64,000 nucleotides of DNA, from positions 210,379-274,378 of the forward strand of contig JAAWCQ010000009.1 in assembly GCA_022793335.1 (NCBI GenBank). Direction: 5' to 3'. The notes beneath the pieces are model-generated. The model was not told where the DNA came from, searched no databases, and saw only the letters and a program-made list of their open reading frames with translations. Position 1 is the first letter of the stretch. Each line of letters starts with the position of its first letter. This stretch comes from Clostridia bacterium. GTDB lineage: Bacteria > Bacillota > Clostridia > Christensenellales > UBA1242. Shown one piece after another: positions 1 to 64,000 of this stretch. A program made the position numbers and the translations under genes.

Positions 1-9
1 TTTATTAAA

Positions 10-519
10 TTAAATCAATTCAACAATTGCCATTTCAGCGCTGTCGCCTCTGCGTGCACCAAGTCTAACAATTCTGGTGTAACCACCGCCTTGTCCAACT
101 TCTTTGATGCGTGCAGCATATTTTGGAGCATAGAGGTTGAAAATCTTTTCAAGAAGTGGATGTTTAATATCCTCTGTTCTTGCTTCAAAAGCTTCGATTG
201 ATTCTTTTGGTTTTCTTTGCTCTTGTCTATCCATAAGATAAGCCATAAGCGCTCTTCTAGCTGCAAGTTTCTTAGGTCCATCGTTTGAAACGGTTGTTTT
301 TACCTTAATACCTTTTGCGTCTTTGATTTCTTTTTCAACTTTTACGATATCTTCATAAGAGTTGATAGCAAGGGTCAAAAGTTTTTCTGCCTGACTTCTT
401 ACAGACTTTGCACGAGCAACAGTTGTCTCAACTTTTCCGTACCAAAGAAGGTCAGATACAAGTCCTCTGAGCATTGCGTCTTTTTCCTTGCTTGGTCTAC
501 CGAGTTTTGCATTAGCCAT
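10..519 (-). CDS. rplQ: 50S ribosomal protein L17
   Basis: Large-subunit protein bL17, recognised by its N-terminal stretch (AKLGRPSKEKDAMLRGL) and its C-terminal GGGYTRIVRLGARRGD...A.VEL block. At 169 residues it is clearly longer than the usual ~115-130. The excess is a Lys/Glu-rich insertion at about residues 55-85 plus a second one around 98-125, between the conserved N-terminal helix and the ARRALMAYL/KIFNLYAPKYA segments. It is the last visible gene of the alpha operon, 21 bp downstream of rpoA, with an AAAGGAG ribosome site. The core motifs are intact, so it is probably functional. Confidence 0.96.
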   Translation of the reverse strand: MANAKLGRPSKEKDAMLRGLVSDLLWYGKVETTVARAKSVRSQAEKLLTLAINSYEDIVKVEKEIKDAKGIKVKTTVSNDGPKKLAARRALMAYLMDRQEQRKPKESIEAFEARTEDIKHPLLEKIFNLYAPKYAARIKEVGQGGGYTRIVRLGARRGDSAEMAIVELI

Positions 520-540
520 TATATTTCTCCTTTATAAAGT

Positions 541-1491
541 TTAGTCTTCGTCCTTACGAAGAGAAAGTCCATAACTTTCAAGTTTTGCAATAACCTCATC
601 AATAGATTTGATGCCAAGGTTTTTCACTTTAAGCATGTCACCTCTTGATTTTTTAGTGAGGTCTTCAACATTGTTTATTCCTGCTCTCTTTAAGCAGTTG
701 TATGAACGAACAGAAAGATCCATTTCTTCGATAGGAAGCTCCATAAGTTTAACTTGTTTGTCTTCTTCTCTAGAAACTAAAATATCAGAATTTGCAATTT
801 GAGCACAAAGCTCTACAAACAGATTGATATGTTCCATTACAATCTTGCCTGCAAGAGAAACAATTTCTCTAGCTGGAGTTGTTCCATTGGTTTCAACTTC
901 CAAAGTAAGTTTATCAAAGTTTACGCTTTGACCAACACGAGTGCTTTCAACATTGAAATTCACTCTTTTTACAGGTGAGAAAAGTGAGTCCATTGCAATA
1001 TAGTCAACATTGTCAAACTTTTCTTTGTTTTCATTGTTTGGCACATAACCTCTGCCATTTCCAATCATGATGTCCATATCAAGAACGGCTCCATCATCAA
1101 TTGTGCAAATGTGCAAATCTGGATTTAAGATTTCAACATCTGAGTTTGATTCAAAATCTCTTGCGGTTACCTCTCCTGCTGCTGTCTTTCTAAGATGAAG
1201 GTATGTGATAAAATCACGGCTTTGGTCTTTGCATTTTACAGCGAGTGTTTTGAGGTTAAGTATAATATCAACAACATCTTCGGTCACGCCTCTGATGGTG
1301 GAAAACTCATGACTTACGCCAGCAATGCGGATTGCGATTGGGGCTGAGCCAGGAAGTGCAGAGAGAAGTGTTCTTCTCATAGCATTTCCAAGAGTTATGC
1401 CATAGCCTTTTTCAAGTGGTTCAACAACAAATCTTGCAAAAGCACCATTGTCAGTTTCTTCACAAGTAATTCTTGGTCTTTCCATTTCCAT
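541..1491 (-). CDS. rpoA: RNA polymerase alpha subunit
   Basis: Scaffold subunit of RNA polymerase, 316 residues (the family is usually 310-330). The N-terminal dimerisation domain (about 1-225) has the typical TLGNAMRRTLLSALPGSA motif and the AREIVSLAGKIVMEH block. A short linker leads to the C-terminal domain (about 245-310) with the helix-hairpin-helix LSVRSYNCLKRAGI...DLTKKSRGDMLKVKNLG, which contacts UP elements and activators. It lies between rpsD and rplQ as in other Firmicutes, so its level is tied to ribosomal protein output. Confidence 0.98.
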   Translation of the reverse strand: MEMERPRITCEETDNGAFARFVVEPLEKGYGITLGNAMRRTLLSALPGSAPIAIRIAGVSHEFSTIRGVTEDVVDIILNLKTLAVKCKDQSRDFITYLHLRKTAAGEVTARDFESNSDVEILNPDLHICTIDDGAVLDMDIMIGNGRGYVPNNENKEKFDNVDYIAMDSLFSPVKRVNFNVESTRVGQSVNFDKLTLEVETNGTTPAREIVSLAGKIVMEHINLFVELCAQIANSDILVSREEDKQVKLMELPIEEMDLSVRSYNCLKRAGINNVEDLTKKSRGDMLKVKNLGIKSIDEVIAKLESYGLSLRKDED

Positions 1492-1509
1492 ATAAATATA
1501 CCTCCCTTA

Positions 1510-2136
1510 TTATCTCGAGTATAATTCGACAATAAGTTGTTCTTTGATGTCAGCATCAACATCTGCTCGCTCAGGAAGTGCTACGATTTTCCCAGCGAAA
1601 GTGTTTGTATCAAATTCCACCCACTTAGGCATAACAACTTTGCTGCCTCTAAGGGATTTAAACATTTCGTTGCCCTGCTTATTTTCTTTAATAGCAACAG
1701 TGTCACCAGCTTTTACTTGATAAGAAGCAATGTTGACTCTTCTGCCATTGACAGTAATAAGACCGTGGTTTACGATTTGGCGAGCTTGCTTACGGCTTGC
1801 ACCAATACCCATTCTATAAACAACATTGTCAAGGCGTCTTTCAATTAAAGAAAGCATGTTTTCGCCTGTAACACCTTGCATTTTGTTTGCTTTTTCATAG
1901 TATTCTCTGAATTGTTTTTCAAGAACACCATACATTCTTTTTACTTTTTGTTTTTCTCTAAGCTGAGTGCCATATTCTGAGAAAGCCACTCTTCTCTTAG
2001 AATTGCCATGTTGTCCAGGAATAACTGGGCGTCTCTCCATAGCACATTTTTTTGTTGTACATCGCTCGCCTTTAAGGAAGAGTTTGCAACCTTCTCTTCT
2101 GCATTGACGGCAATCTGGTTCAATAGTTCTTGCCAT
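1510..2136 (-). CDS. rpsD: 30S ribosomal protein S4 (zinc-binding form)
   Basis: Primary 16S-binding assembly protein uS4, 208 residues. The N-terminus keeps four cysteines (CRQC...C...C within residues 9-31), which in the C+ paralogue bind zinc. The S4 RNA-binding domain follows (RRLDNVVYRMGIGASRKQARQIVNHGLITVNGRRVNI, about residues 95-131). In Firmicutes with rpsD in this position it sits between rpsK and rpoA, as here. S4 is an autogenous regulator in other bacteria; no obvious S4-specific leader is visible in the 12-bp gap upstream. Confidence 0.97.
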   Translation of the reverse strand: MARTIEPDCRQCRREGCKLFLKGERCTTKKCAMERRPVIPGQHGNSKRRVAFSEYGTQLREKQKVKRMYGVLEKQFREYYEKANKMQGVTGENMLSLIERRLDNVVYRMGIGASRKQARQIVNHGLITVNGRRVNIASYQVKAGDTVAIKENKQGNEMFKSLRGSKVVMPKWVEFDTNTFAGKIVALPERADVDADIKEQLIVELYSR

Positions 2137-2148
2137 GTCTTTCTCCTT

Positions 2149-2550
2149 TTATATTCTTCTTGTTTTAGGAGGTCTGCAACCGTTATGAGCGATTGGTGAA
2201 ACATCCTTAATCATGGTTACATTAAGTTCGCAGTTTTGAAGTGAACGGATAGCAAGTTCTCTACCGCTTCCTGGTCCTTTAACAAAAACTTCAACTGTGT
2301 TGATACCATGTTCTTTAGCGACTTTTGCAGCATCTTCAACGCAAGATTGGGCAGCGAATGGAGTGCTTTTCTTTGAGCCTTTAAGGCCAAGTTTTCCTGA
2401 AGAGCACCAAGAAAGAACATTGCCGTCACAATCAGTGAAACTTACAATCGTGTTGTTGAAAGAAGTTTTGATATGCACTTGTCCAGCAGAGATATTTCTG
2501 CTGACTCTCTTTTTTGTTGTCTTTTTATTTTGTGCTTGTTTAGTTGCCAT
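2149..2550 (-). CDS. rpsK: 30S ribosomal protein S11
   Basis: Platform protein uS11, 133 residues (usual ~129). It has the conserved core [16 protein letters not shown], the [14 protein letters not shown] loop and the C-terminal [18 protein letters not shown] tail. The start is supported by a GGAGATAATTT ribosome site. It is encoded 11 bp after rpsM and 12 bp before rpsD in the alpha operon. Nothing unusual is seen. Confidence 0.98.
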
Positions 2551-2561
2551 AAATTATCTCC

Positions 2562-2939
2562 TTACTTACCCTTCTTAGAGCTGCCAGCAACGACTCTCTT
2601 AGGACCTTTTCTTGTTCTTGCATTATTCTTTGTGCTTTGTCCTCTTACTGGAAGTCCTTTGCGGTGACGAACACCACGATAGCAGCCTATTTCGATAAGC
2701 TTCTTAATGTCCATGTCGACTTTTTTACGAAGTTCGCCTTCTACAAGAAGGTTGTGTTCTATATAGTTACGAAGTTTTGCAACTTGGTCATCAGTGAGGT
2801 CTTTTACACGGATGTCAGCACTGATTCCAGTTTCTTCGCAGATTTTGTTGGAAGTCACTCTTCCAATTCCATAGATATAGGTAAGACCAAGCTCTAATCT
2901 CTTTTCTCTAGGCAGGTCTACACCAGCAATTCTTGCCAT
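2562..2939 (-). CDS. rpsM: 30S ribosomal protein S13
   Basis: Head protein uS13, 125 residues. The N-terminus [26 protein letters not shown] and the C-terminal RGLPVRGQ-type basic block ([23 protein letters not shown]) are both present. The protein contacts 16S h41-42 and the P-site tRNA and forms the B1 bridges to the large subunit. A GGAGGAAAAATAA ribosome site precedes the ATG. It lies between rpmJ and rpsK. Confidence 0.98.
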
Positions 2940-2963
2940 TTATTTTTCCTCCATTTTTTAATA

Positions 2964-3080
2964 TTAGCCCTGTACTTGTTTGTGTTTAGCGCTCTTAGAG
3001 CAGATGACCATAACTTTGCCATCTCTCTTGATTACTCTACACTTGTCACAAATAGGCTTAACAGATGCTCTTACTTTCAT
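2964..3080 (-). CDS. rpmJ: 50S ribosomal protein L36 (zinc form)
   Basis: Translation of the minus strand gives a 38-residue protein, too short for most ORF filters. It begins [19 protein letters not shown] and ends AKHKQVQG. The CDKC...C...H pattern is the zinc knuckle of the C+ form of bL36. It lies in the canonical position between infA and rpsM, with an AAAGGAGAAATT ribosome site. There is one extra residue before the final His compared with the usual 37-residue protein. Confidence 0.95.
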
Positions 3081-3090
3081 AATTTCTCCT

Positions 3091-3315
3091 TTATTGGCCC
3101 TTTTCTCTCCAAGTTATTCTGCCCTTAGTCAGGTCATAGGGACTCATTTCAACTTTTACTTTGTCACCTTCCAAAACTTTGATATAGTTTTTTCTAAGTT
3201 TCCCTGAAAGGTAGGTAATGATTTCATGTCCGTTGGCCAGACGAACTCTGAATGTGGTGTTTGGAAGCACTTCAACGACGCTTCCTTCAAATTCGATAAC
3301 ATCTTCCTTAGACAT
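3091..3315 (-). CDS. infA: Translation initiation factor IF-1
   Basis: IF-1, 74 residues, a single S1-like OB fold that occupies the ribosomal A site during initiation. The family block [19 protein letters not shown]...[30 protein letters not shown] is nearly textbook, and so is the [11 protein letters not shown] ending. It is 4 bp downstream of a KOW-domain gene and 10 bp upstream of rpmJ. An AAAGGAGTGAAATA ribosome site supports the start. Confidence 0.97.
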
Positions 3316-3319
3316 TATT

Positions 3320-3583
3320 TCACTCCTTTTTTTGATGTATTTCTGTCATAAATTTTCTAATTCCAGCATTTGCCCTTTCATTATGGTCAGTCACGACCTC
3401 TTCACTTAAGAGCCTTTGATCAAACAATTTGATATGTTTGAAACTTTTCTTTTTAGGCTTATTTGTTTTCAGCCTTTTTCCGTCAGATAAATAAGCATAT
3501 TTATCATCAAGAGCGACCACTACGAAAAGCGAGCCTTTCTCTTTTCCGGCTGTTGCCAATACCACACTTCCAACTTTTATCAT
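3320..3583 (-). CDS. KOW-domain RNA-binding protein (L14e-like)
   Basis: A small basic protein of about 87 residues. It begins with a KOW-type motif ([21 protein letters not shown]) and has a Lys-rich middle ([17 protein letters not shown]). Genes of this kind are known between map and infA in Clostridia and are annotated as KOW-domain or ribosomal L14E/L6E/L27E-like proteins; their function is not established. An in-frame GTG at 3589 directly follows the map stop. I prefer the ATG at 3583 because AGGTG lies just before it, although the spacing is short. It is co-transcribed with map and infA. Confidence 0.8.
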
Positions 3584-3589
3584 ATTCAC

Positions 3590-4333
3590 CTACAATGTCC
3601 AAATTTCGATTCCATCTTTAGTGATATGAACGGTGTTTTCATAGTGTGCTGAAGGCTTTCCGTCTCGAGTAACAACGCCCCATCCGTCTTCGACAAGCCA
3701 AACTTCCTTGCGTCCCATGTTTATCATAGGCTCAATAGCAATTACAGCATTGTCTGTGACAATTGGTCCATCTGTCACTTTTCCATAGTTTGGCACATTT
3801 GGTGGCTCATGCATTGATTTCCCAATTCCGTGTCCAACCAATTCTCTCACGACTGAATAGCCGTTTTTCTCGGCATGGACTTGAATTGCATTTGATAATT
3901 CTCCCAATCGGTGACCCACCTTAAGATTTTTTAATCCTTCAAAGAAACATTCTCTAGTAACATCAATAAGTCTTTGTTTCTCTTCAGAAATCTTGCCGAC
4001 TGGAAATGTGCGTGTTGCGTCTCCATGATAACCCTTATAGTTTACCACAAGGTCAACACTGATTATATCCCCCTCTTTAAGAATAACCGCTTCACTTGGA
4101 ATGCCGTGAACAATCATTTCGTTCACAGAAGTGCAAAGCGTAGCTGGATAGCCTTCATATCCTTTGCAGGCAGGAATACCACCACTCTCTATTATAAACT
4201 TTTCTACGAGATTGTCAAGTTGTTTGGTTGATATGCCAGGCTTTATTAAAGTTTCGGCATAAGCAAGAGCGTCACGAGTAATTTCGCAAGCTTTTTTAAC
4301 TAAGACAAGCTCTGCTGGAGATAAGTTGTTCAC
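3590..4333 (-). CDS. map: Methionine aminopeptidase, type I
   Basis: Removes the initiator Met from nascent proteins. It has 247 residues, the type Ia length. All five metal ligands are visible in order: two Asp in SVDLVVNYKGYHGDATRTF, His in GHGIGKSMHEPP, Glu in AIEPMIN and Glu in HYENTVHI. The substrate-side His is in the MIVHGIPS motif. Translation seems to begin at a GTG (4333) just after the adk stop, using the GGGAGAG at the end of adk as ribosome site. The order secY-adk-map-infA is standard in Firmicutes. Confidence 0.97.
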   Translation of the reverse strand: MNNLSPAELVLVKKACEITRDALAYAETLIKPGISTKQLDNLVEKFIIESGGIPACKGYEGYPATLCTSVNEMIVHGIPSEAVILKEGDIISVDLVVNYKGYHGDATRTFPVGKISEEKQRLIDVTRECFFEGLKNLKVGHRLGELSNAIQVHAEKNGYSVVRELVGHGIGKSMHEPPNVPNYGKVTDGPIVTDNAVIAIEPMINMGRKEVWLVEDGWGVVTRDGKPSAHYENTVHITKDGIEIWTL

Positions 4334-4338
4334 TATTA

Positions 4339-4962
4339 TTACTCTCCCAAGCTTTCAAGAAAAGCTTTTACAGGCCTATAAGTGTCCTCAGGTGTTTTAT
4401 CACTTGACACCGTCAACAGCCTATCACTGTAGAAGTTTATGAGTGGTGCTGTATTTCTTTCATAAACTTCCAGACGATTTTTAATAGTTTCAGGTTTATC
4501 GTCATCACGCTGAATTAAAGTTGCACCACATTTGTTGCATTCTGCTTTTGAATAATCTGATGTATTGAAAATTTCACCACATGCTGGACAAGTCCTTCTA
4601 GAAGATAATCTTTCGATAATAGTATCAAAAGCAAGGTCAACTAAAATGGCTGTGTCAATTGTTTCAATCTTTTCAAGTGCCTCTGCTTGAGCAACCGTTC
4701 TTGGAAAACCATCTAAAATGAAGCCTTTTTTGCAATCGTCATCTTGAAATCTCTTCTTAACGATTTCTATTGTCACTTCATCAGGGACAAGACCACCACT
4801 CTCCATTATACCTTTCACCTGTCTGCCAAGCTCACTGTCTTCTTTAACAATAGCTCTAAACAGGTCTCCAGTTGAAATTTGTGGAATATCAAAGTCTTTT
4901 GATATCTTCTTTGCAAGAGTCCCTTTTCCACTGCCGGGAGCACCTAAAAGGATTATTTTCAT
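4339..4962 (-). CDS. adk: Adenylate kinase (zinc-lid form)
   Basis: Interconverts ATP + AMP and 2 ADP. It has 207 residues (usual ~214-217 for the long-lid form). The P-loop GAPGSGKGT is at residues 7-15, followed by the AMP-binding STGDLFR and DGFPRT motifs. The lid carries two Cys pairs (CPAC and CNKC), the zinc site of Gram-positive adenylate kinases. The gene is separated from secY by an unusual structured 271-bp gap but is otherwise in its normal operon place. An AGGAGTAAATTTT ribosome site precedes the ATG. Confidence 0.97.
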   Translation of the reverse strand: MKIILLGAPGSGKGTLAKKISKDFDIPQISTGDLFRAIVKEDSELGRQVKGIMESGGLVPDEVTIEIVKKRFQDDDCKKGFILDGFPRTVAQAEALEKIETIDTAILVDLAFDTIIERLSSRRTCPACGEIFNTSDYSKAECNKCGATLIQRDDDKPETIKNRLEVYERNTAPLINFYSDRLLTVSSDKTPEDTYRPVKAFLESLGE

Positions 4963-5233
4963 AAAATTTACTCCTATAATTTATAAATTCTTATTTTTAG
5001 CATATAAAAAGTAGGTAATTTTGCCTTATTTAAACACATGTCCATCTGGCAATGTATCTTTTTTTGCCAGTGAAGATTTCCCTCACCGGCAAATCATATA
5101 CATTTTTTAAAATAGTCGTGCAACATTTGCTTGCATTACTGTAAACTAAGTTTTCCACCATGCTTAAGTTAAACAAAATAGATATATTTTGTACTTTCAA
5201 CCAAACTTACGACAAGCGTGCAACATTTGGTTG
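4963..5233 (-). promoter_or_regulatory. Structured secY-adk intergenic region with repeats
   Basis: This 271-bp gap interrupts an otherwise tightly packed operon. It contains an 11-bp inverted repeat at 5063-5073/5083-5093 (one G-U), flanked by outer arms at 5051-5057/5098-5104. An 18-bp sequence starting CGTGCAACATTTG is repeated with one mismatch exactly 100 bp apart (5117 and 5217). An 8-bp inverted repeat (5198-5205/5226-5233) abuts the secY stop codon. No ORF or clear promoter is seen. It could be an attenuator, a processing site or a decayed insertion. Confidence 0.5.
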
Positions 5234-6532
5234 CTAGTCGAGGAAACCTTTATGATTTCTCATAAACATTTGTGCTGAGAGTTGCTTGTCAAGCTCAAGC
5301 GCAACAGAAACAACAATCATAAGTCCTGTAACACTGAACGCATTGATAAGAATTGCAGCACCTGCAAAATCTCCAATTGCTTTGAAAGCAAGAGAAGGAA
5401 TAAGCGCGATTATTGCAAGGAATAAAGCTCCCCAGAAAGTAATTCTGTCTGAAACCTTTCCAAGATAAACTGAAGTTTCCCTGCCAGGTCTGAAGTTTTG
5501 CACCATTCCACCCTGTTGCTGTATTCTTTTTGCTGTATCCTTAGGGTCAAAAGAAATTCTTGAGTAAAGGAAAGCAAATACAAGGATGAGAATAGCTGTC
5601 AAAACGATATATAGCCATGAATTTGTACCCATCCACTGACTGTACCATGTAACATGAGGCCAGAAGATTGAGATAATCATTTGTGGGAAAGTCAAAAGCG
5701 CTGACGCGAAAATGATTGGCATAACACCAGTCGCATTTATTCTAAGTGGAATATAGTTTGACTGACCGCCATACATTTTTCTTCCCCTTATTTGCTTAGC
5801 ATAATTTACTGTTATTCTTCGCTCACCACCATCGATAAATACGATAAGAGCAAAGATTGCAACGATTACTACTGCAAATAATACGAGATACCAAATGAAT
5901 GTGATATCTTGAGTGCAAGCTTCTACAACCTGTCCGATTGCACTGCCTGCAGATGAAAGAATACCAACGAAGATAAGAAGTGATGTTCCATTTCCAATTC
6001 CAAGGTCTGTAATTCTTTCACCAAGCCAAACGGTAAACATACCGCCAGCCACCATAATAAGCACAACGCCCATTCCAACAAGCCATGTTGGCATAGCTCT
6101 TGTAAGGTTTGGGTCAAGCACACCTTGATTTGCATAGCCAACGACAATGCCGACAGCTTGAGCAATTGCAAGGACAAGTGCTGCTATACGAGTGTAAAGA
6201 TTGAGTTTTCTTCTGCCATCCTCACCGCTCTTTGAAAGTCTTTCAAGGGCTGGAATAGCAACTGTCAAAAGTTGAATAACGATTGATGCAGTAATGTAAG
6301 GCGATACACCGAGGGCGAGTATCGAACAATTCGAAAGCGCGCCACCGCTGACCATATTCATAAGTTCAAAAAAGCCAAAAGCTGTTTTATTGTTTCCAAG
6401 CGCGAAAGTTGGATTGAAACCAACGCAAGGAATCCAACAGCCAAGCCTATAAATGAAAAGAAAAAGGAGAGTAAGAAGTATCTTATTCCTTATTTCCTTT
6501 ACCTTGAATGCGTCAATAATCGTTTTAAACAT
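5234..6532 (-). CDS. secY: Preprotein translocase subunit SecY
   Basis: Channel subunit of the Sec translocon, 432 residues with about ten membrane helices. Family signatures include the N-terminal FKVKEIRNKILLTLLFL, the plug region GGALSNCSILALGVSPYITASI and the C-terminal GMVQNFRPGRETSVYLGKVSDR cytosolic loop. A ribosome site GGAGATTTAATA overlaps the rplO stop region, and the gap to rplO is 2 bp. It inserts and secretes the lipoproteins and membrane proteins encoded later in this window. Confidence 0.98.
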   Translation of the reverse strand: MFKTIIDAFKVKEIRNKILLTLLFLFIYRLGCWIPCVGFNPTFALGNNKTAFGFFELMNMVSGGALSNCSILALGVSPYITASIVIQLLTVAIPALERLSKSGEDGRRKLNLYTRIAALVLAIAQAVGIVVGYANQGVLDPNLTRAMPTWLVGMGVVLIMVAGGMFTVWLGERITDLGIGNGTSLLIFVGILSSAGSAIGQVVEACTQDITFIWYLVLFAVVIVAIFALIVFIDGGERRITVNYAKQIRGRKMYGGQSNYIPLRINATGVMPIIFASALLTFPQMIISIFWPHVTWYSQWMGTNSWLYIVLTAILILVFAFLYSRISFDPKDTAKRIQQQGGMVQNFRPGRETSVYLGKVSDRITFWGALFLAIIALIPSLAFKAIGDFAGAAILINAFSVTGLMIVVSVALELDKQLSAQMFMRNHKGFLD

Positions 6533-6534
6533 TA

Positions 6535-6981
6535 TTAAATCTCCTCTACTTTGCCGCCAACTTTTTCAATCTTTTCTCTTGCACCTTTAGTAAATTTTTT
6601 AGCTTTGATTGTAAGAGGCTTAGTAAGAGTGCCATCTCCCAAAACTTTAAGACCATATTCAGAACGCTTTCCGATAAATCTTGTTTCATAGAGAAGTTCC
6701 ATATCAATTACTGCATTTGCCTCAAAAGCTTCTAAGTCTCCAACATTTATGCAAGCATAACGCTTAGAGAAGTTTTTGTTGTTAAATCCTCTCATTGGGA
6801 TTTTTCTGATCATTGGAATGTTTCCACCCTCGAATCCAGGTCTAACACCGCCGCCACTACGAGCATTTTGGCCTTTGTGACCTTTTCCGCTGGTTTTGCC
6901 AATTCCACTGCCAATGCCTCTGCCTACTCTTACTTTTTTAGTAACAGCACCTTCAGCTGGTTTTAAATTATTAAGTTGCAT
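6535..6981 (-). CDS. rplO: 50S ribosomal protein L15
   Basis: uL15, 148 residues. The Gly/Arg-rich N-terminal extension (GRGIGSGIGKTSGKGHKGQNAR) that threads into 23S rRNA is present, followed by RPGFEGGNIPMIRKIPMRGFNN and the C-terminal globular part. It is the last ribosomal gene before secY, in standard spc-operon order. A GGAGGGAAGC ribosome site sits just before the ATG. Confidence 0.98.
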   Translation of the reverse strand: MQLNNLKPAEGAVTKKVRVGRGIGSGIGKTSGKGHKGQNARSGGGVRPGFEGGNIPMIRKIPMRGFNNKNFSKRYACINVGDLEAFEANAVIDMELLYETRFIGKRSEYGLKVLGDGTLTKPLTIKAKKFTKGAREKIEKVGGKVEEI

Positions 6982-6990
6982 GCTTCCCTC

Positions 6991-7185
6991 CTATTCCTCT
7001 TCTACCACAACGAGGTGAGCAACATGATGAAGGCTTCCTCTGATAGAGTCGTTGTCAGGGAGTGTTCTAGTTTGATTAAGTTTCTTAAAGCCAAGAGCTT
7101 CGATAATCTTTGCTTGATTTTTGTTGTAACCAATGCAGCTTTTTACCCAAGTAACTTTAAGCATTTTTTCTTTCTTTTTTACCAT
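6991..7185 (-). CDS. rpmD: 50S ribosomal protein L30
   Basis: uL30, 64 residues. The core LKVTWVKSCIGYNKNQAKIIEALGFKKLN and the DNDSIRGSLHHVAHLV ending are those of the family. The N-terminus has a short Lys-rich leader (MVKKKEK) before the usual start of the fold; the internal Met at residue 8 is an alternative start. The upstream GGGGGAGTT favours the first ATG. It lies between rpsE and rplO. Confidence 0.96.
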   Translation of the reverse strand: MVKKKEKMLKVTWVKSCIGYNKNQAKIIEALGFKKLNQTRTLPDNDSIRGSLHHVAHLVVVEEE

Positions 7186-7195
7186 AACTCCCCCC

Positions 7196-7789
7196 TTAGA
7201 TTTCCTCTACGCTTTTGCCACGGCGTCTAGCGATTTCTTCTTTTGTTCTCAAAGAAAGAAGTCCAGCCATTGTAGCTTTTACGCAGTTGATTTTGTTTGA
7301 AGAACCATGTTTTTTAGTAACGATATTTTTGATACCTGCAAGCTCAATAACAGCACGAGCGCTGCCGCCTGCGATAACACCAGTACCATCTGGAGCTGGG
7401 AGCATAAGCATATTTGTAGAAGAAAACTTTCCAATAATTTCGTGTGGGATTGTTCCGTTTACGATTGGGATGAGTTTCATATTTCTTCTTGCAATTGTAG
7501 TTGCCTTTTCAATAGCTGAGCTTACATCTTTGCTTTTGCCAATTCCAAGACCTACTTTGCCTTTGCCGTCACCAACTACAACGAGAGCTGAGAAACGGAG
7601 TGTTCTTCCGCCTTTAACAACCTTTTGAACGCGTCTTACGCATACAACACGCTTGTCAAATTCGCTTCCTTCTCTATCTCTTTTTTCTCTTGGTTCACGC
7701 TTGTCATTTTTTGCTTTTCCAGAAAAGTTTTTTCTGCCCTTAGGTGAAGTTTCAGCGGCAACTTCTACTGTTTTTTCATTTTCTGCCAT
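7196..7789 (-). CDS. rpsE: 30S ribosomal protein S5
   Basis: uS5, 197 residues; the family is usually 160-170. The extra length is a charged N-terminal extension (about residues 1-40, rich in Lys/Glu/Arg). The core then begins DKRVVCVRRVQKVVKGGRTLRFSALVVVGDG and carries GSSNKINCVKATMAGL near the end. S5 lines the mRNA entry site and influences decoding fidelity. It has standard spc-operon placement, 9 bp from rplR and 10 bp from rpmD. Confidence 0.97.
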   Translation of the reverse strand: MAENEKTVEVAAETSPKGRKNFSGKAKNDKREPREKRDREGSEFDKRVVCVRRVQKVVKGGRTLRFSALVVVGDGKGKVGLGIGKSKDVSSAIEKATTIARRNMKLIPIVNGTIPHEIIGKFSSTNMLMLPAPDGTGVIAGGSARAVIELAGIKNIVTKKHGSSNKINCVKATMAGLLSLRTKEEIARRRGKSVEEI

Positions 7790-7798
7790 TTTAGCCTC

Positions 7799-8167
7799 CT
7801 AAAATTTGAGTCCAGCTTCTCTAGCACCATCTGCAAGAGCCTGAACACGACCGATATAAATATAACCGCCTCTGTCGAAGACAACTTCGCTTACACCTTT
7901 CTCTAAAGCACGCTTAGCAACTGTCTCACCGACAATCTTAGCTTGCTCTGATTTGCTTTTGCCAGCAATCAAACCTTTAACTTCAGGGTCGATTGTAGAA
8001 GCAGAAGCAATAGTATTTCCAGCAGCATCATCAATGATTTGAGCATAGATTTGACTTAAACTTCTGTATACAGAAAGTCTTGGTCTAACCGCAGAGCCAA
8101 CAACTTTGCGTCTTACTCTCTTGTGACGAACTACTCTTTCTTGATTTTTGTCAGTTTTGTTAATCAT
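7799..8167 (-). CDS. rplR: 50S ribosomal protein L18
   Basis: uL18, 122 residues, the 5S rRNA-binding protein of the central protuberance. Visible signatures are the basic N-terminus ([23 protein letters not shown]), the [16 protein letters not shown] strand and the C-terminal [28 protein letters not shown]. Spacing to rplF is 11 bp. Nothing unusual is seen. Confidence 0.98.
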
Positions 8168-8178
8168 TTGAAGTTCTC

Positions 8179-8727
8179 CTATTTCTTACCTTTTCCGGCA
8201 GCTTTTCCGACTTTTCTAATGACAACTTGGTCTGAATATCTGATTCCATAGCCATGGTATGGCTCAACTGGTCTGATATCTTTGATATTTGAAGCAAATT
8301 GTCCAACTTTTTGTTTGTCAATGCCTGTAATTGCAATTTCTGTTACACTTGGGCATGACACCTGAATGTCACTTGGAATTTCAATCTCAACTGGGTGAGA
8401 AAGTCCAAGATTCATATTGAGTTTATTTCCACTGACATTGGCTTTGTAACCAACACCTGAAATAAGTAATGTTTTCTTGAAGCCTTCACTTACGCCTACA
8501 ACCATGTTGTGAGCAAGCGCTCTGTAAAGACCATGTTTTGCGTTTGAATCAGCAGTCTCTTTTGCAATTTCAAAAGAAAGGTGTTGACCATCTATTTTAA
8601 CAGCAATTACGCTGTTTACTTCCTGAGTTAATGTACCTTTTGGTCCAGTAACAGTAAGAAGTCCATTCTCAAATTTAGCTGTTACGCCTGCAGGCATAAC
8701 GATAAGCTCTTTACCTATTCTTGACAT
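8179..8727 (-). CDS. rplF: 50S ribosomal protein L6
   Basis: uL6, 182 residues with two alpha/beta repeats. The N-terminus is [15 protein letters not shown]; the central [27 protein letters not shown] and the C-terminal signature [30 protein letters not shown] are conserved. It sits near the factor-binding centre of the large subunit. A ribosome site GGAGGCGAC precedes the ATG. It is in standard order between rpsH and rplR. Confidence 0.98.
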
Positions 8728-8736
8728 GTCGCCTCC

Positions 8737-9135
8737 TTACCATACATAAGCGAGTACTTCCCCGCCTACTCCAAGTTTTCTAGCTTCTTTGTCAGTAACA
8801 ATTCCCTTGTTTGTAGAGATGATTGCAATTCCAAGTCCACTGATAACTTTTGGAAGTTTGTCTTTTTGTGCATATACTCTAAGACCAGGTTTAGAAATTC
8901 TTCTAAGACCTTGAATTACGCTTTCGCCGATTTCGTCATATTTAAGGGCAACAACGATATTTTTGTGTCCACCCTCTTCGCTCTCTTCGTATGAGCGAAT
9001 ATAGCCTTCTTCAAGAAGGATTTTTGCAATAGCTCGTTTTTCATTTGAAGCAGGGATACTTACATTATCATGCTTTACGAGCAGCGCATTTCTAATTCTT
9101 GTAAGCATATCTGCGATTGGATCAGTAACTAACAT
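8737..9135 (-). CDS. rpsH: 30S ribosomal protein S8
   Basis: uS8, 132 residues. The N-terminal [26 protein letters not shown] and the C-terminal [33 protein letters not shown] are diagnostic. It binds the central domain of 16S rRNA; in E. coli it is the spc operon repressor, but here the operon context differs and no such site was identified. GGAGGAAAAT lies before the ATG. Confidence 0.98.
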
Positions 9136-9147
9136 ATTTTCCTCCTT

Positions 9148-9333
9148 TTACCAGCTTGACTTCTTTACGCCAGGAATTTCACCTTTGTTTGCAAGTTCAC
9201 GGAAGCAGATTCTGCAAATTCCGTATTTTCTTAAAACTGCATGTGGACGACCACAAAGTGAACATCTAGTGTACTCACGAGTTTTGTATTTTTGCGTTCT
9301 TTTTTGTTTTTCAACTAATGCTTTCTTTGCCAT
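9148..9333 (-). CDS. rpsN: 30S ribosomal protein S14, type Z (zinc-binding)
   Basis: The short 61-residue zinc form of uS14, typical of Gram-positive bacteria. Two CxxC pairs are visible (CSLC and CRIC, about residues 24-43) around [11 protein letters not shown]. The C-terminal [11 protein letters not shown] is the conserved end. It is located between rplE and rpsH. The C+ form agrees with the C+ forms of S4 and L36 in this window. Confidence 0.97.
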
Positions 9334-9341
9334 AATCTCTC

Positions 9342-9893
9342 CTATTTAGCGAAAGGCAAGCCAAGTGCCTTAAGTAATGATTTTGCTTCTGCATCAGTCT
9401 TTGCAGTAGTTACAAAAGTAATATCAAAACCCCTGATTTTTTCGACTTTTTCATACACGATTTCTGGGAAAATAAGTTGTTCTTTAATTCCCATTGAGTA
9501 ATTTCCTTTGCCGTCAAATGACTTGTCAGAAATTCCTCTAAAGTCTCTCACCTTTGGAAGAGCGATTGCTGTAAGTCTGTCAAAGAATTCATACATTCTG
9601 TCTCCTCTGAGAGTAACTTTAGCACCAATCTTTTGTCCTTCTCTTAAACCGAAGTTTGAGATTGACTTTTTAGCAGTAGTTACTACAGGCTTTTGTCCTG
9701 AAATAACTGCAAGTTCGTCAACAGCAATGTTGAAGCTTTTTGAATTTCCTTTTACTTCACCAAGTCCCATATTGAGAACGATTTTCACAAGTTTTGGCAC
9801 TTCGTTTACATTTTTATAAGAAAATTCTTTTTGAAGAGCAGGCACAACTTCAGTTTTGTATTTAGCCTGAATTCTATTTTGTTCTTTTGCCAT
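9342..9893 (-). CDS. rplE: 50S ribosomal protein L5
   Basis: uL5, 183 residues, a 5S rRNA-binding protein that contacts the P-site tRNA. Signatures are [53 protein letters not shown] and the [16 protein letters not shown] block. It lies 9 bp after rplX and 8 bp before rpsN. Nothing unusual. Confidence 0.98.
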
Positions 9894-9902
9894 GTTTTAC
9901 CC

Positions 9903-10586
9903 CTACTTTGTTTCCTTTTTAGCTGTTGTCGACTTTTTTGTTGTTGTTTTCTTTTCTGCAGCTTCTTTAGCTGGCTTTTCAGCTTTTGCAGCAGCAGTCT
10001 TAGTTGTTGTTTTCTTAGCAGCAGTTGTTTTAGCTGGTTTTTCAGCTTTCACTTCTGTTTCTTCTGCCTTAGCAGCCTTAGCTTTTGGAGCTGCTTTTGT
10101 TTCTTTGCTTTCAGTTGCTTTTGCAGTTGTTTTCTTAGCAGCAGTCTTCTTTTCAACTGGCTTAGCTTCTTCTGCAGCTTTTTCTGTCTTAGCTGATTTG
10201 AGTTTTGCACCCTTCAATTCTTCAGCTTTGATTGTTTTCTTAGCTTCTTTCTTAGTTTGTTTTACAAACTCTTTGTCAAGAGCTCCGCCGCACTTCTTGC
10301 AAACACGAGCCTTCTTTCCGCCTACTTCAGCGTGAGCAACTCTTGTTGCCTTATTGCAAACTGGGCATACAACTTGAACATTTGAAACATCGATAGGAGC
10401 GTTTTTCTTAATAATTCCGCCCTTATCTTGCTGAGATCTTGGCTTTTGATGTTTTGAAACCATATTGATTCCATCAACAAGCACTCTGCCTTCTCCAGCA
10501 TAAACGGCTGTAACTTTTCCAGTTTTACCCTTTTCTTTTCCAGCGATTACAAGAACGGTATCGCCTGTTTTAATTGTCATCTTCAT
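9903..10586 (-). CDS. rplX: 50S ribosomal protein L24 with long Lys/Ala-rich tail
   Basis: uL24 assembly initiator with the KOW motif (TVLVIAGKEKGKTGKV) and the canonical NMVSKHQKPRSQQDKGGIIKKNAPIDVSNV segment, followed by CPVC and CKKC knuckles. The standard domain ends near residue 110. It continues into about 115 further residues made almost only of Lys, Ala, Thr and Glu (repeats of AAKKTT, AEKPAK), giving 227 residues against the usual ~100-110. The tail resembles histone-H1-like or eukaryotic ribosomal tails and is predicted to be disordered. The frame is open with no sign of fusion by frameshift. The RBS is AAAGGAG. Confidence 0.95.
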   Translation of the reverse strand: MKMTIKTGDTVLVIAGKEKGKTGKVTAVYAGEGRVLVDGINMVSKHQKPRSQQDKGGIIKKNAPIDVSNVQVVCPVCNKATRVAHAEVGGKKARVCKKCGGALDKEFVKQTKKEAKKTIKAEELKGAKLKSAKTEKAAEEAKPVEKKTAAKKTTAKATESKETKAAPKAKAAKAEETEVKAEKPAKTTAAKKTTTKTAAAKAEKPAKEAAEKKTTTKKSTTAKKETK

Positions 10587-10598
10587 TATGCACTCCTT

Positions 10599-10967
10599 TT
10601 ATAGAACATCCGGAGCAAGAGAAATAATTTTCATATAACCCTTGTCACGAAGCTCTCTAGCGATAGGTCCAAATACACGAGTGCCTTTTGGCTGTTTTTG
10701 GTTGTCGATGATAACAGCTGCGTTGTCATCAAAACGGATATGTGAGCCATCAGCTCTTCTAAGTCCTTTAGAAGAACGAACGATAACGGCCTTTACAACA
10801 TCACCTTTTTTTACTGTTCCGCCTGGGATGGCTTTCTTAACAGCAGCAACAATGATATCACCAATGTTTCCACTTCTTCTATAAGAGCCACCAAGAACAC
10901 GAATGCACATAATTTCTTTTGCGCCTGTGTTGTCAGCAACTTTTAATCTTGTTTGAGGTTGAATCAT
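10599..10967 (-). CDS. rplN: 50S ribosomal protein L14
   Basis: uL14, 122 residues, at the subunit interface (bridges B5/B8). It has [28 protein letters not shown] at the start, [34 protein letters not shown] in the middle and [28 protein letters not shown] at the end, all highly conserved. It lies between rpsQ and rplX, with GGAGGAGCGTT before the ATG. Confidence 0.98.
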
Positions 10968-10978
10968 AACGCTCCTCC

Positions 10979-11242
10979 TTACTTAGCTTTCTCTACAATT
11001 TCAACAACGCGGAAGTGCTTATCCTTTGAAAGAGGACGAGTTTCCATAATGCGAACAGTGTCACCAATTCCGCATTCATTGTTTTCATCATGAGCTTTGA
11101 ATGTATTTGATTTTTGTACGACTTTTCTATAAATTGGGCTTTTTACTCTGGAAACGACCTTAACTACAACGGTTTTGTCCATTTTGCCAGCTGATACTAC
11201 TACGCCTTGGCGTACTATTCTTTGATTTCTACTTGTTTCCAT
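10979..11242 (-). CDS. rpsQ: 30S ribosomal protein S17
   Basis: uS17, an OB-fold 16S-binding protein. It has [20 protein letters not shown] and the [28 protein letters not shown] ending. The frame extends to an ATG at 11254, but the ATG at 11242 is preceded at 5 nt by GGAGG and is the more likely start, giving 87 residues. The ribosome site and start lie inside the end of rpmC (14-bp overlap), suggesting translational coupling. Confidence 0.96.
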
Positions 11243-11447
11243 CGTTGCCTCCATTTGCTTCTAATTCCTTTTCTCTGAGCACGGTCTTAACTCTTGCAAT
11301 GTCTTTCTTCACATTGTGAAGTGCCATTGGATTTGCAAGTGACCTAGTAGCGTGAGAGAAACGAAGATTAAACAATTCACTATTTAATTCTTTAAGTTTT
11401 GCGTTAAGCTCTGCAACTGATAGATACTTGATATCGTTAATTTTCAT
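11229..11447 (-). CDS. rpmC: 50S ribosomal protein L29
   Basis: uL29, 72 residues, a helical hairpin near the peptide exit tunnel. It has [53 protein letters not shown]. It overlaps the rplP stop by 11 bp and the rpsQ start by 14 bp, so the three are probably translationally coupled. The C-terminal tail (ANGGNDGNK) is slightly extended relative to short family members. Confidence 0.96.
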
Positions 11448-11880
11448 CTTTCACACCACCTTTTGCAAGTTCATCTGTTTTTTTGATAAATTTTGTTTTG
11501 CATGGAAGTTTGTGTCCGCAAAGTCTTAAAGCTTCACGAGCAACTTCTTCGCTTACACCTTCGATTTCGAAAAGCACTCTGCCAGGTTTAACAACTGCAA
11601 CCCAAAATTCTGGAGAACCTTTACCTGAACCCATACGAGTTTCAGCAGGTTTTTTAGTAACAGGCTTATCAGGGAAGATTTTAATCCAAACTTTACCGTC
11701 ACGGCGTGTATATCTTGTTAAAGCAATACGAGCTGCTTCGATTTGGTTTGACTTGATCCAGCATGGCTCTGTTGCGATAATTCCGTAAGTGCCATAAGCA
11801 AGAGTGTTTCCTCTTGTTGCCTTTCCTGTCATTCTGCCTCTAAAAACTTTTCTTCTTTTAACTCTTTTAGGCATCAACAT
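11437..11880 (-). CDS. rplP: 50S ribosomal protein L16
   Basis: uL16, 147 residues. It begins [17 protein letters not shown] and contains [42 protein letters not shown], diagnostic of the family. It organises the A-site tRNA region. The start ATG overlaps the rpsC stop by 1 bp, and its end overlaps the rpmC start. Confidence 0.98.
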
Positions 11881-12554
11881 TATTCTTGTCCTCCTTTTGT
11901 ATCAGACACTTTGTTATTGCCTAAAATTTCACCCTTGTAAATCCAGCATTTGATACCGATTTTTCCAATCATTGTATAAGCTGAATATTCACCGTAGTCA
12001 ATGTCTGCTCTAAGAGTGTGAAGAGGAACACTTCCTCTGAATTGTTTCTCAGTTTGAGCCTTTTCGTTGGCTTTTGTGAGAACGCCGCTTACTTGGATTT
12101 TGCAACCCTTAGCGCCAGCTTTCATAACTCTTTCAATAGCTTGCTTTAACGCACGCTTAGCAGCAACACGCTTTTCAAGTTGCATAGCAATGCTTTCTGC
12201 AACGAGTTGAGCGTCAAGGTCAGGTCTTTTAATTTCTTTAACATTTACAAGCAATAATTTTACTGGTCTGACGAGTTTTGCGATTTCTTTTTTAATAACT
12301 TCAATGCCTGCGCCCTTAGTACCAATAATCATACCAGGTTTTGAGGTGAAGATATTTACAACAAGCTTGTTTTCTGTTCTTTCAATAGTTACTTTTGAAA
12401 TTGAACAAGCTTTATATTTCTTTTGGATGAAATTTTTTACATCTTGGTCTTCTTTAAGGTTTGCAGCAAAAGTCTTTTTGTCAGCATACCAAGTTGAATT
12501 CCAATCTTTGTTAATTCCAACTCTAAGTCCTATTGGACTAACCTTTTGTCCCAT
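11880..12554 (-). CDS. rpsC: 30S ribosomal protein S3
   Basis: uS3, 224 residues with N-terminal KH domain ([21 protein letters not shown]) and the C-terminal domain [39 protein letters not shown]. It forms part of the mRNA entry tunnel and helicase centre. The stop shares a base with the rplP start. GGAGGCTAAG lies before the ATG, and the gap to rplV is 1 bp. Confidence 0.98.
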
Positions 12555-12555
12555 C

Positions 12556-12945
12556 TTAGCCTCCTACCACTTCATCAAGCACAATAGTGATGTGTGAAGT
12601 CTTTTTAAGTATGATATCGCCTGAGCCTTTAGCTCTTGCAGACATTCTTTTAAACATTGGTCCGCTTGTAGCATAAGCTTCTTTAACAACAAGACTGTCT
12701 TTGTTTTTGCCCATGTTGTTTTCGGCGTTTGCAATTGCACTGTTGAGCACTTTCAAACTTTCGTAAGCACCCTTGTCAGGCATATTTTCTAAGATTGCAA
12801 CAGCTTCTTCTGCCTTCTTGCCTCTTACAAGGTCAAGAATGTAGGTAATCTTTGAAGGACTCATTCTTACATATTTTGCCTTCGCATAAGGATATTTCTT
12901 TGCTTTTGCAAGCTTTTCTGCTTTTAATCTAGTTCTTGTAGCCAT
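12556..12945 (-). CDS. rplV: 50S ribosomal protein L22
   Basis: uL22, 129 residues; its beta hairpin lines the exit tunnel. It has AKYVRMSPSKITYILDLVRGKKAEEAVAILENMPDKGA and the C-terminal PMFKRMSARAKGSGDIILKKTSHITIVLDE. The N-terminal ~20 Lys/Ala-rich residues are a modest extension. It lies 10 bp after rpsS and 1 bp before rpsC. Confidence 0.97.
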   Translation of the reverse strand: MATRTRLKAEKLAKAKKYPYAKAKYVRMSPSKITYILDLVRGKKAEEAVAILENMPDKGAYESLKVLNSAIANAENNMGKNKDSLVVKEAYATSGPMFKRMSARAKGSGDIILKKTSHITIVLDEVVGG

Positions 12946-12955
12946 TTTTTACTCC

Positions 12956-13240
12956 TTATTTCTTACCTGCTGCTGCAGCCGACTTTTTAGAATGTCCCTT
13001 GTAAGTTCTTGTTGGAGAAAATTCTCCAAGTTTATGTCCTACCATATCAGCTGTGCAGTAAACAGGGACATGTTTCTTTCCATTATGCACTGCGAAGGTA
13101 AATCCTACAAAATCAGGATAGATGGTAGAAGCTCTTGACCAAGTTTTGATAGGTCTTTTAACGCCTGACTCTTGCATCTCGGCAACCTTTTTTACAAGAC
13201 TTGGATGAACATAAGGCTTTTTCTTTAATGATTTGCTCAT
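12956..13240 (-). CDS. rpsS: 30S ribosomal protein S19
   Basis: uS19, 94 residues, a head protein that contacts S13 and the A-site finger. It carries [53 protein letters not shown] in its core. The usual ending is slightly enriched in Ala (SAAAAGKK). It is in standard order between rplB and rplV. The ribosome site is AGGAGAGAAGATT. Confidence 0.98.
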
Positions 13241-13251
13241 AATCTTCTCTC

Positions 13252-14079
13252 CTAATTAACTCTCTTAACCATCAAGCGGTTAGAGCGATTTTTTCTCTTT
13301 CTAGTCTTGTATCCAAGAGCAGGTTTGTTCCATGGAGTAACAGGTGATGCCATTCCGACTGGGCTCTTACCTTCACCACCACCATGCTTGTGGTCGTTAG
13401 GGTTCATAGCTACACCGCGGACGCTTGGTCTTACACCCATGTGTCTCTTTCTACCAGCTTTACCGAGAGATACAAGTTCGTGGTCAATATTTCCAACAGT
13501 ACCAATTGTTGCTCTGCAAACGAGAAGCACTTTTCTCATTTCACCACTTGGAAGACGGATAGTTGCATATCTGCCCTCTTTAGCCATAAGTTGAGCTTCA
13601 TTTCCGGCACTTCTTACAAGTTGACCACCCTTGTTTGGCTCAAGCTCAATGTTGTGAACAAGTGAGCCAACAGGAATTTGTGAAAGTGGAAGGCAGTTGC
13701 CGACTTTGATTTCAACATCGTTTCCACTCATAACTGTGTCACCATCTTTAAGACCTACAGGTGCAAGGATATATCTTTTCTCGCCGTCAGCATAACGAAC
13801 AAGAGCGATATAAGCTGTTCTGTTTGGGTCATATTCAATTCCAACAACCTTTGCAGGAATGTTGTCTTTGTTTCTTTTAAAGTCGATTACACGATATTTT
13901 TGTCTGTTTCCGCCGCCTTGATGACGAACAGTAACTCTTCCTTGAGCATTTCTTCCAGCATGTTTGTCTTTCTTTTCAAGAAGAGATTTCTCAGGAGTCT
14001 TTTTTGTGATTTCTTCAAAGGAAGAGGTTGTATAAAATCTTCTTCCAGCTGAAGTAGGTCTATGAATTTTAATTGCCAT
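13252..14079 (-). CDS. rplB: 50S ribosomal protein L2
   Basis: uL2, 275 residues, essential for peptidyl-transferase centre assembly. It has the N-terminal [44 protein letters not shown] and the catalytic-region signature [24 protein letters not shown], which keeps the conserved histidine (HKHGGGEG). It lies 11 bp before rpsS and 20 bp after rplW. Confidence 0.98.
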
Positions 14080-14099
14080 AATCTATACGCCTCCTATCC

Positions 14100-14402
14100 T
14101 TATGATAAGCTGTCGAAGAATGCGATTGACTTAGACTTTTCAGTAAGTGTAACTACTGCTTTTTTGTAGTCGCTTGTCTTTCCAACTGTTCTTCCGCCCT
14201 TAGTATTTTGAGTCTTTTTGTGACCCTTTACAATAACTGTATTTACTCTTTCCACCTTAACGCCGAAAAGCTCTTCAACTGCATTTGCAATTTGCACTTT
14301 ATCAGCATTTTTTGCTACAACGAAAGTATAAACTTTGTTTGCAATTCCGCCATAACTTTTTTCTGTGAGAAGTGGTCTGATAATAATTTTATTTGCTTCC
14401 AT
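14100..14402 (-). CDS. rplW: 50S ribosomal protein L23
   Basis: uL23, 100 residues, the docking site for SRP and trigger factor at the tunnel exit. It has [57 protein letters not shown]. It starts at the base where rplD ends (1-bp overlap), so coupling is likely. Its length is ordinary for the family. Confidence 0.97.
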
Positions 14403-15028
14403 TATTCTGCGTACGCCTCCTCTAATGATTTGATGGCTGACTCAGTGATTACTATGTTCTTGTTTGCAACAAGCTCATAAACATTAAGGTCACATGCTTC
14501 AGCTATGCTCAAAGTCTTGATGTTTGCAGTTGCAAGTTTTACATTCTTATCGTTGCTGTCATTGATAACAAGCACGCTCTTGTCAAACTTGAAAGCATTT
14601 AAGAAAGCTTGAGCTTCTTTAGTTTTTGGAGCAGAGAATTCAAACTTATCAAGAACAGTCACTTCGTTTTGAGCAAGCTTTTGACTGAGCGCTGAAACAA
14701 GAGCGCCTCTCTTCTTTTGCTTGTTGACTTTCTTAGAGAAATCTCTTGGCTTTGGAGCAAATACAACTCCACCACCTGTCCATTGTGGGCCTTTCTTAGA
14801 GCCTTGTCTAGCTCTGCCAGTACCCTTTTGACGCCAAGGTTTCTTAGCGTGTCCTCTTACTTCACTTCTTGTGAGGGCTGATTTTGTACCCTGTCTTTGA
14901 TTTGCATTGTATGCAACAACAACTTCGTGAATAAGAGCTTCATTGTAATCAGCAGCGAAGAGCGCGTCAGGTAAACTAATTTGACCGATTTCGCTAGCCT
15001 GCATATTGTATACTTTTACTTTTGCCAT
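14402..15028 (-). CDS. rplD: 50S ribosomal protein L4
   Basis: uL4, 208 residues. It carries the tunnel loop [46 protein letters not shown]. In E. coli L4 represses its own operon; whether that holds here is unknown. It is 11 bp after rplC with an AAGGAGTAAGTC ribosome site, and overlaps rplW by 1 bp. Confidence 0.98.
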
Positions 15029-15039
15029 GACTTACTCCT

Positions 15040-15684
15040 TTAATTTCCCTTAACTGCTTCACGGATGGTAACAACCGAACCTTTAGGTCCAGGAATGCAG
15101 CCTTTAACAAGGATAACATTTCTTGCAGGGTCAACCTTAACAATTTCAAGGTTTTGAATAGTAACCCTTTCTACACCATAGTGACCAGGCATATTTTTGT
15201 TTTTGAAAACTCTTGATGGTGTTGAGTTTGCACTCATAGAGCCGACTTCTCTATGAACAGGTCCTGTACCGTGAGTCATCTTAAGTCTGTGTTGATTCCA
15301 TCTTTGGATAACGCCAGTAAAACCACGACCACGAGTTGTTCCTGTAACATCTACTTTATCCCCTTCGCCAAAGATATCAGCTTTGATTTCTTGACCAAGA
15401 GTATATTCACTTGCATTTTCAAATTTCAATTCTTTTAAAATTCTGTAAGTATCAACGCCTGCTTTTTTGAAAGCACCTGTCATAGGCTTGTTTACTCTTT
15501 GAGCTTTTTGCTTGTCGAATGCAACTACGACTGCATCATATCCGTCCTTTTCATTGTTCTTAACTTGAACAACTGGGCATGGACCTGCCTCTACAACAGT
15601 TACTGGGATAACTACGCCTTCTGGAGTGAAGACTTGAGTCATACCAAGTTTCTTACCAATAATAGCTTTTTTCATTGTTCTCAT
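15040..15684 (-). CDS. rplC: 50S ribosomal protein L3
   Basis: uL3, 214 residues, which reaches the peptidyl-transferase centre. Signatures are KKAIIGKKLGMTQVFTPEG, the RGRGFTGVIQRWNQHRLKMTHGTG loop and PGHYGVERVTIQNLEIVKVD. The start is ambiguous: GGAGG lies 3 nt before the ATG at 15684 but 12 nt before the more family-like ATG at 15675. The product differs only by three residues (MRT). It lies 9 bp after rpsJ. Confidence 0.97.
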   Translation of the reverse strand: MRTMKKAIIGKKLGMTQVFTPEGVVIPVTVVEAGPCPVVQVKNNEKDGYDAVVVAFDKQKAQRVNKPMTGAFKKAGVDTYRILKELKFENASEYTLGQEIKADIFGEGDKVDVTGTTRGRGFTGVIQRWNQHRLKMTHGTGPVHREVGSMSANSTPSRVFKNKNMPGHYGVERVTIQNLEIVKVDPARNVILVKGCIPGPKGSVVTIREAVKGN

Positions 15685-15693
15685 CTTCCTCCA

Positions 15694-16002
15694 TTATAGT
15701 TTAATCTTAATATCCACACCAGCTGGAAGGTCAATCTTCATAAGCGCGTCAACTGCCTTAGCGTTTGGTGAATAGATATCAATAAGTCTTTTGTGAGTCC
15801 TTGACTCAAATTGTTCACGACTGTCTTTGTATTTGTGTGGTGAACGAATTACGGTAACCACTTCTCTATCTGTTGGAAGTGGGATAGGCCCAGCGACTTT
15901 AGCGCCAAACTTTTCAGCAGTATCGATTATTCTTTTGCAAGCTTCGTCGATAAGGCTGTGTTCAAAGGCCTTCAATTTAATTCTAATAACTTGTGTTGCC
16001 AT
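15694..16002 (-). CDS. rpsJ: 30S ribosomal protein S10
   Basis: uS10, 102 residues from the ATG at 16002 ([20 protein letters not shown]). A longer in-frame reading to 16035 lacks family homology at its N-terminus and would swallow the GGAGG ribosome site, so the shorter start is chosen. It has the central block [29 protein letters not shown] and the [10 protein letters not shown] end. It also acts with NusB in antitermination in model bacteria. First gene of the large ribosomal operon. Confidence 0.97.
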
Positions 16003-16264
16003 TAAATATAATACCTCCTGTAATAGCAATGCCAACCATTCCCTTTTAAATCAACTTAAGGTCATCTCAATCTCATCAATAAACCAAGCTTTCTTTAAAA
16101 TGTAACACACGAAACACTTGCCCATGTGTATCACGCTGCAGGGAATTAAAAAATGTGATTTTTTGGTTGGTCGCCCGCGGTCGTTGCCACGAACTTGTCC
16201 ACATAAATTCTCCATTGATTGCAGGTAATCAAGGTAACTTTATGCATCAACCCATAATTCACAG
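16003..16264 (-). promoter_or_regulatory. Long 5' leader of the S10 operon
   Basis: About 260 nt lie between the predicted transcription start and rpsJ, with no ORF of note. It contains a clear stem at 16215-16232 (TTGATT/AATCAA arms) and a GC-rich block around 16165-16195 (GACCGCGGGCGACC on the transcript) that stands out in an AT-rich surrounding. Length and composition suggest a structured regulatory leader. I cannot assign it to a known ribosomal leader family by eye. Confidence 0.4.
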
Positions 16265-16271
16265 CTTCCCT

Positions 16272-16300
16272 ATTATACCAAATTAAGCAAAGCAAGTCAA
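16272..16300 (-). promoter_or_regulatory. Sigma-A promoter of the S10-spc-alpha operon
   Basis: On the minus strand the -35 box TTGACT (16295-16300) and -10 box TATAAT (16272-16277) are separated by exactly 17 bp. This is the only strong promoter seen for the ~30 ribosomal-operon genes. It lies about 260 bp before rpsJ. Confidence 0.85.
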
Positions 16301-16555
16301 CTACTTTTTGCAACTTTTTTCAACTTTTTTAAAGCACTATATTTTTATATTCAAGATAAAATTTTTTCCGAAAAATAAGTGTTTTAAAATGGTATTATAA
16401 AGCAATTTCAAAATGACATTATAATATGTTATATAATTTATATAATATATATTTATATATAATAAAAGCGTCACCCCATTCTTTTCTAAAAAACCACCGC
16501 CTTTGAAATGCCTTTCGCCGCTTTACAAAATTATTGCTATAACACCTGCAACACA
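16301..16555. other. Gene-free AT-rich spacer
   Basis: Between the S10 promoter and the terminator of the small membrane-protein gene. It holds a very AT-rich segment (16420-16465, alternating TATA-like sequence) but no ORF, RNA gene or repeat that I can support. Confidence 0.4.
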
Positions 16556-16590
16556 TAAAAAAAGACCTAAAGCTGCCTTTAAGTCTTTTT
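16556..16590 (-). terminator. Rho-independent terminator
   Basis: A 13-bp stem (AAAAGACCTAAAG arm, one G-U) with a 4-nt loop, flanked by A/T runs on both sides, directly after the stop of the minus-strand gene at 16595. It could also act on the plus strand. Confidence 0.75.
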
Positions 16591-16594
16591 GTTT

Positions 16595-17014
16595 TTATAA
16601 TTCATATTCTCTTTCTTTGCGAACAGCCGACGAAACAATTCCAAAGCCTAAGCCCATACATGCACCGCCACCTACTGCAAAACCAATGCCATATTTTGAA
16701 TATTTGCTTTCTTCAGCTTCAAGTTTTGCATATTGTTCATTTTCAGATAATGCTTTTTCTGTCTTTTCTTTAATTACTGCTTCTGATAAGATAGCGTCAG
16801 GAGCCTCTCCATTTATTTCTAAAAGATGATTATACTCTTCCTCTTGAATTTCTCTCACTTGTTCATAAGTAGAAGCGCGCAGGGCATCCATGCCTTCTTG
16901 AGCCTTCTTTTGATAAGCCACTGAAGCTCCATAACCACTCCAAATGCCTGCACCTACCATAAAAGGTATACACATTGCAAAAGATTTGAGAGATTTTAAT
17001 AACGCTTTTTTCAT
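16595..17014 (-). CDS. Small two-helix membrane protein
   Basis: 139 residues, no family recognised. Helix 1 at about 12-33 and helix 2 at about 107-130 (Gly/Ala-rich) flank a ~70-residue acidic, helical central segment (YEQVREIQEEEYNHLLEING). The basic N-terminus and positive C-terminal flank suggest that both ends are cytosolic and the loop is outside. The same layout occurs in the proteins at 18647 and 62432. A stub resembling the end of the GNAT-like gene lies immediately upstream, as the intact GNAT-like gene lies upstream of 18647. The RBS is AAAGGAG. Function unknown. Confidence 0.7.
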   Translation of the reverse strand: MKKALLKSLKSFAMCIPFMVGAGIWSGYGASVAYQKKAQEGMDALRASTYEQVREIQEEEYNHLLEINGEAPDAILSEAVIKEKTEKALSENEQYAKLEAEESKYSKYGIGFAVGGGACMGLGFGIVSSAVRKEREYEL

Positions 17015-17034
17015 TTATTACTCCTTTATTATTA

Positions 17035-17105
17035 TAAATCAACTTCAGCTTCATAATCGCTTTCTGATGATATATCTAGCAATTCTTTCCAAAGCTCTTA
17101 AAGCG
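17035..17105 (-). pseudogene. Stub resembling the C-terminus of the GNAT-like gene
   Basis: Read on the minus strand, the sequence just before the 16595 gene gives ELWKELLDISSESDYEAEVDL and a stop. The preceding codon is TAA and no start is present. It matches the end of the protein at 19253 (ELWKRFPEHETEDEEEIDL, stop) in the ELWK motif, the acidic tail and the final DL. It also matches in position, immediately before a two-helix membrane gene. I infer a decayed second copy. The match is short, so chance similarity cannot be excluded. Confidence 0.4.
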
Positions 17106-17156
17106 TTCTGTATCATATTTTTTTACAACCACTTTCTTGATTTATTTCTATATCCA

Positions 17157-17185
17157 AATATAACATAATATAAATGGAATTTCAA
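17157..17185 (-). promoter_or_regulatory. Promoter for the stub and two-helix gene
   Basis: TTGAAA (17180-17185), 17 bp, TATATT (17157-17162) with an upstream TG (extended -10), on the minus strand, about 140 bp before the 16595 gene. Confidence 0.55.
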
Positions 17186-17203
17186 TAGTTAAATTATTTT
17201 ATT

Positions 17204-18265
17204 TTAAGAAATTTCAATTTCATAGTCAAAAGCCATTTTCTTGCTTTCACGCTCTGTAAGAGTAAAGCTGCTTTGTTTTTCTGGAACAGTATAAAGTCCG
17301 GTAATAAACTCTTCTGCTGAATATACTCTTGCATCAGTTGTGAAATCATGACTTGCATTTACGCCGTCAATGTGGTTTCTGATGTTTTCATTATTTGTCT
17401 TAAGCGATTTGTCAAAGATAAAGTCTTTGCCATTATTTGTGACCAAAATCATGCCAGCGATGTTTGCAATAGCGGCAATCTTTGAATCTCCAAATATACC
17501 AACAGAATTTATATCTTCCGCCATAGGTTTGGTATCAGCCACTTCATCATTTGCAGTACGATATTCTCTTGCAAGAGAGGCTATTTCTTCTCTAACATCC
17601 TTTTTCGCACGGATAAATATTGTAAAATTTCTTGCCAAAGACTCTACTTCAGATTTAGACCAAGTCACCCAACCAGCATCACTCTTTTTTTGTTTAGTAT
17701 GCTCATGAATTTCTTCATAAGAGATATAAGGCACACAAAGCCTATACTTCCCCTCTACAGCACCCTGAAAGATTATGCCGTCATTGATAGACTCCCTTAA
17801 AAGCCTGTAAGCATTCATTTCTTTTTCAACTTCACTGAATTTTGTAAGTGAATTAAGCTCTGCCTGCATTCTATCTGCATCCAACGCAGACTTATCTCTT
17901 TTTGCTTGAGGAATATTTGGCTCTTTTCTATAAACAACCTCATCACCATTTACATGTGCAACAACCTCTCCCACGCTTAAATGCCTTTTAAGTTGAATCT
18001 CTGAAATCAGCTTAGCTTCACGATTGTTTACATATTCTTTATATTTCTCCAGCTTTTCATCAAAAGATAAATTGGCAAACTTTTTATTAAAATCTTCACC
18101 AAAGCTTTCTGTCAATTTTTCTTCTTTTTTCTTCAACATCTTGATTCTGCTGTTTATAAAATCACCCAAGCTTTCACGACCATACTTTTCAATGTGATTA
18201 TTATAATCAATCATCTTAAAAAAGACACAAGAATCAATCATTACATCTATTCTTTCACTTGCCAT
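17204..18265 (-). CDS. Large PIN-domain protein (putative ribonuclease)
   Basis: 353 residues. The ends show a split PIN-like fold. The N-terminal strand VMIDSCVFF has Asp11, an acidic site is in VPYISYEEIHEH (Glu184/185), and the C-terminal block GDSKIAAIANIAGMILVTNNGKDF supplies Asp260 and Asp281. Four such acids form the metal site of PIN nucleases. Between residues ~25 and ~160 is a long charged, helical insertion. The protein is much larger than the ~130-residue VapC toxins. It starts 2 bp after a small coiled-coil gene with which it shares a strong promoter. RNase activity and target are inferred from the fold only. Confidence 0.65.
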   Translation of the reverse strand: MASERIDVMIDSCVFFKMIDYNNHIEKYGRESLGDFINSRIKMLKKKEEKLTESFGEDFNKKFANLSFDEKLEKYKEYVNNREAKLISEIQLKRHLSVGEVVAHVNGDEVVYRKEPNIPQAKRDKSALDADRMQAELNSLTKFSEVEKEMNAYRLLRESINDGIIFQGAVEGKYRLCVPYISYEEIHEHTKQKKSDAGWVTWSKSEVESLARNFTIFIRAKKDVREEIASLAREYRTANDEVADTKPMAEDINSVGIFGDSKIAAIANIAGMILVTNNGKDFIFDKSLKTNNENIRNHIDGVNASHDFTTDARVYSAEEFITGLYTVPEKQSSFTLTERESKKMAFDYEIEIS

Positions 18266-18267
18266 AA

Positions 18268-18513
18268 TTATTTCCTCTTTTTACCCTCTTCATTTTCTGA
18301 AATCTCAAGAGTTTTCATTCCAACTTCTTCAGCAAACGCATCCGCCACCCTTGCAGTCTCATCCATATCGCGTTCTTCTCTATTCCATTGTTCATGCTGT
18401 TTTTCAAATGCCGCATGTTTTTCAAGCAAAGCATCAAGCTCCCGTTCACTCTCTTCCCATTCAGCTTTCTTTTCTTTAAGCTTTTCGTCCTCAAGCTTAT
18501 CTTTATCTTCCAT
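18268..18513 (-). CDS. Small charged coiled-coil protein, PIN partner
   Basis: 81 residues, nearly all Glu, Lys, Asp and Arg in a heptad-like pattern (EEKLKEKKAEWEESERELDALLEKH), ending in a basic tail GKKRK. No family recognised. It is translated from an excellent AAAGGAGG site and ends 2 bp before the PIN-domain gene. That order and spacing resemble antitoxin-toxin pairs, but no DNA-binding motif is visible, so it may instead be a structural or regulatory partner. Confidence 0.6.
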   Translation of the reverse strand: MEDKDKLEDEKLKEKKAEWEESERELDALLEKHAAFEKQHEQWNREERDMDETARVADAFAEEVGMKTLEISENEEGKKRK

Positions 18514-18563
18514 GCCCGCCTCCTTTTGCGATTATTTTTAAATAAACCGCTTATCTTAATTTT

Positions 18564-18591
18564 ATTATACCACAAAAGCCTCAAATGTCAA
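18564..18591 (-). promoter_or_regulatory. Promoter of the coiled-coil/PIN pair
   Basis: Consensus TTGACA (18586-18591), 16-bp spacer, TATAAT (18564-18569) on the minus strand, about 50 bp upstream of the coiled-coil ATG. Among the strongest promoters in the accessory region. Confidence 0.8.
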
Positions 18592-18620
18592 TTCCAAGGC
18601 TCAAAATATCCATTATAAAA

Positions 18621-18649
18621 GCAAAAAAGTGCAAAAACTTGCACTTTTA
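18621..18649 (-). terminator. Rho-independent terminator
   Basis: Stem AAAGTGCAA/TTGCACTTT with a short loop and a T-rich run on the minus strand. It overlaps the stop codon of the 18647 gene and separates it from the PIN operon promoter. Confidence 0.8.
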
Positions 18650-19240
18650 GTCATTTTGATTCTTTTCATCATCGTCTTGTTCAAATTCAGGGTAAATATC
18701 ATAATAATCATCTTCTGCAGAGGCAGCATTAAATAAAATACTTTGCCCTTCCGCATTGCTTTCTCCAATCAATTTTTGAAGCTCATTTCCTTTCCACTTT
18801 GATTCCATCAAGCAATAAAGTCCGCCCATCATGCCCGCAATAGACACACCAAGCGTTGCCAAAGTATAAATCTGTCTTGATTTCATAAAGCCTTCAACTT
18901 TGTTATAGCTTTCAGCGTCACCATTTTCGTCAAAATATTCCTGCACCCCTGACAACTTTCCGTAATGATTTAAATAGGCAACATAAACATCTCTTGAAAT
19001 TTCTTTATCATTAAACTGTTGTTCATACTCTGCTTTTTTCTCTTCAGCATATTCGTAATAACCAGTTTCTTCTAAAACACTATCAATCTTATTGTCAAAT
19101 GGAATTGTTCCAAAAATTGCAGCACCTATTGAGCCCACAGCCGCTAAAGCAAGCGTAAAGCCTGCAATACATGTTGCCGTTTCTTTTTTCTTTAAAATTG
19201 CAACCTTTTCTCTAAAAGGTAAATTTTTATTCTTTTTCAT
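18647..19240 (-). CDS. Two-helix membrane protein with acidic tail
   Basis: 197 residues, no known family. Helix 1 at about 22-46 and helix 2 at about 123-144 enclose a ~75-residue acidic/aromatic segment (YYEYAEEKKAEYEQQF). The C-terminus is very acidic (AEDDYYDIYPEFEQDDDEKNQND). Topology matches 16595 and 62432. It lies 12 bp after the GNAT-like gene and is probably co-transcribed with it from the promoter at 19889. The RBS is AAAAGGAAAAAA. Confidence 0.65.
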   Translation of the reverse strand: MKKNKNLPFREKVAILKKKETATCIAGFTLALAAVGSIGAAIFGTIPFDNKIDSVLEETGYYEYAEEKKAEYEQQFNDKEISRDVYVAYLNHYGKLSGVQEYFDENGDAESYNKVEGFMKSRQIYTLATLGVSIAGMMGGLYCLMESKWKGNELQKLIGESNAEGQSILFNAASAEDDYYDIYPEFEQDDDEKNQND

Positions 19241-19252
19241 TTTTTTCCTTTT

Positions 19253-19810
19253 CTATAAATCTATTTCTTCTTCATCCTCAGTTTCATGTTCTGGAAATCT
19301 TTTCCAAAGCTCGTTCCATCTTCCAGCACCCTGCTCAAGAACAAAGCCTTCACCTTTGAAAAGCTCATCAAACTTAAACTCGCCTTTAAAGCAAGGATAA
19401 TATCTTCCATTGATAGAGCCAGCTCCGCACAATTTTGAAACTTGTTCCAACTGCTTAAGCATTTCAACAGCAATAGTGTGACGATTTTCTACTTCAAGGT
19501 CAACATTCAAAAGCATAAGGTCAACAATGTTGTCTAAGCGATAGCTCAATTGTCCAACAACATCGCCATTTTCATTAAAAGCTTTAATCACATAATAAGG
19601 GGTAGCATCTTCCTCATCTCTTTCCTTAGAAAAGCGAAATTCAATCATTTCTTTCATGTCATTATTTGTAAGTCTCATTCTTTCAAAAGAGATTTTTTCA
19701 ATAAGCTTTTTGCCTTTATCTTCGCCCAGTCTTTTGATTATTTTAAATTCTTCAGTATAGCTTTCAGTCATTCTTTTTTCAATTTCTTTTTTACCAAGCC
19801 TATAAGCCAT
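19253..19810 (-). CDS. Putative GNAT-fold protein
   Basis: 185 residues. The middle (VVGQLSYRLDNIVDLMLLNVDLEVENR...AVEMLKQLEQVSKLCG) followed by RYYPCFKGEFKFDELFKGEGFVLEQG looks like the beta4-alpha3 and beta5-alpha4 parts of a divergent GNAT N-acetyltransferase, ending in an xGF motif before a charged tail (EDEEEIDL). The acetyl-CoA pyrophosphate loop is not clear, so catalysis is uncertain. First gene of a two-gene unit with the membrane protein at 18647. GGAGG ribosome site. Confidence 0.45.
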   Translation of the reverse strand: MAYRLGKKEIEKRMTESYTEEFKIIKRLGEDKGKKLIEKISFERMRLTNNDMKEMIEFRFSKERDEEDATPYYVIKAFNENGDVVGQLSYRLDNIVDLMLLNVDLEVENRHTIAVEMLKQLEQVSKLCGAGSINGRYYPCFKGEFKFDELFKGEGFVLEQGAGRWNELWKRFPEHETEDEEEIDL

Positions 19811-19888
19811 ACCAACCTCCTAAGCAACGATTTAATTTCTTTGCAAAGCCTAAAAAATCGAAGCTCTTTGCAAATATAATCGTTATTT

Positions 19889-19917
19889 ATTATATCATTC
19901 AACAGCCCCAAAGTCAA
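19889..19917 (-). promoter_or_regulatory. Promoter of the GNAT-like/two-helix unit
   Basis: TTGACT (19912-19917), 17 bp, TATAAT (19889-19894) on the minus strand, about 80 bp upstream of the GNAT-like ATG. Confidence 0.8.
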
Positions 19918-19980
19918 TACCCAATTTAATATCAAAACTGAGGCCAACGAACAAGAAAATTAAGAAAATTATACTAAAAA

Positions 19981-20826
19981 TCATGTTTTTTCTGCATTTT
20001 CACTTGTTTTTTGCGCTATTATTGCTTTATTTTGTTTTTTCTCTTCCATTTTCCAATGAATAAGCCCATAACAATCATTTACCAAAAACACCCCAAAACT
20101 TAACACTGTTGGCAAAAAGCCAATTCCGTTTGACGCAACTTGAAAACTCCAAAGCACAATCAAAATTATGTCGTTAAGCATAAAGCCAAGCGCATAATAG
20201 GTACATCTTCTAAGCTCTAAATAAGAAGCCACAAGTGAGGTGATAAGTGAAATGGTGCTTATGATAAGTTGTTGAGTATTAAGCGCCCGCAAAAGAAAGA
20301 AAAAGCCAACTGTAAGTGGAATGGTCGCCAGCGCAACATACAAATATTCAAGCCCATGAATTTTGTTTATTTTTACGACAGACTTATTTTCACTGCTTCT
20401 GTTTTTATACCAAGAAAAAATTATGAAAATACTTAAAGGAAGCATTATTACAGCATATATAATCGCTTCTCCATAATATTTTTGCATGATTGAAACGGTA
20501 ATATAAAGTGCACAATAGGCAATACTTAAAAATTGCGCTGCAACCAACCCCTTAGCCACCATAAGCACAGAAGTCACACCAATAATCGAACAAATATAAG
20601 AAAGTGGATTTTTATCTTCACCTATTGCAAAACAAACAGTGATTAAAACTATGCTGAAAAATAAAAATATTATTTCAAACCAATTCCAGTTTTTTAAAAC
20701 TTTCTTAATAAAGTTGGTTTTTGAAGGTGCACTTTCTTTTAACTCTTCTTGACTTTGCTCAGGTAATTGCACATCCTCTTCCCTTTCATTTCCCTCTTTT
20801 CTTTCTTCATTTTCAATATTCAACAT
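19981..20826 (-). CDS. PnuC-family nicotinamide riboside/NMN-type transporter
   Basis: About 281 residues. A hydrophilic acidic N-terminus (~1-45) precedes about seven or eight membrane helices starting NWFEIIFLFFSIVLI. The end ALGFMLNDIILIVLWS...FLVNDCYGLIHWKMEE fits PnuC-type uptake facilitators for vitamin B3 ribosides. The longest frame opens at a TTG (20835); the ATG at 20826 is likelier, though GGAGGG lies very close to it. It is 22 bp downstream of a nucleotidyltransferase-like gene, probably one operon. Substrate not determinable; family assignment moderate. Confidence 0.65.
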   Translation of the reverse strand: MLNIENEERKEGNEREEDVQLPEQSQEELKESAPSKTNFIKKVLKNWNWFEIIFLFFSIVLITVCFAIGEDKNPLSYICSIIGVTSVLMVAKGLVAAQFLSIAYCALYITVSIMQKYYGEAIIYAVIMLPLSIFIIFSWYKNRSSENKSVVKINKIHGLEYLYVALATIPLTVGFFFLLRALNTQQLIISTISLITSLVASYLELRRCTYYALGFMLNDIILIVLWSFQVASNGIGFLPTVLSFGVFLVNDCYGLIHWKMEEKKQNKAIIAQKTSENAEKT

Positions 20827-20848
20827 GCCCTCCAAAGCAAAAATATGG

Positions 20849-21412
20849 TTATTCGTTTACAATTTCATCCTCTTCATCAAAAATCATATCGCCCTTTTCA
20901 ATATCATTTTTAATTTCTTGAACAATTCCTCGCCTTTTAAGCTCCTCCATAAATCCAAAAATTTTTGCACTTCTCTCTTTAAAACGCGAAGAATTTGGAT
21001 GAAGAAGGTCATCGTTTACAATCACAGCCCTTCCTGTCTGCAAGGCATTTTCAAAGCCTTTAACTACAAATTTATGCTGACTGGCATTATAAAAAAGTCC
21101 ATCTATGTTATAAACAATAATCTCATCAAGGTTTTTAAGTGGAATAAAATCAATCTCTTTTTCATCCATCAAAATCTTTGGTTTTCCAAAAGTGTTAAGC
21201 TTGTATTTAAGATTGTGTTTTTCAATAAAATCAAATATTCCTTCTCGATTGTTAAGCAAGAAAAGGTCAATATCTTTTGGCTTTTTGCCAATTATCATAT
21301 CACGAATTAAGCCGCCGCACAAATATAAATCACTGCCATAATCGTGATTTACAAACATAGAATAATTTTTTATCAAATATTCATCAATTCTTTTACTTAA
21401 CTGTTTAAGCAT
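20849..21412 (-). CDS. Stand-alone poly(A) polymerase/CCA-type nucleotidyltransferase head
   Basis: 187 residues. LYLCGGLIRDMIIGKKPKDIDLFLLN (about 30-55) is the signature of class II nucleotidyltransferases of the CCA-adding/poly(A) polymerase family, with GG, RD and the metal-binding DID. Family members are usually about 400 residues with RNA-binding neck, body and tail domains. Here only the head plus ~100 residues remain, ending in an acidic tail. It is probably a specialised or degenerate enzyme rather than the tRNA CCA enzyme. Promoter at 21428-21456, with a leader of only about 9 nt. Confidence 0.65.
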   Translation of the reverse strand: MLKQLSKRIDEYLIKNYSMFVNHDYGSDLYLCGGLIRDMIIGKKPKDIDLFLLNNREGIFDFIEKHNLKYKLNTFGKPKILMDEKEIDFIPLKNLDEIIVYNIDGLFYNASQHKFVVKGFENALQTGRAVIVNDDLLHPNSSRFKERSAKIFGFMEELKRRGIVQEIKNDIEKGDMIFDEEDEIVNE

Positions 21413-21427
21413 AATTTCTTCATGGTT

Positions 21428-21456
21428 ATTTTATCATATCATACCCTCTCAGTCAA
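21428..21456 (-). promoter_or_regulatory. Promoter of the nucleotidyltransferase/pnuC-like operon
   Basis: TTGACT (21451-21456), 17 bp, TAAAAT (21428-21433), minus strand. The -10 ends 15 nt before the ATG. Confidence 0.65.
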
Positions 21457-21553
21457 TATCCAAACTGGCAGAATTTATATTTTTTTCTTGCCTATTTCAG
21501 TGAAGAATGCTATAATTAAAGCAATTAAAAAAAAGAGTAATTAAGGAGAAAAA

Positions 21554-22216
21554 ATGGCTGAATTTGAACAAATTGACATGTCAAAAACGACAAGAGAGGG
21601 CACATATAAATGGTTTAAATCCTTTTCAAACACCACCTATGGAATAAATGCCGAGCTTGACATAACCAAACTTTTGACGCTGTCTAGAAAGCGTGGCGAC
21701 TCATTTTTTATCAATATGCTCTATATTGTTACGCGTGGGGTAAACAACATTGATGAAATGAGAATAAGGCTTGTGGATGACACACCTGTTAAATATAAAA
21801 TCGTCCATCCCGGCATAACTGTCATGACAAAATCTGGCAATTATGAAAATGCCAACTTGAAATATTATGAAGATTACAAAACTTTTTACAGTGAAGGCAA
21901 GAAAATCATAGATGAAATAAAAAATCACATTACACCCCAAAAGCGTGACTACAATCCAAAAAATACTTGGGATGATGTCTATATCACCTGCCTGCCATGG
22001 CTTTCATTTACTCAAATGACACACCCTATTCCAGACTGCAAATCCTCTCAAAGCATTCCACGACTTTGCTGGGGCAAGTTTTATCAAAATGGCGAAAAAA
22101 CAATGATAACTCTCAACATCACAGTCAGTCACATGTTTGTTGACGGATTCCCACTTTCGCAGACTTTTATTGAGATACAAAAACTTCTTGACGAGGCTGA
22201 AAAATATCTTATTTAA
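21554..22216 (+). CDS. Chloramphenicol acetyltransferase-like protein
   Basis: 220 residues, the size of CatA-type trimeric acetyltransferases. The C-terminal active-site motif reads SHMFVDGFPLSQTF, keeping the catalytic His and the DG of the HHxxxDG motif although the first His is Ser. Upstream, SFTQMTHPI...SIPRLCWGKF matches the substrate-face strands. It has its own promoter region and an AAGGAG site. Chromosomal CAT-like genes are common in gut Firmicutes and need not confer chloramphenicol resistance. Confidence 0.85.
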   Translation: MAEFEQIDMSKTTREGTYKWFKSFSNTTYGINAELDITKLLTLSRKRGDSFFINMLYIVTRGVNNIDEMRIRLVDDTPVKYKIVHPGITVMTKSGNYENANLKYYEDYKTFYSEGKKIIDEIKNHITPQKRDYNPKNTWDDVYITCLPWLSFTQMTHPIPDCKSSQSIPRLCWGKFYQNGEKTMITLNITVSHMFVDGFPLSQTFIEIQKLLDEAEKYLI

Positions 22217-22269
22217 ACAAAAAGCCTGAAAATTAAACAATTTTTAATCAAAAATCAAGAAAAAACATA

Positions 22270-22297
22270 AAAAAACAGCAAATTTTGCTGTTTTTTA
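22270..22297. terminator. Bidirectional terminator
   Basis: Stem AAAAAACAGCAAA/TTTGCTGTTTTTT between the convergent CAT-like gene (+) and the 22295 gene (-). A/T arms give U-tracts on both strands. Confidence 0.8.
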
Positions 22298-22879
22298 ATC
22301 ATTATAATAATCTTCATCAATAGATGGCAATTCCTCTTCATCTTCTCCTAAATCAATATTTTTATCTAAATTTTGATTTTTTGACTGCGCCTTATTGTCA
22401 ACAAAAGTGCTTTTCAATTTTTGACCATTAAATTTTTCATATAAATATTCAAGTCTTTCAAAACTCTTCTTAAACTCCTTAAGTTTGACTGGAGTCCTAA
22501 GTTTGATTGAGGGAGTAAGACCTAAAGCATTTTTTGAGAAAAAAATTTCAGAGGTTACAGTTTTATCTTCACTCATCACCGATTTTACCTCTGTCAAATT
22601 TTTCAAGTTTACAAAGGCATTTTGATAAGTTAATATAGAATAAAAACTATCGGTAAAATATTCGCCCATACATTTTTCGAAAGCTTCATAATCATAATCA
22701 AAATACTCACTTCTGCTTACTTCATAGGTCAAAGGAATTTTGCTTCCGTCTGCCATGTATGCAATCAAAAAATATACTAAATTTCCATTGCCTATGTCTT
22801 TTTGCCTAGTTGCGACAATATTGACATCTTCAGGGTTTCTTATTTGCTTAATATTGTTTTTTATAAAAAGCTTGTGCAT
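22295..22879 (-). CDS. Hypothetical protein with acidic C-terminal tail motif
   Basis: 194 residues, not recognised. It is predicted soluble, with a mixed alpha/beta N-terminal ~140 residues, a basic helical stretch (PVKLKEFKKSFERLEYLYEKFNG), a polar linker and the tail EDEEELPSIDEDYYND. The helix plus tail is repeated in the 54-residue ORF at 25637. GAGGAGAGGTT precedes the ATG. It is transcribed alone, between two terminators. Confidence 0.65.
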   Translation of the reverse strand: MHKLFIKNNIKQIRNPEDVNIVATRQKDIGNGNLVYFLIAYMADGSKIPLTYEVSRSEYFDYDYEAFEKCMGEYFTDSFYSILTYQNAFVNLKNLTEVKSVMSEDKTVTSEIFFSKNALGLTPSIKLRTPVKLKEFKKSFERLEYLYEKFNGQKLKSTFVDNKAQSKNQNLDKNIDLGEDEEELPSIDEDYYND

Positions 22880-22938
22880 AACCTCTCCTCATTTTTATTG
22901 TTATAACATTTTTTATTATCTTTTTCAATATTTATAAA

Positions 22939-22970
22939 CAAAAAAAGCGCAAATTTAATACGCTTTTTTA
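22939..22970 (-). terminator. Terminator after superoxide reductase gene
   Basis: Stem AAAAAAGCG/CGCTTTTTT with an 11-nt loop, just downstream of the 22986 stop on the minus strand. Confidence 0.75.
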
Positions 22971-22985
22971 TTTGAAATTTTAAGA

Positions 22986-23360
22986 TTAAATCTCTGTTGC
23001 CCACAAACCATGTTTATTGCAATATGAATAAACTTTTGCATTTGCAAAGTAAGGGAATTTCACTTCAGCCGCCTGACCAGCTTTAAGATGTTTTTTAATC
23101 TCAACCCCATCTGCTGAAAGCATTATCCATTCAATAAAATGTTCGTCTTCCATAACATGATTGACTTTGACAGTAATCTCATCGTCTGACTTCTCAACAA
23201 CAGGCAAGTGTTTTTCAACAGCACCATCTGAGTTGTTTGCCTTGCAAAAGGCCATTTCTTGACCGCAGCATTTAATTCCGCAGTTGTCACAGGTGCAATC
23301 ATGCAAAACTTCCACTACTGCGCCGCATTTTACACATTTTTTCAATATCAATTCTTTCAT
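22986..23360 (-). CDS. dfx: Desulfoferrodoxin-type superoxide reductase
   Basis: 124 residues. It reduces superoxide to peroxide in anaerobes without making oxygen. The iron site of the SOR domain is visible: EKHLP, NHVMEDEHFIEWI and YCNKHGLW supply four His and one Cys. The N-terminus holds cysteines (KKCVKCGAVV...CTCDNCGIKCC) resembling, but not exactly matching, the desulforedoxin-type centre. It has its own GGAGGA site and a terminator. It supports an anaerobic lifestyle. Confidence 0.93.
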   Translation of the reverse strand: MKELILKKCVKCGAVVEVLHDCTCDNCGIKCCGQEMAFCKANNSDGAVEKHLPVVEKSDDEITVKVNHVMEDEHFIEWIMLSADGVEIKKHLKAGQAAEVKFPYFANAKVYSYCNKHGLWATEI

Positions 23361-23468
23361 TCCATCCTCCTTATAATAAGTTTTGAAAGCATATATATTT
23401 TAATATGATTTTAATTTAAAAGCAAACGAATTATAATAAAAATTCAATTTTTCCTTGCCTCGCAATAT

Positions 23469-23505
23469 AAAAAAAAGCATAGTTTAATTTAAACCAGCTT
23501 TTTTC
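23469..23505 (-). terminator. Terminator after natAB-like operon
   Basis: Stem AAAAAAGC/GCTTTTTT with an inner GTTTA/TAAAC arm, about 60 bp downstream of the natB-like stop on the minus strand. Confidence 0.65.
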
Positions 23506-23510
23506 TTATT

Positions 23511-23579
23511 TACTCAAATTTGTCAATTATTTATCAAAAATGATTACTCAGATTTGACATTTATTTATTAAACATGATT
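23511..23579. repeat. Two tandem ~35-bp direct repeats at the natB-like 3' end
   Basis: Copies at 23511-23545 and 23545-23579 (period 34), both beginning TACTCA and ending ATGATT with a few mismatches. The second copy contains the last codons and stop of the permease gene; the first lies outside it. This looks like a local duplication of the gene end. Confidence 0.65.
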
Positions 23580-24697
23580 TTTTCGCTTTTAAACATAAAA
23601 CTGAGCAGCACAATTAAAACAACCGAGACCACAAGATTTGACAATATTGAAAGCACTACGCCAAGCGGAGAAATTGAAAAAGTCATGATTGAAGAGATTA
23701 CAAGTCCGCTTCCAAGAAGAGGAATTGCATAGAGCCCTACAGACGAAGTCGAAACAAACATTGACGCCATGCCCATTATCAAAATAACCATCATAAGCGG
23801 TGTAATAAGTGAGCTTGCTTCTTTTACGCTCTTTGCATAGGCTGATATTACTGAAAAAGCAGATATTATTACCAGCACTACAGATATTATAATTCCAAAA
23901 AGCATGAAATAGTCACCAACCGAATAGAAGGCGGCAGTATTTGCACCAATTATTCCATTCATAAGTTTTGGCAGCGATAATATTACGCCAATAAAGCTTG
24001 ACAGACCACTCAGCACCGCAAAGCAGGAAAGGCTGACTATCTTTCCAATTGCAAGCTGCCACCTTTTTATTGGAGTGATAAGCATTGTTGCCATTGTTCC
24101 CCTTTCCTTTTCACCAGCAATTGACTCAGACGCAACCATAATGCAGGCAGAGGCAAGAAGAGAAAACATAAGCATTGGCACAATTGCAGAGAGAATGCTT
24201 CCTGCAAGCTCGCTTTCTTTTGCAAGGTCGAATTTAACATCAGCGCTTCCATTCAATGTAAAGGAAGTCTCCATATAAGTATTAAAGACCGCGCTTATCA
24301 TTATATAAGCAGCATTTGAGTCTTCTTTTGCAGAATTGTAATAGATTTGAATATCAGGGCATTTTCCTTCATTTAAATCTTCAACAAAGTTTTCTGGGAA
24401 GACTATAAAAAGCTCCGCACCGCCCTCTGCGACCTCAGCTTTTGCTTCGTCAATCGTTTTTTCTTCGGTTTTTATTTTAAGCACCCCTTCAAGCACAGGC
24501 GCAAATTCAACTGGAACATTTTGCACATAAGCGGCTGGTTTATAATCTTTTGGCTTATTGTGACTTGAGGTAACCGTTCCTATCAAGGTATATACAAGAT
24601 AAATCATAAGTCCTGGCAAAAGCAGGCTTAATATCATTCTTCTGTCTTTAAAAAACCTTGCAAATTCTTTTTTAATTATTGACCACACGCTTTTCAT
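23561..24697 (-). CDS. ABC-2 type exporter permease (NatB-like)
   Basis: 378 residues. A cytosolic start (WSIIKKEFARFFKDRRMILSLLLPGLMIYLVY) leads into helix 1. A ~140-residue extracellular domain (about 35-175) follows, then five further helices including the GEKERGTMATMLITPIKRWQLAIGKI coupling segment. This is the NatB/ABC-2 architecture, linked in Bacillus to Na+ extrusion, but many such pairs export other substrates. It overlaps the ATPase gene by 4 bp (ATGA-type), so coupling is expected. Confidence 0.85.
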   Translation of the reverse strand: MKSVWSIIKKEFARFFKDRRMILSLLLPGLMIYLVYTLIGTVTSSHNKPKDYKPAAYVQNVPVEFAPVLEGVLKIKTEEKTIDEAKAEVAEGGAELFIVFPENFVEDLNEGKCPDIQIYYNSAKEDSNAAYIMISAVFNTYMETSFTLNGSADVKFDLAKESELAGSILSAIVPMLMFSLLASACIMVASESIAGEKERGTMATMLITPIKRWQLAIGKIVSLSCFAVLSGLSSFIGVILSLPKLMNGIIGANTAAFYSVGDYFMLFGIIISVVLVIISAFSVISAYAKSVKEASSLITPLMMVILIMGMASMFVSTSSVGLYAIPLLGSGLVISSIMTFSISPLGVVLSILSNLVVSVVLIVLLSFMFKSEKIMFNK

Positions 24698-25467
24698 TGT
24701 TTGCCTCCAAAACTGTCATACAACTGGAAAAAGGCATCTTCAAGACACATCTCTTTGGTTATATTTTCAAGTGTATCCACCTTCGCCAGTTTTCCGTTGA
24801 TAATAATTCCCACCCTGTCACATAGCTTTTCGACCAGACTGAAAATATGTGTTGAAAGAATAATTGTTTTGCCTTGCGCTTTAAGCTCTTGTAAAAAGTC
24901 GGTTACAACCTTTGCAGTAATTACATCCAAGCCATTTGTTGGCTCATCAAATATAATCACTTCAGGATCATGAACAATTGAAATTACAAGCGACACCTTT
25001 TGCTTCATGCCTGTTGACAGGTTTGCAAGTTTTACCTCTGCAAACTGGTCAATACCAAACTTACTAAATAGATTGCGTTTGCGCTCGTCACTTGTCGCCT
25101 TATCAATTTGATAAAGCTCACTGAAAAAATCAAACAGATAGTTTGGCGTAAAAAAGTCTTCAAGTTTAAGCTCGCTTGTCAAAAAGCCAATCTTTTTTCT
25201 CACTTCATTTTGCTGTGAGGCAACATTGAAGCCAGCAATGAAAGCATTTCCACTGTCTGCTTTAATAAGGGTTGCAAGTATTCTCAGCGTGGTAGTCTTT
25301 CCTGCTCCGTTTGGCCCAAGCAAGCCAAAAATCTCACCTTTGTAAGCGACAAGCGAAAGGTCATCAACCGCCACTTTGATATCTGCATTTGTCTTTTCAA
25401 GCTTCTTTTGCTTTCTTGAAAGCTTGAAAGTCTTTTTTAAATTTTCTATTCTTAATATTTCTTCCAT
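24694..25467 (-). CDS. ABC exporter ATPase (NatA-like)
   Basis: 257 residues from the ATG at 25467 (MEEILRIENLKKTF). It has Walker A GPNGAGKTTT, signature LSTGMKQKVSL, Walker B VIIFDEPTNGLD and the switch His in STHIFSL. It is followed by the permease gene. No ribosome site precedes this ATG. Instead the -10 box ends 6 nt before it, so a leaderless mRNA is likely. An in-frame TTG at 25500 is actually the -35 box and is rejected as start. Expression may vary through the G9 tract in the promoter. Confidence 0.9.
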   Translation of the reverse strand: MEEILRIENLKKTFKLSRKQKKLEKTNADIKVAVDDLSLVAYKGEIFGLLGPNGAGKTTTLRILATLIKADSGNAFIAGFNVASQQNEVRKKIGFLTSELKLEDFFTPNYLFDFFSELYQIDKATSDERKRNLFSKFGIDQFAEVKLANLSTGMKQKVSLVISIVHDPEVIIFDEPTNGLDVITAKVVTDFLQELKAQGKTIILSTHIFSLVEKLCDRVGIIINGKLAKVDTLENITKEMCLEDAFFQLYDSFGGKQ

Positions 25468-25473
25468 GTTAAG

Positions 25474-25500
25474 AGTATACCCCCCCCCGAAAAATGTCAA
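25474..25500 (-). promoter_or_regulatory. natAB-like promoter with a G9 tract in its spacer
   Basis: Minus strand: TTGACA (25495-25500), 15-bp spacer, TATACT (25474-25479). Nine of the 15 spacer bases are a run of G (25480-25488). The spacing is 2 bp shorter than optimal, so slippage that adds bases should strengthen the promoter and loss should weaken it. This is the arrangement of known phase-variable promoters such as Neisseria porA. Confidence 0.65.
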
Positions 25501-25589
25501 GCATTTTTAATCATATTTTTATTTTATAATAACATTTTTTTATTGTCAAATATGTTTAATAATTTGATAATATTTATCAAATAAGCATG

Positions 25590-25619
25590 AAAAAAGCCAT
25601 TTTTTAATTAAAAGGCTTA
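25590..25619 (-). terminator. Terminator-like hairpin
   Basis: AAGCC/GGCTT stem extended by T/A pairs, followed by a T-run on the minus strand, 20-40 bp after the 54-residue ORF. Confidence 0.5.
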
Positions 25620-25636
25620 AATTTCAGCTGATTCTA

Positions 25637-25801
25637 TTATTTATAATAATCGTCATCTATGCTTGGAAGCTCTTCTTCATCTTCCCATCCTTCATATTGC
25701 TTGGCCGCTTTCTTTTGCGCTTCAATTCGCATCTCGACAGCCCTTTCAATGCTTTGTTTGAATTCTTTAAAATATTTTGTATCTATAGGCGGCAATTCCA
25801 T
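25637..25801 (-). CDS. 54-residue ORF with EEELPSID tail
   Basis: Translation of the minus strand from ATG 25801 gives MELPPIDTKYFKEFKQSIER... ending DEEELPSIDDDYYK. Residues 11-30 resemble the KEFKKSFERL helix, and the tail matches EDEEELPSIDEDYYND of the 194-residue protein at 22295. The frame stays open for some way upstream without a good ribosome site. It may therefore be either a small gene or the 3' remnant of a second copy. A terminator-like hairpin follows. Confidence 0.5.
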   Translation of the reverse strand: MELPPIDTKYFKEFKQSIERAVEMRIEAQKKAAKQYEGWEDEEELPSIDDDYYK

Positions 25802-25832
25802 CTCTATAAAATAACGAAAATTTAAGCAAATT

Positions 25833-25862
25833 TTGACTATTTTCTTTTAAATTCGCTATAAT
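25833..25862 (+). promoter_or_regulatory. Promoter of the cation exchanger gene
   Basis: TTGACT (25833-25838), 18 bp, TATAAT (25857-25862), about 50 bp before the ATG at 25916. Confidence 0.7.
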
Positions 25863-25915
25863 TCTTGTCAAAAATGGACAAATTTATTATAATAAGCTTT
25901 AATTAAAGGAATAAT

Positions 25916-27121
25916 ATGGAAATATTTTTAAACATTTTATTTTTAATAATTGGCTTGGCTTTGCTTATAAAAGGAGCTGATTTTTTTGTAAGCGGCGCAA
26001 GCTCTATCGCCAAAAAATTTAAAGTGCCAACTATGCTTATAGGGCTTACCATTGTTGCTCTGGGCACCAGTCTGCCCGAGCTTTCTGTAAGTGTGGCAAG
26101 CGCTATTAAAGGCAGCACAGATATGTCGATGGGCAATATTGTGGGCTCAAACATGATGAATATGCTTTTAATCTTAGGCGTAGTTGCCCTCATTCATCCC
26201 GTGCCAATCACAAAAAGCAGCAAAAAAATTGATTTTCCTTTTTTAATTGTTCTTACTATGCTGCTTCTTGTCTTCTCTGCTGATGTCATTTTAAATGGCG
26301 ATGCTCAAAATATGATTTCTCGCACCGAAAGCATTGTCTTTCTTGCCATGCTTGTATTTTATATAACCATTCTTGTAATAAACGCCAATTTTTCAAAAAA
26401 GCTTCCTTTTGCTAAAGAGGACGAATTAAATTTCAGTGGAGAAATGTCCTCTCAAACAGAAAATGAAACCTTTTCAAAGGATGAAGCTAAGGGCGAAAAT
26501 AAGTTGGAAACAAATATGATTTCCACCCTTGATAATGATGAAAGTTTACAAGAAGAAAATCTTCAAACAAGCGAAAGACAAAATCAAAATTTAATTAACC
26601 AGGAAGAAAAATCAAAGAAATTAAGGTTTAAAAAAGAAAAGAATGAAGACAAAATATTAAAGAGCTGGCAGATTGCGTTATGTTTAATCTTTGGCCTTGC
26701 TGCTGTTGTTTTTGGAGCTGAATGCGTAAGCACCACTGCGCAGTTTCTTGCAATTAAAATCGGAATGAGTGAGGCTCTAGTCGGCCTGACCATTGTGGCA
26801 GTTGGCACCAGCCTGCCAGAGCTTGCCACATCAATTGCAGCATCAAGACGAGGCGACAATCAAATGGCTCTTGGCAATATTTTAGGCTCAAATGTCATCA
26901 ACATAGCACTTGTTTTAGGACTGGTTGGCGTGATATCTCCCGTTGCAATAACCTCAGCAATTTTGATTGACATGCTTATTCTTACAATATTCACAATCAT
27001 ATTTTCAGTGATTTGTATGACAAGCAAAAAGGAGATTAAACGCTGGGTCGGCATCCTTCTTTTAATAATGTATATCGCCTATATCACATTTGCAATTGTA
27101 AGAAATTATGTAGGATTTTAA
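25916..27121 (+). CDS. CaCA-family Na+/Ca2+ exchanger
   Basis: 401 residues. Two inverted alpha-repeats are clear: IVALGTSLPELSVS with GNIVGSN in the first half, and IVAVGTSLPELATS with GNILGSN in the second. These Glu and Asn/Ser residues form the ion sites in this family (YrbG-type). About ten membrane helices; the halves are joined by an unusually long, highly charged loop (about 165-245, rich in Glu, Lys, Asn). Monocistronic, with a terminator after it. Confidence 0.92.
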   Translation: MEIFLNILFLIIGLALLIKGADFFVSGASSIAKKFKVPTMLIGLTIVALGTSLPELSVSVASAIKGSTDMSMGNIVGSNMMNMLLILGVVALIHPVPITKSSKKIDFPFLIVLTMLLLVFSADVILNGDAQNMISRTESIVFLAMLVFYITILVINANFSKKLPFAKEDELNFSGEMSSQTENETFSKDEAKGENKLETNMISTLDNDESLQEENLQTSERQNQNLINQEEKSKKLRFKKEKNEDKILKSWQIALCLIFGLAAVVFGAECVSTTAQFLAIKIGMSEALVGLTIVAVGTSLPELATSIAASRRGDNQMALGNILGSNVINIALVLGLVGVISPVAITSAILIDMLILTIFTIIFSVICMTSKKEIKRWVGILLLIMYIAYITFAIVRNYVGF

Positions 27122-27171
27122 TAAAGTTTTTTTAAAAAAACATAAAATTTATTAAGCTTTTCTAAAACTAA

Positions 27172-27215
27172 AAAAGAAGATGGTGAAAAGAAAATTTCAT
27201 CATCTTTTATATTTT
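27172..27215. terminator. Bidirectional terminator
   Basis: Ten-base arms (27177-27186/27197-27206, one G-U) with T-runs, between the convergent exchanger (+) and M14 peptidase (-). Confidence 0.7.
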
Positions 27216-27220
27216 TTTCA

Positions 27221-28096
27221 TTATTTTTCATCATTTTTTATGTTTTTTTGATATTTTTCTTCAATTTTTAAGCATTTTGACAGATTTTTAAAGAAATCTT
27301 GATTTTTATAATAAATATATTTCAACTCGCTTTTTGGAAAAGGATGAGAAAATTTATCGTCACCAAGCTCTATTGTAAGAGCAGGAATTTTAAGCTTTTT
27401 TACGCACCAATCTTTAAATCCACCACTGCTTATTTTTTGCGTTGACCTTATATGATAACCGCTGCTTCTTGCAAACACTTTTGCAATCTTTCTGTCTCGT
27501 CTTCGCCTTAATCCTGTCTGATGAAAATCGTAATAAACTTCCTCACCTTTAAGGTGGAAGCTTATTGAAATAAACAAATCCAAATTTTCTGACCATTCAG
27601 CCAAAGCCTGCACTTCGGGCTCACTCATAGCTTCATATCCATAAAAACCTTGGCTTGACGGAGCTGTTTTGCTTGAAAACTTGTTATGCCAGTCGGCATC
27701 CCAATTATTATTCAAATCAACTCCATTTGCATTTGCCTTAAACAGTGAAAAATCTTCACTTTGATTTATTGCAATAAGCCTTTCTTTATCATCATCACTT
27801 AAGTTTTCACAGCCATTCTCGCACAGCTCGACACCGTCAGGATTGACAAGTGGAACAAAGGAAATATTAAACCCAAGTTTATGTTTATATGCCTCTTTCA
27901 TAAACATGCAAATCAAATCACATGAAAGATGCTCGCGCGCATGCATTCCGCCTGTCACAAGTGCCCATTTAGCACTTGGAGAGGAAATATAATTGACAGC
28001 ATAAATATCTCTGCCCAAAACAGACTTGCCAATTATGACAATTTCATAAAAATCTTTTACCTCTTCCAGAAATGCTTCAAGCTGACTTTGCTGCAT
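27221..28096 (-). CDS. M14-family zinc carboxypeptidase-like protein
   Basis: 291 residues, no signal peptide. The zinc ligands and catalytic residues of M14 peptidases are visible: HxxE in GMHAREHLS (His52, Glu55), VNPDGVE, GVDLNNNWD, the third ligand His181 in ISISFHLKG, and catalytic Glu243 in LTIELGD. Bacterial cytosolic members often cleave cell-wall peptides such as gamma-D-Glu-diaminopimelate. It starts 19 bp after the M19 dipeptidase gene, suggesting a joint role in recycling small peptides. Lys-rich C-terminus. Confidence 0.9.
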   Translation of the reverse strand: MQQSQLEAFLEEVKDFYEIVIIGKSVLGRDIYAVNYISSPSAKWALVTGGMHAREHLSCDLICMFMKEAYKHKLGFNISFVPLVNPDGVELCENGCENLSDDDKERLIAINQSEDFSLFKANANGVDLNNNWDADWHNKFSSKTAPSSQGFYGYEAMSEPEVQALAEWSENLDLFISISFHLKGEEVYYDFHQTGLRRRRDRKIAKVFARSSGYHIRSTQKISSGGFKDWCVKKLKIPALTIELGDDKFSHPFPKSELKYIYYKNQDFFKNLSKCLKIEEKYQKNIKNDEK

Positions 28097-28115
28097 GACA
28101 CTCTCCCACTTTTAT

Positions 28116-28973
28116 TTACTTAATTCTTTGTAAGAAGCTTTTATTTGTTCTGTTTAAAAACGCTTCAAAATTTTTGTGATAAAGCTTTTCAATTTGTTCT
28201 TTATTAAAACCTGCCTCACTCAACGCCTGAGTTAAGTTTGAAAAATCGCAATAATTTTCAAGTCCTTTTGGGTGATTGTCAATTCCATAAAAGTCAGAGC
28301 CTATGCCAATATTGTCAAAACCCCATCGGCTTGTGAAGTATTTGAGATTTTCAACTATATCAAAAACGCCAAAGTCATTGCTGGTCTTGACACACTTATC
28401 GAAGAAAAATAGTCCAATAAAACCATTTGACTTTACAATTGTTTCAACTTGCCTGTCTGTCAAGTTGCGTTTTGCGTTTTTAATTCCTCGAAAACCAGTA
28501 TGAGAACAATATAAATTATTTTTTACAAGCTTTGACAATTGATAGAAACTTTGACAGTTTAAGTGGGCAAAATCAATTACAATTCCCCTTTCTATAAGCA
28601 TGTTTGCTACCTTCCAGCCAAGCTCAGTCAAACCGCCCTGACTGCCCGTTCCGCTTGCTAACGAATTTTTCCCATTCCAAGTCAGCGAGCATGTAAAGGG
28701 CTTGATTAAATTCAAAAATTGAAAAGCTTTTTCATCAGATACCCACCAAAGATCTTCCAAATGTAAAAGAAAATCGCTGTTTTCTCTCAAAACTTTTGCC
28801 TTCTGTTCAAGCTCATAAAAAATACTTGCGCGGTCACGCTTAGTGCTCCAATAAGAAGCACAAATCACTTTCACTCCACTTTCTTTGCAAGACTTAATAT
28901 AGTTTGGAAGAGCGTCCACTTCAAGCTCTGTCAAAAAGTCATTATGTGTGTCACAAATTTCAATCATTTCCAT
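28116..28973 (-). CDS. M19-family (renal-type) dipeptidase
   Basis: 285 residues, an amidohydrolase-like barrel. It has HxD in CDTHNDFL (His10, Asp12), bridging Glu73 in LLHLEDLWW, the metal His in YCSHTGF, the NLTDRQV loop and Asp in NIGIGSDFYG. It is somewhat shorter than typical members (~310-370). Members hydrolyse dipeptides, including D-amino-acid and cell-wall-derived ones. First gene of a pair with the M14 peptidase. Confidence 0.9.
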   Translation of the reverse strand: MEMIEICDTHNDFLTELEVDALPNYIKSCKESGVKVICASYWSTKRDRASIFYELEQKAKVLRENSDFLLHLEDLWWVSDEKAFQFLNLIKPFTCSLTWNGKNSLASGTGSQGGLTELGWKVANMLIERGIVIDFAHLNCQSFYQLSKLVKNNLYCSHTGFRGIKNAKRNLTDRQVETIVKSNGFIGLFFFDKCVKTSNDFGVFDIVENLKYFTSRWGFDNIGIGSDFYGIDNHPKGLENYCDFSNLTQALSEAGFNKEQIEKLYHKNFEAFLNRTNKSFLQRIK

Positions 28974-29090
28974 ATACTTTCTTATGAAATGTGAATGATA
29001 AGTGACATGAAATGATTATATTTAGCATAAATAAATTGTCATCAACCTTAAAAATTTAAAATAAAAATAACAATAAGCGCTTTGACGCTA

Positions 29091-29118
29091 TTGAAAAATA
29101 AAAAATATATGATATAAT
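29091..29118 (+). promoter_or_regulatory. Promoter of HAD gene, -10 box 8 nt before ATG
   Basis: TTGAAA (29091-29096), 16 bp, TATAAT (29113-29118). The ATG begins at 29127, so a start site at the usual distance would give a leaderless or nearly leaderless transcript. There is no ribosome site in between. Confidence 0.6.
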
Positions 29119-29126
29119 AAAAAAAG

Positions 29127-29774
29127 ATGAAAAAGAAAATAGCCATTGACCTTGATAAAACTCTGTTTAATTGCAACTCGCTTGTATATTCTTTTTTAAA
29201 CCAATTAAATTTCAACAAAGCTAAAATACTCAAACATAAAGATATACAAAAAGGCATTTATAAAAGCTCAGTATTAAATAAAGTATTCAAATTGTTTAAT
29301 CCGAAAAAATACTATCCTTATAAGGATGCGATTGAAACAATAAATGAGCTTTATGAAAAGGGCTATGAAATTCATCTTGTTTCAAACCGCCCAGAATGGA
29401 AACCTCTTATTGCAATGACCATTGAAAGCCTTAAACTTCACGGATTAAAATATCATAAACTTATCATGGGTTGCAACAATAAATTGGCCTATGCGGAACA
29501 AGAAAATTTGGACTATTTCATCGATAACGACATCAACCTTTGCTTAAATCTTTTAAATACAGAAAACACTAAACCAATTTATTTCAATTCTTCAAAAAGA
29601 AAGACTGAATTTAAACTTAAAGCTGCCGGCTTCTATGATTTTTTGGATTGGAAAGAAATAAAGGGCTTTTTGAATAACGATGAGAGCGCACTGCTTCAAA
29701 ATCCAAGTTATCACAGACTAAACAGAGATGAATTTGCCTTTTCTGACAGCGACGAAAACAACCTTGAATATTAA
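29127..29774 (+). CDS. HAD-superfamily phosphatase (nucleotidase-like)
   Basis: 215 residues. HAD motif I is IAIDLDKTLF (two Asp), motif II is HLVSNRPEW (Ser), the Lys of motif III lies in the CNNKLAYA region, and motif IV is YFIDNDINL. The layout resembles 5'(3')-deoxyribonucleotidase-like HADs. The C-terminal 35 residues are a polar acidic tail. It converges on an HD-domain 5'-nucleotidase-like gene. Substrate unknown. Confidence 0.8.
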   Translation: MKKKIAIDLDKTLFNCNSLVYSFLNQLNFNKAKILKHKDIQKGIYKSSVLNKVFKLFNPKKYYPYKDAIETINELYEKGYEIHLVSNRPEWKPLIAMTIESLKLHGLKYHKLIMGCNNKLAYAEQENLDYFIDNDINLCLNLLNTENTKPIYFNSSKRKTEFKLKAAGFYDFLDWKEIKGFLNNDESALLQNPSYHRLNRDEFAFSDSDENNLEY

Positions 29775-29783
29775 ATAACTTGC

Positions 29784-29813
29784 AAAAAAAGACACTTTTA
29801 AGAGTGTCTTTTG
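29784..29813. terminator. Bidirectional terminator
   Basis: Stem AAAAGACACT/AGTGTCTTTT with a short loop, between convergent genes 29127 (+) and 29820 (-). Confidence 0.85.
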
Positions 29814-29819
29814 TTATTT

Positions 29820-30398
29820 TTAATAGTCTTCATGCTCGTCCTCAAGCTTGTCATCATCAATCTGCTTGCAATAATCTTTTATATAGTCTCCATAGTCTTG
29901 AATAAGCGTTTTAGAAAAACTATAAAACTCATCAAAGACCTCATCATTATCTTGCTTTATTTGCGAATAAATCTTGCTTTGCAGCACCGCATCAAGTTTG
30001 TCCATTTGTTTGACAAATCTTGCTTCTGGCGTCTTGCCCTCTTCAAACTCTTTCCAAAGGGTTAATATATCGGGCATATTGCATTCTTTTGATAGACGCT
30101 TAATACATTTCAATTCGCCCTCATACTTTTCCTGTTTGCTTATTTTATCAAAAGGAGTATGATCACCAAAATCAATTTCGCAAAGCTCATGATAAAGCAC
30201 CATTTTTACTACCTTAAGCTGATTAAGCGGCAACTTATGCTTCTCCATTATTTCAAGTGCAAGAAGAGCCATAGAAAAACTATGCTCGGCATCACTTTCA
30301 ACTCTTCCCCCTTCTTTTTGAGAGGATACCCCTCGCATAAGCCAGCCCTTTCGCAATAAAGTTTTAAGTTTGAAAATTTCTAAATATAAACTGCTCAT
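29820..30398 (-). CDS. HD-domain 5'-nucleotidase (YfbR/HDDC2-like)
   Basis: 192 residues. Metal site: RVESDAEHSFSMALLAL gives the first His, YHELCEIDFGDHTPFD the HE-type motif (here HEL) with nearby Asp/His, and MDKLDAVLQ the distal Asp. The opening GWLMRG...ES.AEHS is typical of the YfbR/HDDC2 group, which dephosphorylates deoxynucleoside monophosphates. Acidic C-terminus. AGGTGG ribosome site. Adjacent to a HAD nucleotidase, so both may act in nucleotide turnover. Confidence 0.85.
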   Translation of the reverse strand: MSSLYLEIFKLKTLLRKGWLMRGVSSQKEGGRVESDAEHSFSMALLALEIMEKHKLPLNQLKVVKMVLYHELCEIDFGDHTPFDKISKQEKYEGELKCIKRLSKECNMPDILTLWKEFEEGKTPEARFVKQMDKLDAVLQSKIYSQIKQDNDEVFDEFYSFSKTLIQDYGDYIKDYCKQIDDDKLEDEHEDY

Positions 30399-30497
30399 AT
30401 TCCACCTAAAATTATTATAACATAGATTAAAAAATAAGTAAAGTATCAGTTATAAATAAAAATTTCATTCAGTAAGCACGAAAGCTATTTCAATCTT

Positions 30498-30998
30498 CTA
30501 TTTTGCTTTAATAAGAAATCTTACTGTATAAGACTTTGGCTGAACAGTGTTTGAGTTTCCATAAATGGTATTTGCTGAATTTGCATTGAAATTCAATTGT
30601 TTTGTTCCTGTTCTATTATAACTCGACCATGTTTTCCCTTCTCGTTGTCCAGTTGAAAGATTGAAAGCTCCACTTCCTTTGATTATTTCAACACCGTCGT
30701 CTATCAAAATATCTTGCACTTTTCCTTCAATATTTGGAAGACCAGCCGATTTGAAAGTTTTAGGCACACTTGCCCCTTCCAAAAATCTTCCATCTGAAAG
30801 ATTTGGAAGAGAATTTCCACCTAAAACTGTAAAAAGTTGTGGATATTCAGTTTTATCAAAAGTCCCACCATTACAAAACAGCCATCCTATAGGCGTGTTC
30901 ACACCAGCAAAAGCAATAATTGTACCAATTGGCACAACCCCACAGCCTTCAATGCTGCCACCAATATTCAACTTTCCTGTTATATTTAAATTTGCCAT
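30498..30998 (-). CDS. Phage tail collar-domain protein
   Basis: 166 residues. VVPIGTIIAFAGVNTPIGWLFCNGGTFDKTEYPQLFTVLGG and LPNLSDGRFLEG are the hallmark of the tail collar domain found in phage short tail fibres and MdpB-like proteins. The C-terminal NTVQPKSYTVRFLIKAK is also typical. It is read 9 bp after another tail-like gene. No head, portal, terminase or integrase genes surround it, so it is an orphan tail-tip module or prophage relic. Confidence 0.85.
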   Translation of the reverse strand: MANLNITGKLNIGGSIEGCGVVPIGTIIAFAGVNTPIGWLFCNGGTFDKTEYPQLFTVLGGNSLPNLSDGRFLEGASVPKTFKSAGLPNIEGKVQDILIDDGVEIIKGSGAFNLSTGQREGKTWSSYNRTGTKQLNFNANSANTIYGNSNTVQPKSYTVRFLIKAK

Positions 30999-31007
30999 AA
31001 TATCTCC

Positions 31008-31388
31008 TTAAATTATAAAAGTATTTGTCGTTGCATCAAATCTTATTTTAGTCATCAAAGAAGATGACTCTAAACTTGCAACCCTTTGCTTAACAGCGTC
31101 AACACTTGACTTATCCGCCTTGTTGTCAGCATTAAATTCAGCCACAAAACTGTTTCCAACTTTCACTCTAGTGCCTTGAGCTGCAACTACACTGTCATTT
31201 AAACTTTTGATTGACTTATTGATATTATTAAAAAGCTCGGCATTAAGCGCCGTTCCACTCTCAATTATCTCTTCATCAAGCGGAATAATGTCAGCAATGA
31301 CTTCATTTGCATTTTGTTGTTGAATAACAATTTTTCTTCTATTTGGATTTTTCAATACTCTATTTTTTAATTCTACTGTCTCAATCAT
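31008..31388 (-). CDS. Phage tail-fibre-associated protein
   Basis: 126 residues. The N-terminus VELKNRVLKNPNRRKIVIQQQ followed by ADIIPLDEEIIESGTALNAELFNNI is a pattern seen at the start of phage baseplate/tail-fibre proteins of Firmicutes. A short coiled coil (VDAVKQRVASLES) and a beta-like end (MTKIRFDATTNTFII) follow. It may be a shortened fibre. Adjacent to the collar-domain gene. GGAGG site. Confidence 0.6.
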   Translation of the reverse strand: MIETVELKNRVLKNPNRRKIVIQQQNANEVIADIIPLDEEIIESGTALNAELFNNINKSIKSLNDSVVAAQGTRVKVGNSFVAEFNADNKADKSSVDAVKQRVASLESSSLMTKIRFDATTNTFII

Positions 31389-31537
31389 ATTCCCTCCTAA
31401 ATATAAAATTTTATAATTGTTCGACTAAAAGACCTCCTCATGCTTAAGTATAAAACCTCTATTTTCTTATGACTTCTTATTTTTGCCAATGCTTGCCAAA
31501 TTGTGCTAAAAACTGACTAAACTGGCTGTTTTACACA

Positions 31538-31568
31538 TAAAAAAAGGATTGAATTTAATCAATCCTCA
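31538..31568 (-). terminator. Rho-independent terminator
   Basis: Stem AGGATTGA/TCAATCCT followed by a seven-base T-run on the minus strand, overlapping the stop of the 31559 gene. Confidence 0.8.
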
Positions 31569-32062
31569 TTTTTTTGTGTCACTTCGCTTGTATTATTCTC
31601 TTCATTCTCTCCTGCTTGAGCAGTCTCTTCTTTTGTCTTTTCGTCTGCAGGTATAGTTTTATCCGCCTCTGTATTTTTCAAAGGCTTGTCCTTTTTCTTT
31701 TTATCCGTCTTTTCCTCTTTATTGCCCTTGTCGAATTTAAAAGTCTCTTTTACTCCATTTTTGAAATTGTCAATTGAGGTCATATCTTTTGGAAGTAAAG
31801 CATCACCAATTCTTGCAAGCACCGAGCCCGCAACAATCATAACAAGAAATGGAACAGCCACCATCCAAGCGATGAAGGCGTCATCTGTTTTAAATTTAAA
31901 GAAAAGCACCATAAATGTTATAAATGAAGCTAAAAAGCCAGCAAGTCCAACTGCGATTAAAAGGCCACCAGACAATTGAAAAGCAAATTTAACTCTTTTT
32001 GCACTTTTTTCATTTCCACTGGCAATAATTTTATCATTGATTTTTTTAATATAATTTTCCAT
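31559..32062 (-). CDS. Small membrane protein with disordered charged tail
   Basis: 167 residues, not recognised. Two hydrophobic segments (about 28-55 and 64-86; Gly/Ala/Phe-rich) precede a ~70-residue tail of Lys, Glu, Asp and Thr (KEEKTDKKKKDKP...). A long cytosolic disordered tail is likely. It has its own promoter (32097-32125) and terminator, so it is monocistronic. Confidence 0.6.
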   Translation of the reverse strand: MENYIKKINDKIIASGNEKSAKRVKFAFQLSGGLLIAVGLAGFLASFITFMVLFFKFKTDDAFIAWMVAVPFLVMIVAGSVLARIGDALLPKDMTSIDNFKNGVKETFKFDKGNKEEKTDKKKKDKPLKNTEADKTIPADEKTKEETAQAGENEENNTSEVTQKNED

Positions 32063-32096
32063 AAATCCTCTTCAGTTTTAATTCAATAGCAATATA

Positions 32097-32125
32097 AATA
32101 TAACATATACTTCATGTATTTACAA
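32097..32125 (-). promoter_or_regulatory. Promoter of the 31559 gene
   Basis: TTGTAA (32120-32125), 17 bp, TATATT (32097-32102) with an extended -10 TG, minus strand. Confidence 0.5.
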
Positions 32126-32397
32126 TAATATTAACAAAATTTTTCAAAAAAGAGGCAAAACCCTTGCAAAAATCACGAAAATAATATAAAATAACTACGC
32201 TAGTTTATTTCCAAAAACTCAAAATTTTTATAATAAAAACTTGGCTAGCAAACAAAAACACAACGCGGATATTATAAGGCGAGCCCATTTAAAATATCAA
32301 TTTTAGGGGCGAAAACGGCAAATAAGCTGAATTTGGGTATATAGCTTTAAATAGCAAGTCAAATAGTCCTAAAGCTGACATTATATTATTTGGATAT
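32126..32397. other. Gene-free spacer before tRNA-Leu
   Basis: AT-rich with no ORF of note. A possible -10 (TATATT, 32382-32387) lies just before the tRNA, but I see no convincing -35. Confidence 0.3.
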
Positions 32398-32479
32398 GCG
32401 GATATGGCGGAATGGCAGACGCGCTGGATTTAGGTTCCAGTCCGAAAGGGTGCAGGTTCAACTCCTGTTATCCGCACCA
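32398..32479 (+). tRNA. tRNA-Leu (anticodon UAG)
   Basis: 82 nt with encoded CCA. Acceptor GCGGATA pairs with TATCCGC; the D-arm contains GGCGGAATGGCAGACGCG; the anticodon stem CTGGA/TCCAG has loop TTTAGGT (anticodon TAG). A short variable arm is present as expected for a class II tRNA. Confidence 0.93.
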
Positions 32480-32564
32480 AGAATAAACTAAATTGAAACA
32501 CAGAAAACAGATTTGTTCAGGTAATTTAAATCGCAAATATTTTAATATTTTGAATTAAAAAGGA

Positions 32565-33032
32565 ATGATTATGAAAAATTATGAGATTTTATCAGATAAT
32601 TGCAAAATATTATGGTGCGAAGGTTTAAATATAACAAATCAAAAATATACGCAAGTAAGTGGTTTTATATTCAACGATAAAAATCAATTATTGATTGTAA
32701 GAAACGAAGATACTTGGACAATTCCTGGCGGGCATCCAGAGGCTAACGAAACTTTCTTAGAAACCCTTAATCGAGAAATAATGGAAGAGGCTTGTTTGAC
32801 TATTAAAGATGCAAAATATTTAGGAGCCGTTGAAGTTGTAGAAAACAATGATGTGTATTATCAGCTTAGATACACTGCGAAAGTTGAGGACACTCTTCCT
32901 TTTGTTAAAGAATGGGAAATTTCTGAGAGGTTGTTTGTAAATTTTGAAGATTTGCCAAAATATATAAAATGGTGCAACGGCAAAGTTTTCAGCGAGCAGT
33001 TGAAATCTGCAAAGAATGTTTGGAGTAAGTGA
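32565..33032 (+). CDS. Nudix hydrolase
   Basis: 155 residues. The Nudix box is GGHPEANETFLETLNREIMEEA: Gly, five residues, Glu, seven residues, then REIMEE. The Gly expected two residues after EE is Cys here, a tolerated deviation. A core strand NQLLIVRNEDTWTIPGG precedes it. Substrate cannot be told. AAAGGA site before the second ATG (32571) makes a start there equally likely. Confidence 0.9.
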   Translation: MIMKNYEILSDNCKILWCEGLNITNQKYTQVSGFIFNDKNQLLIVRNEDTWTIPGGHPEANETFLETLNREIMEEACLTIKDAKYLGAVEVVENNDVYYQLRYTAKVEDTLPFVKEWEISERLFVNFEDLPKYIKWCNGKVFSEQLKSAKNVWSK

Positions 33033-33088
33033 ACAATAAAGTAAGTATTAAAATGTAATTATCAATTTAATCAACATAAGGAGAAAAT

Positions 33089-33772
33089 ATGAACAACAAA
33101 ATTATTTTAAGTTATCTTTCTGACCTTGCTGCAAACAACAATCGCGAATGGTATCACGAGCATAAAAAGGAAAACAAAGAAGCTGTTTTGCAATTTGAAA
33201 ACCTTATTCAAGAAATCATTGACGGAATTGGCCAATTTGACCAAAGTGTTTTGCACAACATTCCAAAAGAGCTTACTTTCAAACTGGTGCGTGACACAAG
33301 GTTTAGTCATGATAAATCACCCTACAATCCAGCTTTCAGAGCCCATATTTCCTCTCAGGGAAAGTTGCCTATCCCAGTCGGATATTATTTAATGATTAAG
33401 CCAAATGGCAATTCTTTTTTAGGTGGTGGACTTTTTGCAGACATGTTTTCAAATGCTACAAACATGGTGCGTGATTATATTTCAGCTCATTCAGAGGAAT
33501 GGAACAAAATAATAAATGCAGAAAACTTTAAAAAATATTTTACGGTAAAGGGCACTGCTTTAAAAAATGTTCCCGCAGGCTATGACAAAGAGCATCCTCA
33601 AGCAGAATATTTGAAATATAAATCATGGTATTTAGAATATTTCATCTCTGATGAAGAGGTTTGCGACTGCCAGAATTTCATTCAAAAAGCGGTTGAAATT
33701 TTCAGAGCTATGAAACCATTCAATGACTTTTTAAACAGAGCTTTAAAAGAATTTGAAATGCCAGCAAGGTAA
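33089..33772 (+). CDS. DUF2461-family protein
   Basis: 227 residues. The sequence opens ILSYLSDLAANNNREWYHEHKKENKEA and has KLVRDTRFSHDKSPYNPAFRAHISSQGK and GGGLFADM, the recognisable pattern of DUF2461 (TIGR02453). The family's function is unknown. AAGGAGAAAAT site; 56 bp after the Nudix gene, possibly co-transcribed. Confidence 0.88.
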   Translation: MNNKIILSYLSDLAANNNREWYHEHKKENKEAVLQFENLIQEIIDGIGQFDQSVLHNIPKELTFKLVRDTRFSHDKSPYNPAFRAHISSQGKLPIPVGYYLMIKPNGNSFLGGGLFADMFSNATNMVRDYISAHSEEWNKIINAENFKKYFTVKGTALKNVPAGYDKEHPQAEYLKYKSWYLEYFISDEEVCDCQNFIQKAVEIFRAMKPFNDFLNRALKEFEMPAR

Positions 33773-33843
33773 GACTTTCAAATTTACTTTAAATATATAG
33801 TCCCAAGCGGATGGCCATAATAAAAATAAATCAATTTAAACAC

Positions 33844-33884
33844 AAAAAAAACACAGCTTAAAGTCTTAGCTTGCTGTGTTTTTA
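33844..33884. terminator. Bidirectional terminator
   Basis: Stem ACACAGC/GCTGTGT with A- and T-runs, between convergent genes 33089 (+) and 33889 (-). Confidence 0.75.
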
Positions 33885-33888
33885 TTTT

Positions 33889-34620
33889 TTAATTTATTCC
33901 GAGTGCGTCACCGATAACATTTTTAATATCAATCGACTCCGCCACCTTTCCAGAAAGTGAGTCAATCGCTGATTGTTGTCCACCAATTATCAGTCTATCA
34001 CCCGCCTCTAAAACAGTCTCTGCGTCAGGTGTAATAACTTCGTTTCCTCTCTTTATATAGATGATTGAAACTTTTGCTTTCTTTCTTACATTAAGCTCGC
34101 CAATTGTCTTTTCTGCCCAGCTTTCTGGCATTGCGATTTCCACAATATTTACATCATGTGAAAGGTCGAGAAGTCTGTTTACACTTGGCTCGTCTAGTAT
34201 GCTTGCAATTTTTTTGCCCATATAAACTTCTGGGAAAATTACTATATTAGCGCCCACCTCTTCAAGAATTATCTTTTGCTGTTCGCTTTGGGCTTTGGCA
34301 ACTATGAAGCCAATTCCAAGTTGTTTACAAAAGGAAGTAATAAGCACGCTTGACTCAAAGCTCTCGCCTATAGCAACAATGGCACAATCAAAGTTTTGTG
34401 CGCCCAAGGATTTTAGCACTTCAATGCTTGAGCAGTCCGCCGCAACTGCGCTTGAGACTACATTTTCCACCTCTTTTAAATTTTTCGCCTCTTTATCTAC
34501 CGCCAATACTTGATGGCCAAGTTGAGCAAGAGTGGTCGCAGCTGTTATGCCAAACCTTCCAAGTCCGATAACCAAAAAGTCATTCATACCTTTTGCAATT
34601 TTGATTTCTTTGCTTTCCAT
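33889..34620 (-). CDS. ktrA: K+ uptake regulatory subunit KtrA/TrkA-type
   Basis: 243 residues from the ATG at 34620, which has AAGGAG 6 nt upstream; a longer reading to a TTG at 34641 is rejected. The RCK-N Rossmann domain starts FLVIGLGRFGITAATTLAQLGHQVLAVD (GxGxxG plus the Asp that binds adenine ribose). The RCK-C domain (~165-230) ends LEAGDRLIIGG. It forms gating rings on KtrB. RCK-C domains of KtrA proteins bind c-di-AMP in Firmicutes. It follows ktrB by 10 bp. Confidence 0.92.
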   Translation of the reverse strand: MESKEIKIAKGMNDFLVIGLGRFGITAATTLAQLGHQVLAVDKEAKNLKEVENVVSSAVAADCSSIEVLKSLGAQNFDCAIVAIGESFESSVLITSFCKQLGIGFIVAKAQSEQQKIILEEVGANIVIFPEVYMGKKIASILDEPSVNRLLDLSHDVNIVEIAMPESWAEKTIGELNVRKKAKVSIIYIKRGNEVITPDAETVLEAGDRLIIGGQQSAIDSLSGKVAESIDIKNVIGDALGIN

Positions 34621-34630
34621 TTCTATCTCC

Positions 34631-35986
34631 TTATCCCACAATTATTTTTGAATCTGGATATTCAATTTCTATATTATTATTTTTTCTTCCCAGCAGAACG
34701 GCGAATGTCAAGAGTCCCACCCTGCCTAAAAACATAAGCACACACAAAACCAGTTTGCTTCCGACAGTCAACAGCGGCGTTATGCCAAGCGTAAGCCCGG
34801 TTGTGCAAATGGCAGATACCACCTCAAAAATCACTTCAGTAAGAGAAAAAGCGTTTCCTTCAATTACAACTAAAAGGCAGCAACCAACCATGATTGTTGA
34901 AAGCATGATCAAAAACAGTTTTAAGCATTTATGTAAAGTATTGCTTGAAATTGTCCTTTTCCCAAACACAATTCCGCCGTTTTTGTTTGGCATTTTAAAC
35001 ATATAAAGAATTAGAATAAGCATTGTTGTCGTTTTAAGGCCACCAGCAGTTGAGACTGGGCTTCCGCCAATAAACATAAGCAGTGTTGTAAGTGCCTTGC
35101 TTGGAGCGGTCATTGCTGCCTGATTTATCGCACTAAAGCCCGCTGTTCGCGGAGTTACACTCTGAAACAAGCCATTTACAATCTTTTGGCCAACGCTCAT
35201 ATTGCCGATGGTTAATGGATTGTTCCACTCAAAAATCATAAATAAGATTGCGCTTCCAAACACAAGCACGCCAGTTATACTTAAAACCAACACGCTGTGA
35301 AAGGATAGCCTTCTTTTTTCCTTTGGTTTTCTTTTTCTGATTATATCATAAATTACTACAAAGCCCACACTGCCCACGATAATCAAACATATCACTGGCA
35401 AAAGCACCAATACATTTTGTGAAAAGACGCTCATACCTGCAAACAGATTTTCTTTCGAGCCAAACAAGTCCATTCCAGAATTGCAAAAGGCAGATATTGA
35501 AAGAAACAATGCTTTGAAACAGCCATCCCAAAAGCCATATTTTATTGCAAGCGAAGGTACTAGGCATACAAAGCCAATAAATTCTGCAATAAGGGTGATT
35601 AAAACAATTTTGATAAGCTCTTTTACAACGCCTTGATTGTCATCTTTGTTGAGGCTTTCTTTGATTGTCAATCTTTGCTCAAAAGACAACTTTTTGCCAA
35701 ACACCATAAAAATCATGGATGAAATAGTCACAAAACCAAGTCCGCCAATTTGGATGAGCAGCATAACTATTATCTTCCCAAAAAGAGAAAAATGAACAGC
35801 CAAGTCCACTGTTGTAAGCCCTGTAACACAAACGGCACTGGTGCTTACAAAAAATGAGTCCACAAATGAAAACCATTTTCCATCAGCAGAAGAAATTGGT
35901 AAACATAGAAAAAATGTGCCTATCAAGATTACAATCAAAAAGCTTAAAATAATTTTAAGTGCCACTGGCGGCTTAAATTTTTTCAT
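34631..35986 (-). CDS. ktrB: K+ transporter membrane subunit KtrB/TrkH-type
   Basis: 451 residues. Four pore-loop motifs are visible: AVCVTGLTT, SAFCNSGMDLF, TPRTAGFS and ICTTGLTLG, each with the filter Gly. About ten membrane helices. It encodes the Na+- or H+-coupled K+ channel-like subunit that works with KtrA downstream. The ATG is only 8 nt from a TATAAT box with no ribosome site, so the mRNA may be leaderless. Confidence 0.93.
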   Translation of the reverse strand: MKKFKPPVALKIILSFLIVILIGTFFLCLPISSADGKWFSFVDSFFVSTSAVCVTGLTTVDLAVHFSLFGKIIVMLLIQIGGLGFVTISSMIFMVFGKKLSFEQRLTIKESLNKDDNQGVVKELIKIVLITLIAEFIGFVCLVPSLAIKYGFWDGCFKALFLSISAFCNSGMDLFGSKENLFAGMSVFSQNVLVLLPVICLIIVGSVGFVVIYDIIRKRKPKEKRRLSFHSVLVLSITGVLVFGSAILFMIFEWNNPLTIGNMSVGQKIVNGLFQSVTPRTAGFSAINQAAMTAPSKALTTLLMFIGGSPVSTAGGLKTTTMLILILYMFKMPNKNGGIVFGKRTISSNTLHKCLKLFLIMLSTIMVGCCLLVVIEGNAFSLTEVIFEVVSAICTTGLTLGITPLLTVGSKLVLCVLMFLGRVGLLTFAVLLGRKNNNIEIEYPDSKIIVG

Positions 35987-35994
35987 ACTTTGAT

Positions 35995-36023
35995 ATTATA
36001 ACATATATAGAAAATTATTACAA
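35995..36023 (-). promoter_or_regulatory. ktrBA promoter, -10 box 8 nt before ATG
   Basis: TTGTAA (36018-36023), 17 bp, extended TGT-TATAAT (35995-36000), minus strand; the ATG starts at 35986. Confidence 0.6.
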
Positions 36024-36185
36024 ATTTTTTTTGATATGGTGCAGTTAATTTTCCTCCAATTTGATTGTTTGTTTTTTCACCTTATTGCTTAAACAATTTC
36101 TGCTGCATATTAAAAGCACTTTTATTAAATATACTAAACAGTCATATCCAAAAGCTTTTAAAAATCAAAAACTGCTTTGAAGCCC

Positions 36186-36212
36186 TTGACAAAAGCTTAA
36201 TAAAAATATAAT
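36186..36212 (+). promoter_or_regulatory. Promoter of SH3-like membrane protein, -10 box 9 nt before ATG
   Basis: TTGACA (36186-36191), 15 bp, TATAAT (36207-36212); ATG at 36222 with no ribosome site between. Confidence 0.55.
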
Positions 36213-36221
36213 AATTGAAAT

Positions 36222-36884
36222 ATGAAAAAAATACTGGCTTTAATATTGGCAATAATGTTTTTAGCGCTTCCGCTTTCTTGCGGCGCCTTTTTGTCATCAG
36301 CTTCAACTTTTAATCTTGAAATAGGAAAGGAGGCACAAATAATTTCTTCCAAATGTGACCTCTATCTTCAGCCAAGTTTTGCTTCAGAAAAATTGAAAGA
36401 TGGCGAAACTGTTGTTTCATTCAAACATGGGGCAATTGTGCTTGTCAAAGAGCTTAGTGAGGACTTCGCCCTTATCGAAAAGGATGAAATAGAGGGCTGG
36501 GCTTACAAATATTATCTCACGCAAAACACCTCTCAAAATGTTTATCCCGTTTTCAATGGAAAAATTCGCAACAACACAAGCATTTATGACCTTGAAATGA
36601 AAGATACCGGCTTAATTGCCAAAAAAGACACTCGAATTTTCATTTACAGTGGTTTTAATGAAAAGAAACAATACACCCCTGTTCAGCTTGTGCTTGAAGA
36701 TGGCTCGCTCTATAATGGTTATATCAAAACTGCAGACATCAAGCCCGACGGAATAAGCAGTCTTTTAATTATTGGAATTTCAATCATAGCAGCTGCAGTG
36801 ACGATAATACTTTCGCTTGTGTTTATTCAGAAGAAGAACAAAAAGAAGAAAGGGTTGTTTCGAAAAAAGAAAAATTCAGCTTAA
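36222..36884 (+). CDS. Secreted-domain membrane protein, SH3-like
   Basis: 220 residues. Signal peptide (~1-25; MKKILALILAIMFLALPL). The extracellular part contains a likely bacterial SH3-like module (KCDLYLQPSFASEKLKDGETVVSFKHGAIVLV...EGWAYKYYL) plus a second beta-rich segment. A membrane helix (about 178-201) and a very basic cytosolic tail (KKKNKKKKGLFRKKKNSA) follow. The Cys after PLS is not a good lipobox. Possibly cell-wall associated. Leaderless start likely. Confidence 0.6.
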   Translation: MKKILALILAIMFLALPLSCGAFLSSASTFNLEIGKEAQIISSKCDLYLQPSFASEKLKDGETVVSFKHGAIVLVKELSEDFALIEKDEIEGWAYKYYLTQNTSQNVYPVFNGKIRNNTSIYDLEMKDTGLIAKKDTRIFIYSGFNEKKQYTPVQLVLEDGSLYNGYIKTADIKPDGISSLLIIGISIIAAAVTIILSLVFIQKKNKKKKGLFRKKKNSA

Positions 36885-36952
36885 AAAAAATGTCAGTCAA
36901 CATTGAAATAGTCTCCTCATCGCTTGTAAAATAGGCATGAAGGAGATTTTTT

Positions 36953-38650
36953 ATGATAAACAATACACATGAAATTGAAAAACTTAAAAGAGAGGTTTGG
37001 TATTTAAAAACCATATATCTGCCAGCCTTAAACAAAAAGATTGAATTATTATCGGGCGACAGCGGTGCCTTTAAAGAATTGTCATCAAAAGTAGATGAAT
37101 TGACTTTGAAACTAAATGATTTGCAAAGTCAAGCGTCCTTAAATGCTGATGACATAGCCGAGGTAAGTCAGTGTCTTGCAAATCTATCAACCTCAGTGGA
37201 AGAAATTCTCGCCAGTGACGAATTGACCGAGCAGGCTTTAAACAACCTAAGCAGTGAAATAGCAAAAATTAAAACAAGCATTTCAGCTCTTGAAAGTGCA
37301 AAAACAACCCTTACCGTAGAGGTTTCAACCCTCAAAAATAAGGTCGCAGCAAACGAGACAAGCATATCAGCCATAAATAATGATATAACTTCTCATGGAA
37401 ATAGGCTGACCGAGCTTGAAGAGAATGATTTAACAAATGACCAGACCGTTGCTGCTCTTGCAACTGATTTAAATACTGCCAAAACGGATATTTCCAGTTT
37501 AAAAACGGCAAAAACCAGCATGCAAACTGATATTTCTTCGTTGAAAACAAGGGCGACAACCCTTGAAACGACCACAACAAATCAAGGCAAGTCTATCACA
37601 AGTTTGCAGACAAGTGTGGCTGAAATACCTAAGCTTAACACCGCCTTAAACACTTTAAAGACCTCAGTCAGCACAAATACGACGAACATAGGCAAGATAA
37701 ACACTACCCTTACTTCTCACGGCAACAAACTGACCGAACTTGAAGAAAATGATTTGACAAACGACCAAACCGTTGCCTCTCTTGCAACTGATCTAAACAC
37801 TGCAAAAACGGATATTTCCAGTTTAAAGACGGCAAAAACCAGCATGCAAACAGACATTTCTTCGCTGAAAACTAGGGCGACAAACCTTGAAACGACTACG
37901 ACAAATCAAGGCAAGTCTATCACAAGTTTGCAGACAAGTGTGGCTGAAATACCTAAGCTTAACACCGCTTTAAACACTTTAAAGACCTCAGTCAGCACAA
38001 ACACCACCAACATAGGCAAGGTAAACACCACCCTCACCTCTCACGGCAACAAACTGACCGAGCTTGAAGAAAACGATATGATAAATGACCAGACAGTTGC
38101 CGAGCTAGCAGGAAGTCTCAGCACTGCCAAAACAGATGTGTCAAATTTAAAAAACACCACCTCTTCACATACAACTTCCATTTCCAGTTTAAATACAAAA
38201 TACAACACCTTGTCTGCAACAGTTGAAAGTCTGAAAAACAACTCTGGCGGCGGAGGCGGAGTGGTCACAGATGTCATTTACGACATGAGAAGCACAAACG
38301 CAAGCATCAACAGAGGCTTCACCTCAGGCATTGTGGGCAACAAGTATTTTTCTTTTGACTTTTCGCCATACAAGAAAATTCGGGTATACGCAAGTCTTTC
38401 CACCTGCGACTGCCAAACAGAAATTTCAGTAGCAGAGCGTTATAAACAAGATTTCTGCCTCTTTGCCATGAACAGCACCTACACCGCTTTTCATTTTATG
38501 AAAGTTATGCTGGCCTCACCTACACCAAATAGATTTACAGCTGCTGGCTATGCAAGTATAACAATCACAAAAAGCTCTGGCGCTGTCGCTCTTGAAAATG
38601 CCTCATCAAAAACCAATATGTTTGTCTATCGCATTGAAGGAATTAAATAA
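36953..38650 (+). CDS. Tail-fibre-like coiled-coil repeat protein
   Basis: 565 residues, no signal peptide. Residues ~5-430 are a long trimeric-type coiled coil rich in Thr, Ser, Lys and Leu. It contains a 108-residue repeat (units near 152-259 and 260-367, then a partial third) that is almost identical at the DNA level (324-bp period). A Gly-rich hinge (~432-437) joins a ~130-residue beta-type C-terminal domain (YDMRSTNASINRGFTSG...), as in receptor-binding tips. The layout matches phage tail fibres, but no phage genes flank it. AAGGAG site and strong terminator. Confidence 0.7.
   Translation: MINNTHEIEKLKREVWYLKTIYLPALNKKIELLSGDSGAFKELSSKVDELTLKLNDLQSQASLNADDIAEVSQCLANLSTSVEEILASDELTEQALNNLSSEIAKIKTSISALESAKTTLTVEVSTLKNKVAANETSISAINNDITSHGNRLTELEENDLTNDQTVAALATDLNTAKTDISSLKTAKTSMQTDISSLKTRATTLETTTTNQGKSITSLQTSVAEIPKLNTALNTLKTSVSTNTTNIGKINTTLTSHGNKLTELEENDLTNDQTVASLATDLNTAKTDISSLKTAKTSMQTDISSLKTRATNLETTTTNQGKSITSLQTSVAEIPKLNTALNTLKTSVSTNTTNIGKVNTTLTSHGNKLTELEENDMINDQTVAELAGSLSTAKTDVSNLKNTTSSHTTSISSLNTKYNTLSATVESLKNNSGGGGGVVTDVIYDMRSTNASINRGFTSGIVGNKYFSFDFSPYKKIRVYASLSTCDCQTEISVAERYKQDFCLFAMNSTYTAFHFMKVMLASPTPNRFTAAGYASITITKSSGAVALENASSKTNMFVYRIEGIK
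37406..38120 (+). repeat. 324-bp tandem repeats inside the fibre-like gene
   Basis: The motif encoding LTELEEND recurs at 37406, 37730 and 38054, exactly 324 bp apart. The first two units are nearly identical in DNA, with mostly silent differences, and the third is partial. Unit length is a multiple of three, so recombination would keep the frame. Confidence 0.9.
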
Positions 38651-38698
38651 ACTTAAGTTTAAACCAAAACTTGTTTATAAAAAACAATCTTTAATTTT

Positions 38699-38728
38699 GA
38701 CCTCTTAAAAATAAGAGGTCTTTTTTTA
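38699..38728 (+). terminator. Terminator of the fibre-like gene
   Basis: Stem GACCTCTT/AAGAGGTC followed by seven Ts on the plus strand. Confidence 0.9.
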
Positions 38729-38763
38729 TTTGAAACATTTTATAAAAAATTTCTATAAAAGGC

Positions 38764-38827
38764 TTGACAATTGAATAAGTATTCAACTATAATCAAAATA
38801 GTTGAACAATTATTCAATCGTTTGAAT
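38764..38827 (+). promoter_or_regulatory. cadCA promoter with ArsR/CadC-type operators
   Basis: TTGACA (38764-38769), 18 bp, TATAAT (38788-38793). The spacer contains a perfect palindrome TTGAATA-AG-TATTCAA (38771-38786). A second copy with one mismatch lies at 38802-38817 and an inverted ATTCAA/TTGAAT at 38812-38827. This fits repression by the adjacent ArsR-family protein. Confidence 0.8.
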
Positions 38828-38869
38828 ATAGTTTATTATAGCACATTTACAACAAATGGAGGTAAAATC

Positions 38870-39274
38870 ATGACAAATATGGCTAAGAAGGTATGCGAAA
38901 ATAAGAAAGGTTGCGACTGCAATTTGCTTCATAAAGAAGCTGTTGAAAGCACACTTAAGAATATGCCTAGTGACGAAATATTGCTTGAAATGGCAGATTT
39001 TTATAAAGCGCTTTCTGACAGCACAAGAATTAAGATTATGGCTGCGCTTTCACAAAACGAGCTTTGCGTATGTGACATTTCAACTATTTTAAACATGACA
39101 AAATCAGCAATATCACACCAGCTTCAAAATCTGAAAGAAATGAATTTAATCAAAAGTCGCAAGCAAGGCAAGGAAGTTTTTTACAGCTTGGCTGATAGAC
39201 ATATTGAGGAAGTCTTTGAAGTAAGTATGGAGCATGTATTGGAGGACTTTGATGAAAAAGAAAGTAAGAATTGA
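38870..39274 (+). CDS. cadC: ArsR/CadC-family metal-responsive repressor
   Basis: 134 residues from ATG 38870, which has GGAGG 7 nt upstream; the longer frame begins inside the operator and is rejected. Winged-helix core: FYKALSDSTRIKIMAALSQNELCVCDISTILNMTKSAISHQLQNLKEMNLIKSRKQGKEVFYSL. The ELCVCD motif and N-terminal cysteines (VCENKKGCDC) form the Cd/Pb/Zn site known in CadC. Metal binding should release the operators at 38771-38827 and induce the ATPase gene, which it overlaps by 23 bp. Confidence 0.9.
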   Translation: MTNMAKKVCENKKGCDCNLLHKEAVESTLKNMPSDEILLEMADFYKALSDSTRIKIMAALSQNELCVCDISTILNMTKSAISHQLQNLKEMNLIKSRKQGKEVFYSLADRHIEEVFEVSMEHVLEDFDEKESKN

Positions 39275-41306
39275 AGGTCTTGACTGCCCCAACTGTGCAC
39301 GCAGTCTTGAAATTGAAATAAACAAGCTTGAAAGTGTTAAATGGGCTAAACTCGACTTTTTAAAATCATCGCTTGAGTTTGACTGCGACAACTTTCAAAC
39401 TGCAATTGAGGACATAGAAAAAGTCACAAAAGAGCTTGAGCCTGATGCAAAGCTTATTAAAAATGATGAAAAAAGCAATAAAAAGGCTTTTAAAAGCCTA
39501 ATTTTAGACCTTTTTACCCTGTTTTTAGGAATAACCATTGGAATTATTATATTTTTCGTGAGAATGCCGACTTGGAGTTATTGGCTGCTTTATTCGCTCA
39601 GTGCGCTTGCTCTTGGCTATAAAACCTATTACAAAGCAGTGCGACTTCTTTTTAAGGGAATTGTAAATGAAAACCTTTTAATCACCATATCAGTCATCGG
39701 TGCATCTATTGTAAGCGAGCACATGGAAGGGCTTATGGTGATTGCGTTATATTCAATTGGAAAGATATTTGAAGGTTTGGCTGTTGACAAATCAAGAAGA
39801 TCTATTGAGGCTCTTGCCAAAATTCAGCCAGAGTTTGCAGTCGTTGTTGATGAAAATGGAAATGAACAAAAGCTCGCACCTGAAGAAGTTGAAAAGGGCT
39901 CGATTATAATAGTTAAACCTGGCGAAAAAGTGGCAATTGATGGAATAATAATTGACGGCGAATGTGATTTCAACATGCAAAGTTTGACAGGCGAAAGTTT
40001 GCCAGTTAAGCTGGGTTATGGTCAAGAAGTGCTGTCAGGAGCAATAGCTTTAAACGGCGTTGTCAAAATCAAGACCTCGCAAAGTTATTCAAACAGCACC
40101 ATAAGCAAAATTATGGAGCTTGTCGAGCATGCCTCACAAAACAAATCTAAAACAGAAACATTTATTTCAAAATTGACAAAATATTATACTCTTGGCATCA
40201 TCGCCCTATCGCTTATAGTTTGGGCAATCGTTTGGGCAGTGACCAAAGATTTCAATTCAGCCATCTACCGCGGTCTTATCTTCCTTGTCATCTCCTGCCC
40301 TTGCGCATTTGCGATATCTGTTCCGCTCACCTATTTCTCTGGCCTTGGCAATGCGTCAAAAAATGGCATTTTAATCAAAGGCTCAAACTATCTTGACGCA
40401 TGTGCAAAGATTAAAATCATGGCTTTTGACAAAACTGGCACGCTTACAAGCGGACAGTTTAAAATAGATAAAATCATCTCATATAGCCAAAATATCAGTG
40501 AGGACGACCTGCTCGAAATTGCTGCGAAGGGAGAGCAGTTTTCAATTCACCCTCTTGCAAAAGCAATTGTCAGCGAAGCAGAAAAATTGGAAAGTTTTTC
40601 AAAAAACAATGAAAATATTGAAAACTTAAAAGAGATAGGCGGAAAAGGAATTGAGTTTTCGCTGAGCGGCAAGAATTATTTTGTAGGCCGACAGAATAAC
40701 AATGAGATTGAAACTGTTGTGGAAATTTATGAAAATGATATCAAGCTTGGTGAAATAGTGCTGAGCGACCTAATCAAGCCTACTTCAAAAGAAGCAATTG
40801 CCAGACTTAAAAAGCAAGGCATAAAAACTCTGCTTTTATCTGGTGATAATAAGGGAAGTGTTGAAAGAGTATCAAGACAACTGGAAATCGATCAAAGCCA
40901 TTTTGGCTTGCTTCCTCAAGATAAATACAACCTTATAGAAAGCCTTAAAAATGGCAAGGATACGGTTGGTTATGTAGGTGACGGAATAAATGACGCGCCA
41001 TCCTTAACTTTATGTGATGTCGGCTTCAGCATGGGCATAAACGGCTCGCCTGCCTCAATTGAGGCTTCTGATATTGTGCTTGTTGATGACAACCCTCAAA
41101 AGATAGCTTCAGCAATAAAAATTTCAAAGTTTACTAAAAAAATCGTTCTTGAAAATATCATTCTTTCGGCTGCAATTAAAGTCATATTTCTTGTTCTTGG
41201 CTCAGTTGGCATAACTGGCATGCTCAGCGCAGTATTTGCTGATGTAGGAGTTACGCTTATAGCAATATTCAACAGTCTGCGCGCTTTAAAACATAAAATC
41301 AACTGA
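39252..41306 (+). CDS. cadA: P1B-type Cd2+/Zn2+/Pb2+ efflux ATPase
   Basis: 684 residues from ATG 39252, with GGAGG 6 nt upstream inside cadC. One N-terminal heavy-metal domain (GLDCPNCARS), six to eight helices, actuator TGES, membrane metal site SCPCAF, phosphorylation DKTGTLT, nucleotide-binding HPLAKAI and hinge GDGINDAP. The last helices end KVIFLVLG...FADVGVTLIAIFNSLRAL, as in the Zn/Cd/Pb subgroup. Coupled to cadC and terminated at 41346. Confidence 0.94.
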   Translation: MKKKVRIEGLDCPNCARSLEIEINKLESVKWAKLDFLKSSLEFDCDNFQTAIEDIEKVTKELEPDAKLIKNDEKSNKKAFKSLILDLFTLFLGITIGIIIFFVRMPTWSYWLLYSLSALALGYKTYYKAVRLLFKGIVNENLLITISVIGASIVSEHMEGLMVIALYSIGKIFEGLAVDKSRRSIEALAKIQPEFAVVVDENGNEQKLAPEEVEKGSIIIVKPGEKVAIDGIIIDGECDFNMQSLTGESLPVKLGYGQEVLSGAIALNGVVKIKTSQSYSNSTISKIMELVEHASQNKSKTETFISKLTKYYTLGIIALSLIVWAIVWAVTKDFNSAIYRGLIFLVISCPCAFAISVPLTYFSGLGNASKNGILIKGSNYLDACAKIKIMAFDKTGTLTSGQFKIDKIISYSQNISEDDLLEIAAKGEQFSIHPLAKAIVSEAEKLESFSKNNENIENLKEIGGKGIEFSLSGKNYFVGRQNNNEIETVVEIYENDIKLGEIVLSDLIKPTSKEAIARLKKQGIKTLLLSGDNKGSVERVSRQLEIDQSHFGLLPQDKYNLIESLKNGKDTVGYVGDGINDAPSLTLCDVGFSMGINGSPASIEASDIVLVDDNPQKIASAIKISKFTKKIVLENIILSAAIKVIFLVLGSVGITGMLSAVFADVGVTLIAIFNSLRALKHKIN

Positions 41307-41345
41307 TCTCATAAGATAACAACCTGCATAAATTAAATACATTTT

Positions 41346-41379
41346 AAAATATTGTCCGTTTGTGGCAATATTTTTTTAG
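41346..41379 (+). terminator. cadA terminator
   Basis: Stem AAATATTG/CAATATTT followed by a T-run, 40 bp after the cadA stop. Confidence 0.7.
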
Positions 41380-41431
41380 TTTATTTTTAATTTAAATAAA
41401 AATATGTTACAATGTTTGCAAGGAGAAAAAC

Positions 41432-42406
41432 ATGAATACTTTTGAAAGCAGAATAAACCTTGCTTCACCACTTGAAAAGCTTGCAGAAGCTGTATGCTCG
41501 CATTATAAGCTTGGCGAGTTTAAAGGTTGCAAACTGATTGAAATTGGCTATGAAGATTACAACTTCATACTTTGGGCGGACGATAAAAAATATTTAGTAA
41601 AAGCTTTATCTACATTCAGAAATGATGAGGATTGTTTCAATCTGGCACAGCGTGCTGTCACCGCCTATGATAATGGTATTTCATGCCCCAAAATTTATAA
41701 AATAGATGGGCAAAATATAGGTCATGTCAAACTTGACAATGAAATTTTCAGAATTATTGTCATGGACTTTATTGATGGCAAAGATTTTTATTCGATGGAA
41801 GTATTGCCAGATGAAAATGAGCTTAAAATAATCGCAACCGAGCTTGCAAAGCTAAACAACATTGACTTTCAGCCACCTTTCATTTATGACCACTGGGCGA
41901 TAATCAATTTTGAAAAGGAATATAAAGAAAACATACATTTTGTAAAAGGAGAATTTAAAGATCTCATTGACAAAGTTTATGAAAAATATTTAAGCATTGA
42001 CATGAATAATCTTAAACACGGATTTGTTCATGGTGATATAATTGTGACAAACATTATAAAAGAAAAAGCTACAGGAAAGCTGTTTTTCATCGACTTTTCT
42101 GTGTCAAACTATCAACCACGCATAGTTGACCTTGCTGTTTCAATTTGTGACCTTTGTCTCGACTGCGATGATATAGAGCTTATAAAAACTCGAATGCAAA
42201 CCTTTATCAATGCCTATGAGCAAGTTTCGCCACTTTCTGACTATGAAAAAAGTTGTCTTAAAGTGTTCCTCGCCACTCACCAAGCAATAACCATAATTGA
42301 AACAACAAGAGAAAAGTTTAAAAACAACAATGACAGTGAAGAAAATGAAGATTTCTTGCGCAAGGGTCAAGAAGGACTAAAGCTTGTGCTTAGCCACCTT
42401 TTATAA
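41432..42406 (+). CDS. APH/choline-kinase-like phosphotransferase
   Basis: 324 residues. The catalytic loop is FVHGDIIVTNII (HGD with the metal Asn), followed by FFIDFSVSNYQPRIVDLAVSI, the DFx motif. An N-lobe Lys lies in KKYLVKAL. The fold phosphorylates aminoglycosides, choline or other small hydroxyl compounds; the substrate is not evident. AAGGAGAAAAAC site. It heads a cluster with a nucleotidyltransferase and a MazG-like protein, all on the plus strand. Confidence 0.82.
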   Translation: MNTFESRINLASPLEKLAEAVCSHYKLGEFKGCKLIEIGYEDYNFILWADDKKYLVKALSTFRNDEDCFNLAQRAVTAYDNGISCPKIYKIDGQNIGHVKLDNEIFRIIVMDFIDGKDFYSMEVLPDENELKIIATELAKLNNIDFQPPFIYDHWAIINFEKEYKENIHFVKGEFKDLIDKVYEKYLSIDMNNLKHGFVHGDIIVTNIIKEKATGKLFFIDFSVSNYQPRIVDLAVSICDLCLDCDDIELIKTRMQTFINAYEQVSPLSDYEKSCLKVFLATHQAITIIETTREKFKNNNDSEENEDFLRKGQEGLKLVLSHLL

Positions 42407-42480
42407 ATTATTGCGGATATGAATTTGAGATTTTATATCAAACATACAAAAATAAATTATAAGACAATTAAGGAGATATT

Positions 42481-43272
42481 ATGTATAGCGAAAGCGACAG
42501 AGAGGCAGCCACTGATTTGATTACCACTATATTTTCTAGCGTTGATGAAGTAAAAGCAATTTATCTAGTCGGGTCAAACGCAAGAGGTAATGCTGATGTT
42601 TATAGTGATGTTGATATTTCAATGATAATAGAAAATGAGAGTATTGAAAAGGTTTGGGCAGCTGCTGAGAAAATCTTGCTTAAAACATTTCAGCCTTTTC
42701 GCCTTTTTCTTAATGTTTATAATAAAGAAAGCTTTATCATTGGCTTATGTCTTCAAAATGGGCTTGAAATCGACATCGGTTTTTGCAGTTTGCAGCAATT
42801 TATAAGCAAAAAATCTTCACGAATAGACATGAATAGCATTCTTTTATACAGCAAGAACGGCTTTGAATTGCCACAGATTTCATTTAAAATTTCAAACAAT
42901 ATTTCAGAGCTAGTTGAAAAACGCAATAGTGATTTATGGTATGATTTTACAAATGCCTTTATCGCTTTAAAACGCAATCAAATTTTCCGTGCTGCAAATG
43001 AAATTGAATCAATTCGCAGTCAGCTTATTGAAATTTATGCCAAAGAAAAAGGGCTTGAACACAAACACTATCGGCATGTCGATTTATTTGAAGAAAACTT
43101 GAAAAACCAATTTCTAGATACCTACAGTAAAGCCACCTATAATGATTTCAAAAATAGTCTTTTAAAACTTTTAGAAATTTTCCTCAATATTTTAAAAAAG
43201 TTTGGTCAAGCAGAACAAGCCTTGCAATACCAAACACATTTTGAAAGCTTTATAAAAGACATTAAACTTTAA
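42481..43272 (+). CDS. Pol-beta-fold nucleotidyltransferase
   Basis: 263 residues. The motif AIYLVGSNARGNADVYSDVDISMII carries GS and the DVD metal pair; a third acid is probably in LEIDIGFC. The C-terminal helical half (about 140-260) resembles the helical domain of antibiotic or small-molecule adenylyltransferases. Substrate unknown. AAGGAGATATT site; 74 bp after the APH-like gene, suggesting one operon. Confidence 0.8.
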   Translation: MYSESDREAATDLITTIFSSVDEVKAIYLVGSNARGNADVYSDVDISMIIENESIEKVWAAAEKILLKTFQPFRLFLNVYNKESFIIGLCLQNGLEIDIGFCSLQQFISKKSSRIDMNSILLYSKNGFELPQISFKISNNISELVEKRNSDLWYDFTNAFIALKRNQIFRAANEIESIRSQLIEIYAKEKGLEHKHYRHVDLFEENLKNQFLDTYSKATYNDFKNSLLKLLEIFLNILKKFGQAEQALQYQTHFESFIKDIKL

Positions 43273-43304
43273 TTACTCAAATTATAAAACATAAGGAGAA
43301 AAAA

Positions 43305-43616
43305 ATGATTGATTTAAACGAAATACAAAAACAAATTTATCAAAACAAAGTCAACAAAGGTTTTAATTTAACTGACATTTGCAAAGAGTTTTGCTATATT
43401 TATGGCGAAGTAGGCGAAGCTTATGAAGCTTACAACAAAAATTATGACCGCAAAGAGCTTGGAATGGAGCTTGCTGATATTGCGATATATCTTCTTGGTC
43501 TTTGCGAAATTCTTGGTTTTTCACTTGAAGATGAAGTGCTTAAGAAAATGAAGATAAATGAAAAACGCATTTATATTGATGGCAAAAAGATTGAGCCAAA
43601 AGATGCTGAAGAATAA
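43305..43616 (+). CDS. MazG-like NTP pyrophosphohydrolase
   Basis: 103 residues, a single MazG-type helical domain. GEVGEAYEAYNK and LGMELADIAIYLLGLCEILG provide the ExxE and ExxD metal-binding motifs. Such short proteins hydrolyse (d)NTPs or related nucleotides. AAGGAGAAAAA site. Last gene of the plus-strand cluster, followed by a terminator. Confidence 0.88.
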   Translation: MIDLNEIQKQIYQNKVNKGFNLTDICKEFCYIYGEVGEAYEAYNKNYDRKELGMELADIAIYLLGLCEILGFSLEDEVLKKMKINEKRIYIDGKKIEPKDAEE

Positions 43617-43695
43617 GTGTTAAACTAGTATATTGATTTTTCTATTTGGATAAATTACAAAAAAAATAAATCAGAACAAGATTAAAATAAAAAAC

Positions 43696-43724
43696 AAAAA
43701 GAGGCCTAAGACCTCTTTTTTATC
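43696..43724. terminator. Bidirectional terminator
   Basis: Stem AAAAGAGG/CCTCTTTT, seven-base loop, T-runs both ways, between the MazG-like gene (+) and spo0A-like gene (-). Confidence 0.85.
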
Positions 43725-43769
43725 TATCTATTTAATGTTTATATTTTCAGTACGGTCGAAAGGTTTATA

Positions 43770-44525
43770 TTAGCCTTCCATAATCATCTTGTCTGCGATA
43801 AGGGCAATAAGCTCGCCATTGGTTGGCTTATCATTTGCTCCATAAATTTGAAGACCAAACAAGCTGTTGATATTTTCAATCTTTCCCCTATTCCAAGCGA
43901 CCTCAATGGCATGACGCATTCCGCGTTCTACCTTCGATGAGCTTGTCGAAAACTTCTCTGCAATTGTTGGATAAAGACGCTTTGTAATTGATGCAATAAT
44001 ATCTGGGTCAACCACTGCAAGTTTTACAGCCTCTCTTAAAAATTGATAACCCTTGATATGTGCAGGAATGCCAATGCTGATGAAAATGTTTGCAATCTTC
44101 TCATCCAAGACTTTGTCGCTGTCAGCGTTCAAAAGTGGATTTGCAAGGTCTTTAAGTCTCTCTTCAAGATTTTCTGGTGATACAGGTTTCACCATAAAAT
44201 AACTTGCCCCCTCTTTCATAGCCTTTGAAATAAATCCAGCATGTGAAAGATTTGAAACAAAGATGATTTTTGGAAGTCTTGCGCCCATTTCACTCTTAAG
44301 CATTTCAAGCACTTTAAATCCATCAGCGCCTGCAAGAAGCACTTCAGTGACAAGGAAATCAGGTTTTAATGAAACCACTTCACCTGCAATAACCATGCCG
44401 TCACTGCCCATTCCTACCACTTCAAATTCTTCATTTTTTGCGTCAAAATAATTTTTAAGTTTTTCCAGTTCTTCCTGTTCTGAATCTGCAAGATATACTT
44501 TAATTTTTTTTGTTGTGTTGTCCAT
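43770..44525 (-). CDS. spo0A: Spo0A-family regulator with altered phospho-acceptor
   Basis: 251 residues. The C-terminal domain (~145-250) is unmistakably Spo0A: GIPAHIKGYQFLREAV, ITKRLYPTIAEKF, VERGMRHAIEVAWNRG, SLFG and KPTNGELIALIADK. The N-terminal receiver domain is atypical. The site aligned with Asp56 of B. subtilis is Glu61 (LVTEVLLAGADG), the acidic pair is DS instead of DD (Asp14-Ser15), and the following MP is LA. The Ser and Lys switch residues (FVSNLS, MVKPVS) remain. This suggests a receiver not phosphorylated in the normal way, perhaps always active. AAAGGAG site preceded by a hairpin. Confidence 0.93.
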   Translation of the reverse strand: MDNTTKKIKVYLADSEQEELEKLKNYFDAKNEEFEVVGMGSDGMVIAGEVVSLKPDFLVTEVLLAGADGFKVLEMLKSEMGARLPKIIFVSNLSHAGFISKAMKEGASYFMVKPVSPENLEERLKDLANPLLNADSDKVLDEKIANIFISIGIPAHIKGYQFLREAVKLAVVDPDIIASITKRLYPTIAEKFSTSSSKVERGMRHAIEVAWNRGKIENINSLFGLQIYGANDKPTNGELIALIADKMIMEG

Positions 44526-44542
44526 TTATTTCTCCTTTACCT

Positions 44543-44563
44543 GTTGCAAGCTCTTCTTGCAAC
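44543..44563 (-). promoter_or_regulatory. Inverted repeat in the spo0A leader
   Basis: Perfect 8-bp arms (GTTGCAAG/CTTGCAAC) with a 5-nt loop, ending about 8 nt before the AAAGGAG site. It could be an operator or an mRNA hairpin that modulates translation. Confidence 0.5.
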
Positions 44564-44595
44564 CTCGATATATAAAAGATAGCACATAAATTTTA

Positions 44596-44636
44596 CAAAA
44601 AAAAGCATAACTCGCACAAAAATATGGCGAGTTATG
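44596..44636 (-). terminator. Terminator of the lipoprotein gene
   Basis: Ten-bp perfect stem (CATAACTCGC/GCGAGTTATG) and eight Ts on the minus strand, after the 44678 gene. Confidence 0.9.
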
Positions 44637-44677
44637 TCGTAATCTGTCGGATTTTGTCGAAACGATTTTTTACCTGC

Positions 44678-46051
44678 TTATCCCTTTCTTCCGATAAGTT
44701 GAGTATTTCCTTGCATGTCTGTTCTGAACATATAATAACGGCCGTCTTCTTTTGGCTTATCGTCTTCATCCATATCATCAATTTCTGGATAAACAATCTT
44801 TGAATAGAAATAGATATATTCGCCGTCATAGCCGCATTGACCAGAAACAAGCTCTTTTCCTTCTTCAAGAGAGAGGATTGTTTCGATTTCTTTGTTGACA
44901 GTGTTTATTCTTTTAATAGTAGAAGAATTTGACACATAGATTTGGTCATCTTCAATAAACAGAATGTCACTGTATTGTTCACTTGTAAGCAGGAGCGTAG
45001 AGCTTGCGTTTAATTCTTTATACATTAAAGCGCCGCCGCTTGTCTTGAAGGCATAGCCCTCGCCTGCTTTTTGAATTTCTTTTATAGTTGTGGCATTATA
45101 AAACTTTTGTGTTGGACTGAAATTGCTTTCGCCATTTGCAATGCTCTTATAATAGATTTCTTGAACGCCTTTGTAGGTGTAAGAATAGAACACAACATCT
45201 CCCACTCTGCCAACGAAGCTCAAAGTAGAGCCTGTTACGCCATTATCGAGGTCAGTTGTCTCGCCGCTTGCAAAGTCAACCGCCTTAACTGAAGTTGTGG
45301 CAATTGTTTGAGTAGGCTCTGAAGCAATAGTGTAAACCACATTTTTCACGCTTGACGCTTCATCTGCAATGGCATAAGAAGTTGCTTTTTCAGCAATGGT
45401 CTTGATTTTTCCAATGTTGTTTCCAATTTTAAGTGATTTGATTGAGAAAGTATTGTTTTCAGTTGGCTCTGCAATGATATAATAATAATTATTATCGCTG
45501 CCCTTTTGAACAGTTATTGTGCTGCCTTCTCCAGTTTTGAAAGCGCTGTTTTTTACAATTTCACTGAAGTCGTCACCATTGAATTTTACTCTGAAAAGAG
45601 AAACTCTTGTATAGTCATTTTCAAGTTGGTTTGTCTGGTGAGTGTTTGCAGAAGTGAAGTAGATATATTCGCCAAGAGCAAACATATCTTGGTTTTGATA
45701 ACCTACAAGTTTGCCATCATTGACTTTTTCAACTTGATTTGGGCTTGAAACAGGCTTAAGTTGGTCTGTCACCTTATCTCCAAATGTGAGATTTTGTGAT
45801 TTGTTAAGGCGTGAAAGATAGCCTGTCTTTGCTGCTTCACCATACTTAAAATTCTCTTCACTTGATGAAGTAAAGCCATTTCCGAAATATACATAATCGC
45901 CAACAACAACCACTTGACCTTGATTGTATTGAATATTTTCAAAATAGGCATCTTTTCCATTTATTTTTACATTTGACACTGTCGCACAGCCAGTCAAGAA
46001 GATTGCTGCGCAGAATATTAGTGCAAATACTTTCAATATTTTCTTTTTCAT
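44678..46051 (-). CDS. Lipoprotein, probable beta-propeller
   Basis: 457 residues. Signal peptide with a good lipobox (IFLTGC, Cys22). The mature part is built of repeated strands containing YIYF/VVFYSY/YYYI motifs (e.g. GEYIYFTSANT, DGEYIYFYSKIV), typical of secreted propellers such as DUF5050-type proteins. The C-terminus is rich in Asp/Glu (DDMDEDDKPKEDGR). Monocistronic; function unknown. Confidence 0.75.
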   Translation of the reverse strand: MKKKILKVFALIFCAAIFLTGCATVSNVKINGKDAYFENIQYNQGQVVVVGDYVYFGNGFTSSSEENFKYGEAAKTGYLSRLNKSQNLTFGDKVTDQLKPVSSPNQVEKVNDGKLVGYQNQDMFALGEYIYFTSANTHQTNQLENDYTRVSLFRVKFNGDDFSEIVKNSAFKTGEGSTITVQKGSDNNYYYIIAEPTENNTFSIKSLKIGNNIGKIKTIAEKATSYAIADEASSVKNVVYTIASEPTQTIATTSVKAVDFASGETTDLDNGVTGSTLSFVGRVGDVVFYSYTYKGVQEIYYKSIANGESNFSPTQKFYNATTIKEIQKAGEGYAFKTSGGALMYKELNASSTLLLTSEQYSDILFIEDDQIYVSNSSTIKRINTVNKEIETILSLEEGKELVSGQCGYDGEYIYFYSKIVYPEIDDMDEDDKPKEDGRYYMFRTDMQGNTQLIGRKG

Positions 46052-46146
46052 TGTCTATCCTTTTAATTTTACTAAAAAATTTTACTATACTTTGGCATTT
46101 TTGTCAAATAAAATGAGCTAAAAGATTGTTGCCATTTTTCAGTCTT

Positions 46147-46854
46147 TTACTCATTTTTAAAAGATATTTCAGTTAAATTGTTTTCTACAATGTCGCAAGA
46201 AGTCAAATAATAGGGAATATCATTCTTGACAAAGTGCGTTTCAAGCCCCTTTTGACCGTGCAAATGTCCATAAATCACACAGTCAACTTTATGGCTTTCG
46301 ATAAGCTGGCTAAATTGACTGTCATTGTGGAAAATATCCACTGGTGGATAATGTATCATGCAGACAAGTTTATCACCCTCTCGACGCAATTTTGACGCAC
46401 TTTCAAGCGTCATGCCAAGTCTTAGCACCTCACGGTCATAAATCTTTTTATCGTCCTCAGAGAGTGAAGAATATCTTTCTACACCCTTCCAGCCTCTTGT
46501 GCCGCAAACCACAACGCCGTCAAAGCGAATTGCGTCATTTTGAATGGCATAAAAGCCATGCGGAAGAATTGCCCTAAGAGATGATATAGATTTCCACCAA
46601 TAGTCATGATTGCCTTTTATAATCACCTTTTTGCCCGGCAAATCTTGCAATAATTTGAGGTCTGGGACAACCTCTTCAAGCTTCATTGCCCACGACAAAT
46701 CACCTGCCATAAGCACAAGGTCATCTTCACCCACTTGACTTTTCCATTGCGCAAAAATCTTGTCAAGATAGCCCTCCCAAACGGGCCCGAATATGTCCAT
46801 AGGCTTGTCATTATTGACTGATAAATGCAGGTCACTTATTGCATAAATTTTCAT
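46147..46854 (-). CDS. Calcineurin-like metallophosphoesterase
   Basis: 235 residues from ATG 46854; an upstream in-frame start would overlap the preceding gene deeply. Metal motifs: SDLHLS (DxH), MAGDLSWA (GDxxW), KGNHDYWW (GNHD), MIHYPP and GHLHGQ. The enzyme resembles cytosolic YkuE/Ser-Thr-phosphatase-like members; substrate unknown. AAAGGATTGCA site. Its ATG overlaps the yqeY stop by 4 bp, so the two are translationally coupled. Confidence 0.9.
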   Translation of the reverse strand: MKIYAISDLHLSVNNDKPMDIFGPVWEGYLDKIFAQWKSQVGEDDLVLMAGDLSWAMKLEEVVPDLKLLQDLPGKKVIIKGNHDYWWKSISSLRAILPHGFYAIQNDAIRFDGVVVCGTRGWKGVERYSSLSEDDKKIYDREVLRLGMTLESASKLRREGDKLVCMIHYPPVDIFHNDSQFSQLIESHKVDCVIYGHLHGQKGLETHFVKNDIPYYLTSCDIVENNLTEISFKNE

Positions 46855-47276
46855 TGCAATCCTTTTAAAATCTCTTGCACCTTTCTCATATCGCAAAGAC
46901 CAGCATAGTTTGCTTTAAAGTGTTTCATCACACTTGGAACGCTTTTGTCATCAAGTGCAAGAATGGCATTTTTGATTTCTTCATCACTCATCATCTTTGG
47001 AAGGTATTTTTCTGCAATAGCCATTTGAGTGGTAATATTTTTCACTTCTTCTTCATTGCCAACCTTTTCATAACCTTCTTTTTCGTCAGTAAGCTCTTTT
47101 ATGGTCTTTTGTAAAATAGAAAAAACATCTCCGTCAACAAGCGCTTCACCCTTTTCACGCTTTCTTATTTCTTCAAGCTTGATTTTGTTGAGAAGCACAG
47201 AATAGAAACTTCTTGCAACAGTGTCCTTATCTTTCATAGCCTGAACATTGGCTTTTTTAATTTCATCATAAATCAT
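46851..47276 (-). CDS. yqeY: YqeY/GatB-domain protein
   Basis: 141 residues. It begins EIKKANVQAMKDKDTVARSFYSVLLNKIKLEEI and has the C-terminal GatB-YqeY helical domain (VGNEEEVKNITTQMAIAEKYLPKMMSDEEI...YAGLCDMRKVQEILKG). In Firmicutes it often follows rpsU near the glutamyl-amidotransferase theme; here it is paired with a phosphoesterase. The exact role is unknown. Confidence 0.9.
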   Translation of the reverse strand: MIYDEIKKANVQAMKDKDTVARSFYSVLLNKIKLEEIRKREKGEALVDGDVFSILQKTIKELTDEKEGYEKVGNEEEVKNITTQMAIAEKYLPKMMSDEEIKNAILALDDKSVPSVMKHFKANYAGLCDMRKVQEILKGLQ

Positions 47277-47400
47277 ATTTCACCTCATTTTTATATTTGT
47301 CTGCCCTTTTTAAGCAAACAACTTTTCTAAAACATTATAATTCAATTGCCATCAAATGTCAAAATATTTGAAGCCCTTGATAAAAAATTAAAAAATATGC

Positions 47401-47429
47401 TTGACATCTTTTGGCAAAATATGTATAAT
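47401..47429 (+). promoter_or_regulatory. tRNA-Met promoter
   Basis: TTGACA (47401-47406), 17 bp, TATAAT (47424-47429), placing the start about 8 nt before the tRNA. Confidence 0.9.
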
Positions 47430-47443
47430 TTAAAAGGTAATAT

Positions 47444-47520
47444 GGCAGCATAGCTCAGCTGGCTAGAGCGCACGATTCATACTCGTGAGGTCACAGGTTC
47501 GATCCCCGTTGCTGCTACCA
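47444..47520 (+). tRNA. Elongator tRNA-Met (anticodon CAU)
   Basis: 77 nt with encoded CCA. Acceptor GGCAGCA pairs with TGCTGCT (first pair G-U). D-arm AGCTCAGCTGGCTAGAGC, anticodon stem CACGA/TCGTG with loop TTCATAC, T-arm GGTTCGATCC. The body closely follows the Bacillus elongator tRNA-Met, and position 1-72 does not have the mismatch of initiator tRNA. Confidence 0.92.
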
Positions 47521-47528
47521 AAAAAAAA

Positions 47529-47556
47529 GTCCTCATAATTTTGAGGGCTTTTTTGT
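47529..47556 (+). terminator. tRNA-Met terminator
   Basis: Stem GTCCTCA/TGAGGGC (one G-U) followed by a T-run, 8 nt after the CCA end. Confidence 0.85.
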
Positions 47557-47577
47557 TGGGATTTTTATTTTACTTAA

Positions 47578-47750
47578 TTCTCATCAAAACAATTTTTAAA
47601 GTTATAATATAAACAAATTAAATTTTAATCAAAAACAATTATTAAAGTTACAAAATAATCAAATTAAATTTCATCAAAACTATTATTATATAGTTAATTA
47701 ACTTTCAATCAAAATCTTTATTATATAAGGTTATAATATAAATAATATTA
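47578..47750. repeat. Degenerate AT-rich tandem repeat, ~45-bp period
   Basis: Units opening ATCAAAA(C) occur at 47583, 47628, 47673 and 47708; the first three are 45 bp apart. Shared inner words are TTATTAAAGTTA and CAAATTAAATTT. They lie in the gene-free stretch between the tRNA terminator and the end of the 47831 gene. Confidence 0.6.
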
Positions 47751-47830
47751 AATAATAGATATATAATATATTTATTATTTTTTGTTTTAACAAACTTATT
47801 TAATACATTATTTTAACAAAATCAAAAAAT

Positions 47831-48781
47831 TTAATTGTCATTTTTATTTGTTTTCTTTTTATGTTTGATTATTTTTTTGTTTTTTCTCAAGTTTTGGTCA
47901 ATATTTTTCTCTTTATTCTTTTTTCTCAATACAACTGTCAAGATTGCTATTGCACAAACTGAAAGTGGCAGGAAGGTGGCAAAGAAAATCCACCACCCTC
48001 GATAGATGAAAGTCAGCGAAAGCGAAAGTGTGTTTTGGTCGCAAAGGTTGTCATCTTCCACCACCCATAAGTGATTATAATTTCTGTCAATGCCCCTAAA
48101 AACAAAGTTGGCATTTGATTTTAATCTTGAAAGCGGCGTGGAATAATTATAAACATAGCATGGACTATAATCTTCTTTTAAGCTTGCCTCAAAAGACAAA
48201 CCTTTCGCAGCTGCAAGGTAGCGATTTTTATACACCTTGCCAATCATAATCTCTTCCTCTTGAATTTTTGTCTTGCTTGAGAAAGGAAACAAGCCATTGC
48301 TGACTGACCTTTTATAGAAAATATTACCATTTTGGCTTGGTTTCTTATCATCTGCTGGGTCTTTTTTGTGATAATAATTCCATGCGCCCGCACTTGTAAA
48401 ATATATATCAAAACCAATGGTGTCATTGTTTTCATTATAAGTCACTTCACTTAAAATCACGCCTTGATTTATTTTGTATTCATCACAGGGGTTTGAAATA
48501 AAAGTGAGTGCAAAGCCAAACAAAAATTCATTTCTTATCTCGCTTACCTGCTTAATCAAATTGCGTCTAAAATCCAATTCTTCTTTCAAAGACAACGCAA
48601 TGCCGTTTATTTTTTTATTGTTTAAAGAAAACCTCATTGACTGAGCAATTTTTCCATCAGAGCGTTCTTCAAGGGAAAGCATAATATAATCATCGCCAAT
48701 GGTAATTTCACCAGTCTGACCGCATCCAACAAAAAAAGATAATGAGAAAATCAATATAAAAACCAAAAATATCTTTTTCAT
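47831..48781 (-). CDS. Lipoprotein with C-terminal membrane anchor
   Basis: 316 residues. Signal peptide with lipobox FFVGC (Cys20), a ~235-residue extracellular region with aromatic beta-strand segments (NYYHKKDPADDKK, YNYSTPLSRL), then a membrane helix (about 266-288; WWIFFATFLPLSVCAIAILTVVL) and a Lys/Asn-rich cytosolic tail. It lies 63 bp after the giant lipoprotein gene in the same direction and may be co-expressed with it. No family recognised. Confidence 0.65.
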   Translation of the reverse strand: MKKIFLVFILIFSLSFFVGCGQTGEITIGDDYIMLSLEERSDGKIAQSMRFSLNNKKINGIALSLKEELDFRRNLIKQVSEIRNEFLFGFALTFISNPCDEYKINQGVILSEVTYNENNDTIGFDIYFTSAGAWNYYHKKDPADDKKPSQNGNIFYKRSVSNGLFPFSSKTKIQEEEIMIGKVYKNRYLAAAKGLSFEASLKEDYSPCYVYNYSTPLSRLKSNANFVFRGIDRNYNHLWVVEDDNLCDQNTLSLSLTFIYRGWWIFFATFLPLSVCAIAILTVVLRKKNKEKNIDQNLRKNKKIIKHKKKTNKNDN

Positions 48782-48844
48782 ACAATAATCTATGTTGAAG
48801 TGATTTTTTTATGATTTTATAAAGATCAACTCATCATCTTTTTT

Positions 48845-51800
48845 TTATTGAATATAAGCTGTAAAGCCGCTTTCAGTTTGACGCACCTTAAGCACCTTTC
48901 CATCTTTGCAAGTAATGTCATCAACTTGAATTTCGCTTGAGTCAACGCCAGAGCCCGAATTATTTGAAGCATATATTTTGCCCTTTATAATTGGGTTTGA
49001 TTGACTGCTGCTGATGATTGCCTGACCAGAAACTGTTTCAACCAAAGTATTCAAAATTCCGCTTACCACTTGATAAGCAACTCCACTCTTATAGAAGTTT
49101 GCTCTTGAAGAAGTGGTTTGCATTCTTCCATTATTATAAAGATATTCAAGTGTGCCGTTTATGCTTGTGATAGTTATGCCGGCGTAATAACCTGTTGGAA
49201 CAATCTCGCTGGTTGTAGTTGAAAGCTTAAAGTTTGCATCATTTCCGCAAAGTGAAATAGTTGCAACATTTGCAAGTGAAATTCCTGCCATATAAACAGT
49301 GGTGTTGTTGACTGAAACTCGAATTTCTTTGTCTCCTCTGTTTCGGCAGTTTGAAATCTCGCCCTTGCTCTCTCTTTCGCCAGTGTCAATGCCATTGAAT
49401 AACGCAATTCCGCCATAGCCAAATTCCAGCTTAAGTTGTTGTTGCATGTTGTAATTAAATTCGCTGAAGTTTGTGCAGTATTGCACCTTTCCATAGTTTA
49501 CGCCTGTCACGCCACCAACAAAGACAATGTTTTCGCTGCCCTTTCCTTTAAGGTTTATATTGAAAGGCACTTTGTCATTGCCAACAGACTGATTTACATT
49601 CACATTTCGAATTGTACCATAGTTTAAAGCACAAATTGGGGCATAGATTATGCTTGAGTTATCAAGTCCTTCATTATTCACTTGATAGTTTACTCCCAAG
49701 TTTTCAACAACCGCATCATAAGAAATTGCACGGAACAGCGCTGAATAACTTGTGAAGGTCTTATTTGTCATTACAGTAAAGCTGATTGGACTATCAAGCG
49801 CAACAGTCTTAGAAAGGTTTAAATTGATTTTAAAGCCATTTCCGTCAAGATGAGCATAAAACTCATCAATCCAAGCCTTATCTTTGCCATTTTCAGTTGT
49901 CACAAATTCGTTTAAATCAACTGTGATGTTGCTGCCCAGTCTGAAATATGCACCTTCGTTGTTTCTAAGTGCAATGTTTTTGAAATCTGCATCACTATTT
50001 ATGATATATGGTGACTCTGCACTTCCATTTCCACTTGCAAACAAATAATAAGTAAACGCTTTCGCCTCATATACCTTTTCTTCGCTGAAAATGAAAAGTG
50101 AGTTGTCTTCATCATTTATCAATCTCGCCTTAATAGTGAAGGCATTTTCAAGGATTGTTCCATTACTGTTTTTAGGACAATAATAATTATCGCTTACAAA
50201 GGCAGTTTCTTCCTTGCCGCTTACCGTCACTTTGACATAATAGCCATAGATGTTTGAATTATCTTCTGGCCAAGCCCACTCAAAGCGTTTAAGCCTGTCA
50301 TTCCAGCTTATTTCCAAGCCGTCATTTGAGGTATTGGTTGTATTTAGCATCTCTCTGTCACTGCTCAAAAGCTTTTTAAGGTTAAGCTGAGTGCTGCTTT
50401 GTGCATCTTGAGCTTGGAAACTTACGCTTATTGCGTCATCAGGAATTTCCAATATCATCGAGTAAGCATTATTTGTAAATACAAATTCTTTGTCGCCCTC
50501 CGCAGTAGTCACTGTTGCAACGAGTTTATATAAATCTTTTCTATCTTGAATTGAGATGTTTTGGAAATATTTTGAGAAATCAATGCCTGTATTGCCATTT
50601 ATAAGCACCACTTCATAATATTTCTCTTGAATTTTTGCAAGTTTATAAATATCGCTTATTGCCAGCGGAGCTGAAACAATTGCATTGTTTCCTTGGCTGT
50701 CTTCGCCATAGACATAAACTTTCACTGTAAATGTGCCATTGGCGTCATTCAACTGCCCGTCATCTAAGGCAAAGCTTGCAAATATAAACTCTGACTCATT
50801 TGAAGCTGTTGTCGTATAGAAGGTATAATTTCCCTTAAGCTCCAATTGCATATCATTGCCACCAGAACGATATTCGGCCACGATAGAAAGTCTTTGCGCG
50901 ATTTTCTCATGGTTTTCACCGTCAAGGACGCTGTCTCCAGAAGGGATAAAGGATGGTCTGTCAATAACAAATGTTATCGCACCATTTTTTACACCAACAT
51001 TGTTTTGAGCAAGCGTTGGAGTTTTTGCCCTTGAAACATAGTTGTTTGTGCTTGCAACCATGCTCTTAAGTGCAAATGCGCCGTCAATGGCAAATTTAAC
51101 ACCATTATCAATATGGAAAATATCACCTTCAATTGTCTTTATAGTTGACGCTGACGCACTTTCCGCCCTCTTTCCTGCAATGATATTCACATAAAATTTG
51201 TAATATGAATAAGCTGCGTCAATGATTTGACCTTTTACCGCTTGAATTGTTTCTTCTGCATTTCGCACACTGTAAATTGTCTCTTCACGACTTAATAAAT
51301 AGTTGTTTTGATTGAAATTATCTTTGATGTAATATTCAATTTTAATTTCATAGAGAAGCTCGCCTTCTTCCAGCCCTTCCATTTCTTCCAAGCTTTCTAT
51401 TTGAAGATTTCCCTTCTCAATTTGAACGCTGTCCACCCTGTCAAGCATTCTTGCATTTACTTGAGCGAATGCTGAAGAGAGCACCGGTCTTTGTTTTTTA
51501 GTCGCCTTTGCATTATCAGGGTCAGGCACTTCCATGCCTATGTTTGATGGAACAAACTCAAGTTTATATTCAGCATTGAGTATTTCGCCTTCCTCAGTCT
51601 GCCCAATTTTAAACTCACCGCTGTTTCCGCTTAAATAAGCCTTATATTGACTTGCCGTCAATTCAGAGTTGTAAAGCACATCTCCGTTTGCCTTTAAAAG
51701 ACCTGCAATATAAAGTGGCACAGATTGGTTTCCAACAAATTCACTTTGGTAATAGAAGCCCTTGTCGTCACCACTATATTCATCACTAAGGCTGACATCA

Positions 51801-54800
51801 TTGCCCATGAAATATTTCAATGCACCGCTTGCCTCTGAAGCACTTGTATTTGTAGGACTATAAGAAATCGCAATTCCGCCATTTTTAATCTCTAATACAG
51901 GCGCTGAAAGCTTATAGATATCCTTGATTTCATAAGTGGAGCTTTCAACATTCAATGTATTTGAAGTATAAGAGCCATTTATTGAAAGCACAAGATAGTC
52001 ATAATATCCATGTTCTGTCAGATTTATGACAGCACGCTTGTTTTCAAAACGCACCATCTTGCTTGTCATAGAAGAGCCGCGTTTTTTGTATCTTACATAA
52101 AGCTCAATTGACTCGCTGTTTTCGGTTTCAACCACAAATTGTCCGTCAATGAAGTGAATTGAATCACCCTTAAGGTCAAGATAACGCAAATTAAATCTTC
52201 CGCTCTTGCCATTGACTACAAAGCCATTGTCTTGGTTGTAAGCCAATAAATCTGCTACATACATTGTATTGATTTTTATTTCATCACCCTCTCGCTTATT
52301 TTCAAGTTTGTCAAACTCTTGGCGAAGAAGGGTCATATTAAGCTTAAACTTTGGCACTCCGCCAATGCTTTCATCCATGCTTGTCACTACATCAGCAAGC
52401 TCTTGCTCGCCATACATAAGTGACCACTTTGCCCCTATTTCATCATATAAAATGATAAAATCAAGGGTTTTTGCTCTTAGGTTGTTTTTATCAAACTCAG
52501 CCTTCTCGCGAAGTTGAAGTTTATATTTAAGTGCTGTAATTTCTGTGTATGCAATGTTTCCGTCTTCTTCTGCCTCATCTGAAACTTTCACTCTGGTTGG
52601 AGCTGGAGATACATAAACCATATAATTTTCTTTGCTTGGCTTATTGCTTCCATCTTCGCTCAACACAGTTTCAGTGCCAAGCACCACTTCAGGCGCTGGA
52701 GAAACATAAATTCTCACACCTTCTGATGCATCAGATTCAATATTCTTATCATAAGAAGCTTGGCTGAGACTTAATTTATATTCGCCAGCTGGGATATTTC
52801 TGCCAAAGTCATCAAACAGGAAGGCATTATCAGAAAGCCCTCTTGGAGAAAGCAACATATAGCTTATCATGCTGTTGACAGCATCGGCAAACTCGTTTCC
52901 TGCAAGTTTGGTTTGATAATTTGCAAGCAGGTCAAAATATGACCTTGTAGTTTGACCTCCAACCAGCATATTTGTATAGTCGGTGTTTTTAACTTCTATT
53001 TCTATGTCAGGGAAAAGGTAATAACCCGGCATTGACACATTATAAAATTCATTTGTCTCGCCGTCATTGTTGACTCTTCTTAAATTGAGAGTCACATTAT
53101 AATATCTGAAAAATTGTGCGTAGAAGAAATAAGGTGTGTTGTAAATTGATTTTAATGCCACCTCATAATAAGGTGTTGCAGGTTTTTCCACTCCAAAGAA
53201 GTCTTCAATGTCTTTAAAGAATTTTGACTCTCTAAACTTTTGTTCTTGGAATACAACCTTTCCATTTTTGACTTCAATTCCAAGAGGCTTATCAAATTGA
53301 AGGGTGTCAATTTTTTGTTTTGACTTATTTGAAGCCAAAATATTGTTTTCATAACTGATTGCAGTCACAAAAATCTGATAATTTATGTTTGTATTAAGCT
53401 TTGCCAATCTTAAATCATAGTTTGTGGCAGTTGTTTCAACTTTCAATGCCATCTCACCAGTTTTCTCTGATACAAATTCAATAATGAACGATGTTGCCCT
53501 TATTTCACTATATTGTTTCTCAACATCTTCAAGTGTCCAGCTGAATCTCAAGAAATTATTGGATATGCTTATATCATTATCATTTTGAGAAACTGCATTC
53601 AATTTATAAATATCATAAACTGTGCTTCCATATTGATAGAACGCCCCATCACCATCTTTGCCAATTCTGGCCACTTCGATATTTACATCACCGTAAGGCA
53701 CCTGTGCTAAAACATCGTTTAAGCAAATTGCATAGACCTTTGTGAAAGTATAATCTGAAAGCTCGCCCATGTCATCTGGGATTGCTCCTTCTGACTTTGT
53801 AAAGAAGCTGTGCTTGCCTTCTTTATCTTTTGCCCAATAGCCTGCAACCTCATCAGCTGCAAGGAAGACTTCTGTGTCTTGTTTTGTAATTGTTTTCTCT
53901 TCTTCATTTATCTGGAATGCATTGAAAACAACTCTAAATGCAATTGTTTCAATGCTGTCGTTCTCATAAGAGAATACAATATAATCTTTATCCTTTTCAT
54001 CCACACGCAATAATTGTGGCAATGAGTCAAGGATATAATTAAATTCAAGTTTTTGATAGTTTGACTTGATTGACTCTTCTCGTCTCACTGCAAACTCAAA
54101 AGTTTCATTGCTTGCAGGAATTGACGCCGTCGCACCAAATTGTTGAAGAAGTTTAAGCATTGAAATATAAAATTTGTTTTCATTTTCTTTATCTTGAACA
54201 ACCTCAAAGTCTTTGACAACATCCCCTCTTCTAGCTGTGAAAATCACGCCTTCCATGTCATCCATAAAGATTGTAAAACTTATTCTGCCAAGCTGGTCAA
54301 TTTCGATTTTCTCAATCCCTTTGAGTTTATAGCCGTTTTCAAAATTGAAAGTATCATTTGCTGGCAAAATTACGCTATTTTCATCATAAGTCAAAATCTT
54401 GATGGTATAAGCGCCATATTTATTAAGCAGCAAGTCTTCACTTACAAGATTGAGTGTTTTTTCTTCTATCAACTTTCTTTCAAACTTTTCTCCATCAGCG
54501 GTTGTGATTTCAACAATATAACTTCCGCCAGTTTGTTCATCTAAAATGGTAAGCAGACCATTACCGTCCACAACAGCCTCTTTCGTCTGCGCAAACTTTC
54601 TTATTGAAAGCTGAGAAATTTCACTGCTTATAGACTGCGCTTTCTTAACCTGAATTTGCACATCAATGGTGCCAGCATCAAAGTTTTTAAGAATGAGGTT
54701 TGAAAGGGTAAGAGTATATTTTCCATCTTTGTTTATAAAGCTGTAAAGTATATTTGTGTATGGTGCGGTCAAATTCATTTCAACAGGGTCTTTTCCGTCA

Positions 54801-57800
54801 CCAATTTTGACATTAAAGGAAATTCCGCTTAAATCTTCCCATTTGTCTGCGAATGCTATTTCAAGCACACTTCCCTGTTTTCTTTCAATTTCTGTTGAAG
54901 CTGAAAGGTTTTCTACAACCGTCACAGTAATATCATCAATTTCTGCAAGTTTGATTGTAGAAATTGCAATCTCTTCTGTTTTACCATAATAGCCTATGCT
55001 TGTTTCATTTATTGCATCAAGATTATATGGGCTGTCTATTGCTGCCATAACCTTGATTGAAACATCTCCTCCAAGTTTGCTGCCAAGCAATGTTTCAATT
55101 TCATCAAGAGTCAAGCTTGTTTTGTCTTTAAATGAAAGTGTTTTATTAAGTGAGCCGCTCTTAACATTGACAAGATATGAAAGTGGGTTTAAATTGTTTC
55201 CTGCCATGTCAGCAGCAAGCTCTGTCCAAGTAATTTGACTGTCTTCAATCGCTGCGACAAACCCACAAGACGCAAGGTCGATAAGGGTGAAGTTTATTGC
55301 TTGAGAGTCGATATAATAATTTATTTCACCCTCATTTTTTGCTTTTACAACAATGCTGAAACGATTGTCGTTAAACTGACTTGGTTTGAATGAGGCTACA
55401 CTTTCGCCAGGCACAAAGCTGACATTTTCGTTGCTGCCATTAACAAGCACGCTTTCGATATTTGCCGTATCATCAATGAAAGTGATAGATGCAACATAAT
55501 CTTCACCACTCTTTGCCACAGCGACTTTTTCAGGCTTTGCAAGTTGTTTTACATAGATTGGACTTGAAAGCTCTGACTCAAGCATTGAAGGATGAGTGGC
55601 CTTTACAGTAATCTTTCTCTTTCTTGCAAGCTGCGAGAGTGCGTTTTCAAAAGAATATTGCCCGCCAGAATATCCGCCTTGATATAAAATGTCGTCAAGA
55701 TAGATTTCATATAATGAGCCAACCTCTTGCACCTGCCAAGCAAGAGTTTTAAGGCTTGGATTGAAAGTTAAAACAGGTTTGTCAAGTTTGTTTAGAGGCA
55801 GTGTTGTTCCGCCATAGATTGTGCTTGCTTTTGTTGATGAAAGATAATAGATGCCATCTTTCATTGAATTTGCATAAGAGATAAATTCAATTTCAATTCC
55901 TTCAGCCTGCCTATATGCTGAATAAAATTCGCCGTCATTCTTGCATAGGTCATTGATTTTTGTTTGTATATCAAACTCGTTGCCCTTTGCGTCAATATTG
56001 AAACGCTTTGAATAATCAGAAGTGTTTGAATTTTTCAATATAATTGAGACTTGGTGACTTTCTATATTTGAGTCTTGATTTGTCCAGCTCAGTTTTCCAT
56101 AAGAATACTTAAGTGAGGTGGCGGCTTTAATTCTATTAAATTCCACCACACGCTCATGACTGCTGATAAAATTGCCTTCTGTATTGGCAATCATTGTCAT
56201 TCCAAGAGTAAACTCTGTGCCAAATTTTGTTTTATCACTCATGTCAAGGCTGTATTTTTCACCTTCAATCAACTCGCCATTCAATGTAAATGCAACATGG
56301 TCAGAGCCGTTTTGAAGGTTTACTTTAAGCTTATGTCCAACTATCTCATCAAAGACTGTGATGACATCCTCAACTGAAATTTCTGGAGCAGCAAGCCTTG
56401 TCACATTTAAAATATATTCTTGAGAATCAAGATAGATATTTGGGTCATAAAGTTTTCCACCACAAGCAACAACTTTAATTTCATGGTTGCCTTCTTCAGC
56501 AAAATCACTTGCGAAAACATAGGTTATTTTTTCTTTAATTTCACTTAAATTTATATTGCCGTCAAGCTCTCCATCAACATAAATCTTATATTCACTTGCA
56601 TAAGCAACTGTTGAAATATTGAGTTTATAAACATTTCCCTCTTGAACAAATTTTGCCGACGGCATTTCAATGTCCTTTGTCACTTTGAAATTTACACGCC
56701 TTACATTTACACTGCTGAAAAAGTCAGAATCTAAATATTGATCGAAATCAACAGACTTTGATGTAATGGCAATCACGTAATAGCCCTCATCAAGAGTTTT
56801 GCTGATTTGTGTATTCGAGATATCGTTTTCTTCAAGCACAGGCTCGCCACTTGCTAAATAATCTTTGTCAGTTTTATAAATTATATAATCATACAGGCAG
56901 TCAATTCCTTCAAGCCCAAGCCATTGAAAATCACCATTTTGTTGCTCTAAAGCAGGCTCCACCAAAGGTAAAATTTTTAGAGTTTTTTGATTTACTGAAC
57001 GAAGAGAATGCTCGACCTCTTCAATTTTAATTCCGCACGCTATTTCAATGTTGTATTCATCTCCATCTGGTGCATAAGCACTTAAAGGAGAAGAAAGGCT
57101 GAGTAAAATTTTATTGCCAAGATCAATATAAGAGCTTTCGGCAAGCGAACCATTTATGTAAATATAATAGAAATTTGCTTGAGGCACTTTGTCAAATTCA
57201 AATTGAGAATTTTCTGCTTCAAGGTTATGCTTAATCTCCCCCAGCTTTCCAAGTTTGTAAAAATCAAAACTGAAATAGTCTGAATCAACCACAATATTGG
57301 AAGCCATCTCGCCCAAGCTAAATTCTTTAACTCCATTTTGACTGCTTTCATCAGCTGTTGGAAGTGCTTTAATCAAAAGCTTATATTCGCCCACTTCAAT
57401 AGAAGAGAGGTCAATTCGATGTTCAAGCCCATTTTGAGTGCTGTAAATCTCGCTTTTTTCACCATAAGAGATGAAATAATTTATGTTGTAGTCATTTTCT
57501 TCAAAATTAAGCACCATTTCATTGCCATCGAAGGTCACTTCCACATTTGGCTTTTCAAGTTTTGCAACATAAATTTTATTTGAAATTTTGCTTGAAATAT
57601 AAAACTCGCCATCTTTGTTTCCGCCAAGTGCGATAAGCTCCACTCCATAAATGCCTTTTTCAAAGCCCTCTAAATTATCAAGAAATGTTCCTTTCTCGTT
57701 TTCGACTTTGAATAACTTTTCAACTTCTGTCTCAACATTTTTTGCCTTAATCAAAAATGAAGTTGCTTTTTCAATTGTGTTTGAAGTCAGCATGCCAGAG

Positions 57801-58693
57801 CCTTCTTGATAAGAATAATTAAGCTGTGCTTTTTGAAGCATCTTGACTGGATAAGCTGTTCTTGAAGGATTTTTCTTGCCTTCAATGTCCTTTACATAAA
57901 TATCAACTAAAAGCGTTTGCCCCTCTTGGAATTTTGAGAAATCAGTTGTAAAGAAACTTGTTTGCAAATCTTGCGCAACTCTTATTCCATTTATGTAAAG
58001 GTCATAATTTGCGCCCTCTACAGCATCCCACTTAAGCGTTGCCTTTTGGTTGAATTCTTCACCAACAGAAACATTAAAATTATCAGCCCAAGCCATAACA
58101 CCATAATGAAGGCTTTGGCTTTTTAAAATTGAGCCATCAATGTCAACTCTGTTTGATATCGCCTTAATGCTTACATCATAAGAGCCCACATTATCAAATA
58201 CGAAAGCATTTTCATTCACTTCAAGTTTCACGGTATTATTTTCATCGTGAAGCTTGTAAGTCACCTCATAAGCATGTGCATATACTCTTTCGCCATTTAT
58301 TATTACAAAGCTTTTGTCCCAGCTAACCCTTCCATTGTCGTCAACCTTGACATTTTCTGGGCTGCTGAATTGTTGTTTAACTATTACTTCCGCCTTAGCT
58401 ATCGTCTGATTTTGATATTTGGCAAATATGAAAGCGCTTCCAAAATCTTTTGCGGAAAACAAATTTCGATTTTCACAAGATAAAACATTATCATTTGAAG
58501 AAAAGATTTCAATTTTGGCCTTGTCTGTCCCTTTGACTGAAAGCTCATCATAAAAATCTATCGTCGCATATTGAGATAGATAATAAGTTTCTTTTTCAAA
58601 TTTTCCAGTCACACTTGGTTTTGTATTGCAAGCCACAAACATGGTTGCTGAAAACAAAACAAGCATCAAGACAACAAAAAAGTTTCTTTTCAT
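48845..58693 (-). CDS. Giant surface lipoprotein with repeated Ig/FN3-like domains
   Basis: 3,282 residues, by far the largest gene here. Signal peptide and lipobox MFVAC (Cys22). Most of the mature chain (about 30-2870) is a series of ~90-residue beta modules. Recurrent openings of the type LAKPEKVAV or LEKPNVEV are followed by strands such as LSWTNQDSNIESHQVSI or YEIYLDDILY, like fibronectin-III/Ig-like repeats. The last ~395 residues begin GNGSAESPYIINSDADF and resemble a beta-helix/GLUG-type domain (GVTGVNYGKVQYC). No catalytic motif, LPxTG or S-layer homology motif was seen. It is probably an adhesin or carbohydrate-binding stalk. The frame is open throughout. Confidence 0.85.
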   Translation of the reverse strand: MKRNFFVVLMLVLFSATMFVACNTKPSVTGKFEKETYYLSQYATIDFYDELSVKGTDKAKIEIFSSNDNVLSCENRNLFSAKDFGSAFIFAKYQNQTIAKAEVIVKQQFSSPENVKVDDNGRVSWDKSFVIINGERVYAHAYEVTYKLHDENNTVKLEVNENAFVFDNVGSYDVSIKAISNRVDIDGSILKSQSLHYGVMAWADNFNVSVGEEFNQKATLKWDAVEGANYDLYINGIRVAQDLQTSFFTTDFSKFQEGQTLLVDIYVKDIEGKKNPSRTAYPVKMLQKAQLNYSYQEGSGMLTSNTIEKATSFLIKAKNVETEVEKLFKVENEKGTFLDNLEGFEKGIYGVELIALGGNKDGEFYISSKISNKIYVAKLEKPNVEVTFDGNEMVLNFEENDYNINYFISYGEKSEIYSTQNGLEHRIDLSSIEVGEYKLLIKALPTADESSQNGVKEFSLGEMASNIVVDSDYFSFDFYKLGKLGEIKHNLEAENSQFEFDKVPQANFYYIYINGSLAESSYIDLGNKILLSLSSPLSAYAPDGDEYNIEIACGIKIEEVEHSLRSVNQKTLKILPLVEPALEQQNGDFQWLGLEGIDCLYDYIIYKTDKDYLASGEPVLEENDISNTQISKTLDEGYYVIAITSKSVDFDQYLDSDFFSSVNVRRVNFKVTKDIEMPSAKFVQEGNVYKLNISTVAYASEYKIYVDGELDGNINLSEIKEKITYVFASDFAEEGNHEIKVVACGGKLYDPNIYLDSQEYILNVTRLAAPEISVEDVITVFDEIVGHKLKVNLQNGSDHVAFTLNGELIEGEKYSLDMSDKTKFGTEFTLGMTMIANTEGNFISSHERVVEFNRIKAATSLKYSYGKLSWTNQDSNIESHQVSIILKNSNTSDYSKRFNIDAKGNEFDIQTKINDLCKNDGEFYSAYRQAEGIEIEFISYANSMKDGIYYLSSTKASTIYGGTTLPLNKLDKPVLTFNPSLKTLAWQVQEVGSLYEIYLDDILYQGGYSGGQYSFENALSQLARKRKITVKATHPSMLESELSSPIYVKQLAKPEKVAVAKSGEDYVASITFIDDTANIESVLVNGSNENVSFVPGESVASFKPSQFNDNRFSIVVKAKNEGEINYYIDSQAINFTLIDLASCGFVAAIEDSQITWTELAADMAGNNLNPLSYLVNVKSGSLNKTLSFKDKTSLTLDEIETLLGSKLGGDVSIKVMAAIDSPYNLDAINETSIGYYGKTEEIAISTIKLAEIDDITVTVVENLSASTEIERKQGSVLEIAFADKWEDLSGISFNVKIGDGKDPVEMNLTAPYTNILYSFINKDGKYTLTLSNLILKNFDAGTIDVQIQVKKAQSISSEISQLSIRKFAQTKEAVVDGNGLLTILDEQTGGSYIVEITTADGEKFERKLIEEKTLNLVSEDLLLNKYGAYTIKILTYDENSVILPANDTFNFENGYKLKGIEKIEIDQLGRISFTIFMDDMEGVIFTARRGDVVKDFEVVQDKENENKFYISMLKLLQQFGATASIPASNETFEFAVRREESIKSNYQKLEFNYILDSLPQLLRVDEKDKDYIVFSYENDSIETIAFRVVFNAFQINEEEKTITKQDTEVFLAADEVAGYWAKDKEGKHSFFTKSEGAIPDDMGELSDYTFTKVYAICLNDVLAQVPYGDVNIEVARIGKDGDGAFYQYGSTVYDIYKLNAVSQNDNDISISNNFLRFSWTLEDVEKQYSEIRATSFIIEFVSEKTGEMALKVETTATNYDLRLAKLNTNINYQIFVTAISYENNILASNKSKQKIDTLQFDKPLGIEVKNGKVVFQEQKFRESKFFKDIEDFFGVEKPATPYYEVALKSIYNTPYFFYAQFFRYYNVTLNLRRVNNDGETNEFYNVSMPGYYLFPDIEIEVKNTDYTNMLVGGQTTRSYFDLLANYQTKLAGNEFADAVNSMISYMLLSPRGLSDNAFLFDDFGRNIPAGEYKLSLSQASYDKNIESDASEGVRIYVSPAPEVVLGTETVLSEDGSNKPSKENYMVYVSPAPTRVKVSDEAEEDGNIAYTEITALKYKLQLREKAEFDKNNLRAKTLDFIILYDEIGAKWSLMYGEQELADVVTSMDESIGGVPKFKLNMTLLRQEFDKLENKREGDEIKINTMYVADLLAYNQDNGFVVNGKSGRFNLRYLDLKGDSIHFIDGQFVVETENSESIELYVRYKKRGSSMTSKMVRFENKRAVINLTEHGYYDYLVLSINGSYTSNTLNVESSTYEIKDIYKLSAPVLEIKNGGIAISYSPTNTSASEASGALKYFMGNDVSLSDEYSGDDKGFYYQSEFVGNQSVPLYIAGLLKANGDVLYNSELTASQYKAYLSGNSGEFKIGQTEEGEILNAEYKLEFVPSNIGMEVPDPDNAKATKKQRPVLSSAFAQVNARMLDRVDSVQIEKGNLQIESLEEMEGLEEGELLYEIKIEYYIKDNFNQNNYLLSREETIYSVRNAEETIQAVKGQIIDAAYSYYKFYVNIIAGKRAESASASTIKTIEGDIFHIDNGVKFAIDGAFALKSMVASTNNYVSRAKTPTLAQNNVGVKNGAITFVIDRPSFIPSGDSVLDGENHEKIAQRLSIVAEYRSGGNDMQLELKGNYTFYTTTASNESEFIFASFALDDGQLNDANGTFTVKVYVYGEDSQGNNAIVSAPLAISDIYKLAKIQEKYYEVVLINGNTGIDFSKYFQNISIQDRKDLYKLVATVTTAEGDKEFVFTNNAYSMILEIPDDAISVSFQAQDAQSSTQLNLKKLLSSDREMLNTTNTSNDGLEISWNDRLKRFEWAWPEDNSNIYGYYVKVTVSGKEETAFVSDNYYCPKNSNGTILENAFTIKARLINDEDNSLFIFSEEKVYEAKAFTYYLFASGNGSAESPYIINSDADFKNIALRNNEGAYFRLGSNITVDLNEFVTTENGKDKAWIDEFYAHLDGNGFKINLNLSKTVALDSPISFTVMTNKTFTSYSALFRAISYDAVVENLGVNYQVNNEGLDNSSIIYAPICALNYGTIRNVNVNQSVGNDKVPFNINLKGKGSENIVFVGGVTGVNYGKVQYCTNFSEFNYNMQQQLKLEFGYGGIALFNGIDTGERESKGEISNCRNRGDKEIRVSVNNTTVYMAGISLANVATISLCGNDANFKLSTTTSEIVPTGYYAGITITSINGTLEYLYNNGRMQTTSSRANFYKSGVAYQVVSGILNTLVETVSGQAIISSSQSNPIIKGKIYASNNSGSGVDSSEIQVDDITCKDGKVLKVRQTESGFTAYIQ

Positions 58694-58719
58694 ATTTTGC
58701 CCCTTCCCTTAGTATTTTC

Positions 58720-58748
58720 ATAATAACATTTTTTACTCTATTTCGCAA
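58720..58748 (-). promoter_or_regulatory. Promoter of the giant lipoprotein gene
   Basis: TTGCGA (58743-58748), 17 bp, TATTAT (58720-58725) with an extended -10 TG; a GGGAAGGGG ribosome site lies before the ATG. Confidence 0.55.
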
Positions 58749-58790
58749 ACGATTTGTCATAATTTAAATATAATATATATTTAATAATAT

Positions 58791-58966
58791 AATATAAAAC
58801 CGCCCGGCTATAAATTTTCCTCATATAAATCACTCTGTATATATACCGCTCTGTATATAAAACCATCCTACATATAAACCGCTCTGCGTATAATTTCGCT
58901 CTTCATATAAAACCACCATTTTATAAATTCACTCCTCATATAAATCACTCTGTATATAATACCGCA
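58791..58966. repeat. Array of ~11 degenerate 15-17-bp repeats
   Basis: Units share a TATAAA-like core followed by a C-rich end (e.g. TCATATAAATCACTC, TGTATATAAAACCATCC). A 25-bp segment is perfectly repeated at 58819-58843 and 58934-58958. The array lies about 45 bp upstream of the lipoprotein promoter. No spacers of CRISPR type are present. Confidence 0.7.
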
Positions 58967-59113
58967 TTGCTTTTCCTCATAACCCTATCTTTAGGCTTTT
59001 TCTTAATTCAAAATTTTATAATAAATCATATTAAAAACGATTTTAATATGGTTTTTAATGTATTTTTTAAAAATAAAAACAAACTCAAATAAAAAATGCC
59101 CTTTCAGACATTT
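58967..59113. other. AT-rich spacer
   Basis: Between the repeat array and the YgjV-like gene. It contains an inverted TTTTAATATG-type segment at about 59025-59055 but no gene. Confidence 0.3.
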
Positions 59114-59440
59114 TTACTTGTAATATTTTTTATCTTCAACTTCATCAGTTGTTGTCGCTTCTGTTGTTTCAACATCAGAAACTTCGTTTTGTTCTTTTTC
59201 TTTCTTTTTCTGTTCTTTGATAAGCAAAATTAAATGCACAGTGTTGACAATGACTAAGCATCCATTCAAAACAGCCGTGCTGATTGCAGGAAGAAGAGCC
59301 CCATAGACAACGAAAACGACACTGCCAGCAATGTTTAAAGAACGCAGCAACAAGCTTCCCTTAAATGAAACCGTCTTGAAACACATAGAAACTAAAATAA
59401 GCAAAGTTGCACCAATTCCAATAAACTCAATGTAATTCAT
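59114..59440 (-). CDS. YgjV-like small membrane protein
   Basis: 108 residues from ATG 59440, which has AAAGGAG 5 nt upstream. Three hydrophobic segments (YIEFIGIGATLLILVSMCF; RSLNIAGSVVFVVYGALLPA; STAVLNGCLVIVNTVHLILL) fit the YgjV family of inner-membrane proteins of unknown role. An acidic/Thr-rich tail ends DKKYYK. It has its own promoter at 59493. Confidence 0.65.
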   Translation of the reverse strand: MNYIEFIGIGATLLILVSMCFKTVSFKGSLLLRSLNIAGSVVFVVYGALLPAISTAVLNGCLVIVNTVHLILLIKEQKKKEKEQNEVSDVETTEATTTDEVEDKKYYK

Positions 59441-59492
59441 AACCACTCCTTTTAAAATAAAAATCTTTCAAAATTTCTATTATTTTAAGAAA

Positions 59493-59521
59493 ATTATAAC
59501 ATTTTTAAACAAATTTATCAA
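59493..59521 (-). promoter_or_regulatory. Promoter of the YgjV-like gene
   Basis: TTGATA (59516-59521), 17 bp, TATAAT (59493-59498) with extended TG, minus strand. Confidence 0.65.
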
Positions 59522-59604
59522 AATATTGACACTTTTTTTATAATTTAACTAAAAATAAAATTTAAAACAATTTTTAAAATTCAATTGATTTTAATTTAAA
59601 AGCA

Positions 59605-59629
59605 TGATATTATTAAAATGGTAATATCA
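59605..59629 (+). promoter_or_regulatory. Inverted repeat upstream of IMPase gene
   Basis: Perfect arms TGATATTA/TAATATCA with a 9-nt centre, about 20 bp before the GTG start; a possible operator. Confidence 0.45.
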
Positions 59630-59649
59630 TATAAAAAGGAGTTTAATCA

Positions 59650-60402
59650 GTGAAAAAAAACAACTATAAAGAAGACTTAGATTTTTTAATAAAGGTGGCA
59701 AAAGAGAGCGCTGAGATAATCGAAAATGGGCAAATGGAAGTGAAAGATAAGGGTGAAAACGACCTTGTGACAAATCTTGATTATGCTGTTGAGAGGCATA
59801 TAATAGAAAGAATAAATACATTTTATCCTCATTTTGATATAGTAAGCGAAGAATTTAACAGCAAAAAAGAGCTTACTGAAAATTGTTTTACAATCGACCC
59901 AATTGACGGCACCATAAATTTCGCACATGGTCTGCCATACTGGGCAATACAAATTTCTTGCATTCGAGAGGGCGAAATTGTGGCAGCTGTCATATTTTCA
60001 CCTTGCACAAATCAACTGTTTTCAGCAACTCTTGGCGGCGGAGCTTTTTGCAATGATAAACAAATCTTTGTCAATAATCTCCCCTTAAATCGAAATATCT
60101 TTACTGCACATGGCAGCAGCAGACAAACTCCCCTTATCACAAAAATTTATGAAAAGATGAATGGAAAAGCAAGCAATTATCGAAGAATAGGCGCGACAAG
60201 TTTATCCTTTGCCTATCTTGCAAACGGCAGCCTTGGAGGTATGGTTATATTAAGCCCAACTATTTGGGATGACACACCAGGCCTTCTAATATGCCAAGAG
60301 GCTGGCGCCAAAATCAAGAGATTGAAAGCTGGCTTTATAATAGCAGGGAACAGTGATGAATTTATAGAAACCACAAGCAAAATCATAAACGAAATTATTT
60401 AA
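59650..60402 (+). CDS. Inositol monophosphatase-family phosphatase
   Basis: 250 residues, starting at GTG with AAAGGAG 8 nt upstream. Metal sites: IVSEEF (Glu), CFTIDPIDGTINFAHG (DPIDGT) and the C-terminal IWDDTPGLLICQEAGA (WD). The fold dephosphorylates inositol phosphate, NADP, PAP or sugar bisphosphates. A stub of a second copy lies 1 kb downstream (61440), with paralogous minus-strand genes next to each. Confidence 0.9.
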   Translation: MKKNNYKEDLDFLIKVAKESAEIIENGQMEVKDKGENDLVTNLDYAVERHIIERINTFYPHFDIVSEEFNSKKELTENCFTIDPIDGTINFAHGLPYWAIQISCIREGEIVAAVIFSPCTNQLFSATLGGGAFCNDKQIFVNNLPLNRNIFTAHGSSRQTPLITKIYEKMNGKASNYRRIGATSLSFAYLANGSLGGMVILSPTIWDDTPGLLICQEAGAKIKRLKAGFIIAGNSDEFIETTSKIINEII

Positions 60403-60449
60403 TAAAAGGTTGAATAAATTAAAAAATTATTTAATTTATGATAAAAAAC

Positions 60450-60490
60450 TAAAAAAATGGACAAAAAACTCAACTTTTGCCCATTTTTCT
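60450..60490. terminator. Terminator between IMPase and 60524 gene
   Basis: Arms AAAAATGG-x-CAAAA and TTTTG-x-CCATTTTT with T-runs on both strands; the inner mismatch is a G-U pair on the minus transcript. Confidence 0.65.
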
Positions 60491-60523
60491 TTATATTTTC
60501 TTAATTTTATTAAAAATCATCAA

Positions 60524-61306
60524 TTACATAACTAATTCATCTATGATTTCATTTCGCCTCTGTTTTTCTTCTTTCGCAATTTTTCTTTCTGCCGCTCTTT
60601 TTCTTTTAAGTGCGCCTTGTTCTTTCAATTTTCTTGAAATTGCTTTTGGAACCACCTTAAACAATCCAGTAATTTTTGCAACCCCTTCTTTAAAATTGGC
60701 TACTTTTTTTTCATGTTCTGTCTGCTTTTCTTTTATTTCAAGCATTTTATCAACTTGAGCTTCAACAAGTTTATCTACTTCAATTTTGCCTTCGCCAAAA
60801 GATTGATTTAATATTTCCTGTCCTGTTTTTTTTACATCTTTGCCCATAGCAATTTCATTGATAACATCTTTTATTTCATTTAAAATAATTTCTCTTTTTT
60901 GAATAATTGCTTCAAGGTCTTCAGTTGACAATTCTTTCAGCTGTTTTTTACTTTTCCCTTCAAGCATATATTCATTATAATTATTTTTTACACAATCATA
61001 AGCAACAACAGCTTCCACCAATTTATTTAAATCATGAATTCGACCTGCTTTTTTACTATCAAAGTTTATTTGCTCTTTGTCAAGCGTAATAGTCAAACTT
61101 TTTTCCGTTGTATAATCTTGATCAAGCATTGCAAAATTTGGAGTCTCTTTATACAAATAATGATAATTGATTTCACCGTTTGACAAAGGAAGCCTCATCT
61201 TAAAACTCTCTTCCTCGTTCACCCATAAGCCTTTCCCTGAATGTTTATAAGAGTGAGCAAAACTTTCTTGTTCATATTTATTTTTCTTTGAGAATACATC
61301 AAACAT
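60524..61306 (-). CDS. Hypothetical protein, tandem paralogue A
   Basis: 260 residues, soluble, no family recognised. The N-terminal half contains FKMRLPLSNGEINYHYLY and LVEAVVAYDCVKNNYNEYMLEGKSKKQLK. The C-terminal half is a Lys/Glu-rich helical region ending RRNEIIDELVM. It clearly resembles the protein at 61614 (RLPL.N..INYH, LVEAVVAY, NE.L..GK.K..LK, IKEKQT, IIDEL.M). It has its own promoter at 61356 and a GGAGGTGG site. Confidence 0.65.
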   Translation of the reverse strand: MFDVFSKKNKYEQESFAHSYKHSGKGLWVNEEESFKMRLPLSNGEINYHYLYKETPNFAMLDQDYTTEKSLTITLDKEQINFDSKKAGRIHDLNKLVEAVVAYDCVKNNYNEYMLEGKSKKQLKELSTEDLEAIIQKREIILNEIKDVINEIAMGKDVKKTGQEILNQSFGEGKIEVDKLVEAQVDKMLEIKEKQTEHEKKVANFKEGVAKITGLFKVVPKAISRKLKEQGALKRKRAAERKIAKEEKQRRNEIIDELVM

Positions 61307-61355
61307 AATCCACCTCCAAATTTATAACACTTGTAAAGTAATATCTTGTATAAAT

Positions 61356-61384
61356 ATTTTACAATAGTTTAATCATTATGTCAA
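61356..61384 (-). promoter_or_regulatory. Promoter of paralogue A
   Basis: TTGACA (61379-61384), 17 bp, TAAAAT (61356-61361), minus strand. Confidence 0.7.
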
Positions 61385-61439
61385 TAGTTATCATAAATTC
61401 ACCTGCAATAAAAATACGACCTTTTTGCAAAACTAATTA

Positions 61440-61533
61440 TAGAGATTGAAAAATGTACTTTATAATCTCAGGTGAAAGCAATGAATTCATTGAAGAAATC
61501 AACAAGATTTTAGAGGAAATTCTTAAAAATTGT
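61440..61533 (+). pseudogene. IMPase C-terminal remnant
   Basis: Plus-strand DNA from 61440 (AGAGATTGAAA...) aligns with the last ~75 bp of the IMPase gene. After one single-base frameshift it encodes FIISGESNEFIEEINKILEEIL, against FIIAGNSDEFIETTSKIINEII at the end of the intact protein. Nothing of the rest of the gene is left. It stands in the same position relative to the 61614 gene as IMPase does to 60524. Confidence 0.75.
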
Positions 61534-61544
61534 CAAAAAAGCAC

Positions 61545-61575
61545 AAAAAAATGGGCTTTTTTGCCCATTTTTTAT
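61545..61575. terminator. Bidirectional terminator
   Basis: Stem AAAATGGGC/GCCCATTTT with a T-run each side, about 40 bp after the 61614 gene's stop. It is similar in sequence to the hairpin at 60450-60490. Confidence 0.8.
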
Positions 61576-61613
61576 TAAAATCTATGAAATTATTCTTAAT
61601 TATCGACAATTTA

Positions 61614-62408
61614 TTACATGCTAAGTTCGTCAATAATATCGCGTTTTTTATTCTTAGCTTCCTTTTTTGCAGCCTTTATTTCAGCCTTAGCAAGCCTTTT
61701 TTCGCCATTCTCTTGAAGTAGTTTCTTAACAGCCTCTTCTGAAATAAGCTTAAGATCTTTTATTTTTGCTTTTACAATGCCACCCTTAGCTTTAAAATTT
61801 TCAATCTTGATTTTGCGATCTGTTTGCTTTTCTTTAATTGCAAGCTCTTTTTCAACATTTTCTTCTACAATTTTATCAAGAGCAACTTTATTTTCGCCAA
61901 AAACTTCGTCAATGACTTGCTGACCTGTTTTTTCAATCGCTCTACCAAAAGTATAAGCCTTAATAACTTCTTTAATATTATTTAAGACCTCTGTTCTTTG
62001 ATTCATAATTACTTCAAGGTCACTTAAATCCATTTTCTTAAGCTCGCGTTTTGTTTTGCCATCAAGTAAAAATTCATTTAAATTATCTTTAGCATAAACA
62101 TAAGCTACAACCGCTTCTACAAGCCCATTGAAATCTACAATCTTACCATTATAGTTGTCACCGATATCAAATTTATCTTTGCCAATTGTCACTTCAACTT
62201 TTCTTAAAATATCATATTCTTGCTCTTTTTCTATAGTATTTGCAAATTCATAATAACGAAAATGATAATTTATTTGAGTGTTCAACAGAGGCAATCTTAA
62301 AGAATATTTTTCTTCCTCAAATGATTCCCATGACTTTTTATAATTTTTATAATAATGAGTATGAGCGGTGTCGCCATGCTTATTCTTTTTTTCATTTAAA
62401 TCAATCAT
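61614..62408 (-). CDS. Hypothetical protein, tandem paralogue B
   Basis: 264 residues, paralogue of the 60524 protein over its full length (YSLRLPLLNTQINYHFRYYE, LVEAVVAYVYAKDNLNEFLLDGKTKRELK, EKTGQQVIDEVFGENK, KRDIIDELSM). The C-terminal third is basic and helical (AKAEIKAAKKEAKNKKRD). It lies 23 bp after a two-helix membrane protein gene and is probably in that operon. No transmembrane segments or known motifs. Confidence 0.65.
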   Translation of the reverse strand: MIDLNEKKNKHGDTAHTHYYKNYKKSWESFEEEKYSLRLPLLNTQINYHFRYYEFANTIEKEQEYDILRKVEVTIGKDKFDIGDNYNGKIVDFNGLVEAVVAYVYAKDNLNEFLLDGKTKRELKKMDLSDLEVIMNQRTEVLNNIKEVIKAYTFGRAIEKTGQQVIDEVFGENKVALDKIVEENVEKELAIKEKQTDRKIKIENFKAKGGIVKAKIKDLKLISEEAVKKLLQENGEKRLAKAEIKAAKKEAKNKKRDIIDELSM

Positions 62409-62431
62409 ACTTTTCTCCTTTTAAAACTACT

Positions 62432-62935
62432 TTAATTCATTTCCATTGAATAATTATGTGCAAATAAGTCTTCATTTGCACTTTCTATAAGGTTAACAGC
62501 AGTGCTATCTCCTTTTCCCCAATACATCATAAAACCAGAAAAGGCACCAGCTACGATACCTAATGTACCTGAAATAATCAATCCAAAATCTCTATCCAAT
62601 GCTTTGACACAACCTTGATAATTTTCATCGTTTGCGTAAACTTTGTCCGCAACCGATTTTATATGTTTATCTGATTTAATTTCATCATATTTCTCGCTTG
62701 CTTCTGTGAACGTAATTGTATTTGAAGCCACTGCTTCGTCAATTTCCTTAGTTTCTACATCAATCACCTGCTGAACAGCTTCTGAAGAATAATAACCTTT
62801 AAGTTCTTCTGTTTTTATTGTTCCCTCAACTGCTGAAGCAACTGATGCACCTATGCCATAAGCCAAAACTAAAGCAGGAAGAGCAACTGCAGCATATTTC
62901 AAACAACCTCTTATTCTCTTTAAAATTTCTTTCAT
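62432..62935 (-). CDS. Two-helix membrane protein
   Basis: 167 residues from ATG 62935 (AAAGGAG 5 nt upstream; the GTG at 62941 is unlikely). Helix 1 at about 13-35 and helix 2 at about 118-139 flank an ~80-residue charged loop (ETKEIDEAVASNTITFTEASEKYDEIK). The same arrangement and size class as 16595 and 18647, though identity is low. Middle gene of a probable three-gene operon. Confidence 0.6.
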   Translation of the reverse strand: MKEILKRIRGCLKYAAVALPALVLAYGIGASVASAVEGTIKTEELKGYYSSEAVQQVIDVETKEIDEAVASNTITFTEASEKYDEIKSDKHIKSVADKVYANDENYQGCVKALDRDFGLIISGTLGIVAGAFSGFMMYWGKGDSTAVNLIESANEDLFAHNYSMEMN

Positions 62936-62952
62936 AACCACTCCTTTTTATT

Positions 62953-63303
62953 CTATAATTCATTGGTTTCTATAGTCTTGTCAGAAATGTTTTTTGTTTC
63001 TTTCTTAATTTGAGCAAGTTTTCTTCTCACCTTATCACTGGAAGCATGCTCTCGAATTTTAGCCCTAATATTTTTAGGCAATTTCATCAAGCGTATTGTC
63101 TGAATTTGACCAGTCGCATCTAGCTCTGCAACTTTGTATGAATTTAATATATTTTCCAAAGTTTTAAGACCTTTTTCGCTTTTAAAAGCTTGAAAGAATG
63201 AAATAAGCTTTAAAAAATCTCTATTCAAACAATTTTCATAGCTATAATCTCTATAGTTTTTCATATCGTCTTCAATCAATTTTTGATAATCTTCAATCTT
63301 CAT
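62953..63303 (-). CDS. Hypothetical helical protein
   Basis: 116 residues, unknown. Predicted all-helical: an acidic N-terminal part (EDYQKLIEDDMKNYRDYSYENC), a middle FLKLISFFQAFKSEKGLKTLENIL and a basic C-terminus (NIRAKIREHASSDKVRRKLAQIKKE). First gene after the strong promoter at 63332; 17 bp before the two-helix gene. Confidence 0.6.
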   Translation of the reverse strand: MKIEDYQKLIEDDMKNYRDYSYENCLNRDFLKLISFFQAFKSEKGLKTLENILNSYKVAELDATGQIQTIRLMKLPKNIRAKIREHASSDKVRRKLAQIKKETKNISDKTIETNEL

Positions 63304-63331
63304 AAACCCTCAAAAAATATTATCTATAAGT

Positions 63332-63360
63332 ATTATAGCACCTTTACCTTGATTTGTCAA
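63332..63360 (-). promoter_or_regulatory. Promoter of the 63303-61614 operon
   Basis: Consensus TTGACA (63355-63360), 17 bp, TATAAT (63332-63337), minus strand, about 30 bp before the ATG. Confidence 0.85.
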
Positions 63361-63732
63361 GGCAGTATTTAAAAAGGACTGTCAAATGAAAGAAAAATCG
63401 CTGTAAAGAAGACCAAGAATTTATAAGCATCCTTCATATTTATCAGTCTATGCCGCTTCATGTAAGTAAGCAAAACTATACGCCCAGTAAGCGAGTTTAG
63501 TTTTAATTTAAATTATTAACAAATATTTATTATTAAAGAGAGATAAATTAAAACAAATAAAAAATGAAGTTGGAATAAAGGAAAAGCTTGGAATAAAAAT
63601 AAAAGAGGATTAAATATATAAGTTTAATAACTGTTTAAAAAATCATTTAATATAACGAAATAAATTGTATATTAAATATATATCAACATATATTTCAAAT
63701 ATTAAATTACAACTCCATCTAACATATGGCAT
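63361..63732. other. Gene-free AT-rich region
   Basis: No ORF, tRNA or repeat that I can support. It separates the 16S transcription unit from the operon at 63303. Confidence 0.4.
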
Positions 63733-63767
63733 AAAAAAAGACCAAGTTTCCTCGGTCTTTTTTTATC
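63733..63767 (-). terminator. Terminator of the 16S rRNA transcript
   Basis: GACCGAG-GAAA-CTTGGTC stem (one G-U, GAAA tetraloop) within long A and T runs, about 140 nt beyond the 16S 3' end on the minus strand. Confidence 0.85.
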
Positions 63768-63905
63768 AATTAAATGTAAAGTATTCTTTAAAGTTATTGC
63801 CAGTGTGTGTCTTAGACACTTTCTTTGAGGCTCTGTTTCCTTTGCCTCTATGTCCTTGCCACACTTGTACTTCAGTTCTCACTGTCGACTTAAGTCTTTC
63901 TCTTT

Positions 63906-64000
63906 AAAAGGAGGTGATCCAGCGGCACCTTCTGATACCGCTACCTTGTTATGACTTAACCCCAGTCACTGGTTTTACCTTAGGCGGCTGCTTCCTGTAA
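63906..64000 (-). rRNA. 16S ribosomal RNA, 3' end (partial)
   Basis: The reverse complement reads through helix 45 and ends GGATCACCTCCTTT, the anti-Shine-Dalgarno end of 16S rRNA. The gene continues beyond the window. Helix 45 can pair completely (GCGGTATC with GGTGCCGC), so the gene looks functional. It carries uncommon bases at E. coli positions 1491 (U), 1497 (A) and 1516 (A). It is followed by a ~140-nt trailer with small hairpins and a terminator, not by tRNA or 23S. Confidence 0.95.

Follow-up and report, generated by a model that had tools for sequence, protein, structure and literature searches.

A Spo0A ortholog whose receiver appears to have become an aspartate-less pseudo-receiver in a genus of small-genome gut Clostridia

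Results

The spo0A locus

The gene studied here lies on the reverse strand of the window, by which we mean the whole stretch of 64,000 nucleotides that was analysed (Table 1). Its product exceeds the equivalog cut-off of the Spo0A family and also carries the Spo0A_C domain, which identifies it as a Spo0A ortholog. Residues 138–250 align with the solved Spo0A domain 1lq1 and the recognition helix is almost unaltered, in agreement with a preliminary description of this DNA that had called the DNA-binding domain highly conserved. No second full-length Spo0A was found in the genome of this organism; two further matches there consist of the C-domain only. The gene directly upstream encodes a lipoprotein, and its cluster is present in 59 of the 80 loci scanned, some of which are cut short. 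A hairpin with a T tail, missed by a terminator scan with a loop limit of 8, forms the terminator-like end of this lipoprotein gene.

Table 1. Features of the spo0A locus, in window positions (Bs, B. subtilis numbering)
Feature	Position	Strand	Evidence
spo0A with pseudo-receiver, 251 aa	43770..44525	(-)	TIGR02875, 219.1 bits vs cut-off 200
Receiver domain, about residues 6-127	44145..44510	(-)	profile match, alignment, predicted structure
Spo0A_C DNA-binding domain, residues 144-246	43788..44096	(-)	PF08769, 127.9 bits; alignment with 1lq1
Asp14 codon, the one acid left in the DD pair (Bs D10)	44484..44486	(-)	Asp in 110/110 rows
Ser15 codon (Bs D11), second pocket acid gone	44481..44483	(-)	alignment, 110 rows
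Glu61 codon, phospho-acceptor position (Bs D56)	44343..44345	(-)	E 106, D 4 of 110 rows
Lys113 codon, pocket lysine	44187..44189	(-)	Lys in 110/110 rows
Three putative 0A boxes, direct repeat, 10 bp apart, TTCGACA aaa TCCGACA gat TACGACA	44635..44661	(-)	
Hairpin with T tail, 10-bp stem, 11-base loop	44606..44636	(-)	between array and spo0A start
Lipoprotein gene directly upstream of spo0A, conserved neighbour	44678..46051	(-)	neighbour clustering

Receiver-less Spo0A_C proteins of 106–153 aa, like the two of this genome (L002:1468-1911 on contig 11 and L003:437-832 on contig 15), form a diverse set found in many genomes of the genus and in some of the order (L207-L226, L028). Judged by eye, they mostly keep the VER..R motif of the recognition helix.

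A receiver without its acceptor aspartate

The preliminary description had reported Glu at the phospho-acceptor site, Ser in place of one pocket Asp and loss of the Met-Pro motif, and the alignment bears out all three, with Leu-Ala now following the acceptor position. Asp14, Ser91 and Lys113 are retained. In the predicted structure, the pocket residues sit at the tips of the expected strands or just beyond, and Spo0A receivers rank among its top receiver matches, level with others. Neither the alignment nor the predicted structure brings another Asp to the acceptor position. By profile, alignment and predicted structure, this is a receiver fold that lacks the acceptor Asp, as in pseudo-receivers; Glu61 and Ser15 stand in place of the acceptor Asp and the Mg2+ acid pair of a phosphorylation-controlled Spo0A. 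By sequence, we class the protein as a Spo0A ortholog and, from its pocket, as a pseudo-receiver; as far as tested, it is not a Spo0A controlled by phosphorylation. The best explanation is a Spo0A ortholog belonging to a genus of gut Clostridia with small genomes, its receiver having turned into an aspartate-less pseudo-receiver.

To place residue 61 in its clade, we aligned the best 80 of 429 related loci in genome records with sequences from a second genome collection, comprising the organism's own genome and 29 relatives (30 of the 33 genomes of the genus with a full-length match). The resulting 110 rows, many of them one organism drawn twice, contain 86 distinct proteins. Glu61 is nearly fixed: 84 of the 86 have Glu at the acceptor position and two have Asp. 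Over all rows, the codons are GAA (76), GAG (30), GAC (2) and GAT (2). The best Spo0A match from 20 of 24 order relatives served as outgroup, second copies in some of them being left out, and has Asp in 18 cases and Glu in two. On a quick tree with these 20 relatives, the clade forms one group, the two Asp species (G007 and G023) are nested inside it, and at least four changes at the acceptor are required. Most simply, one Asp-to-Glu change preceded the clade (and is common to L115, support 82), a separate change occurred in L121, and two reversions followed; the two Asp members thus appear to be revertants, each by a single base (GAA/GAG to GAC/GAT).

The acceptor position is always acidic (Glu or Asp) in the 110 rows. 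The adjacent pocket acid, at the position of Ser15, drifts freely (N 26, S 22, T 20, K 20, A 12, D 4, V 3, G 2, E 1), with Lys in 20 rows. No extra kinase or receiver was found in G007 and G023, which have four HATPase_c matches and one receiver each, G007 being only 84% complete. Since only Glu and Asp occur at position 61, and since the reversions occurred in genomes where no extra kinase or receiver was found, an acid is required there and its kind seems immaterial. Such interchange is hard to square with phosphorylation of that residue.

Residues invariant in the 86 distinct rows include D14, L64, D68, G69, F70, F89, H95, G97, F98, K101, A102, Y109, F110, M111, K113 and P114, some of which lie at the pocket and on the helix 4–strand 5 face. 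As judged by eye, H95 is absent from all 20 order relatives and G97 from all but L114; F98 is not specific to the clade.

Apparent loss of two-component partners

The organism's genome (1.41 Mb in 17 contigs) encodes one receiver domain in all, that of Spo0A itself. Its HATPase_c proteins are GyrB, a second subunit of GyrB/ParE type, SpoIIAB and MutL; none of these four is a histidine kinase, in a search by the HATPase_c profile, as distinct from HATPase_c_5, and in a genome that is 95.6% complete. The search for Spo0A kinases and other receivers thus returned none in this genome. Exactly one receiver was found in 29 of the 37 genomes of the genus, none in three and two to seven in five; the sole receiver of G012 is not Spo0A. 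HATPase_c matches number four or fewer in 30 of the 37 genomes and five or six in the other seven; the proteins were named one by one in the organism's own genome, from which we infer a like reading of the others. By comparison, counts in the 24 order relatives range from 5 to 46 for HATPase_c matches and from 2 to 62 for receivers.

A Spo0A independent of the phosphorelay, as proposed at the outset, is supported by the near-fixation of Glu61 together with a genome in which neither a histidine kinase nor another receiver was found. As judged from sequence, phosphorylation-independence is well supported; the mode of control set out below is what we infer.

0A-box arrays

In B. subtilis promoters such as abrB, 0A boxes stand in tandem at 10-bp spacing. 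From 44661 to 44635, ahead of spo0A, the coding strand reads TTCGACAaaaTCCGACAgatTACGACA, where putative boxes, called with what we take to be the 0A-box consensus, are spaced by one helical turn. The array holds the window's only exact TTTGTCGAA; because 1.06 such matches are expected by chance, this single one would be meaningless alone, and the spacing is what counts. Of 85 distinct regions ahead of spo0A, 31 have a box pair at 10 bp (up to 2 mismatches in 14; reverse strand 0, shuffles 0.25) and likewise 31 have one at 20 bp (reverse strand 2, shuffles 0.05), against 0 to 3 for any other spacing tested between 8 and 22. The box-to-box distances show maxima at 10 (23 pairs vs 0.05 expected) and at 20 (nine pairs vs 0.1 expected), and triples with up to 5 mismatches in 21 occur in 31 of the 85 regions (1 in reverse, shuffles none). 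A pair with 2 mismatches at most lies within 300 bp of spo0A at 5 of 20 outgroup loci, one of the five being of Glu type; autoregulation is therefore probably older than Glu61 and not unique to the Glu clade. In B. subtilis, according to PMC12090719, spo0A is autoregulated via 0A boxes; the putative boxes suggest the same here.

Allowing one mismatch, pairs are over-represented in the 37 genomes of the genus (89 vs 15 for a reversed control pattern) and not in the 24 order relatives (25 vs 31; all sums by hand). The organism's own genome has seven, vs 0 for the control, at least two of them inside long ORFs. No pair was found at one mismatch in five genomes of the genus (G001, G018, G021, G035 and G036). 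The four genomes in which no full-length Spo0A was found still have one to three pairs each, so the pairs may be used by other proteins, for instance the Spo0A_C paralogs that lack a receiver.

We inspected 50 pair loci, 20 by choice and 30 as best matches (eight from order relatives), with some places seen twice. In seven genomes (G000, G010, G012, G014, G015, G022 and G029), a pair precedes a sigK-like gene; three of the proteins were identified by profile and the others by eye, and the pair of G000 falls inside a mechanically called ORF, ahead of the SigK-matching part. Pairs also lie upstream of pdaB-like genes in two genomes (one protein profile-checked) and of alanine racemase (alr) genes in three (two profile-checked). 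The remaining inspected pairs are within ORFs or ahead of genes without evident link to sporulation. With up to 2 mismatches, no pair was found at spoIIAA (0/21) or spoIIGA (0/18); single degenerate boxes are present at 8 of 21 and 7 of 18, respectively, and by eye are partly in terminator loops of the upstream gene.

These terminators upstream of spoIIAA and spoIIGA (L141-L183) often have, by eye, a loop of the type TTTTTCAACAAAA or TTTTGACAAAA that looks like a degenerate 0A box. Just before the box pair at sigK-like genes (L236, L237, L239, L242, L262, L266, L272), a conserved GACAAGCA or GACTAGCA was observed, which presumably resembles a SpoIIID site.

Sporulation genes

The organism's genome encodes homologs of SpoIIAA/AB, SigF, SpoIIGA, SigE, SigG, SpoIVA, SpoIIE, SpoVA and SigK. 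SpoIIAA, SpoIIAB and SigF form one operon, and the classical order FtsA, FtsZ, SpoIIGA, SigE, SigG and YlmC-like protein is kept (Fts and YlmC names by eye). SpoIVA, SpoIIAB, SigG (NF006071) and SpoVAC/AEB score above curated cut-offs; SpoIIAA (equivalog), SigF, SigE, SpoIIGA, SpoIIE and SigK score below, the SigK-like factor only just. Across the 37 genomes of the genus, SpoIVA is present in 36, SpoIIE homologs in 35 (under the family cut-off), and both SpoVAC/SpoVAEB and SigF/SigG-type factors (the latter under the SigF cut-off) in all 37. The core sigma cascade, engulfment and dipicolinate-uptake homologs of an endospore former are thus present, and many of the core sporulation genes sought in this genome have homologs; alpha/beta SASP (PF00269) were found in none of the 37 genomes. 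They were found in 6 of the 24 order relatives and are missing from 18; their absence therefore does not track Glu61. Full-length Spo0A was not found in four of the 37 genomes (G006, G012, G017 and G032), which are drafts, so that this is loss or gap; these four keep SpoIVA and sporulation-type sigma factors.

A possible concentration switch and its alternatives

On the sequence evidence, we give an even chance to a mechanism in which the pseudo-receiver Spo0A acts without phosphate and binds box arrays cooperatively, entry into sporulation being set by its amount via autoregulation. Glu61, Asp14 and Lys113 would hold the receiver in, or near, a dimer-competent state without phosphate; cooperative binding to helically phased arrays would make the amount of Spo0A the signal; and the array at the spo0A promoter would close an autoregulatory loop, through which amount, not phosphorylation, would set entry into sporulation. 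The Spo0A of the window is probably controlled by its own amount through such autoregulation. An Asp-to-Glu change alone is often insufficient, Spo0A being among the examples named in PMC4395418, which speaks against a simple phosphomimic; further receiver changes would be needed, for which clade-invariant residues such as H95 and G97 are candidates. Median dN/dS is 0.31 for the receiver and 0.02 for the DNA-binding domain (87 pairs, mostly saturated), and this much faster evolution of the receiver counts against the best explanation. For the genus, we consider it slightly short of an even bet that the sporulation decision was taken out of two-component signalling, with kinases and other receivers lost, Spo0A frozen by the Asp-to-Glu change, and a concentration switch operating via phased 0A-box arrays at its own and sporulation genes.

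The pseudo-receiver might instead be gated at the conserved pocket and the helix 4–strand 5 face, whether by a small ligand, by a partner protein or by some other modification. Several receiver residues are invariant in the 86 rows, and the distribution of H95 and G97 among order relatives points to a possible surface specific to the clade; however, no ligand, kinase or partner emerged as a candidate, and the most constant neighbour is the lipoprotein gene, so we regard such gating as rather unlikely. It is improbable, in our view, that control of the arrays and of the sporulation genes belongs to the receiver-less Spo0A_C proteins, with the full-length Glu-type Spo0A in a secondary or modulating part. 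Such proteins are widespread in the genus and are present in the four genomes that have box pairs and no full-length Spo0A found, but they are divergent (the listed rows of the genus share 24–43% identity with the full-length query), and it is the full-length protein whose recognition helix is nearly unaltered.

Glu61 could also leave Spo0A inactive for sporulation, in a sporeless lineage that uses it in a vegetative role. A repurposed Spo0A in a lineage that no longer sporulates had been suggested in the preliminary description; the lack of SASP matches in the genus speaks for that part, as do the genomes missing full-length Spo0A, SpoIIE or SpoIVA, and the genus is known here from genomes, spores having never been observed. 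Sporulation genes are, according to a paper on Bacilli (PMC10868615), no proof of sporulation. Nevertheless, the near-universal retention of SpoIVA, SpoIIE homologs and SpoVAC/AEB, the box pairs at sigK-like, pdaB-like and alr genes, and the absence of SASP from most order relatives as well make a sporeless lineage less likely, and we hold it to be quite improbable. We see very little room for a Spo0A that is still phosphorylated, by an unrecognised kinase type or at another residue. The seven genomes with five or six HATPase_c matches, the five with two or more receivers and the two species that have Asp again would fit it, but no candidate kinase was found in the organism's own genome, 37 of 110 rows have Lys, Ala, Val or Gly in place of the second metal-binding acid, and the Asp species themselves have no more HATPase_c matches or receivers than noted above.

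Comparison with known systems

Spo0A is usually taken as a marker of sporulation, with its activity set by phosphorylation. The protein described here resembles the Spo0A of B. subtilis and Clostridia (TIGR02875) in domain order, DNA-binding domain, recognition helix, 0A-box sequence (as we take the consensus to be), and sporulation gene context, and resembles that of B. subtilis in spo0A autoregulation via 0A boxes (PMC12090719), for which putative boxes are the evidence here. It differs in having Glu at the acceptor in nearly the whole clade, in the loss of the second pocket acid, in that no kinase was identified, and in the over-representation of 10-bp-phased box pairs in this genus. Direct transfer from kinase to Spo0A in Clostridia and the Spo0F/Spo0B phosphorelay both end, as described in PMC6136694, in Spo0A phosphorylation; output protein and sporulation programme are the same here, whereas no phosphate donor was found.

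Aspartate-less receivers, such as ChxR, CmrT and RitR, are a known kind (PMC4395418, PMC12632262, PMC12548384). According to PMC4395418, they retain the first acid in 65% of cases and have an acidic second residue in only 29%, Glu being the commonest replacement (26%). The receiver of the window is like them in the lost acceptor, the first acid kept and the Glu replacement, and unlike them in being the sole receiver of its genome and part of the sporulation master regulator, in a setting where two-component signalling is largely lost. Spo0A is absent from the main text of PMC12632262, and our literature search found no report of an acceptor-less Spo0A clade or of sporulation genes without kinases. 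If our reading is true, the trigger of sporulation can be rewired, in a clade that has sporulation genes but no phosphorylatable Spo0A and mostly no kinases, and predicting sporulation control from kinases would fail in reduced genomes. The clade would also offer a natural phosphate-free Spo0A for structural work, and how pseudo-receivers are switched could then be tested directly, in a system whose output is clear.

Other genes of the window

A small MazG-like protein (43305-43616) adjoins spo0A. Also near spo0A, at 41432-43272, are two genes matching APH/choline kinase-type and streptomycin adenylyltransferase/nucleotidyltransferase families. The largest ORF of the window (48845-58693) spans 3282 residues and has a lipoprotein-like start. 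At 33889-35986, a TrkA-type regulator lies beside a putative potassium channel gene, the channel being recognised by eye.
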